Below are positions 1-33,889 of a stretch of 33,889 bases of DNA, in pieces. The DNA is from Candidatus Poribacteria bacterium (GTDB lineage: Bacteria; Poribacteria; WGA-4E; WGA-3G): positions 1 to 33,889 of the forward strand of contig JAAXHO010000133.1 of NCBI GenBank assembly GCA_012270795.1, in the 5' to 3' direction. Positions within the stretch are counted from its first letter, which is position 1, and each line of letters opens with the position of its first letter. The notes beneath the pieces were generated by a model that saw nothing but the letters and a program-made list of their open reading frames with translations, searched no databases and was not told the DNA's origin. The position numbers and the translations under genes are program-made.

Positions 1-313
1 CCGGGAGGTCGCTCCTACCGAAGGGAGGAACTCCAATCAGCAACAACAATAGAATTCCTTAATGAGACAATATTTATTAGAATTGGTATTAGATCAATTC
101 TTAACTTAAATTTAATAAAAGGAGACCACAATGTTTAATAAAACAGGACTTACGCATTCCTCCTTGATAGGGGTGTTAAAAAGCTTTTATTTCTGTTATT
201 TATCTCCCCATACATTATCGCTATGGGGATTGGGCCCCACCCCCTAAACCTCCCTTATCAGAGGGACTTTTAAAAGGAAATACGTAAGTCCTACACAAAA
301 TAGGAACCAATTC
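1..313. repeat. Intergenic repeat region with a MITE-like inverted repeat
   Basis: No gene is visible. Bases 1-20 are the end of a palindromic repeat (GGTCGCTCCTACC half). Bases 52-93 are one copy of a 42-bp direct repeat whose other copy is at 3341-3382 with one mismatch. Bases 145-292 look like a small non-autonomous element of about 148 bp: AGGACTTACGCATTCC at 145-160 is mirrored by GGAAATACGTAAGTCCT at 276-292, with no ORF inside. Related ends recur at 4681, 8608, 14800 and 15277-15397. Confidence 0.6.
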
Positions 314-3039
314 ATGAAAACAACACTATATTTCACACTAACATTATTTACTTGGACAATGCTCGCTTTTGTACCGAATAGCCTCTCAGAAGAAGTGGAA
401 AGACCTATTGTCAGAGTCATCTATTTTACCCCAAACGATGTTAAACCACAACCTGATATAAACGAACAGATAGATACACAAGTAAAACGGGTGCAAACAC
501 TATTTGCAGATTTGATGGAAGCTCACGGGTTCGAGAGAAAAACACTCATATTTGAAGAAGCGGCGGGAAAGGTCGTCGTTCATCATCGGCAGGGAACCCG
601 GAACGATAAATATTACCAAAAGGACCCTAATTCTGTTTGGTATGAATTCCCTATAGCGTCTGACCCTTTAAAAGATTATTACCTCGTCTTTCTTGATATT
701 GATACGGAATCACCTGACAATACTTTATGTGGATACGGTTATAATGCTACTGCATATAAAGGTGGAATGTTACCTACCTCTGGTGTATGCGGTGAAGGTG
801 ATCTCGGAATTAATGTCATTGCTCATGAACTTGCACATGGATTTGGATTGGCACATGATGATCGATCCGATAGCGATGCTCAACGAATATATTTATATTC
901 TATTGACAGAATGATCACTGCCTATTGTGCTGCAGCATGGTTTGATAATCACCCCGCATTTAACGATGGCATCATTCAACGCAATAACAATACCAAAGTA
1001 AGAATGCTTGAACCAGAACTCGCATCACCCCAAATACAATACGCCTACGACTTGAGATAACAGACCCTGATGGAATTCAGATAGTCAAACTAATATCACC
1101 CCATAGTAGCGGAGACTATAAGCTGTGGGATTGTATAGAATTTTATAGTGCTACAGATGCCACCGTTGAATTCGTTACAAACCAATTACCATATTATACT
1201 AACAATATCATTCTTAGAATGTTAGATGGTTCTGGAAACTATATAGAGAAAAAGTTCACCCTTACAGATCCACTCCCGTTCTCTCCCGAAAAAGAAATCC
1301 GCATCCCAGATCCAAATTTAGCTGCAGCTATCCGTGATCAAATTGGAGGCACAATCACGACACACACAATAGAATATCTTACGGAAATTAATGCCAATAG
1401 CAAAGGGATAAAAGACCTTACAGGGCTTGAACATGCACAAGACCTCATGACACTATCCCTTTCTCTGAACGATATTTCAGATATTACTTCGCTTTCAAAG
1501 TGTACCCGACTACATTGGTTGCTTATTGATTATAACAGAATTTCAGATTTTACTCCGTTGTCAAAGTTAGTACATTTGAATGTATTAGAGCTTAGCGGTA
1601 CCGGTATAACGGATGTCTCCATACTGAAGGACTTGATATACCTTAATTATTTGGCTCTTAAAATCAACGGAATATCGGATGTCTCCCCACTGGCAGCACA
1701 TAAAAGACTGAAAAATTTATTTCTTGATTTTAATGACATTGCGGATATTTCGCCATTATCGGTACTTACACAACTGACTGGACTGTATATTACCAATAAT
1801 GCTATATCATATCTATCCCCACTTTCAAAACTAACCCAGCTGCGAATTTTAGAATTGGATAACAACAAAATCAATGATGTTAGCCCCCTTGCTGAATTGG
1901 TAAACCTTAAAAGGTTACATCTTACGGGCAATCCGATTCAGGACACAAAACCACTCTTTGATCTATTACGAAGAAATCCAAGTATGGAAATATATCTAAA
2001 CGACCTGACCAGCGTGTTAAAGTTACCTACAACAGATCCAACGCCACCTCCAATAGATCAGTCCCCCCAAAAAGTTATCCTTAGCGAGTTTATGTTTGAG
2101 TCTGCGGGTGGAAAAGACTCGCTTCCGCAATGGATTGAGGTCTATAACAGCAGCAGCTCAGCAGTAAATCTTCGGGGATGGAAACTCCACTGGAAACGGC
2201 TGCAGCCTTCACTTTTAGAAACGACAACTACGTTTAAAAAGGACTTTATCATTCCGCCCCAACAACCGAGATTGATTGTTACCACTTTGGGAAGACGCTC
2301 AGGGGGCAGCAACCTTTCAGATGCCTCTGTTTATCAACTGGACGTTTTGCATGCAGAGGAACTTGCACAAGATGATATAGCAAATCACAATCGCCTCATT
2401 ACCCGTGGCGGTTTCTCCCTCAAACTGCTAAATTCTGAAGATGTCCTGATTGACCAGATTGGCACACTTAGCAATGACAAACAGACATGGGAACTTCCGG
2501 TATGCTTGATTGACGGTGTTCACAGTTCTCTGATACGCCGTTTTGATGAAGGTGTGCCGCGTTCGGGGATAGAAAGAAGCGGTTGGATGCGCGCGTATGA
2601 CGCGATACACCTTATCAGAGGGACTTACTACGGAAGTCAGTATGATCTCAGCACGCCAGGGTACCGACGTGGCAAACCTTTACCTGTGGAACTCTCGCAA
2701 TTCTCAGCAAAGTTCGTTAAGGATGAGGTGGTTATCAACTGGATAACGGAAACTGAACTTGATAATGCCGGTTTCAACATATACCGCAGTACCTCTCCAA
2801 CAAAGAACTTCCAACGCATCAATACCAAGTTGATCCAAGGTGCTGGTACTACGGGTGAAAGAAACACATACCAATTCATTGACAAAACCGCTAAACCCGA
2901 TGTCGCGTACTACTATCGAATTGAGGACGTAGATTTCTCAGGCACGCGTGGGATATTCACAACGTATCGACTCCGTGGTGTTATCACACCGACTGGTAAA
3001 ATCACAACTACATGGGGAACACTCAAAGATAATAGATAA
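314..3039 (+). pseudogene. Frameshifted secreted metzincin-LRR-lamin tail protein
   Basis: Two ORFs (314-1060 and 1219-3039) form one gene split by a one-base shift. In the first frame there is a signal peptide (about residues 1-25) and a zinc metalloprotease motif HELAHGFGLAHD (HExxHxxGxxH, metzincin type) at about nt 829-864. In the other frame, reading from nt 1033 through the gap, the product continues sensibly (IRLRLEITDPDGIQIVKL) into eight or nine SDS22/internalin-like leucine-rich repeats (about nt 1420-1990), a lamin-tail domain (about 2080-2640) and a fibronectin-III-like end. Adding one C to the CCCC run at 1028-1031 restores a single frame giving LASPPNTIRLRLE. It could be a sequencing error or a real mutation. 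The C-terminus carries GKITTTWGTLK, a motif shared with the 13121 and 13940 genes. Likely an extracellular protease/adhesin. Confidence 0.75.
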
Positions 3040-3445
3040 CCAAAGTACCATATAGTAGCATAAACTCCCAGTTTGTACATTGGAACATCAGAAGCATTCA
3101 ATTGTCGAGTTTCGTAGTTGTTAGAAAGGCTTCTAACCCCGATTTGAAGAACCATTCCATAAAATCGGGTTAGAAACCTATCCAAAAAAAGAGGATATTC
3201 TTAAATTGACACTTATGGTTTCGCTTCGCTCTACCCGGGGAATGCTATATAGCATTCATCCCGTTGATTTCTTGATTTCTTGGTCACGACCTTGTGGTTG
3301 CACCTACAGAAGAGAGGTACCCAAGCCAGCAGTAAAAATGGAATTCCTTAATGAGACAATATTTTTTAGAATTGGTATTAGAAAAACAGGGATAGTGATG
3401 ATGAAAAGCACTGTCCCATTGTGATACAAGAGTTCATCTGGTGCG
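3040..3445. repeat. Intergenic repeat region downstream of the metzincin gene
   Basis: No gene is supported; the open frames here run over repeats. GAAGCATTCAATTGTCGA (3091-3108) is one end of a repeat family seen at 15825, 22884, 22983 and 32344. About 3130-3177 is an inverted repeat around TTCTAACCCCGATT / AATCGGGTTAGAA. About 3232-3310 is a degraded copy of the GTAGGAGCGACC palindromic repeat. 3341-3382 is the second copy of the 42-bp direct repeat at 52-93, so the preceding gene lies between direct repeats. Confidence 0.6.
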
Positions 3446-3988
3446 TCAATGGGTCCGCCAACCGCTTTTGTAGTAGGATTGTATTACCCCGTTACCGTCT
3501 TTATCTGTTGTGATGCGAACAACTTCTTTGTCTGCATTGTTGTAGACGACTATTGTCCCGTTGTCTCCATTTTCGGTAGTGTCGTCTTTATCTGCTGCGA
3601 TGCGAGCCACGACTTTTCCTTCCTTGTTGTGGACGACGAGTATCCCGTCTCCATTTTCGGTAGTGCCGATACCTGCCACTATTCCTTCTGTCTCGTTTAA
3701 GATGACGAGTATCCCCCCGTCCCCATTTTCGGTAGTGCCGATACCTACCATTGTTTTTCCTGCATTGTTGTAGACCGAGATAGCCCCGCTATCTTCATAG
3801 TCATCAAGGGTGATAACACGATTTCCTTGTTTGTTGACAACTTCCAGCTCTCTACAAACGATTTTATCAATGATCTGTTCGTTTTGTTGAGCGTTTGTCG
3901 TGAAGCTGCCGAGTGATGCGAGTATGTATCCTGCGATAGTGAATAAACAGCCGAATAGCATGTATCCTGCTTTTTGCTTAAATTTCAT
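3446..3988 (-). CDS. Small secreted repeat protein, unknown function
   Basis: 180 residues. An N-terminal hydrophobic segment (about residues 9-30) looks like a signal peptide or anchor. It is followed by IIDKIVCRELEVVNKQGNRV and then four imperfect units of about 25 residues built on [IL]xVxNxxGKxVxxI with TTENGDG-type turns (Asn/Gly/Asp-rich). The repetition is also visible in the DNA as recurring CCATTTTCGGTAGT. I do not recognise a function; the regular pattern suggests a beta-rich extracellular fold. AAGGAG precedes the ATG by 9 nt. The same N-terminal block occurs in the 72-residue protein at 8179-8397 and a C-terminal block in the remnant at 8680-8863, so this is a multicopy family in the genome. 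Confidence 0.7.
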   Translation of the reverse strand: MKFKQKAGYMLFGCLFTIAGYILASLGSFTTNAQQNEQIIDKIVCRELEVVNKQGNRVITLDDYEDSGAISVYNNAGKTMVGIGTTENGDGGILVILNETEGIVAGIGTTENGDGILVVHNKEGKVVARIAADKDDTTENGDNGTIVVYNNADKEVVRITTDKDGNGVIQSYYKSGWRTH

Positions 3989-4076
3989 TTGTATTTCTCC
4001 TTTTTAATGATATGGTTTGTTGTCTTTGTGTGTGTTTGGTATTGCTACCCAGATTCCGATTCCGCATCAATAAATA

Positions 4077-4106
4077 ATTATATCGTTATTGTAGGTTAGG
4101 TTTCAA
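4077..4106 (-). promoter_or_regulatory. Sigma70-type promoter for the 3446-3988 gene
   Basis: On the minus strand TTGAAA (4106-4101) and TATAAT (4082-4077) are separated by 18 nt, upstream of the ATG at 3988. Transcription would start near 4070, giving a leader of about 80 nt. Confidence 0.5.
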
Positions 4107-4321
4107 GCAATTTGTGCTGAATAGTCTGTATGTGTATGCATAACGTTGTAACACCTCAGGTGAAAATTATCATATAGTCTGTTTACATAGTCTGTTTACA
4201 CAATTATTACCGAAGTCAATACACGCGGTGACTGCCACAGGTTTTGAGTTGAAACTATTTTTGTTTATCATCGCAACAAATATAAACAACTTTATGGCGA
4301 TAGGTAGTAACTTGGGTTATT
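4107..4321. other. Non-coding gap with one repeat end
   Basis: Together with 3989-4106 this is a gene-free stretch of about 330 bp. Apart from the promoter, the only recognisable item is ATAGGTAGTAACTTGGGTTAT at 4300-4320, the inverse of the AACCCAAGTTGCTACCTAT repeat ends at 15544 and 15757. It directly abuts the stop codon of the next gene. Confidence 0.4.
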
Positions 4322-4657
4322 TTACCTTAAGTTTTTACCTTTATTGCCCCGCCAACGTTTGGCATTATGATCATACTGAAATGTGAATTCAGTAACATGC
4401 TCAACCCGTCTCTGTATTAGGCTTGAAGGGAATGCATAGACTGTCACCTCAGCCTCCCTTGTCTTGAGTGCCTCATTGTAATCGCCCCATTCTATTTTCC
4501 GCACTTCAACATCATCCCTTTCAACACCAAGGATCGTATATGCGTAATTCTCTTTGATGACCTCTTTTGCCACCGAGTCGCTCGGTTTTTTAGGTCCACA
4601 TCCAACCAAAAACAGAGCGATTAGAATACATCCTGATAGCGCAAATTTCATTCTCAT
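4322..4657 (-). CDS. Small lipoprotein, unknown function
   Basis: 111 residues. The N-terminus is a lipoprotein signal: basic start, hydrophobic core and lipobox LVGC at about residues 17-20, so the mature protein would be lipid-anchored. The remainder (about 90 residues) is charged, with an alternating pattern (EAEVTVYAFP, EHVTEFTFQYD) suggesting a small alpha/beta fold and ending in a basic tail KRWRGNKGKNLR. AAAGGAG lies 7 nt before the ATG at 4657 and supports this start. No family is recognised. It stands alone between the two secreted-protein genes on the same strand. Confidence 0.65.
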   Translation of the reverse strand: MRMKFALSGCILIALFLVGCGPKKPSDSVAKEVIKENYAYTILGVERDDVEVRKIEWGDYNEALKTREAEVTVYAFPSSLIQRRVEHVTEFTFQYDHNAKRWRGNKGKNLR

Positions 4658-4680
4658 AGATTTATCTCCTTTATATAACA

Positions 4681-4700
4681 GGACTTACATGCCAATTATA
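4681..4700 (+). repeat. Single AGGACTTAC repeat end
   Basis: AGGACTTACATGCCAATTAT at 4681-4700 resembles AGGACTTAAGCCAATTATG at 8608 and the ends of the 145-292 element. No partner end is visible nearby. Confidence 0.4.
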
Positions 4701-4771
4701 TGCATTAAAATAGATTTATCAAGTTATAACTTTGTTTTTTGATTTAGCGATTATAGAATTAATTTTTGATA

Positions 4772-7700
4772 TTATTTCCGTATTAACATCTTCCGCGTTG
4801 CAGAAAATTCACCTGCTGTTAATGTATAAAAATACACGCCGCTTGCAACAGGTTCACCAATGTCATTTCTACCATCCCAATGGATAGCACGGCTGCGGCT
4901 CTGGTAGATACCAACGGGCTTGTGTCCCAACGCTAAAGCCCGTACGATTTTACCATCAAGAGTATAGATTGTCAAGGTCACCTCCGCTGGTTCGGATAAT
5001 TGATACGGTATCCAGGTTTCAGGGTTGAACGGGTTCGGATAGTTCGGCAACAACATTGTCTTTTCAGGGGTAAGGACTATTAGCAACCGTTCAAGATTCG
5101 CAATTCCCTTTTGGAAAGCGAATGATCCATCATCTTCAACACGTGCTTGGGCTATCCACATTTGAACGGTTGCGGGTTCTAACCCCTTTATGTCTTTTGT
5201 TGCGATAGTAGTAGGTGCGGACATGATTTCCGATTCACCGAAATGTTGTGCGACAAGGATAAGGTCTAAGATATTGATTTTACCATCACTATTTACATCG
5301 GTTCGCAAGTCGGAGGTTCCTGTCTTGCCAAAATCTTGCGAAATGAGAACCAAATCTAAAATGCTTACGGATCCGTCTTCATTGACATCCCAAAGTAGCG
5401 TGCCTTTCAACATAAGCGAGAGATAAAGGGGACCGGCAGGGATTTCTCTACCTATGCTATCAGCGAGTCTAAAGTTATTCAACCGCAATTGTGTTTTACC
5501 CCCGGCTTTTGCTGCGAAAGTTAATGACAAAAGCAAACCTGTACCGCTCACACTGTTGCCGTTGTGTGTTACGTTACTGATATCTGTAATTTTACCGATC
5601 TGATTATCAATTGTGCCTTGCTGAAACAAGGTTACAGCACCCGCAGACTCCAGGAAATAGCCGTTATTCACCTCAAGTACTTCGAGAAGTAAGCGGTCAA
5701 AAGCAACATCAAATTGCCACCCCGCTAAATCGGTCACATTTTCTGCGTATAGGTCAACAGTAAAAATTTCAGCTGCGGCGAACACACCATTAGAAAGAAC
5801 ATAATTGGATAGAGCATATCCGACACCCGCAAAAGGTAGTATTGTATATTCTGCGTCAGCTTGGAAGCCAAAGTATCCACTCCATCTACCTGTGCCATTA
5901 CTCACAGCGACTAACAGTGTATTTTGACCTTGCTTTAGCGTGACAGGAAAAGCCCTTTGGTAATCGTAAGCATTGTAATATACGATTTTCTCATGAACCA
6001 GCTTGCCATTCAGCCAAACCTTGAGCGCGTCATCATGCCCAACAAACATCCTTGTGTGCTGTTCTTTTGGCGAATCTATGGAGATAGAGCCGTAAATGAC
6101 ACGTGAGTTTCCGTCCCAACCGATAGCACTTACCATTCCGTTTATGTTGTTTGCGGCACTTGGTGAAATTTTTAGGGGAGTCCACGCATAGTCGCCAACG
6201 ATATCCCCTGGTGATGCCCCGTGTATCGAGATTTGTTGTTCTGTAACAGTTCCACCACTGACTTTTGCCAATAGGTCTGTTGTTCTGTTGAGATGTTCAT
6301 CTGGCAACAGGACCCATAACCAAGGTCCCTCTATTTTGGAACTGCCGCGTGTTGGATCTAAGTTGGCAGCTGAATCGTCGGGAGATGTTACGGGTTGCCC
6401 TGGATCCACGCTAATGCTCTCAAAAAACTTTTTATGTTCTTCTTTGGCAGCGTCTATCCAGGCAGGAAGTGTGCCTAATCGGTGTTCCAGTTGTGCTTCG
6501 TAAAGTGACGAAGGGTGAACGTGGGTGCCGAATCCTTCAACGTAAGCGTTGCGCGGGATCAAACAGCCCAATGTTTTGTATCCGATCATATTTGCTTGTG
6601 TTGCAGCGAAGTTGTATCCACCAGGATTCCACAAGTTAAAGGTGCTGCTGTCTGCTACCGTGTTATTCCAGCGTGTGTAGCCGTCAAGATGATGCGGTAA
6701 ACTACCGACACCGCCACCACTTGCCTGATGATTGAGACTGTAGTAATTATCAAACAAGGTATGACGGGGTTGCGCGCCGTGTGTATCGGGTCCGTTTATG
6801 AATTGACCGCCTACATGCCATACAACACTTCCTGCCGCGTAATGCGACACGGCTGCACCGTGCACCATGCCTCTGTCCGTCCAATCTTCTAAAAAGGCTG
6901 TGAGGCAATATGTTGAACCAAATATATTCCCTAAATTATGTCCGAATCTACCATCAACGATATTACTAACAGCAGTCGTCCCATAAGAATGGCCGATAAA
7001 ATAGGAATCAATTACATTAGAAATCCGACAACGGCGAATCCATGAATGTGCGGTCTCCCATAATGAAATGCCTCCACGTCCACCTTGAACTAAATGCTCA
7101 TAAACTTCATCAAAACTACCATCAATATGGAGATCTTCAAAACCGATACCCTCTTGTAAATCAATCCAATGTACAACCATACCGTTACTTAGATGGGTTA
7201 CAACGGGTGCTTTTAAATAGACAAGGTTTCCTTCAATTCTATCAATCTCATGATATTCTCTAAGTGTAATCCCTTCACGGATTCGAGTATACGACTCAGG
7301 GAAATCAGACGTAGGTTGTGAGGAATATTTCTCAAAATCCTCCCCACGAAGACCAAACCCTCTGATCGCAATATATTTACGGTTTATCAAATTGGTTGCG
7401 TTATACACCTCAAAGGACTTTGTTCCACTGGGGTATGCCCCTTTGACGTTTGTTTTTGACCCCCAATCAAATTCAGCGTTGATTGTTCCAAATAAAAATG
7501 GTGAATTTGACTCTATGGTACTATATGCCTTAATAGTTGTTCCGCCGTTGTCTGCGCCTTGCGCGCCACTGCCACGTACGATTGTATGATGCCCTGCAAT
7601 GACAAACGGCTCTTTTATATCGTCATCAAGTAAGACATCGTATTGTCCGGGTGGGAAAAACACGATACAACTACCGGCAGATGCCGCGTCAAGTGTTGCT

Positions 7701-7969
7701 CTGATAGCAGCCGTATCTGACTTATTATCGTCGGGGACAGCTCCGTAATCGGTCACATTATAGATTGGATAGTCAAAATCTTCAGGTATGCCTTCTGTCC
7801 CATTTTTATAGCCTGCGTAAGAATGATCAATTAGATCGGGGGTGCCCGCGGGGACAGGTTCTCCGATAAATTTCTTCCAGATGTTCGGTGTGAGTTGTGC
7901 TGATGCAAGCGGAATTAGGAACAGGAATAACAATACAGCGACTGTGCAATTTTTTATTTTGTTGATCAT
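4772..7969 (-). CDS. Secreted pectate-lyase-like protein with cohesin, dockerin and C-terminal sorting-type domain
   Basis: 1065 residues. Order of parts: signal peptide (1-25); a right-handed beta-helix start typical of the pectate lyase superfamily (YNVTDYGAVPDDNKSDTAAI followed by IVFFPPGQYDV, about 67-112) running to about 480; a jelly-roll-like region with KVWLNGKLVHEK and FPVTLKQGQNTLLVAV (about 560-710), as in carbohydrate-binding or PA14-like modules; a cohesin-like domain (about 723-850, IFTVDLYAENVTDLAGWQFD); a dockerin with two Ca-binding repeats (DVNEDGSVSILDL and DVNSDGKINILDL, about 858-915); and a C-terminal FlgD/T9SS-like domain starting YPNPFNPETWIPYQL (about 971-1065). It probably acts outside the cell on polysaccharide; the substrate cannot be told. 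GAGGAGG lies about 11 nt before the ATG. Confidence 0.8.
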   Translation of the reverse strand: MINKIKNCTVAVLLFLFLIPLASAQLTPNIWKKFIGEPVPAGTPDLIDHSYAGYKNGTEGIPEDFDYPIYNVTDYGAVPDDNKSDTAAIRATLDAASAGSCIVFFPPGQYDVLLDDDIKEPFVIAGHHTIVRGSGAQGADNGGTTIKAYSTIESNSPFLFGTINAEFDWGSKTNVKGAYPSGTKSFEVYNATNLINRKYIAIRGFGLRGEDFEKYSSQPTSDFPESYTRIREGITLREYHEIDRIEGNLVYLKAPVVTHLSNGMVVHWIDLQEGIGFEDLHIDGSFDEVYEHLVQGGRGGISLWETAHSWIRRCRISNVIDSYFIGHSYGTTAVSNIVDGRFGHNLGNIFGSTYCLTAFLEDWTDRGMVHGAAVSHYAAGSVVWHVGGQFINGPDTHGAQPRHTLFDNYYSLNHQASGGGVGSLPHHLDGYTRWNNTVADSSTFNLWNPGGYNFAATQANMIGYKTLGCLIPRNAYVEGFGTHVHPSSLYEAQLEHRLGTLPAWIDAAKEEHKKFFESISVDPGQPVTSPDDSAANLDPTRGSSKIEGPWLWVLLPDEHLNRTTDLLAKVSGGTVTEQQISIHGASPGDIVGDYAWTPLKISPSAANNINGMVSAIGWDGNSRVIYGSISIDSPKEQHTRMFVGHDDALKVWLNGKLVHEKIVYYNAYDYQRAFPVTLKQGQNTLLVAVSNGTGRWSGYFGFQADAEYTILPFAGVGYALSNYVLSNGVFAAAEIFTVDLYAENVTDLAGWQFDVAFDRLLLEVLEVNNGYFLESAGAVTLFQQGTIDNQIGKITDISNVTHNGNSVSGTGLLLSLTFAAKAGGKTQLRLNNFRLADSIGREIPAGPLYLSLMLKGTLLWDVNEDGSVSILDLVLISQDFGKTGTSDLRTDVNSDGKINILDLILVAQHFGESEIMSAPTTIATKDIKGLEPATVQMWIAQARVEDDGSFAFQKGIANLERLLIVLTPEKTMLLPNYPNPFNPETWIPYQLSEPAEVTLTIYTLDGKIVRALALGHKPVGIYQSRSRAIHWDGRNDIGEPVASGVYFYTLTAGEFSATRKMLIRK

Positions 7970-8178
7970 GGTCTGCTTGTCCTCCTCTAGGAATTCATAT
8001 AGAAATTCATAAGTTATTTTCAGATAAAAGACTTTTCTTTTGTAAACTCAACCTGACGGTCGTGACCAGAAACCACTCCTACCATAACATTTCAACAAAT
8101 GGCATCTTATTTTATAAAAAGGTATTATACATTCCTGGCCTCATTTAATGCTTCTCCCTGTCTGTTATGCAAAATCAT

Positions 8179-8397
8179 CTATCCACCGATCTGAGTTCCC
8201 TTTATGACAGCCATCGTTGTCCCAAAACTATTGACAACTTTTATTTTCTTACACACGATTTCGTCTATGACGCTGTTTGTGTTCTCTTGTCCGTGTGCGG
8301 TTAGTGGTTGGTGATTTGTAAGCGATGCAAGGAAGTATCCCACAAGTGTAAATATACATCCAATAAACATGTAAAGTAGTTTTTGCTTGGTATTCAT
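8179..8397 (-). CDS. Short secreted protein related to the 3446-3988 family
   Basis: 72 residues. It has the same N-terminal plan as the 180-residue protein at 3446-3988: hydrophobic segment (about 8-26) then VIDEIVCKKIKVVNSFGTTM, against IIDKIVCRELEVVNKQGNRV there. It stops after about 20 more residues and has none of the Gly/Asn-rich repeats, so it is either a natural short member or a truncated copy. AGGGAGA precedes the ATG at a normal distance, so translation is plausible. Function unknown. Confidence 0.55.
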   Translation of the reverse strand: MNTKQKLLYMFIGCIFTLVGYFLASLTNHQPLTAHGQENTNSVIDEIVCKKIKVVNSFGTTMAVIKGTQIGG

Positions 8398-8679
8398 AGG
8401 TGTATCTCCCTTTGGTCATAGTGATTTATGTGTGGGTTTGCCTGTTGTCACATTTGGCAAACAAACATGTGAAGTGTAGTTTCCGTAGTTATTGCAGCTT
8501 CTGCATTGTTTAATTTTTGGGGTGTTATGTCTGGCTGCAAATTCAAGATGTGTTGTTTTTTCTGCAGTTTCCGCAGCCGTCACCTGCACATTAGGTGGGT
8601 GTTCTAAATTAGGACTTAAGCCAATTATGTTTTACTTCACACAATGTTCTTTCACGAGTCAAAGGAGAGTCAAACGATT
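8398..8679. other. Non-coding gap
   Basis: No convincing gene on either strand. The one recognisable item is AGGACTTAAGCCAATTATG at 8608-8626, a single end of the AGGACTTACGCA repeat family. Confidence 0.4.
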
Positions 8680-8863
8680 TTAGCGAGGTGGTGAAGTTCC
8701 TGTCCATTTGCCAGCACCATTAAAAATTTCCACAAAACCGCCATCAGGGCCAGTACCTATGCAAGTAACGCGTATGCCTGCATTGTTCCAGCTTTTCACA
8801 AAGTCACGATATAGAGCAGCGTCTATCTGAGTAAGGCGTATACCTGTATCGTTAATATTACAC
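8680..8863 (-). pseudogene. C-terminal remnant of the small secreted repeat family
   Basis: Reading in the frame that runs through the end of the upstream CRTAC1-like gene, the segment after that gene's stop encodes GIRLTQIDAALYRDFVKSWN, then NAGIRVTCIGTGPDGGFVEI and FNGAGKWTGT before a stop. The NNAG, IGTGPDGG and FNGAGK pieces match the repeat style of the 3446-3988 protein (YNNAGKTMVGIGTTENGDGG). There is no start or signal peptide, so this looks like the tail of a lost copy, directly abutting the end of the 8864-10558 gene. Confidence 0.45.
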
Positions 8864-10558
8864 TTATTTTTCCTGTAGAAAAAGAACCTGATTAGCAGAA
8901 ATTTGCTGAACGATCTGTGTAGATCCACTAACCCATAGTACTTCAATTTTATCAACAACTTTATGTTTGCCAATTCCAAAATGGAGTTTAAGTTCCCGTT
9001 GCGAGAGATACCCATCACCACTCTGTACTTCGCGTATTTGCGATAAGGCTCCAGTAGTTATTTTTACCCGTGTCCCCACTGCATCCGACGAACTTCTTGC
9101 AGCTTTCATTTTAATCTGTATCCAGTTATTCCTGTTTCCACCATCGTTTCGTAATAGACGTGGCGGCGTATTAGAATTGGTCACGAAAATATCAATATCT
9201 CCATCCAAATCGTAATCAGCAAATGTGGCACCGCGGCTTACATCTTCTAAATTCAATCCTGGTCCCAAAGATGCGGATACATCCGTAAATGTACCGTCCT
9301 GTTTATTTTGAAAAAGTAGATTGCGTTGCCCGTAAGTACCCTCTAATCCGAGTTCAGTAAGATTGTCTTGCAAGTGTCCATTCGCAACAAAAACATCACT
9401 ATAGCCGTCATTGTCGTAATCAATAAAAGCCGTTGCCCAACCGAGATAAGGATACGTAACAAGTGCTGTCTTTGTAGTCGTTGTTGCATCCGTAAAGAAA
9501 CCATCACCATCATTATGATAGAACGTATTTGTCTGATCCGCATAGTTCGTAACGGTTATGTCAAGCCAGCCGTTATTATCCCAATCCCCAAATGCTGTTC
9601 CCATACCGTTCTCTGCTACACCGTTTTCACTAAGCGCAACACCAACCATAAATCCTACTTCCGAAAACGTACCGTCTCCCAAATTGGTATAGAAAAAGTT
9701 TTCGGTTGAGTCGTTTGCTACATAGATGTCGGGATTACCGTCATTGTTATAGTCTCCCCAAACAACGCCTAAACCTTTTCCGGTATCGTTGTAGATACCT
9801 ACTGACTTCGTAACATTAGTAAAAGTACCATCACCGTTATTCCTATAGAGTGTATCCGATTGGGCTTGAAAGTTGTCCGGTTCGCAATATCCCCGGATTC
9901 CCTTTTCCTTTAGTCCACACCAGGGATTTTCATTGATGTTGTAATCAAGATAGTTGACAACATAAAGATCGATATTGCCATCTCTGTCATAATCTGCGAA
10001 TGCACAACTCGTACTCCACCGTGGCTCAGCGACTCCTGCTTTCTCTGTGACATCAGTAAAAGTTCCATTACCATTATTTTTGTACAGACGATTTTTTCCA
10101 TAGTTTGTTACATAAAGATCCAAATATCCATCGTTATCGTAGTCTCCTACTGCACACCCATGTCCATACCCTGTATCTCCGACCCCTGCTTTTAGTGTTA
10201 CATCCGTAAATGTTCCATCACCGTTGTTTTCATAAAGAACATTGGTGGGTACTTCTGAAGCGTGGTAACCGGGAAGTGGTGCACTATTAACAAGGTATAG
10301 ATCTGGGTCACCATCCGCATCATAATCAAAAAAAGCTGCGCCTGATCCGAGCATTTCCATACAGTATTTTTCACCGCTGCGTCCATCAACATGTGTCCAA
10401 TCTATTCCTGCTTCGCGTGTCACGTCAATAAATTGAATCTGAGGCTCTGAGATGCCATGGAAAAGCATCACGTGAAACATAAAAAACTGCATACTCCACA
10501 GACACATAAAAATCGGTGGTGGAAAAAATCTATTTATTCTGTGAATTTGTTTTTTCAT
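8864..10558 (-). CDS. CRTAC1-like FG-GAP/ASPIC-UnbV secreted protein
   Basis: 564 residues. After a hydrophobic N-terminus (signal or anchor, about 14-35) comes a beta-propeller of FG-GAP/VCBS repeats. Seven Ca-binding loops can be read: DYDADGDPDL, DYDNDGYLDL, DYDRDGNIDL, DYNNDGNPDI, DWDNNGWLDI, DYDNDGYSDV and DYDLDGDIDI. The last 75 residues or so (GTRVKITTG to the end, with SGDGYLSQ and LHFGIG) are the ASPIC/UnbV domain. The family is extracellular and calcium-binding; its molecular role in bacteria is not settled. The start lies inside the end of the TPR gene (29-bp overlap), so the two are translationally coupled. Confidence 0.85.
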   Translation of the reverse strand: MKKQIHRINRFFPPPIFMCLWSMQFFMFHVMLFHGISEPQIQFIDVTREAGIDWTHVDGRSGEKYCMEMLGSGAAFFDYDADGDPDLYLVNSAPLPGYHASEVPTNVLYENNGDGTFTDVTLKAGVGDTGYGHGCAVGDYDNDGYLDLYVTNYGKNRLYKNNGNGTFTDVTEKAGVAEPRWSTSCAFADYDRDGNIDLYVVNYLDYNINENPWCGLKEKGIRGYCEPDNFQAQSDTLYRNNGDGTFTNVTKSVGIYNDTGKGLGVVWGDYNNDGNPDIYVANDSTENFFYTNLGDGTFSEVGFMVGVALSENGVAENGMGTAFGDWDNNGWLDITVTNYADQTNTFYHNDGDGFFTDATTTTKTALVTYPYLGWATAFIDYDNDGYSDVFVANGHLQDNLTELGLEGTYGQRNLLFQNKQDGTFTDVSASLGPGLNLEDVSRGATFADYDLDGDIDIFVTNSNTPPRLLRNDGGNRNNWIQIKMKAARSSSDAVGTRVKITTGALSQIREVQSGDGYLSQRELKLHFGIGKHKVVDKIEVLWVSGSTQIVQQISANQVLFLQEK

Positions 10559-12170
10559 CTGCCTTTATCTTTGCTAATGTTTGGTAAAAAGATGCATTTT
10601 TTGGTTCTAATTTTATTGCAGTATTTATTGTATTCATTGCCTTTTGATGTTCTCCTGCGTGAAGATAAGCTAAAGCAAGCGTATGCAGATATTGTGGTAT
10701 TGCCACTAATCGTACTGCTTTTTCAGCTAGGTCAACAATGTCTTGTGGTGTCATGTGATTATTTTCATTGGGTTTAACTTGAAGATAGAGTCTTGCTAAA
10801 CCGTTTAATGCATAATGTGCATCTGCATCTAAGGTTAGCACCTCCTGATATGCATGAATTGCCTTGCCAATTTCCCCACGACGGTGATGAATTGCAGCGA
10901 TGCCTCCCTTTGCCATTGCTAATGTAGCGTCATACTTTAGAGAGGTGGTGTATTCAAGGAATGCATCATTTAACCGTCCTTGCATGTAATACACTGCTGC
11001 TAACCCTGCGTGTAGCAATGCTTGTTTGGGTTCGATTTCGATTCCTGCAAGATAAGCTTTTTCTGATTCTGGTAATTTTCGTGCCCGAAAATACAACTGT
11101 CCAAGTTTATAATATGCATCTGTGAGTTTTGGATTTAGTCGTAACGCTTCTTGAAATGCGCCAATTGCTTGATCGTATTTTTGATATTTTTGATATGTAA
11201 GTCCGAGCTGGAAATGTTTTTGCGGATTGATCGGTTCGTTAAGGATTGCTCTTTCACGGGTGTCAATCTCCTGAGCGATTTTGTTTAAACGGCGATATGT
11301 TTCCATTGCTTTTTTGCCTTCATTTATCTGTTTTAATCGAAACAAGGCTTGGGCAAGATTGTAATATGCCCCGATGTGGTCTGGTTGTTGTGTAATGACT
11401 GTTCGGAAAGTACGAGTAGCACGTTGGTATTCCCGCTTTTTTATGTGGAGTAAACCGAGGCTGAAATGTGCTGCGGTGAAAGAAGAATCATTACGGACTG
11501 CATTCTCTAATAATGGTAGTGCTTTATCAAGTTCGCCTTGACGCAGATAGATTGCCCCTAAATTACCATTCGCCATCGGAAGTTTAGGCTTTAAGTTTAT
11601 CGCTTGTTTATAGTATTTAATTGCTTGGTCAAGTTTGTCAATTGCTTCATAACACGAGGCAAGATTGGCCATCGCTTCCGCAATGTCCGGTGAAAGGTTG
11701 AAACTTTGATGATATGTCTCTATTGCTTCGTGAAACTGATTATTTTGCTGGTAGACAGCTGCAAGACCGAAAAAAATACCAACGACTTTTGGATATTTTC
11801 GGGTTAGGTTGCGATAGAGAACAATTGCCTGGTCAATGCGTGAGGTTTTTGTGTAGAGAAGAGCAAGGTTTGTTTCAGCTTGCATCAGATTTGGCGTAAT
11901 TTGCAAAGCCCGTTTAAGTGAGGTTTCTGCTTTCGCGTAATTACCGAAATGCAGATGAATGGTTCCTAAAGCGGTGTGTGCTTTAGCAGAATTAGGGTCT
12001 TCTTCAACGGCTTTTTGAAAATTCAGAAGTGCTTGCTGATATTTACCTTGTTGAACTTCCTGTTTGCCGCGGATATAGGATTCGTTAGATTGTTGTGCAT
12101 GACATACATAAACATTACAGAATAAGACAAAACAGAGAAGTACAACGAAGGGAGTTAGTTTTGACAACAT
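10530..12170 (-). CDS. Secreted TPR-repeat protein
   Basis: About 546 residues from the ATG at 12170, which has AGGA 9 nt upstream; an ATG at 12179 is also open but lies directly on that AGGA. Signal peptide (LTPFVVLLCFVLFCNVYVCHA) followed by about a dozen tetratricopeptide repeats, for example YQQALLNFQKAVEEDPNSAK and YDQAIGAFQEALRLNPKLTD. Probably a periplasmic or surface scaffold. Its 3' end overlaps the CRTAC1-like gene by 29 bp, and the FGE-like gene ends 78 nt upstream. TPR plus CRTAC1 pairs recur in planctomycete- and poribacteria-type genomes (recollection, not checked). Confidence 0.85.
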   Translation of the reverse strand: MLSKLTPFVVLLCFVLFCNVYVCHAQQSNESYIRGKQEVQQGKYQQALLNFQKAVEEDPNSAKAHTALGTIHLHFGNYAKAETSLKRALQITPNLMQAETNLALLYTKTSRIDQAIVLYRNLTRKYPKVVGIFFGLAAVYQQNNQFHEAIETYHQSFNLSPDIAEAMANLASCYEAIDKLDQAIKYYKQAINLKPKLPMANGNLGAIYLRQGELDKALPLLENAVRNDSSFTAAHFSLGLLHIKKREYQRATRTFRTVITQQPDHIGAYYNLAQALFRLKQINEGKKAMETYRRLNKIAQEIDTRERAILNEPINPQKHFQLGLTYQKYQKYDQAIGAFQEALRLNPKLTDAYYKLGQLYFRARKLPESEKAYLAGIEIEPKQALLHAGLAAVYYMQGRLNDAFLEYTTSLKYDATLAMAKGGIAAIHHRRGEIGKAIHAYQEVLTLDADAHYALNGLARLYLQVKPNENNHMTPQDIVDLAEKAVRLVAIPQYLHTLALAYLHAGEHQKAMNTINTAIKLEPKNASFYQTLAKIKADEKTNSQNK

Positions 12171-12248
12171 GGGATTCATTCCTACATACTATTGTGCAAT
12201 AATATAAATGGATACTATTAATAAGGACTGCATCGTTGGAATATGTTT

Positions 12249-13115
12249 TTATTCAGTTGGTGCGTCCATTGCACAGCGAAAACCGCGCATAAGTGATCCA
12301 GGATTACCACCGAAGCGGTTTGCACATCGTGTGAAATCTAAATTTTCTGCCCAACTACCACCTTTCAAGACATGTCCATCTCCGGTTTCTGGTCCGTTAG
12401 GGTTAATATATGGAGCAAAGTCATAATAGTCTTTTTTGTACCAGTCGGAGACCCATTCCCAGAGGTTGCCGGCCATATCAAGTGCCCCATAAGGACTTGC
12501 ACCTTGTGGAAACTGTCCAACAGGTGCGGTCAATTTATACCCATCTTTTATACCAGTACCATCATTTCCGCTGAGTTTTGTCGGGTCCCACTCATTGCCC
12601 CAAGGCCAGATGCGTCCATCAGTCCCGCGAGCAGCTTTCTCCCATTCTGCCTCAGTTGGCAGTCTTTTTCCTGCCCACTCAGCGTAAGCTGCAGCATCAG
12701 ACCATTCCAGAACAACTGCTGGCTGGTTAGAAATATTATGAGGAGGATAATCTAAGTATTGTTTAGGTTTGTAGCCGGTATCGGTAAGGAACTGCTTGTA
12801 TTGCAGGTTGGTAACCTCAAGTTGATCAATGTAGAAAGCGTCCACGTATACTTTACGTTGTGGTCGTTCATTGTCGAACCGTGAGATGTTTCTGAGAGGA
12901 AATATATTTTTATATAGTTCAATGTCAGCATCGCTGGTGCCCATCAAAAAATCGCCTGCAGGGACAAATACCATTACTGCACTATCTTTCTGTGTGGTAA
13001 TGGTATTAATGGGTGATGGTTCAACGGTGTGTGTATCCATTCCCTCACGACATGCCAAAGCAAGTAACAAGGGAATGGATAATATTAGAATGAAACAGAA
13101 TTGGTTATGTCTCAT
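12249..13115 (-). CDS. Formylglycine-generating-enzyme-like lipoprotein
   Basis: 288 residues from the ATG at 13115; a TTG one codon earlier is the alternative start. The lipoprotein signal ends LLLALAC. The body is an FGE-sulfatase (SUMF1) domain: VFVPAGDFLMGTSD, NERPQRKVYVDAFYIDQLEV, KRLPTEAEWEKAARG, WPWGNEW, GALDMAGNLWEWVSDWY, VLKGGSW and MRGFRCA. True sulfatase-activating FGEs carry two cysteines five residues apart near the C-terminus. Here only one remains (DFTRCANRF), with Leu where the first would be, so formylglycine formation is unlikely; the family also includes binding and non-heme-iron enzymes. The gene begins a few bases after the stop of the upstream paralogue. Confidence 0.8.
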   Translation of the reverse strand: MRHNQFCFILILSIPLLLALACREGMDTHTVEPSPINTITTQKDSAVMVFVPAGDFLMGTSDADIELYKNIFPLRNISRFDNERPQRKVYVDAFYIDQLEVTNLQYKQFLTDTGYKPKQYLDYPPHNISNQPAVVLEWSDAAAYAEWAGKRLPTEAEWEKAARGTDGRIWPWGNEWDPTKLSGNDGTGIKDGYKLTAPVGQFPQGASPYGALDMAGNLWEWVSDWYKKDYYDFAPYINPNGPETGDGHVLKGGSWAENLDFTRCANRFGGNPGSLMRGFRCAMDAPTE

Positions 13116-13120
13116 CAACC

Positions 13121-13927
13121 TTATTTAATTGTTTTCAGGTTACCCCATGTTGTGGATAGTTTACCATTCGGTTCAACAGGTGTAACGTTATTCATGAGCC
13201 AGATTATGATTTCAGCAGCGACTGCGCCTTTCGGTTCATCCCCCATATTTGTTTGTATGACAGGGATCAATCTGCCGAGATCGCCATCTCGTACAATAAT
13301 CGGGTCGGCCCGTGTGCCAGCCTCGTTTTGTGCAAGTGATACTTCAACTACCCAGTTTCCCTCCAGTAGGTCGGTGTGGAAGGGGCGATCAGACTGGAAA
13401 TCAGTCAGACTCGGAGCAATCTCTTTCCCTTTTTCAGTGACAACCATGGGTGTATTGTCGTCCCACATGACCATGCCGGGTATATCCATCATATTCCGTA
13501 TTCCACCTTCAGCATTTCGGTTTTCTAAACCCCAGAACATCCAATCAGCGTGGTTGATGATAGCATCTCCATCGGTGGTTTCAATGAATGTCTCCGCGAT
13601 AGAACCGTCAGGTGAGGTATTTCCTTGTGGGTAAAGTGTGGGTGGTAAATCACCGTAAAGTATACAGATATCCAAACCGTTGTCGTCTGTTACACCTTCC
13701 ATCCATTCAGCTAAAGCGTCCATATCACCATCACTCACGTACCAGGTATTTTTGATTCCTGCGTCGTCCAGCATGTCAACACAGATTTGTGCTTGTTCGT
13801 CTGCGGCATCTTTATTGATCCACTGGGTCGTTCCGGTGTAGATTGCAACTTCACTTGCGCCGAATGTTAGTGTTAGAGGCATTGCTAATAAAGCAATAGG
13901 TATGATTAAAATCAAATAGTTTCGCAT
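13121..13927 (-). CDS. Secreted protein of unknown function, paralogue 2
   Basis: 268 residues with a signal peptide (1-23). It is a clear tandem paralogue of the 13940-14767 product: shared blocks include LYGDLPPTLYPQGN, PDGSIAE, ADWMFWGL, NRNAEGG, RNMMD and DRPFH. The start (EVAIYTGTTQWINKDAADEQ, ICVDMLDDAGI, ILYGDLPP) alternates strands and helices in a way that recalls class I glutamine-amidotransferase/ThuA-like folds, but no catalytic Cys can be assigned, so this is only a guess. The C-terminus EPNGKLSTTWGNLKTIK carries the W-G-x-L-K motif seen in the metzincin-LRR protein. GGAGATA upstream of the ATG supports the start; 12 nt separate it from the preceding gene. Confidence 0.75.
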   Translation of the reverse strand: MRNYLILIIPIALLAMPLTLTFGASEVAIYTGTTQWINKDAADEQAQICVDMLDDAGIKNTWYVSDGDMDALAEWMEGVTDDNGLDICILYGDLPPTLYPQGNTSPDGSIAETFIETTDGDAIINHADWMFWGLENRNAEGGIRNMMDIPGMVMWDDNTPMVVTEKGKEIAPSLTDFQSDRPFHTDLLEGNWVVEVSLAQNEAGTRADPIIVRDGDLGRLIPVIQTNMGDEPKGAVAAEIIIWLMNNVTPVEPNGKLSTTWGNLKTIK

Positions 13928-13939
13928 TAAATGTATCTC

Positions 13940-14767
13940 CTATTTTTTTATATTTCCCCAGAGTATGGGGAGTTTATTAATTGGTTCAACTACTTGTGGC
14001 TCAGCTTCAATTGCCTCAAGGTAGTAGTTAAGTATGATTTCAGCAATCACTTCACCTTTTGGGTCATCCCCCATGTTGGTCTGATGTACTTGAATGAGTC
14101 GTGCGTTCGTTTTCTTGTTCCGGACAAGGCACGGATCACACAGAGCGGCATCATCTTTATTTCCGGTATTTGTTGCGAACGCTATCTCTATCTCCCAATC
14201 GGTTGCTGCCAAGTCGTTAATGTGAAAAGGACGATCAGAAGCAAAATCTACGAGAGATGGAGTCAGTTCCTTTCCTTCTGGTGTAACCATCATGGGTGTG
14301 TCGTCATCCCATTGGACGATTCCTGGGACATCCATCATATTTCGTAGTCCGCCTTCTGCATTTCGATTTCCGAGACCCCAGAACATCCAGTCTGCACTAT
14401 TTGAGATTGTATTTCCATCATCAAGAAATTCCTCGGCGATAGAACCGTCGGGTTGCGCATTGCCTTGTGGATAGATTTCAGGTGGTAAGTCACCAAATAG
14501 AACAATGATGTGGTGTCCGTTTTTCTCTGTGTGTTGTTTTGTCCAGTCTGCGATTTTGTCAGCTGGATCATTAACAACCTGCCCGATTCCATTTTTACCT
14601 TTGATCATATCAATTAGGATATCAGCCTCTGCTTGTGCAGCGGCTTGCCCAATCCATTGGACTGTCTCCGTATATACAAAGACATCAATGTTAGCATCGG
14701 TTTGAGGTATGCTAATCATAAACGTAGTAGCGCATATAACGCCAACAAGAAAACAAATATTTTTCAT
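13940..14767 (-). CDS. Secreted protein of unknown function, paralogue 1
   Basis: 275 residues, signal peptide about 1-25. First gene of the minus-strand operon that continues through its paralogue (13121), the FGE-like lipoprotein, the TPR protein and the CRTAC1-like protein. Conserved with the paralogue: LFGDLPPEIYPQGN, PDGSIAEEF, ADWMFWGLGNRNAEGG, RNMMDVPGIVQWDDDTPM, TNMGDDPKGE. It ends EPINKLPILWGNIKK, a diverged form of the TTWGxLK tail. Function unrecognised; the conserved Trp/Asn-rich centre suggests a ligand-binding or enzymatic site. TAAGG lies about 12 nt upstream of the ATG. Confidence 0.75.
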   Translation of the reverse strand: MKNICFLVGVICATTFMISIPQTDANIDVFVYTETVQWIGQAAAQAEADILIDMIKGKNGIGQVVNDPADKIADWTKQHTEKNGHHIIVLFGDLPPEIYPQGNAQPDGSIAEEFLDDGNTISNSADWMFWGLGNRNAEGGLRNMMDVPGIVQWDDDTPMMVTPEGKELTPSLVDFASDRPFHINDLAATDWEIEIAFATNTGNKDDAALCDPCLVRNKKTNARLIQVHQTNMGDDPKGEVIAEIILNYYLEAIEAEPQVVEPINKLPILWGNIKK

Positions 14768-14907
14768 ATTATTAATAAACCTTATATCTTTAAATGACAG
14801 GACTTATGCAAATTGCATGTAAAAGCAATATATTTCATCAGAATGTAACCTTATTAGGTTTACAGTTAGAGTTCCTAAAGTAAAATTTGAAACTCTAATG
14901 TTTTTAT
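14768..14907. other. Short non-coding gap with a repeat end
   Basis: Holds one AGGACTTATGCAAATTGC sequence (from about 14800), a single end of the AGGACTTACGCA family. Nothing else is recognisable. Confidence 0.4.
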
Positions 14908-15213
14908 TCATGAGTAATGGTTAAGATATCCACCCACTTTCTGCAAACAAAATAACCCGCAGCAAACTATCCAAGTGAATAGAGAGCAGACGGACACAAT
15001 AAAAAGTTGATGAACATCAGCGGTATTCGCCTGTTCGTTAACTGATATATTATTACAATCGTTAATTTTCGTGAAGGAGGAGGTAAACCGATAGTTAATA
15101 AAATGAATAATCGGTAAAAGCACAGAAAGTTTAAGAATAGAACAAACGTAGAGGTAGCTTAGACTATTGACAGTCGTCCTTTCAACATTGCGGTTGCTAT
15201 AAGCATCTTGCAT
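14908..15213 (-). CDS. Small putative membrane protein
   Basis: 101 residues from the ATG at 15213, preceded by a near-perfect AAGGAGGG (15226-15219) with a 5-nt spacer. That is the main reason to believe in the gene and to prefer this start over one further upstream. Two hydrophobic stretches (ILKLSVLLPIIHFI and LFIVSVCSLFTWIVCCGLF) suggest two transmembrane helices around a polar loop of about 35 residues. No homologue is recognised and codon use is AT-rich. It lies among repeats, so it may be a remnant. Confidence 0.4.
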   Translation of the reverse strand: MQDAYSNRNVERTTVNSLSYLYVCSILKLSVLLPIIHFINYRFTSSFTKINDCNNISVNEQANTADVHQLFIVSVCSLFTWIVCCGLFCLQKVGGYLNHYS

Positions 15214-16163
15214 TTTCGCCCTCCTTCGTGCTGTTTGAATATCTGTACCAATACCAATCAAATAACAATCATTACCAGGACTTACGCAGCATTAAAAATT
15301 ATTGAAGGGTTAGAGATTTGTTCCTTTTTAAAGGAGTGTAAATGTTTTAGTCATAATGGAATAGTATACCACAAATTTAAATTATTGTGTAAGTCCTGCA
15401 TAGATTATATCAAGGACAAATGTAAAAACATTTTAACTTATCAGAATCAGAATTTAAACCTTACTTGTTGATACTTAAATCCGAATTGCTCCACAATTAT
15501 AGAGTTCTTAGGAAGAGTAAGATTGTTGATAACGTAATATATTAACCCAAGTTGCTACCTATAATTTGTTGGAGGGGTTTCTAACCCCGATTGATAAAAG
15601 AAAACAGAAAAACAACGAATCTTGATACGAATTGTCATAAATCGGGGTTTCTAACCCCTCCAACAAGAGTATTCTAAAGTAGGTGGCAACTTAGGTTATA
15701 TTATACAAAATTATCATACACTTTGTCAATTTAAATTCGTTAATAATTTACTATAGTAACTCAAGTTGCTACCTATAATTCTGAAATTCCATCGAATTTT
15801 TTAGATCAGAAATGTAACGGCAGCGGTATTCAATTGTCCAGTTTTTTCAAATACATTATAAAGCATTAACCAAAATCTATTGGATTTTTATTGAATATCT
15901 AACGTTTTAAGGAAGAATCGCCAAACAAAAACGTGAAATAAACATAACTTTCGCAGAGGAAATTGACAACATCTCCTACAAGAAAACGTAAATCACTGGT
16001 GATGAAAACTCCTCACACACAACAATGTTTATTGACAATTGAATGCCTTTACCCTATTGCTTTTTATATTCCAAAATTCCGTGAACTTTTTTAGCATTGA
16101 TATGACTAATAAGATGAATATATCAATATCTTATGTTTATGAAAATTTGGAGAGCTGATAAAA
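15214..16163. repeat. Intergenic region with nested inverted-repeat elements
   Basis: About 950 bp without a supported gene. 15277-15397 is a 121-bp element with ends AGGACTTACGCA / TGTGTAAGTCCT. 15544-15700 is an element with ends AACCCAAGTTGCTACCTATA and GTAGGTGGCAACTTAGGTTA; nested inside it is an inverted repeat of GGAGGGGTTTCTAACCCC (15571-15592 against 15640-15661). 15757-15778 is another single AACTCAAGTTGCTACCTATA end. 15825-16047 is bounded by GGTATTCAATTGTC and GACAATTGAATGCC, the family seen again at 22884 and 22983. Confidence 0.6.
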
Positions 16164-17495
16164 ATGAAGTTATTTACACCAATGTTTATTCTCTTGATCG
16201 TTACATGCATTGCACTCCCTTGTTTTGGACATGGCGACGAAGAGGTAGCAGAAGATCAAGAGAGGGTCAAGGCAACAGGGTTATGGATTTACAACGACCT
16301 TGAAAAAGGGATCGCACAAGCTGAAGAGACAGGCAAACCGATACTTGTTGTTTTTCGTTGAGTACCGTGAGTGTCTTGTCAAGGCATTGATGAACAGGTT
16401 GTTCGTCACGAAAAATCAATCAAAGATTTAATGGAACAGTTTATACGTGTACGCATCGTACAAGGCAACGGTATTGACCTTTCTGTATTTCAGTTCGATT
16501 ACAATCTCACTTTTGCAGCATTCTTCATGAATGCGGACAAAACTATCTATGGACGATTTGGCACACGTGCAGAATACAGAAACGCTGCAAAGAATATATC
16601 TGTTGAGGGTTTTAAACAAGCACTTGAAGCAGCACTTGAATTACACAAAGGTTATCCTGACAACAAAGCAGTATTAGCACCAAAGACTGGTCCTGCTCCT
16701 TTAAAGAAAACGCCAGAAACATTTCCTGCTTTACAACGATATCCATCTGATGTAAACTTAAGCAGACGCGTAGAAGGACAGTGTATCCATTGCCACCAGA
16801 TTGGGGAAGCGCAACGAGAAATACACTGGTATGATCGGAAACCTGTACCAGATGAAGTACTATATCCTTTCCCGATGCCCGATGTGTTAGGGTTGAACTT
16901 TTCACCTAAACATCGTGCGAAGATTAGTAAGATAACACAAGGTTCATCTGCAGAAAAAGATGGTTTCAAACGCGCAGATGAAATTTTAACACTTGCTGGT
17001 CAACCAATTATCTCAATCACTGATGTTCAATGGGTGTTACACCGTGCAAATGACAGTGATGTATTAACAGCAACTGTGAGTCGACATGGTGAAGAAATCA
17101 AACTGAATCTAACACTCAAAAAAGGTTGGCGGAAAGCAAGTGACATCTCCTGGCGAACAACAACTTATGAATTGCGACTCGTTTCCTTGGGTGGTATGAT
17201 ACTTGAAGACTTGTCGAACACTGAACGCAAACACAACAATTTAAGTGATGATAACATGGCTCTAATTGTTAAGGATCTGATGCGACGTGATAGACGAGCT
17301 AATAGTCAGACAAATGCCCAAAAAGCGGGTATCCAACGCGGAGACATATTAGTCGGTTTCGGTGAACGGACTGATCGTGTTTCTGAAAGTAACATCATCG
17401 GATATGTGCTACAGGAACAAGCAGAGGCTAAATCTTTACCCGTAAAACTGAACCGAAATGGGAAATTGTTAAATGTGAACCTGTCACTTGAATAG
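16164..17495 (+). CDS. Candidate selenoprotein: thioredoxin-like domain, CxxCH heme motif, PDZ domains
   Basis: 443 residues if two in-frame TGA codons (16359-16361 and 16368-16370) are read through; both halves share one frame. Signal peptide 1-22; thioredoxin-like segment from about 40 (GLWIYNDLEKGIAQAEETGK, PILVVFR), then U66-V-P-U69-V-S-C72, exactly where a thioredoxin-fold CxxC belongs; the helix and strands continue to about 165. Next comes a c-type heme motif CIHCH (207-211), a PDZ domain (about 225-315) and a second PDZ-like end (about 375-443). TGA is a normal stop elsewhere here (19374-19376, 29483-29485, 30329-30331), so selenocysteine is the simplest reading; a double nonsense pseudogene is the alternative. 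A weak hairpin at 16370-16388 with GU in its loop could be a bacterial SECIS. First gene of a three-gene operon; likely periplasmic redox protein. Confidence 0.7.
16370..16388 (+). promoter_or_regulatory. Possible SECIS hairpin
   Basis: AGTGTC (16370-16375) can pair with GGCATT (16383-16388) using two G-U pairs, around the loop TTGTCAA, which holds a GU as bacterial SECIS apical loops often do. It lies about 17 nt after the first TGA, inside the coding sequence. The pairing is weak and was judged by eye only. Confidence 0.25.
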
Positions 17496-17541
17496 TACAG
17501 GTATTATCATGAGAAATATAACTACATTAAAAAGGGTTGAC

Positions 17542-18738
17542 ATGTTACGCAAAATTACGCTTATACTAATTTTATTATCAATAGCTTGCTTTGTTGCAAT
17601 TACAATTAGTGCATTTGATTCTGATGATGTTGATGCTGAAAAAGCGATTGAAATTGCTGAGATTTCAAAAAAACCAAACATCGTGGCTTTAGCAACAGTG
17701 ATGAAAACATTCCGCGATTCATTAAGTGAAGACCTGCTTGCCGCTGCCTCTTATCCACTTGGACATAAGGAATCGTATTCATGGTCTAATTTGCCAGCAT
17801 CAAGGAACAGTGATCGTGGTGGTATTGATTTTGCCAAGTTATCTTTAGATCAATTAACGCTATTCCATAAAGTATTGGATGCGTTTTTAAGTGATGAAGG
17901 TTTGACGAAAGTATCTTTGATAACTAAAAAGGCAAAAACTCAACTCAGTGAAATTAAAACAGATTTTTGGAATTCTCGCCCCTATTATATCGCGCTGTTT
18001 GGCAATCCAGAGACAGACGGTTCATGGGGATTTCAGTTAGATGGACATCATTTGGCACTGAACTTTCTGGTGCATGGTGATGAAGTTACTATCGTTCCTA
18101 ACCATCTCGGCACACAACCGACAATCATAGATGGAACAATAGTACTTGAAGACGAAAGAAAACTTGCATTAGCCCTACTCAATAGTCTTGATGCGGAACA
18201 GAAGGGAAAAGCAATACAAAAAGGTACGCGTCGCGGTTTGAAAGTTGGACCTGGAAGTACAACCGATCCTTACCTAAATTATGATTATTCAAACTTTGTA
18301 GGTGTTGGTTTGAAAGCATCTGATATGGATAATGTGCAAAAAGAGAATCTCAGAAAATTGGTTAAAGTCTATGTCTACAATCTTGAAACTGAGTTTGCCG
18401 ATGTTTGGATGAAAGACATTGATGCTGATCTTGATGACACCTATTTTGCATGGATCGGTGGTACAACAGAAAACGATTCCATTTACTATCGCGTTTTCAA
18501 TCCTGCGATTTGGATTGAGTTTAACGATGAAGCAAGAGGCAGAGATGGTAAACCGAATCATATTCACACTATTACCAGAGCACCAAACGGCAAAGATTAC
18601 GGAATTTTTGCATTGAATAGCGGCCCAAGAACACTACTGGAACACTATGCAATGGCAAACCATCATAAAGATAGCAGTGTGTATTTTGATTATACAACCT
18701 CCAATTTACCAGTTAAAGAAGAAATAAAGGAGCATTAA
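17542..18738 (+). CDS. DUF3500 family secreted protein
   Basis: 398 residues from the ATG at 17542, which has GGG 5 nt upstream and gives a clean signal peptide (MLRKITLILILLSIACFVAI); earlier in-frame ATGs at 17488 and 17509 would add a polar extension. Features of the DUF3500 family: YSWSNLPASR, GIDFAKLSLDQLTLFHKVLD, SRPYYIALFGNPETDGSWGF, DGHHLALNF, TYFAWIGGTT, YYRVFNPAIWIEF, NHIHTITRAPNGKDYG. The biochemical role of the family is unknown to me; the conserved His pairs (GHHLALNF, NHIHT) hint at metal binding. It follows the selenoprotein candidate by 46 nt and overlaps the methyltransferase start by one base. Confidence 0.8.
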   Translation: MLRKITLILILLSIACFVAITISAFDSDDVDAEKAIEIAEISKKPNIVALATVMKTFRDSLSEDLLAAASYPLGHKESYSWSNLPASRNSDRGGIDFAKLSLDQLTLFHKVLDAFLSDEGLTKVSLITKKAKTQLSEIKTDFWNSRPYYIALFGNPETDGSWGFQLDGHHLALNFLVHGDEVTIVPNHLGTQPTIIDGTIVLEDERKLALALLNSLDAEQKGKAIQKGTRRGLKVGPGSTTDPYLNYDYSNFVGVGLKASDMDNVQKENLRKLVKVYVYNLETEFADVWMKDIDADLDDTYFAWIGGTTENDSIYYRVFNPAIWIEFNDEARGRDGKPNHIHTITRAPNGKDYGIFALNSGPRTLLEHYAMANHHKDSSVYFDYTTSNLPVKEEIKEH

Positions 18739-19376
18739 TGTTTGAACAAGTTTTGGCAGAAGTTGAGCAACAGTGTCGGGAAGAACGGGTGCCGATGTTG
18801 GGACCAGATAAAGCAAAGTTACTTGCAAGTACTGTTGAAAAGGCTAAACCCTCCCTCATTGTAGAGTGTGGCACAGCCATCGGTTACTCCGGTTTGTGGA
18901 TGTTACGCGTGTTGAAAACTTTAGGTTCAGGCCGTTTGATAACGGTAGAGATCAACCCAGACAGTGCAAAACAAGCCCGAGAGAATTTTGAAAAAGCTGG
19001 TGTCGCAGAGCTTGTAGATTCACGAATTGGTGATGCCGCGGAAATACTAAAAACAATACAAGAACCTGTTGATTTCTTGTTCCTCGACAACAATAAAGAC
19101 GGTTATTATACTTGTTTTAAAGCAATAGAACCTCAATTGACTAACCCCGCAATGATTGTTGCAGACAACATTGGAAGAGCGGATCAGATGGCGGCGTATC
19201 TAGACCACGTCCGTTCTAATTATGAATCCGAATCGCATTGGTTTGAAAGGCGAGGGAGACGCAGAACGGATGGTGGTGAGGAAACCAACCGTGGACCGCG
19301 CCGACGCGGCGGGGGTGAAGGCAACAGAGGTCCGTGGAGACGTGACGGAATGGAAGTTAGTATTTTTCGTCGTTGA
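18738..19376 (+). CDS. O-methyltransferase (catechol-type) with Arg/Gly-rich insertion
   Basis: 212 residues. SAM-dependent O-methyltransferase of the class I/COMT-like family: LIVECGTAIGYSGLWMLRVL (SAM motif I), RLITVEINPDSAKQARENFE, IGDAAEIL, VDFLFLDNNKDGYY (catalytic/metal Asp region) and AMIVADNIGRADQM. The last strand is interrupted by about 35 residues (170-204) of Arg/Gly-rich sequence (RRGRRRTDGGEETNRGPRRR and GGGEGNRGPWRRDG) before the usual end MEVSIFRR. That DNA is much more GC-rich than its surroundings. The ATG overlaps the DUF3500 stop (TAATG), with AAGGAG just upstream, so the two are coupled. Substrate unknown. Confidence 0.8.
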   Translation: MFEQVLAEVEQQCREERVPMLGPDKAKLLASTVEKAKPSLIVECGTAIGYSGLWMLRVLKTLGSGRLITVEINPDSAKQARENFEKAGVAELVDSRIGDAAEILKTIQEPVDFLFLDNNKDGYYTCFKAIEPQLTNPAMIVADNIGRADQMAAYLDHVRSNYESESHWFERRGRRRTDGGEETNRGPRRRGGGEGNRGPWRRDGMEVSIFRR

Positions 19377-19405
19377 TGAAAAGAAAGACAAAAAAGTGCA
19401 ATTTT

Positions 19406-20815
19406 TCATTCTTTTTTTGCACAAGGAACAATAATAGAATCCACCATACCGTGTAAGATTTTCTTGTCTGCAGGACAGACTGTTGCTTGGATGCCACCAA
19501 GTTTTACAGTATCCCCAGAGACAAAATAGTATGGGCGAAGTAGTGGACGACACAGCATCTCCTGCATCTCTTCGGTTTCAAAATCGTAGTATTGCATCCG
19601 AACACGTTTTGCAGTGTGAAATTCTTGTAACACGTGGGGTGTGTTTTCAAAGGATGAAAGGCCATTTTCAATAGCGGATTCCCACTCCTCCGTTGGCAGA
19701 TCATGCCCGATTTTTACCCCTCGGCTCCCCCAGGCAAGTTCTGAAAAACCTGACGGTTTTATCACCAATTCGCGTTGCTTCTGGCTTACGGAACTTAGCT
19801 GCTGCCAATGGGTTACAGCAATTCCGTCCATTTCAAGGTTTGGGATTACCGCATGTGGGGGTAATGGACGCGGATCAAGAATCCAGGTTTGTGGTATCAC
19901 TTCCTGTAGAAATGAGTAAGTCTTCTTTCCGAGTTGACGTTGCCAAAACGGTTGGAGTGATGAGTGATGAAAAAGAGCGAGCCACAGTTTTTCTTCCAAA
20001 TATACTTTCGGAGGGGGTGTCATAACAACTGTGCGTTTCTTAGCACTATAGAAAATCAACTCTGCTTTTGGAATGTTCGGTAGATCAAACATTTCATAAA
20101 ATCGGTAAACAACATCAACTTTAATCTTACCGTTTTCACCTTCAACTAAGAGACTCTCTTCAGTAAAAACGACTTCGTGTGATTTAACGGTAACAGTTCT
20201 GAGCCCAGCATCACAAAGTGCACTTGCAAGCCACAGCATCTCTGGTAGATAGTCTTCAGATTCGTCTGATACAACAATCGCAAGGGTAGCATCCGCCTTC
20301 TTTGCTAAAGCGCGAATCATCTCAGCATATCCAGTTACCATGCCATCTTTACCACCAATGATTTCATATCCAAGTTTGGTATATAACCTTGCAAGACAAC
20401 CAGTTCCACCAATGAAGCCTGGGATAGAATCTAACTCAGTGATTACGCGTGCTTCGTCGGAGGTCGGTAGTATATCGGGACGCATGACACCGGGCACTTG
20501 TGTTTTGAAACGGTTCATTCGTCCTTGCTGGATAACATTCTCGGGTTTGCCAATATCTAAGTATTCTGCGACCCAAATTGGTTGAATACCCCGAATGCTT
20601 TGAGAATAGAGGAGGTTGCAAACACGGTAAAATGCTAAAAGGTGAGAACCGAGTTCTTCAAACCAGTTCAGTTCTGACTCTGTTAACCAGAACGGTTCGG
20701 GTGAGATTCTCCATGAGGTATTGCAATCGGGATGAACTTCCTGTTTTTCTGCGGTAAATAATTTCTCTTTTGGTATTTCGTCATTGATCAACAAACATAA
20801 CTCTTTTGCATCCAA
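19406..20815 (-). CDS. ATP-grasp-like protein, unknown substrate
   Basis: 469 residues, no signal peptide. The C-terminal part has features of ATP-grasp enzymes: ELVIKPSGFSELAWGSRGVK (nucleotide-binding Lys and Gly-rich loop), then VLQEFHTAKRVRMQYYDFE and LRPYYFVSGDTVKLGGIQAT. The N-terminal half (ELDSIPGFIGGTGCLARLYT, ATLAIVVSDESEDYLPEMLW) may form the preATP-grasp and acceptor site, as in glutathionylspermidine-synthase-like or peptide-ligase-like proteins. The exact reaction cannot be named. It lies 34 nt downstream of serA on the same strand, suggesting co-transcription. It ends convergently 30 bp from the methyltransferase gene. Confidence 0.55.
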   Translation of the reverse strand: MDAKELCLLINDEIPKEKLFTAEKQEVHPDCNTSWRISPEPFWLTESELNWFEELGSHLLAFYRVCNLLYSQSIRGIQPIWVAEYLDIGKPENVIQQGRMNRFKTQVPGVMRPDILPTSDEARVITELDSIPGFIGGTGCLARLYTKLGYEIIGGKDGMVTGYAEMIRALAKKADATLAIVVSDESEDYLPEMLWLASALCDAGLRTVTVKSHEVVFTEESLLVEGENGKIKVDVVYRFYEMFDLPNIPKAELIFYSAKKRTVVMTPPPKVYLEEKLWLALFHHSSLQPFWQRQLGKKTYSFLQEVIPQTWILDPRPLPPHAVIPNLEMDGIAVTHWQQLSSVSQKQRELVIKPSGFSELAWGSRGVKIGHDLPTEEWESAIENGLSSFENTPHVLQEFHTAKRVRMQYYDFETEEMQEMLCRPLLRPYYFVSGDTVKLGGIQATVCPADKKILHGMVDSIIVPCAKKE

Positions 20816-20849
20816 ACTAAAACTCCATTCTCATAAATAATCTTGTAGG

Positions 20850-22433
20850 TTAAAGGATAACTTGCTTGACAGAATCTATTTTTTCTTGTGCAGCGATTGA
20901 CTTGATGACATTGCGCGGAACTACACTATCCACATTAATAAGGGTCAACGCAACATCTTCAATACGGGAACGACCCACCGTCATATCCGCAATGTTTATA
21001 TTGTGTTCACCCAAGATGGTACCCATAAGTCCAATAATCCCAGGTTGGTCTCGATTGCTAATCAGGAGAATATATCCGTTAGGAGTTGCATTTAAATCGA
21101 GTTGGTTGATTCGGACTATGCGGATCTCTTTTCGTCCGAAGGTTGTTCCAGCAAGGATTGTATCCCCCTTATCGGTTGTAACGGTGACAGTGATCAGGTT
21201 TGAATAATCTGACTCCGCATCGCTTTTGGTCTGTGTAACCGATATTCCCCGTTGTTTGACCAGAAAAGGAGCACTTACATAGTTAACCTCTGACAACACT
21301 GGTGTCAACAAACCCTTTTGTAATGCGACAGTAATAGGTTTCACGTCCTCTTGCTGGAAAAGTGTGCCGCTATAATGTATTTTGATTGCAGATATTTGCC
21401 CTTCAACTATCTGCGCATGAAAACTGCCAATCTTTTCGGCAAGTTCAAGATAGGGGCCCAAGATGTCAAACATTCTCGGATCAATTCTGGGTTGATTGAC
21501 GGCGTTGGCTACTGGTTTACCTTGTAGCGCGTTGATGATCTGCTGTGCGACTTCAATGGAGACATGCTCTTGTGCCTCAGTTGTTGATGCGCCAAGGTGG
21601 GGTAAAGCGAGTACGTTATCCAAATCAAGGAGTGGACTGTCAATTGCAGGTTCATCTTCAAAAACATCAAGTGCAGCACCAGAAATCTGCTTATTTTTTA
21701 ATGCCGTGTAGAGTGCCATTTCGTCAATGATACCACCGCGTGCGCAATTGATGATTCGCGCGGTGGGTTTCATGAGTTTTATTTCTGATTCACCAATACT
21801 GTGATATGTTTCTGCAGTGAGTAGTGCATGAACTGAGATAAAATCAGATTCTTGGAAAAGTGTGTCACGGTCAACGAGTCGCACCCCCATTTTATCAGCT
21901 GAATTTGCTGTAATAAAAGGGTCAAAAGCAATGAGTTTCATCCCAAACGCAATTGCGCGTTTAGCGACTTCACGCCCAATTTTACCAAGACCAATGGTGC
22001 CAAAAACCTTTCCATAAAGTTCAACCCCGATATAATCATTTCGTACCCAGATGCGATCTTTAAGCGAGATTCCAGCAGGAACAAGGTTTCGTGCTAACGC
22101 CAACACCATGGCGATAGTGTGTTCTGCTGCTGCGATTGTATTTCCATCTGGTGTATTTACGACCAATATACCGCTTCGTGTGGCTGCCTCAACGTCGATA
22201 TTATCTACACCGACTCCTGCTCGTCCAATTACTTTCAGTCGCTTTGCTGCATCAATGACATCAGTTGTTACTTTCGTCCCACTTCTAATCAATAAAGCAT
22301 CGTAATTGGCAATATGTTCTAATAATTCTTCGTGGGTTAGATCCAATTTCACATCAACCTTGAAGTCACCGCTTTTAATTAGAACATCTAAACCTTGCTG
22401 CGATAACAAATCGCTAACCAGCACTTTATTCAT
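20850..22433 (-). CDS. serA: D-3-phosphoglycerate dehydrogenase
   Basis: 527 residues from the ATG at 22433 (MNKVLVSDLL), with GGGAGGG upstream. Catalyses NAD-dependent oxidation of 3-phosphoglycerate, the first step of serine synthesis. Seen: N-terminal substrate domain with LLIRSGTKVT and GRAGVGVDNID; Rossmann part GTIGLGKIGREVAKRAIAFG; catalytic INCARGGIIDE (Arg), DVFEDEP (Glu) and LPHLGASTTEAQEHV (His); an intervening ASB domain (about 315-450); and a C-terminal ACT domain (ILLISNRDQPGIIGLMGTIL to the end). Length fits the long form with both regulatory domains, so serine feedback is possible. Upstream lies the 1-kb repeat region. Confidence 0.95.
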   Translation of the reverse strand: MNKVLVSDLLSQQGLDVLIKSGDFKVDVKLDLTHEELLEHIANYDALLIRSGTKVTTDVIDAAKRLKVIGRAGVGVDNIDVEAATRSGILVVNTPDGNTIAAAEHTIAMVLALARNLVPAGISLKDRIWVRNDYIGVELYGKVFGTIGLGKIGREVAKRAIAFGMKLIAFDPFITANSADKMGVRLVDRDTLFQESDFISVHALLTAETYHSIGESEIKLMKPTARIINCARGGIIDEMALYTALKNKQISGAALDVFEDEPAIDSPLLDLDNVLALPHLGASTTEAQEHVSIEVAQQIINALQGKPVANAVNQPRIDPRMFDILGPYLELAEKIGSFHAQIVEGQISAIKIHYSGTLFQQEDVKPITVALQKGLLTPVLSEVNYVSAPFLVKQRGISVTQTKSDAESDYSNLITVTVTTDKGDTILAGTTFGRKEIRIVRINQLDLNATPNGYILLISNRDQPGIIGLMGTILGEHNINIADMTVGRSRIEDVALTLINVDSVVPRNVIKSIAAQEKIDSVKQVIL

Positions 22434-22980
22434 AATTGTAATCCCTCCCGCCAAAGCAAGGCATAAAGCATTTACAATTGTAGCACTTTAAGAACATGGT
22501 GTCAATATATAAAAAAATTATCAGCAGAAGCATTCAATTACGAAGCATCTTTGTTGGAAGACATTTCAACAATAGAATCCCAATAGAATATACATGATAT
22601 CTATTGTTCTCAAAACAAGAAATACAACAAACTCACACAATCATAAGGTATAATGTTGACCATAAAAGCAGCTGACAAGTTCAGTATAAAACTAAACAAA
22701 AATACACAACAAAAAAACGATAAAAAAACTCCATTTAGTTGTTTTTTTTTTAAATTTCGTAAATTCATAAAACTGCCATAAACCCATACCACTACAGGAT
22801 CGAGAACACTTATGAAAAAAAGTCAAAAACCCCAAAAAAACAACTAAAAATTTTACGATACAGTACAGGATACACAACCAAAAGCATTCAATTGTCAATA
22901 AATCACACACGCTCAACAATTTGAAAACCCTATTTCCTTCATGAGTACATTTCGACAATTGAATGCTTCTGCATAACATT
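22434..22980. repeat. AT-rich intergenic region with inverted repeats
   Basis: No gene is supported. GAAGCATTCAATTACGAAGC (from about 22527) is a diverged repeat end. 22882-22968 is a compact element of about 87 bp with ends AAGCATTCAATTGTC and GACAATTGAATGCTT. The central part (22600-22860) is very A-rich and holds nothing I recognise. Confidence 0.5.
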
Positions 22981-22982
22981 CA

Positions 22983-23308
22983 CAGAGGCATTCAATTGTC
23001 GAATTTCGCTCTTGTAGGAGGGGTTTTCAACCCCGAATTCTCCCTATCTTCTGTAGGAGCGACCCGGGGAATGCCATAAGGCATTCATACCGTTGATTTC
23101 TTGGTCGCGACCATAGGTCGCTCCTACCTTAGGAAACATAGGTTAGAATGTATGCTTAATCAACAATTGAATGCCTCTGAAATTATCAGAGTGGGTTATG
23201 GTAAATTATTGAAATAATTATACACATCTTCTGTAGGAGCGACCCGGGGAATGCCATAAGGCATTCATACCGTTGATTTCTTGGTCGCGACCAAAGATCG
23301 CTCCTACA
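22983..23308. repeat. Composite repeat cluster with two near-identical 80-bp palindromic units
   Basis: 22983-23179 is bounded by CAGAGGCATTCAATTGTCG and CAACAATTGAATGCCTCTG (one mismatch). Inside and beyond it are two copies, 180 bp apart, of an 80-bp unit (23048-23127 and 23228-23307) that opens with GTAGGAGCGACC and closes with GGTCGCTCCTAC, with GGTCGCGACC and a small AATGCCATAAGGCATT hairpin inside. A GGGGTTTTCAACCCCG segment sits at 23017-23032. Related units lie at 3232, 32395 and the first 20 bases of the window. Confidence 0.65.
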
Positions 23309-23372
23309 ACTCAGAATGTAAAATTAATTGTATAATCCGTTATAAATAACCCTGTCTTTGTTCAGACAATAG

Positions 23373-23401
23373 TTGACACAACAACACATCTATACTATAC
23401 T
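23373..23401 (+). promoter_or_regulatory. Sigma70 promoter of the WD40 lipoprotein gene
   Basis: TTGACA (23373-23378), a 17-nt spacer and TATACT (23396-23401), about 43 nt upstream of the ATG. AAAAGGAG precedes the start codon. Confidence 0.6.
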
Positions 23402-23443
23402 ACACCCATAAACATCCAAAACACTTAACCCAAAAGGAGACTA

Positions 23444-24961
23444 ATGATGAAAAAGATATTTTTACCAATTCTAATCACAATGATCGTGACGCTCAGCACA
23501 GCGTGCAGCAACAACCAAAACACATCACAATGGGATCTACCAGAAGGAGCAAAAGCACGGCTTGGTAAAGAGACGATATCTCATATCTTTCAGGTAACGT
23601 TTTCACCAGACGGCACTAAACTCGCAACCATAGAGGAGTCTGGTGTTTGGTTATACGACGCAAAAACGGGTGTACCTCTCCACACACTTAAGGGGCATAC
23701 GGATAAAGAACCTACATCGGCTGTCTGGATCGTTGCGTTTAGTCCGGATGGGAAAACCCTCGCCAGTGCCAGTTGGGACGAAACGATACAGTTATGGGAC
23801 ATAAAGACAGGACAACCACTCCGCACGCTCACGGGGCATCTCGTTGCGTATAGTCCGGATGGAAAAATTATCGCAAGCGCAAGTGCTGAATCCCCAAAGG
23901 AAATCGTTATCCGGCTGTGGGACGCAAAGACAGGACAACCACTCCACACACTAGAAGAAGGGCATACGGAGGCTGTCTATAGCATTGCGTTTAGTCCAGA
24001 TGGTAAAATTATCGCAAGCGCAAGTGAGGACAGCACCATCCGGCTTTGGAACGCAAAGACGGGACAACATCAACGCATAATGACAGACCATAGGAAGGCT
24101 GTCTACAGCATTGCGTTTAGTCCGGATGGGAAAACCCTCGCCAGTGCAGGTGAGGACAGCACCATCCGGCTTCGGGACGCAAAGACAGGAAAATATCAAC
24201 GCATAATGACAGACCATAGGAAGGCTGTCTACAGCATTGCATTTAGTCCGGATGGGAAAACCCTCGCCAGTGCAAGTGGGGACAGCACTATTAGGTTATG
24301 GGACGCAAAGACAGGTGAACATCAATACACTCTCACAGGGCATACGTCGCCGATCATGAACGCTGCATTTAGTCCGGATGGGAAAACCCTCGCCAGTGCC
24401 AGTGCAGACATTGAAATATTTAACAGACCAGACGGCACCGTTCGGTTGTGGGACGTAAAAACAGGACAACATCAACGCACATTCACATGGCACACGGATG
24501 ATGTCAACAGCGTTGCGTTCAGTCCGGATGGGAAAACCCTCGCCAGTGTCAGTAAGAACCAATGGATAATACGACTGTGGGACATAAAAACGGGACAACT
24601 ACTCCGCACACTTGAAGAACATACAACGTCGGTCTGGAGCGTTTCGTTTAGCCCGGATGGGAAAACTCTCGCCAGCACCAGTTCTGACAAGACGATACGG
24701 TTATGGAACATAAAAACGGGCCAACCCCTCCGCACATTTATAGGACATACGAGCGGTGTCACCAGCGTTGCGTTCAGTCCGAATGGAAAAAAGCTTGCCA
24801 GTGCCAGTCGGGACGACACGATACAGCTCTGGGACATAAAAACGGGCCAACCTCTCCGCACACTTGAAGAACATACGGATGGTGTCAACAGCGTTGCGTT
24901 TAGTCCAGATGGAAAAACACTCGCCAGTGCCAGTGAAGATCACACCGTGCTGCTGTGGTAA
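23444..24961 (+). CDS. WD40-repeat lipoprotein
   Basis: 505 residues. Lipoprotein signal with LSTAC at about residues 17-21. The rest is about eleven WD40 blades of the form V[YN]SVAFSPDGKTLASAS...TIRLWDxKTGQ, enough for more than one seven-bladed propeller or one open array. Several blades are almost identical in DNA; the block beginning CAACGCATAATGACAGACC occurs at 24071 and again exactly 126 nt (one blade) later. The protein stops right at VLLW, the end of a blade. It probably acts as a lipid-anchored binding scaffold. It has its own promoter and no operon partner. Confidence 0.85.
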   Translation: MMKKIFLPILITMIVTLSTACSNNQNTSQWDLPEGAKARLGKETISHIFQVTFSPDGTKLATIEESGVWLYDAKTGVPLHTLKGHTDKEPTSAVWIVAFSPDGKTLASASWDETIQLWDIKTGQPLRTLTGHLVAYSPDGKIIASASAESPKEIVIRLWDAKTGQPLHTLEEGHTEAVYSIAFSPDGKIIASASEDSTIRLWNAKTGQHQRIMTDHRKAVYSIAFSPDGKTLASAGEDSTIRLRDAKTGKYQRIMTDHRKAVYSIAFSPDGKTLASASGDSTIRLWDAKTGEHQYTLTGHTSPIMNAAFSPDGKTLASASADIEIFNRPDGTVRLWDVKTGQHQRTFTWHTDDVNSVAFSPDGKTLASVSKNQWIIRLWDIKTGQLLRTLEEHTTSVWSVSFSPDGKTLASTSSDKTIRLWNIKTGQPLRTFIGHTSGVTSVAFSPNGKKLASASRDDTIQLWDIKTGQPLRTLEEHTDGVNSVAFSPDGKTLASASEDHTVLLW

Positions 24962-25206
24962 CATCATCCATCACACATTGATTCTGCTTTTTAGTCTGAA
25001 CAAGGATTACCAAGATATAAGGATATCCAGGATTACCTCATCACATCCTATTTCTAAAGTTCACCCAAACGCATATTAAAAGTAATTGATGGGGAGTATC
25101 TTGGAAATCCCAGTATCTTGTCTATCCTGATTCAGGAAATAATTACCTCAAAACCCTGAAAAAGTGGGTAATTACGGGAATAATCACACAATCAACAATA
25201 ATTACC
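24962..25206. other. Non-coding gap
   Basis: Contains GGATTACC/GGATATCC-type short repeats (about 25001-25040, AAGGATTACCAAGATATAAG and CCAGGATTACC) and repeated AATTACC words (25140-25206), a pattern common between genes in some environmental genomes. No gene or clear terminator is visible. Confidence 0.35.
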
Positions 25207-26073
25207 CTAACGAAACCGTTTTACCCTTACCTCATCACCTGTCTTTAATCCATAACGAGCACTTGCATTCCCTAAGTTTACAGAAATCTCTAACAGGCCG
25301 AAACTGCTGATGATCGCCAGAGGTTCTCCCGGTTCGGATTCTGAATATGAACTGTTTAGTCTATTGAGATGTACAGAACCTGCAGTAATTTTGTAGTGGA
25401 TAATGTCCTGTTGCTTATGGAGTTTTTCTGCGGTAGTTTTATTTGACTGATCCGATAAGAGAAATTGTGTAAGGATATCTTCTGAGATATTTGTAATCAA
25501 ATTTCCAAAACTATCGACTTTAATGACTTGACCAGTCAAAGTGTTCTCATCTCTTTTTACCAAAGGTACAGAAAATCGGACAAATTCCTGTAAAGGTGTT
25601 CCAAAATCTGTAAGTGGAACACCCAGGGATAGATGTGCTGCAATAGGTGCAAAAATATCTCTACCGTGGAAGGTATTACTGACTTTTGGCAATAAGTAGT
25701 CAGCGTTTTCTATCAGAACCGCATTTGGTATGTGAGTATCTTCAGTCTCAGTCTTGTGCAGTAGATAACTTAGCACGCCATTGTTGGGACAAACAAAGAA
25801 TGCGTTATCTGTTTGGCATACGATTGCTTGCCGACTACTACCAACACCCGGGTCCACTACAATTACATGTATGGCATCTTTTGGGAAAAAACGGTATGAG
25901 GAATAGATTGATAATGCGGCTTGGTGTATATCGTGCGGTGGAATCGCATGTGTCAGATCAACAACTTGGACATTCGGGTTTATGTTTAGGATGACTCCTT
26001 TCATGACACCGACATACACATCGCTCGTACCGAAGTCGGTTGTTAGTGTAATGACACTGGGAGATTTATTCAT
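25207..26073 (-). CDS. S-adenosyl-L-methionine hydrolase (adenosine-forming), DUF62 family
   Basis: 288 residues, cytosolic. Family marks: ITLTTDFGTSDVYVGVMKGV, DLTHAIPPHDI, HVIVVDPGVGSSRQAIV, VCPNNGVLSYLL, TFHGRDIFAPIAAHLSLG and VDSFGNLITNI. These are the SAM hydroxide adenosyltransferase residues, including the TDFG and DPGVG active-site segments; the family splits SAM into adenosine and methionine. Length is normal. It follows the TIM-barrel isomerase gene with a 25-nt gap, so the two are probably co-transcribed. No strong Shine-Dalgarno is visible. Confidence 0.9.
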   Translation of the reverse strand: MNKSPSVITLTTDFGTSDVYVGVMKGVILNINPNVQVVDLTHAIPPHDIHQAALSIYSSYRFFPKDAIHVIVVDPGVGSSRQAIVCQTDNAFFVCPNNGVLSYLLHKTETEDTHIPNAVLIENADYLLPKVSNTFHGRDIFAPIAAHLSLGVPLTDFGTPLQEFVRFSVPLVKRDENTLTGQVIKVDSFGNLITNISEDILTQFLLSDQSNKTTAEKLHKQQDIIHYKITAGSVHLNRLNSSYSESEPGEPLAIISSFGLLEISVNLGNASARYGLKTGDEVRVKRFR

Positions 26074-26098
26074 GCTAATATGCTATACCATCATTGTC

Positions 26099-26899
26099 TT
26101 ACAGGTTTTCCTGCATCCATGTGAAACTCTTGCGTTGACCAATGCCATCATTCTCTCTGCCTTCATATTCACAGCACCAGACTCCACCATAACCAGCATT
26201 GCGTAGACATTGGATTGCTTTTTTGAGATCGATTTCACCTTCGCCCAATGCCTCGCCACGATAGTTACCACGAGAACCTGTTCCATCTTTGAGATGTGTG
26301 TGTATTGTATAAGGCGCGATGATTTCGCAGAATCTACCGACAGTCTCTAACTCATGACCCGCCCAACGGTAGTTCATTGTGTCCATATTTGCACCGACAT
26401 GTTTGGAACCCACCCGTTCAAAGAGCTCAACTTGTAGATCACCATCGTTTGTAACCAAACCGTGGTTGTCCACTGCCAAATAGACATCGTCCTGTTCAGC
26501 GAATTCAAGGCAGCGTGTTAAGCATCCTGCCATTGCCTCAACCCATCGGCTTTCTGGAACAGAATCCTTCATAGAACCGCCTTCAGTGCGCAGAACAGAA
26601 GTACCAAGTATTTTTGCGATCTTTGCAATGCGTTCCATCCGTTCAACCTGTGCCCGGATAGTGTCTTCCTCTAACACAACAAAATCATTTCCTGCACCGA
26701 GAGCGGATACCTGCAATCCATAAGATTCAACCTGTTTTCGTACTGCTTCAGCATTAGCTTCTGGTTCGGAAGTATCCGCATTCCAAACAGTACCTATTGC
26801 AAGTTCAACGTAACCAAATCCTGTATCACTACAAAATTTTAGAAACTCGTCAAGTGATTTTCCCGCATAGTTATAATGAATGAGACCAAGTTTTGACAT
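26099..26899 (-). CDS. Sugar phosphate isomerase/epimerase (TIM barrel)
   Basis: 266 residues from the ATG at 26899 (MSKLGLIHYNYAGKS), with TAGGAA upstream; in-frame starts further out would cross the divergent promoter. Xylose-isomerase-like TIM barrel: GFGYVELAIGTVWN, VSALGAGNDFV, VLRTEGGSMKDSVPE, YLAVDNHGLVTND, VGANMDTMNYRWAGH, YTIHTHLKDGTG (metal-binding His) and GYGGVWCCEYEGREN. The substrate is not predictable; such proteins are abundant in lineages degrading varied sugars. Divergent from mqnE. Confidence 0.8.
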   Translation of the reverse strand: MSKLGLIHYNYAGKSLDEFLKFCSDTGFGYVELAIGTVWNADTSEPEANAEAVRKQVESYGLQVSALGAGNDFVVLEEDTIRAQVERMERIAKIAKILGTSVLRTEGGSMKDSVPESRWVEAMAGCLTRCLEFAEQDDVYLAVDNHGLVTNDGDLQVELFERVGSKHVGANMDTMNYRWAGHELETVGRFCEIIAPYTIHTHLKDGTGSRGNYRGEALGEGEIDLKKAIQCLRNAGYGGVWCCEYEGRENDGIGQRKSFTWMQENL

Positions 26900-26928
26900 G
26901 TTTTTGTTTCCTATTCTATAAAAGTTTT

Positions 26929-26958
26929 TTGGAATTATATGAGTAAATATGATATAAT
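26929..26958 (+). promoter_or_regulatory. Probable promoter of the mqnE operon
   Basis: TTGGAA (26929-26934) and TATAAT (26953-26958) with an 18-nt spacer. The leader downstream can form a small hairpin AGTTTAT/ATAAACT near 26986-27009 just before the start codon. Confidence 0.45.
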
Positions 26959-27020
26959 ACATTTATAAAGGAGAAGAGTCAAGCAGTTTATATTTATTGA
27001 ATAAACTTTAGGGAAAAAAA

Positions 27021-28157
27021 ATGGAAAAACACAAACCTCTTACTGATCCGAAATTACATGCAATATATGAAAAAGTGAAAGCAAAAGAACGTTTATCGTT
27101 TGAGGAGGGGATAACACTTTACGAGAGTTCTGATATAAACGGTATCGGTATTATAGCGAACCATGTCCGAGAACGATTAAACGGAAATGTTGCATATTAC
27201 AACATCAATCAACATATAGATTATTCCAATGTGTGTATCCTTCATGCGCGATGTCATTTTTGTGCGTTTGCACGAAAGAATATGCAGACAGAAGGTGCGT
27301 GGGAGATGAGCGTAGATGAGTTTTTGGATAAAGCCATGTATTCTATAGAAAATGGTTGTACCGAAATTCATAGCGTTGGGGGGTTACATCCGAAATTACC
27401 TTTTGACTACTATCTGCAGATAATTCGTGGCCTCAAAGAACGTATGCCTGATGTGCATCTGAAGTTCTTTACTGCGGTTGAAATTCATCACTTTTCTCGT
27501 ATCTTTAAGATGTCAATAGAGGAAGTTTTAAAACAACTTCGTGAAGCAGGTTTGGATTCATTGCCTGGTGGTGGGGCAGAGATTTTTGCTGAAGAAACAC
27601 GAGAAAAAATATGCCCAGGAAAACTCAGTGCAGAAGGATGGTTGGAGATTCACGATATTGCACATAGGCTTGGTATTCCAACAAACGCAACCATGCTTTA
27701 CGGACACCTTGAAACAAATGCGGATCGTGTTGACCACCTCATCAGATTGCGGGAGCAACAGGATAAATCTGGTGGATTTGTTACATTTATTCCGCTTGCA
27801 TTTCATCCAGCAAACACGCGTATGGCTTATTTACTATCAACCACAGGCTTAACGGATTTACGAAACATTGCTGTTTCTCGTTTGATGCTGGACAACATAC
27901 CACACATTAAAGTATATTGGATCATGACAGGATTGAAGACCGCACAGATTGCACTCTGTTTTGGTTCGGATGACATTGACGGTACGGTGACTGAAGAGAA
28001 GATTACTCACATGGCAGGAGCAGATACACCTGAAGCCGTTTCAGTTGATGCACTCACTCGCCTGATTGCAGAAGCAGGATATGTTCCCGTTGAACGCGAC
28101 ACGCTTTACAATGAAATCATTCGAGAGGGGAATCAGTGGCACAGAAAAGCCGCATAA
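27021..28157 (+). CDS. mqnE: Aminofutalosine synthase
   Basis: 378 residues. Radical SAM enzyme of the futalosine route to menaquinone: it joins the MqnA product to SAM to give 6-amino-6-deoxyfutalosine. Strong family signature: EIHSVGGLHPKLPFDYYLQI, LKFFTAVEIHHFSRI, EAGLDSLPGGGAEIFAEETR, NATMLYGHLETNADRVDHL, GGFVTFIPLAFHPANT, VSRLMLDNIPHIKVYWIMTG and DDIDGTVTEEKITHMAGA. The cluster-binding cysteines read C-ILHAR-C-HF-C (CX5CX2C); the usual spacing is CX3CX2C, so two residues appear inserted. Overlaps mqnA by 22 bp. Confidence 0.92.
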   Translation: MEKHKPLTDPKLHAIYEKVKAKERLSFEEGITLYESSDINGIGIIANHVRERLNGNVAYYNINQHIDYSNVCILHARCHFCAFARKNMQTEGAWEMSVDEFLDKAMYSIENGCTEIHSVGGLHPKLPFDYYLQIIRGLKERMPDVHLKFFTAVEIHHFSRIFKMSIEEVLKQLREAGLDSLPGGGAEIFAEETREKICPGKLSAEGWLEIHDIAHRLGIPTNATMLYGHLETNADRVDHLIRLREQQDKSGGFVTFIPLAFHPANTRMAYLLSTTGLTDLRNIAVSRLMLDNIPHIKVYWIMTGLKTAQIALCFGSDDIDGTVTEEKITHMAGADTPEAVSVDALTRLIAEAGYVPVERDTLYNEIIREGNQWHRKAA

Positions 28158-28951
28158 GCGTTGGGGCAGTATCATTTCTAAATACGAAACCATTGATTTA
28201 TCCTATCTTGAATTGTGAACTTCCATCAAAAGAAATTTCACTTAGTTTGCATGTGCCGAGTCGGCTTGCCACCTTGTTAAGTCAAAATGAAATAGATGTC
28301 GGTTTGATCCCTATAGTCGAATACTTTCGTGCAAATGAACGTGAAGATTCTTATCGTATTTTACCTGACATTTCAATTTCATCACGCGGTAGTGTTCTTA
28401 GCATTCAATTATTTAGTCGTGTTCCAATTCATGACATTAAGAAGATAGCCTTGGATTCAAGTTCGCGTTCATCAATTACACTGTTGAAAATCTTGCTTGC
28501 AGAAAAATATCAATTGTCTCCGACTTTTATATCTTGTGAACCATCAGTTAATCCTAACTCTATTGAAACTGATGCGGTTTTACTCATAGGTGATGCAGCA
28601 CTGAAGAATCTTGGTGCAACAGAATATAGTTATGACCTCGGAAAAGAATGGCATGATCTTACAGAATTACCTTTTGTCTACGCCTGTTGGGTAGCGAGAG
28701 GAGATGTAAACCTTGGAAACGCACCCAAGTTGCTGACAGACTCAAGGTATCTTGGCATTAAGCAGATACCTGAAATAGCAAAAATTGAATCAGTAAAACT
28801 GGGGTTACCAGAACAGTTATGTAAAAGATATTTGCAGGAGCATATACACTTTGACTTGGATGAATCAGCAATAGCAGGTCTTGAAAGTTTTTACGAGCTT
28901 GCTGTGAAAAACAAACTTGTCAAACCGTCTGGGAACTTGCATTTTGTATAG
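28136..28951 (+). CDS. mqnA: Chorismate dehydratase
   Basis: 271 residues. Periplasmic-binding-protein-like fold enzyme that removes water from chorismate to give 3-[(1-carboxyvinyl)oxy]benzoate, the first committed step of futalosine-type menaquinone synthesis. Marks: ISVGAVSFLNTKPLIYPI, HVPSRLATLLSQNEIDVGLI, PIVEYFR, ISSRGSVLSIQLFSRVPI, IALDSSSRSSITLLKILLAE, AVLLIGDAAL and DLTELPFVYACWVARGD. The first bases lie inside the mqnE 3' end, in another frame, so translation is coupled. The later pathway genes (mqnB, mqnC, mqnD) are not in the window. Confidence 0.92.
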   Translation: MAQKSRISVGAVSFLNTKPLIYPILNCELPSKEISLSLHVPSRLATLLSQNEIDVGLIPIVEYFRANEREDSYRILPDISISSRGSVLSIQLFSRVPIHDIKKIALDSSSRSSITLLKILLAEKYQLSPTFISCEPSVNPNSIETDAVLLIGDAALKNLGATEYSYDLGKEWHDLTELPFVYACWVARGDVNLGNAPKLLTDSRYLGIKQIPEIAKIESVKLGLPEQLCKRYLQEHIHFDLDESAIAGLESFYELAVKNKLVKPSGNLHFV

Positions 28952-28987
28952 TTTGAATTGTTCCCATGAAATTACAAAAATTCAATA

Positions 28988-29485
28988 ATGGACAAAACAA
29001 TGAATTCTGTTGAAGAAACTAACAGTGCAGACGACTTTACTCAAAAGTTTTTGGATTTTTTAAAAGATTCAGGACTCCGTTTAACACAAAAGCGTATGGA
29101 TGTGGTGAATCAAGTTTTTGCGTTTCCTGGGCATTTCCAAACCGAAGACCTTTTGGTGCAGATGCGTCAAAATGGTTATAATGTTTCGCGCCCGACTATC
29201 TACCGCACCTTGCCATTGCTTGTTGAAAGTGGTTTACTTACTGAGTTCATTGATGCCCATAAGAATACACGGTATGAGACTATCCATTTTCTGCAAGAAC
29301 ACGCTCATCTTATCTGTTTACGGTGTGGACAGATAGCAGAATTCAAAGAACCACAAATAGACGCACTACAAAAAGCAGTATGTGAAGCACATCAATTCAG
29401 AGCCGTTCGCTTCAGAAACGAGATCATTGGTTATTGTGCTGAATGTCAAGAAGAAATAGATAAGCAAGATTCTGCTGAAACTTGA
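28988..29485 (+). CDS. Fur-family metal-dependent repressor
   Basis: 165 residues. N-terminal winged helix: GLRLTQKRMDVVNQVFAFPG, HFQTEDLLVQMRQ and recognition helix NVSRPTIYRTLPLLVESGLL. C-terminal dimer/metal domain: TRYETIHFLQEHAHLICLRC with CLRC and CAEC zinc pairs. The usual HHDH stretch is replaced by HFLQEHAH, so metal preference (Fe, Zn or peroxide sensing) cannot be assigned. It lies 36 nt after mqnA and 15 nt before the next isomerase gene, probably in the same operon. Confidence 0.88.
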   Translation: MDKTMNSVEETNSADDFTQKFLDFLKDSGLRLTQKRMDVVNQVFAFPGHFQTEDLLVQMRQNGYNVSRPTIYRTLPLLVESGLLTEFIDAHKNTRYETIHFLQEHAHLICLRCGQIAEFKEPQIDALQKAVCEAHQFRAVRFRNEIIGYCAECQEEIDKQDSAET

Positions 29486-29500
29486 TACTACTCCCTCCAA

Positions 29501-30331
29501 ATGAACTTAAGTTGCCTACCTGTCACACTCTATGACGATATCTTCTCAGGAAAAAGCACGGTTACTGATTGGATCCAATTCGGTGCTGAATTGGGTTTAG
29601 ATGCTGTTGACTTTAGCATTAAGTTTTTCCCACGTCGTGATTCTGAAAAGGTTAAGCAGATACGATCAGCACTTGAAAAGCGCAATATACGTGTTTGTAT
29701 GTTGGCGTGTTATTCCGATTTCACGCATCCAAATAAGACACAACGGGATCAAGAACTATCTCATCTCAAGGCTGACATATCCCTTGCAAAGGCATTGGGA
29801 GCAGAGTTTGTTAGGGTGACTGCTGGGCAAAACCATCCGGGTATTGAACGGAAAAAGGGGGTTCAATGGGTAACCGCCAGATTTAGACATGCCCTTGATG
29901 TTGCCGAAGATTGTGGCATCACGCTTGCTTATGAGAATCATACTAAAGGTGCGCCGTGGCAATATTGGGACTTTTCACAGCAGTCTGAGGTATTTTTGGA
30001 AATCCTTGACGGTCTATCCGATACGCCGTTGGGTGTCTGTTTTGACACTGCAAACCCACTTGTCCTGAAGGAGAATGTGCTTGAACTTTTGGACAAAGTG
30101 ATTGATCGTGTTGTTGTGTTACATGTTTTTGACCTACGCGAGATAGGATCTTTTGAACCTGTTTGTGTTGGGACTGGAGCAGCTCCTATACCGGAAGTTT
30201 TTAGCCGAATGCGTGAAACCAATTTTGACGGTTGGGTGAGTATTGAAGAAGCAAGTCGTCAAGGTCGGCAAGGTTTTGAGCAAGCAATTAGGTTTGTTAG
30301 ACAAGCATGGAAAGGTGCTGCAACTACCTGA
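29501..30331 (+). CDS. Sugar phosphate isomerase/epimerase (TIM barrel)
   Basis: 276 residues. AP-endonuclease-2/xylose-isomerase-like barrel: LGLDAVDFSIKFFPRRD, VCMLACYSDFTHPN, ALGAEFVRVTAGQNHPGIER, GITLAYENHTKGAPWQYWDF, LGVCFDTANPLVLKEN, RVVVLHVFDLREIG, CVGTGAAPIPEVF and GWVSIEEAS. The Glu, Asp, His and Glu expected at the metal site are present. It appears to be the last gene of the mqnE-mqnA-fur operon; its link to menaquinone, if any, is unknown. Only distantly like the barrel encoded at 26099. Confidence 0.82.
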   Translation: MNLSCLPVTLYDDIFSGKSTVTDWIQFGAELGLDAVDFSIKFFPRRDSEKVKQIRSALEKRNIRVCMLACYSDFTHPNKTQRDQELSHLKADISLAKALGAEFVRVTAGQNHPGIERKKGVQWVTARFRHALDVAEDCGITLAYENHTKGAPWQYWDFSQQSEVFLEILDGLSDTPLGVCFDTANPLVLKENVLELLDKVIDRVVVLHVFDLREIGSFEPVCVGTGAAPIPEVFSRMRETNFDGWVSIEEASRQGRQGFEQAIRFVRQAWKGAATT

Positions 30332-30359
30332 ATCAGTACTTTGATCAACAATTGAACTG

Positions 30360-32003
30360 TTATTGTTCTTCAGAGATTTCAGCATCTTTTGCGAAGTCAC
30401 TGAGGACAGTAGGAGTAGCAGTATCAAATCCGATAAAGTCTATCATGCCAGCATCGTTTGGGTCTGCGATAGAAAAGTTATTTGCCACCATCCCTACCAC
30501 TGCACACTTTGCGGGTCTTCCCATTTCATCCCGATACATATCTAATGCAGTTTTAGGGTGAATTTCACCGTGCCACGTTTCGTTGTCGGTGTAAATCACG
30601 AACACATCTACTTCAAGTTCGTTTTTCATTGCATACTGCATTGGTAACGAGCAATCAGTTTTACCTTGCGGAAGTCCAGATACAGCTTCAACCGCACTTG
30701 CTAACCTGTCAGTAGCAGTAATGGGTACACGCACAAAATTTTCCGAAAAGCCGTAGACGTGATAATGTGGTTCGGTGCGTGCAGTAACCATAGCCATTGC
30801 TGCGGAGGCATTTCGTGGCGTAAGACCTTGGCAACCAGCGACCATTCCAGATGCCATAGAACTGGAAACATCAAGTGCCAAGAAAGTGTTCTTATGGCTC
30901 GGTTCAATGTTATCAAATGCCATATAAAAGGCAGAGTCCAACGCGTCAATAATCTGTGGTACTGGTTCCCATGATAAACTTCCTCTCATACCACTACCAG
31001 AACGATATGTAGTCAACGCCATAAGAATCTGGATGGGGTGAATGAGCGATTTTTTAATTGCATCTGCGTTGAGTCTGTTAAGAACCGTCTGAATTTCAGG
31101 AGCGAAAGGTTTTAACAAACCAACCTGGGTCATTTTTCCAAGATTACGTACTGTTGCCATGACAGGCATGTTTTGTAACAACGCAGCCCAGACCTCAACA
31201 TCGTCTTTCCATTGATTCGGCACCATTTCATGAGTGAATTGATGGGTTTCAATGATTTCAATTACATCCGGACTTTTTTTAGCAAGTTTTAGTTCTTCAT
31301 AAGCAGCAAGCAATTCAGGAAAATCATCTGTCGCGTCGTAAACAGTTGCTATCTTTTCACCTTCCTCTACGCCGCGATGCACAATGCGTTTCCCTGTATC
31401 AAGACCTTTGATCCAGCGATATACACCTTTGTTCTCACCGTAGTGGCACTTTGCAAGGACATCAGCATGACTCCACTTGTTGCGTGTCTGGTATTTCAGC
31501 ACTTGAAACGCTAATGAGTCAGTGCCTTTTGAACGGTACCATTCTCCGATTAATCTTCGGACAGAACGTCCCCATCCGCGCATTCCATCAAGAAACGAAA
31601 CAAATGTGAAAAGGTGTGTTCCAATACGTGCCACGTCACAGAAAACTTCTTGAACCTTCTGTTTAGTGGCTTTATTTCCATGAGTGAATGCAAGAGTCAA
31701 TGCATATAATGCGGGATCGTTCTTAGGGGCGCGACCGGAGACTGATATCTCACGTATTTTTTCAACAACTTGTACCCCATCCTCTGCGATGCATTTTAGT
31801 ACAGAATCTACATTAACCTTTGTCAGATCCTGTTCTGCGGCATAATAGGAACCCCCTTCGGTACCCAGAAGAAGGAACCTATCTAAGTTTGTCCAGATAG
31901 AGACGGGATAGACATAACCACCAGCAGTATTTTCTACCTGCTTTTCGTCTAAAGGTTGTCGTTGGTGTGGATGCAAAGGGGCATATTTTCGCAAATAACT
32001 CAT
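30360..32003 (-). CDS. rsr: Ro60 orthologue (TROVE and von Willebrand A domains)
   Basis: 547 residues from the ATG at 32003, which has GGGTGA at 32013-32008 with a 4-nt spacer; a TTG at 32015 is the alternative. The N-terminal TROVE HEAT-like ring begins TAGGYVYPVSIWTNLDRFLL and LGTEGGSYYAAEQDLTKVNV, as in bacterial Ro60 (Rsr); it would bind Y RNA and the ends of misfolded RNA. The C-terminal vWA domain keeps a full MIDAS: FLALDVSSSMASGM (DxSxS), GKTDCSLP (Thr) and VIYTDNETW (Asp). In Deinococcus, Rsr works with Y RNA and PNPase in RNA decay. Immediately upstream lie two Y-RNA-like structures (32025-32217), so the expected partners are adjacent. It ends convergently with the 29501-30331 gene. 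Confidence 0.95.
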   Translation of the reverse strand: MSYLRKYAPLHPHQRQPLDEKQVENTAGGYVYPVSIWTNLDRFLLLGTEGGSYYAAEQDLTKVNVDSVLKCIAEDGVQVVEKIREISVSGRAPKNDPALYALTLAFTHGNKATKQKVQEVFCDVARIGTHLFTFVSFLDGMRGWGRSVRRLIGEWYRSKGTDSLAFQVLKYQTRNKWSHADVLAKCHYGENKGVYRWIKGLDTGKRIVHRGVEEGEKIATVYDATDDFPELLAAYEELKLAKKSPDVIEIIETHQFTHEMVPNQWKDDVEVWAALLQNMPVMATVRNLGKMTQVGLLKPFAPEIQTVLNRLNADAIKKSLIHPIQILMALTTYRSGSGMRGSLSWEPVPQIIDALDSAFYMAFDNIEPSHKNTFLALDVSSSMASGMVAGCQGLTPRNASAAMAMVTARTEPHYHVYGFSENFVRVPITATDRLASAVEAVSGLPQGKTDCSLPMQYAMKNELEVDVFVIYTDNETWHGEIHPKTALDMYRDEMGRPAKCAVVGMVANNFSIADPNDAGMIDFIGFDTATPTVLSDFAKDAEISEEQ

Positions 32004-32010
32004 GGAATCA

Positions 32011-32025
32011 CCCAATTAATATGGG
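32011..32025 (-). promoter_or_regulatory. Small hairpin over the rsr ribosome binding site
   Basis: CCCA (32025-32022) can pair with TGGG (32014-32011) around TATTAAT, covering part of the GGGTGA Shine-Dalgarno of rsr. It shares one base with the closing stem of the Y RNA just upstream, so the two cannot both form fully. Confidence 0.3.
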
Positions 32026-32086
32026 GCGGGCAAGGTGTGTATTACACAAGAATCATTGTTAAGATAACGCAATACTTCGGCCCGCC
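32025..32086 (-). ncRNA. Y RNA (short-loop type) upstream of rsr
   Basis: Minus-strand stem with the layout of animal and bacterial Y RNAs. Outer stem GGCGGGC (32086-32080) pairs with GCCCGCC (32031-32025), 7 bp perfect. Then a 2-nt 5' bulge CG; AAG (32077-32075) pairs with CTT (32034-32032); a 3' bulge CACAC; TATTGC (32074-32069) pairs with GTAATA (32045-32040); then GTTATC, as in the conserved GGUCCGAAG...GUUAUC strand of Y RNAs. The loop holds a small ACAA/TTGT hairpin. It may be a separate RNA processed from the leader or part of the rsr 5' untranslated region, since no terminator separates it from the start codon 22 nt on. Confidence 0.8.
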
Positions 32087-32092
32087 AAAGAA

Positions 32093-32217
32093 GACTCTGG
32101 ATAAAAATCAGAATACATCTACTCTACCGCTGAGTTACCGTGGGTTTTACATTACATTCCGCCCTCAGGCAGGAGTCGAACCTGCGACCTGATAACGCAT
32201 TCACACGACCCAGAGTC
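32093..32217 (-). ncRNA. yrlA: YrlA-type Y RNA with a circularly permuted tRNA-like domain
   Basis: Minus strand. Outer stem GACTCTGG (32217-32210) / CCAGAGTC (32100-32093); inner stem GAATGC (32202-32197) / GTATTC (32116-32111); bulge GTT; ATC (32193-32191) / GAT (32119-32117). Then tRNA parts in permuted order: 5-nt variable loop AGGTC (32190-32186); T arm GCAGG-TTCGACT-CCTGC (32185-32169); acceptor 3' strand CTGAGGG (32168-32162); 17-nt cap; acceptor 5' strand CCCACGG (32144-32138; pairs with one A-A mismatch and one G-U); U8-A9 as TA (32137-32136); D arm ACTC-AGCGGTA-GAGT (32135-32121); position 26 A. The Ro60 stem replaces the anticodon loop. This matches the known bacterial YrlA family, RNAs encoded near Ro60 with a tRNA-like domain. 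Confidence 0.9.
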
Positions 32218-32227
32218 GATAAATAAA

Positions 32228-32290
32228 GACTGTGGTATACCTTGCTGAATGTAGAAATGATGCGTTCATGCAAGATTTCTCTTAGCAGAG
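32228..32290 (-). ncRNA. Structured 5' leader of the Y RNA/rsr transcript
   Basis: From the predicted start near 32290 the RNA can form a hairpin CTTGC(A)TGAA (32274-32265) / TTCAGCAAG (32249-32241). Its 3' part CCACAGTC (32235-32228) can pair, with one mismatch, with GACTCTGG, the 5' strand of the YrlA outer stem; AACGCAT (32266-32260) is complementary to ATGCGTT (32200-32194) inside YrlA. Alternative folding or processing is possible. Confidence 0.4.
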
Positions 32291-32295
32291 TAATT

Positions 32296-32325
32296 ATTAT
32301 ACAACAGTTTTCTATACTTTGTCAA
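32296..32325 (-). promoter_or_regulatory. Consensus sigma70 promoter for the Y RNA/rsr transcript
   Basis: TTGACA (32325-32320) and TATAAT (32301-32296), both perfect consensus hexamers, with an 18-nt spacer. Transcription should begin near 32290. No other promoter is evident before rsr. Confidence 0.8.
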
Positions 32326-32343
32326 ATAAAATTTTCATAAAGA

Positions 32344-32560
32344 CAGAGGCATTTAATTGTTGATTAAGCGCAAATTCTAACATAAGTTTCTTAAAGGTAG
32401 GAGCGACCTCCCGATAAGTTTCTTAAGGTAGGAGCGACCTCCTGGTCGCGACCAAAGGTCGCTCCTACAGAAGATAGGGGAATCGGGGTTTCTAACCCCG
32501 CTTTGAGATACACAGCAACAGAAATCGGGGTTAGAAATCCCGCCTACTATTTATGAGATA
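32344..32560. repeat. Intergenic repeat cluster
   Basis: Starts with CAGAGGCATTTAATTGTTG (32344-32362) and continues with sequence homologous to the reverse complement of about 23100-23180, then GTAGGAGCGACC...GGTCGCTCCTAC units (about 32397-32468) and an AATCGGGGTTTCTAACCCCG / CGGGGTTAGAAATCCCG pair (about 32481-32545). No gene is present. Confidence 0.6.
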
Positions 32561-32586
32561 GGTTGTATCTGGAAGAAAAAGAAATA

Positions 32587-32618
32587 TCTGCGGACAGATG
32601 CTAAGATCTGTCCGCAGA
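32587..32618 (-). terminator. Intrinsic terminator of the S55-like gene
   Basis: A perfect 13-bp inverted repeat, TCTGCGGACAGAT / ATCTGTCCGCAGA with a 6-nt loop. Read on the minus strand it is followed by a T-rich run (ATATTTCTTTTTCTTC). It lies 24 nt after the stop codon at 32642. Confidence 0.75.
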
Positions 32619-32641
32619 CATGTGAATATGAATTGGAATTT

Positions 32642-33771
32642 CTATTCAGTTGCTTCAGTATCAACTTCAACATCAGCAGGCAGAACTTCTAATTCAATTT
32701 CTGTTTCACCTGTCACGATAAAGCGGTTGATGATCAACGCTGTTCCTGTAATAGGTATTGGTTGTGGTGTTGGAGTTAATTCTTCCATCATTTCTTCTTC
32801 ATCAACGATGTCAATTACTTCTCCATCTTCAGGTGGCGTTTCACCATCACCTGGTGGTGTTTCATCATCACCTGGAGGTGTTTCACCATCTTCAGGTGGT
32901 ATAAATCCATCAGCAATACTCTCAAATATTGCTTCAAAGAATTTTGCGAAGAACTCTTCAAATAATCCTTCTATAGAAGGGTCTGCATCTTCAGTTTCTT
33001 CTTCTAAAGTGGCAAGCGTTGCGAGAACTAACCCTCTATCAAACTGCAGATCTTTTAGTTGTCCGATGAGTTGATCCAAATTCTCTGGAGATGGAGCAAA
33101 AGGATTACCGAAAGGATTGAATCCGTATTCGGTTGCAGCAGCCATTGATAGACTTGCTGGTCCAATTACAAAATTCTCCGGAATATGAAGTTTCACTTCC
33201 CTGTACATTTTTCGGTTTTGTCCCGCAGCACTCCAGTGTGGCAGTGTTTCAAGGACAAACGTTGCAGTTTCACCTTGCTTGACATCGCCGATGACATGGA
33301 TGTCTTTTATCTCCGTATGGAGGATATGATGTCTTTTATCTCCGTATGGAGGATATAAGGTAGGTCTGCAATGTAGATATTTACTTCATCTATAGTCGCC
33401 CTTCCTGCACCATTTGCAAGGATGTTCGTAAATGACTGTACAATTATCCCCATATTAGCCAATACCGTCTCATAGGGGTCTGGCGTAATTGAACGGAAAG
33501 ACTGTGTATAGACTTCATCAGTCTCTTTGAAACTGATTTCCACATGTGCTTCAATTGTTCCGGCACTAACTTCACTGCGTATTGCGTCTAATGTTGCAGC
33601 AGCGACAAGTTGTTGACTGTTTACAGGGTGATAAGCGACTTTTACCGGTATCATTGGTGGTAATTTACCGAGTTCACCCACAATTCCAGCTCTCAGGTCT
33701 TTGGTAATTGTTCCTATTGGATTACCGTAAGCGGTAGTAGATTTGTATGCTACCCTGACGACTTGTGCCAG
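32642..33771 (-). pseudogene. Decayed SpoIVB S55-type peptidase family protein (C-terminal part)
   Basis: Two ORFs (33681-33307 and 33208-32642) become one frame if one copy of a 29-bp tandem duplication (33299-33327 and 33328-33356) is removed. The joined product begins just after a stop at 33774 with STTAYGNPIGTITKDLRAGI and VGELGKLPPMIPVKV, then AGQNRKMYREVKLHIPENFV and a Glu/Pro/Gly-rich tail of PPGDDET-type repeats. This resembles the half of S55-domain proteins that follows the peptidase core, from memory of that family. The catalytic part and signal peptide are missing, and the 110 bp upstream are AT-rich without coding character. So it looks both 5'-truncated and frameshifted. Confidence 0.55.
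33299..33356. repeat. Exact 29-bp tandem duplication
   Basis: The unit beginning GATGTCTTTTATCTCCGT occurs twice in direct succession (33299-33327, 33328-33356). As 29 is not a multiple of three, it shifts the frame of the minus-strand gene and brings in a TAA at 33307-33309. Confidence 0.9.
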
Positions 33772-33889
33772 TTAATTACATTCGTGTAATATTCTATTTT
33801 ACTTAGTTTATTAATTTGCAGATTTCTCTTTACTTTAAACCATCCTTATGCTTTTCTTTATTGTATATTCCATCAAAAAGGAAGCAAAA

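Follow-up and report, generated by a model that had tools for sequence, protein, structure and literature searches.

The window, the whole stretch of 33,889 nucleotides that we analysed, carries on its minus strand a gene for the bacterial Ro60 protein (rsr), preceded by two structured RNA elements, a promoter and a terminator-like hairpin:

30360-32003, minus strand: rsr (bacterial Ro60), with matches to PF05731 (TROVE, 2.4e-33) and PF25045 (vWA_Ro60, 2.5e-62)
32025-32086, minus strand: putative YrlB-like Y RNA hairpin without a tRNA-like domain, between the YrlA RNA and the rsr ribosome-binding site (fold z -3.67)
32093-32217, minus strand: YrlA-type Y RNA, whole structure
32296-32325, minus strand: sigma-70-type promoter TTGACA-N18-TATAAT, matching the consensus at 12 of 12 positions
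32584-32621, minus strand: terminator-like hairpin upstream of the promoter

The TROVE and vWA_Ro60 domains confirm the rsr neighbour recognized in the initial annotation. This gene likely starts with the ATG at 32003 rather than the TTG at 32015. For most of its length the encoded Rsr can be aligned to both vertebrate Ro60 and D. radiodurans Rsr. It retains K, R and H where Xenopus Ro60 has K170, R174 and H187, residues with a role in Y RNA binding. The relatives found for this protein come from Candidatus Poribacteria assemblies (78-94% identity), in agreement with the lineage suspected earlier. As a side observation, the scores against vertebrate Ro60 (417 and 404 bits) are higher than that against D. 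radiodurans Rsr (386 bits).

The larger RNA element consists of the following parts, listed in 5' to 3' direction of the RNA:

32210-32217, minus strand: outer stem, 5' strand GACTCTGG, putative Ro60-binding stem, pairing with 32093-32100
32196-32202, minus strand: inner stem, 5' strand GAATGCG, pairing with 32111-32117
32186-32190, minus strand: equivalent of the tRNA variable loop (44-48), AGGTC
32169-32185, minus strand: T arm, GCAGG-TTCGACT-CCTGC
32162-32168, minus strand: acceptor strand equivalent to tRNA 66-72, CTGAGGG
32149-32157, minus strand: predicted acceptor-tip mini-helix, ATGTAATGT (RUG-UAA-UGY)
32138-32144, minus strand: acceptor strand equivalent to tRNA 1-7, CCCACGG
32136-32137, minus strand: U8-A9 (TA), just before the D arm
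32121-32135, minus strand: D arm, ACTC-AGCGGTA-GAGT
32111-32117, minus strand: inner stem, 3' strand TGTATTC
32093-32100, minus strand: outer stem, 3' strand CCAGAGTC

In tRNA numbering these parts appear in the permuted order that had been read in the initial annotation (44-48, T arm, 66-72, 17-nt linker, 1-7, U8-A9, D arm). U8, A14, G18-G19, A21, C48 and TTCxAxT are retained as landmarks of a tRNA core. The lower stem is built from the 5' and 3' ends of the RNA with an internal loop: GTCGTGT separates the outer and inner 5' strands, TGATTTTTAT the inner and outer 3' strands, and TTATC and AGA connect the inner stem to AGGTC and the D arm, respectively. The tRNA core thus sits on two stems, an outer one of 8 bp and an inner one of 6-7 bp, and the span ends exactly where the outer stem ends. 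These coordinates fit the earlier description of 8-bp and 6-bp stems in place of the anticodon loop, with the addition that the inner stem of the window RNA contains one G.U besides its 6 bp. The acceptor stem of this RNA forms six of seven pairs, with one A.A mismatch.

The YrlB-like hairpin is absent from the initial annotation and new here. It reads GGCGGGC-CGAA-GTATTGC...GTAATAC-ACACCTT-GCCCGCC (32086-32025), and an Rfam search of the window matched no family to it. Its 5' strand shares GGGYCG...GCGTTATC with that of the YrlA RNA. A regular-expression search, complemented in several genomes by reading by eye, located such hairpins in 13 of the 14 rsr-bearing genomes of the genus (12 intact, degenerate in G036, absent from G031). 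Among 18 aligned copies from these 13 genomes, four pairs show double changes, and the number of covarying cells (11, versus 4.7 in shuffled alignments) was reached by 0 of 500 shuffles. By position and form, we infer that this hairpin is a YrlB-like Y RNA which may bind Ro60.

Conservation beside rsr and transcription of the locus

The Rfam model of YrlA (RF02553) matches 32093-32217 on the minus strand over its full length with 39.3 bits (E 2.1e-5 for the whole window against 4227 families), which supports the kinship with YrlA proposed earlier. The Rfam gathering cut-off of 69 bits is not reached; this threshold is a convention of the database and does not describe a biological property. 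Since the YrlA matches that we examined beside phage Ro-like genes (28-52 bits) all fall short of 69 as well, the Rfam model appears to be narrow. A covariance model built from relatives in the genus, an approach already suggested with the initial annotation, gives the rsr-linked loci 48-150 bits and every other match at most 37 bits in a survey of 85 genomes of the phylum. The weak YrlA matches that we inspected in the window's own genome (C137, C156, C197) are neighbouring tRNA pairs.

Within the genus of the window, rsr occurs in 14 genomes, and the YrlA RNA lies just upstream of it in the same 14 of 14; in the four genus genomes without rsr the model returns weak, noise-level matches only (E 0.002-0.005). 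A fifteenth rsr, 44% identical, was found in a genome of another poribacterial family (G009), with a YrlA RNA immediately downstream (48.4 bits). One of these genes is broken, that of G036, which has a frameshift and ATA in place of ATG; apparent stops in rsr of G042 and G033 fall outside the aligned coding stretch and were dismissed. We conclude that the RNA is a genuine YrlA-type bacterial Y RNA, a known class that is new in the poribacterial lineage. Among the articles that could be searched, we found none on Ro60 or TruB in Poribacteria. The locus adds Poribacteria to the lineages with tRNA-mimicking Y RNAs, and all helices show covariation (see below).

The YrlA RNAs of Salmonella, mycobacteria and phages share with this RNA the order of elements, the rsr neighbour and intact T and D loops. 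Whereas Salmonella YrlA lies downstream of rsr, the window RNA lies upstream. The rsr-yrlBA-rtcBA operon of Salmonella likewise contains a second RNA gene, YrlB, beside YrlA and rsr; here the order is YrlA-YrlB-rsr, the second element is a hairpin without a tRNA-like domain that resembles YrlB by position and form, and no rtc genes are adjacent.

From the position of the promoter we place the transcription start about 70 nt upstream of the YrlA RNA, so that processing would be needed to release it. TTGACA...TATAAT-like elements precede YrlA in seven relatives (G038, G034, G032, G042, G043, G046, G031), and in G039, G040, G033 and G043 a -10 box lies about 8 nt upstream of the RNA. As the terminator-like hairpin precedes the promoter, a separate transcription unit may begin after 32584-32621. 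YrlA, the YrlB-like hairpin and rsr would probably be transcribed from this one sigma-70-type promoter. Between promoter and terminator-like hairpin, positions 32384-32545 contain clustered inverted-repeat elements (GTAGGAGCGACCTCC / GGTCGCTCCTAC and similar); similar-looking inverted repeats near rsr in G034 and G043 suggest a dispersed repeat family.

This arrangement could also describe an RNA that acts mainly in cis, as a leader of the rsr mRNA through which Rsr, by binding the YrlA and YrlB-like stems, controls its own synthesis. The promoter stands upstream of both elements, and in the window we found no terminator that would part them from rsr. The YrlB-like hairpin leaves about 11 nt to the rsr ribosome-binding site, and in the genus YrlA (14/14) and the hairpin (13/14) are found upstream of rsr. 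However, the YrlA RNA of G009 lies downstream of rsr, a promoter box stands immediately before the YrlA 5' end in several relatives, as for stand-alone RNAs, and G031 has no YrlB-like hairpin. We therefore regard a mainly cis-acting leader as unlikely. A leader role as such is compatible with the explanation of YrlA as a Y RNA and does not exclude it: the short distance from the hairpin to the ribosome-binding site makes autoregulation by Rsr possible, and its position directly before the rsr start makes this idea testable.

Covariation and the permuted tRNA core

The minimum-free-energy fold of the window RNA alone misses the T and acceptor arms (z -1.4), and those of the relatives G038 and G039 recover both (z -4.1 and -3.7). 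Because the single-sequence fold of the window RNA is ambiguous, the evidence for structure is comparative. Six relatives (G033, G039, G040, G041, G043, G046) contain a second YrlA RNA, with a second YrlB-like hairpin alongside. In the tRNA-like domains of copy 1 alone, double changes occur in 6 of 17 pairs, and the covariation score was reached by 0 of 500 shuffles. For the whole RNA, the number is 10 of 32 pairs before, and 14 of 30 after inclusion of the second copies (48 covarying cells versus 17.7 shuffled, 0/500). Shuffling leaves relatedness in place, and sliding the pairing partners is therefore the better control; in the alignment with second copies, sliding abolishes the signal. G041 was left out of alignment A2 because MAFFT misplaced its inner stem, and it entered alignment A5 by way of hand-parsed arms. 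The initial annotation had named a lack of covariation at loci next to rsr as evidence against its proposal; on this side, compensatory changes were found in the stems it had listed, and the permuted fold is supported.

Both helices of the lower stem differ between the copies by double changes. The outer stem changes from CTCTGG/CCAGAG in copy 1 to CTCCGG/CCGGAG in copy 2 (U-A to C-G), and the inner stem from GAATGCG/TGTATTC to GAGTTTG/CGGACTC. In the acceptor arm, compensatory changes affect 5 of 8 pairs in the copy-1 domains and 6 of 6 pairs once copy 2 is added. The T arm, with 5 of 5 pairs formed in every tRNA-like domain, shows a single compensatory change: in G038 and in most RNAs of copy 2, A-U replaces G-C. 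At pair 10-25 of the D stem the window itself has A-U for G-C. Otherwise, T and D stems are nearly invariant and carry little information by themselves.

The loop that closes the acceptor stem is indeed 17 nt long, as had been stated, but it is not a plain loop. This linker has the form xNNN-R-UG-UAA-UG-Y-NNNx, and its R and Y change together (A-U in six sequences, G-C in six, no exceptions); RNAalifold independently predicts the same pair. These two observations suggest an acceptor arm of 7-8 bp followed by a 3x3 internal loop and a tip helix, which is predicted to comprise at most three pairs, two being invariant wobbles, capped by a UAA loop. In the Rfam consensus, by contrast, 5-6 bp are closed by a short loop. 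The covarying mini-helix, as deduced from aligned sequences, was not part of the initial annotation and is new here. On the other hand, the earlier claim that so complete an acceptor stem is new does not hold. Permuted tRNA-like domains beside Ro-like genes of Streptomyces and Microbacterium phages have acceptor stems of 8-9 bp, and that beside rsr in G009 has 7 bp, so that stem length alone is no novelty. The permuted tRNA architecture of YrlA has itself been published as structure PDB 6CU1, to which two articles refer (PMC11472068, PMC8394870).

Permuted tRNA genes of the algal and archaeal type also place the 3' half before the 5' half. From such a transcript, processing on the acceptor side and ligation at the anticodon would produce a tRNA active in translation, and this reading shares with the window RNA the order of T half and D half and the linker between the acceptor ends; in addition, the genome encodes an RtcB ligase. 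Yet D arm and variable loop are not separated by an anticodon arm, the linker, a conserved hairpin, has no CCA, a conserved Y stem is present, and ARAGORN calls no tRNA in the window. A permuted tRNA gene would also leave the adjacency to rsr and the joint presence with it unexplained, as well as the YrlB-like hairpin alongside, which has a similar 5' strand and no tRNA part. Without anticodon arm or linker CCA, we rejected this highly improbable explanation. Even less credit is due to remnants of two adjacent tRNA genes (a 3' half, then the next 5' half) that only seem permuted, an artefact to which the weak YrlA matches of tandem tRNA arrays elsewhere in the genome (C137, C156, C197) might point, but which we rejected because the two acceptor strands were found to covary with each other, no tRNA is called in the window, flanking anticodon arms are absent, the flanks form a conserved paired stem, and the genus-model score is far above all other matches.

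Apparent TruB loss and the proposed role of the tRNA-like domain

The best explanation, in which we have high confidence, is a YrlA-type Y RNA that is probably co-transcribed with the YrlB-like hairpin and rsr, with a lower stem that would bind Rsr and a tRNA-like domain that may serve a partner such as PNPase. Known YrlA RNAs bind Rsr with their basal stem, and their tRNA-like domain acts as a tether for PNPase and as a substrate of DusA and TruB (PMC8394870). In D. radiodurans, Rsr and Y RNA help PNPase to degrade structured RNA (PMC7790460, PMC4726728). The poribacterial genome shares with this system (RYPER) that it encodes Rsr with a putative Y RNA partner, and PNPase. The genome also encodes Dus and RtcB, the latter on another contig than rsr.

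The initial annotation had suggested that tRNA-modifying enzymes may recognize the RNA. For dihydrouridine, a Dus gene is present; for pseudouridine 55 the idea is unlikely to hold. Whole-genome searches with TIGR00431 and PF01509 found no TruB in the window's genome, in 18 genomes of the genus or in any of the 59 genomes of the family, five of which are single-contig, although a divergent enzyme could escape these profiles. The same enzyme was found in 24 of 26 genomes of the phylum outside this family and in all 14 control genomes. From these searches, the family as a whole appears to have lost TruB, the tRNA pseudouridine-55 synthase. A host family without detectable TruB and a score below the Rfam cut-off are further differences of the window RNA from the known YrlA RNAs. 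With TruB undetectable across the family, TruB-made pseudouridine 55 is unlikely even though the T loop is intact. Conversely, since the T loop is intact where no TruB is found, modification by TruB is probably not what maintains it, and TruB is an unlikely partner of the RNA in this lineage. A family in which the T loop is intact and no TruB can be found provides a natural test of what tRNA mimicry serves.

By analogy with the characterized systems, the Y RNA is probably a cofactor of Rsr that presents its tRNA-like domain to a partner such as PNPase. The lower stem would bind Rsr, as suggested by its position, by strict co-occurrence and by the conserved Y-RNA-binding residues of the protein. 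The upper part would form the tRNA core, in which, judging from covariation, a tip hairpin joins the acceptor ends and the Rsr-binding stem replaces the anticodon arm. As in D. radiodurans and Salmonella, the RNA may cover the outer surface of the Rsr ring, and the tRNA-like domain would be offered to its partner, most likely PNPase, so as to steer the degradation of structured or damaged RNA.

Duplicated, chimeric and tandem copies

Where the domain scanner measured the acceptor arm of the second YrlA copies, it has 12-14 bp. The relative G038 has an Rsr that is 94% identical to that of the window, and nearly identical Y stems; at L008:2803-2924 (plus strand) this genome has a chimeric YrlA RNA that joins copy-1 stems to a copy-2-type tRNA-like domain with a shortened acceptor arm. 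The duplicated copies and the placement of a copy-2 domain on copy-1 stems are new here. Copies that have been duplicated and, it appears, recombined argue for a modular architecture in which an effector domain is mounted on an Rsr-binding stem. A broader scenario, which we offer tentatively, would be that in the TruB-less family the tRNA-like domain is selected for a partner other than TruB, that YrlA-YrlB cassettes duplicate, their acceptor arms diverge (7-8 bp plus tip helix versus 12-14 bp) and their domains swap Rsr-binding stems, as in G038, and that the YrlB-like hairpin also serves as an Rsr-sensing rsr leader.

Another variant, in G036 (L023:1408-1603, minus strand), has two tandem tRNA-like domains on one Y stem. 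Folding of this tandem permits two beads or, alternatively, a single long acceptor rod that carries tRNA cores at both ends, and the junction of its first D half with its second T half (D1-T2) scores 45.7 bits with the Rfam tRNA model, as a tRNA without anticodon arm. It may be a product of decay, since rsr is broken and the YrlB-like hairpin degenerate in this genome.

Two further RNAs outside Poribacteria were observed beside Ro-like genes. Upstream of a Ro-like gene in Rhodococcus phage Trina, a permuted tRNA-like domain (L057:2827-2880) has CCA as its acceptor linker, and overlaps the end of a stretch annotated as a 'tRNA-OTHER' pseudogene (2646-2854). On a plasmid of Picosynechococcus sp. 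PCC 73109, an apparently unpermuted tRNA-like RNA (L056:2699-2809) lies upstream of a TROVE gene. Its 7-bp acceptor stem, D arm and T arm follow one another as in an ordinary tRNA, and a Y-RNA-like stem (GGGTCG...TTATC) stands where the anticodon arm would be. The minimum-free-energy fold agrees with this layout, and the RNA looks like the circular permutant of YrlA. Similar pieces lie before and after this RNA (L056:2560-2680 and 2831-2957).
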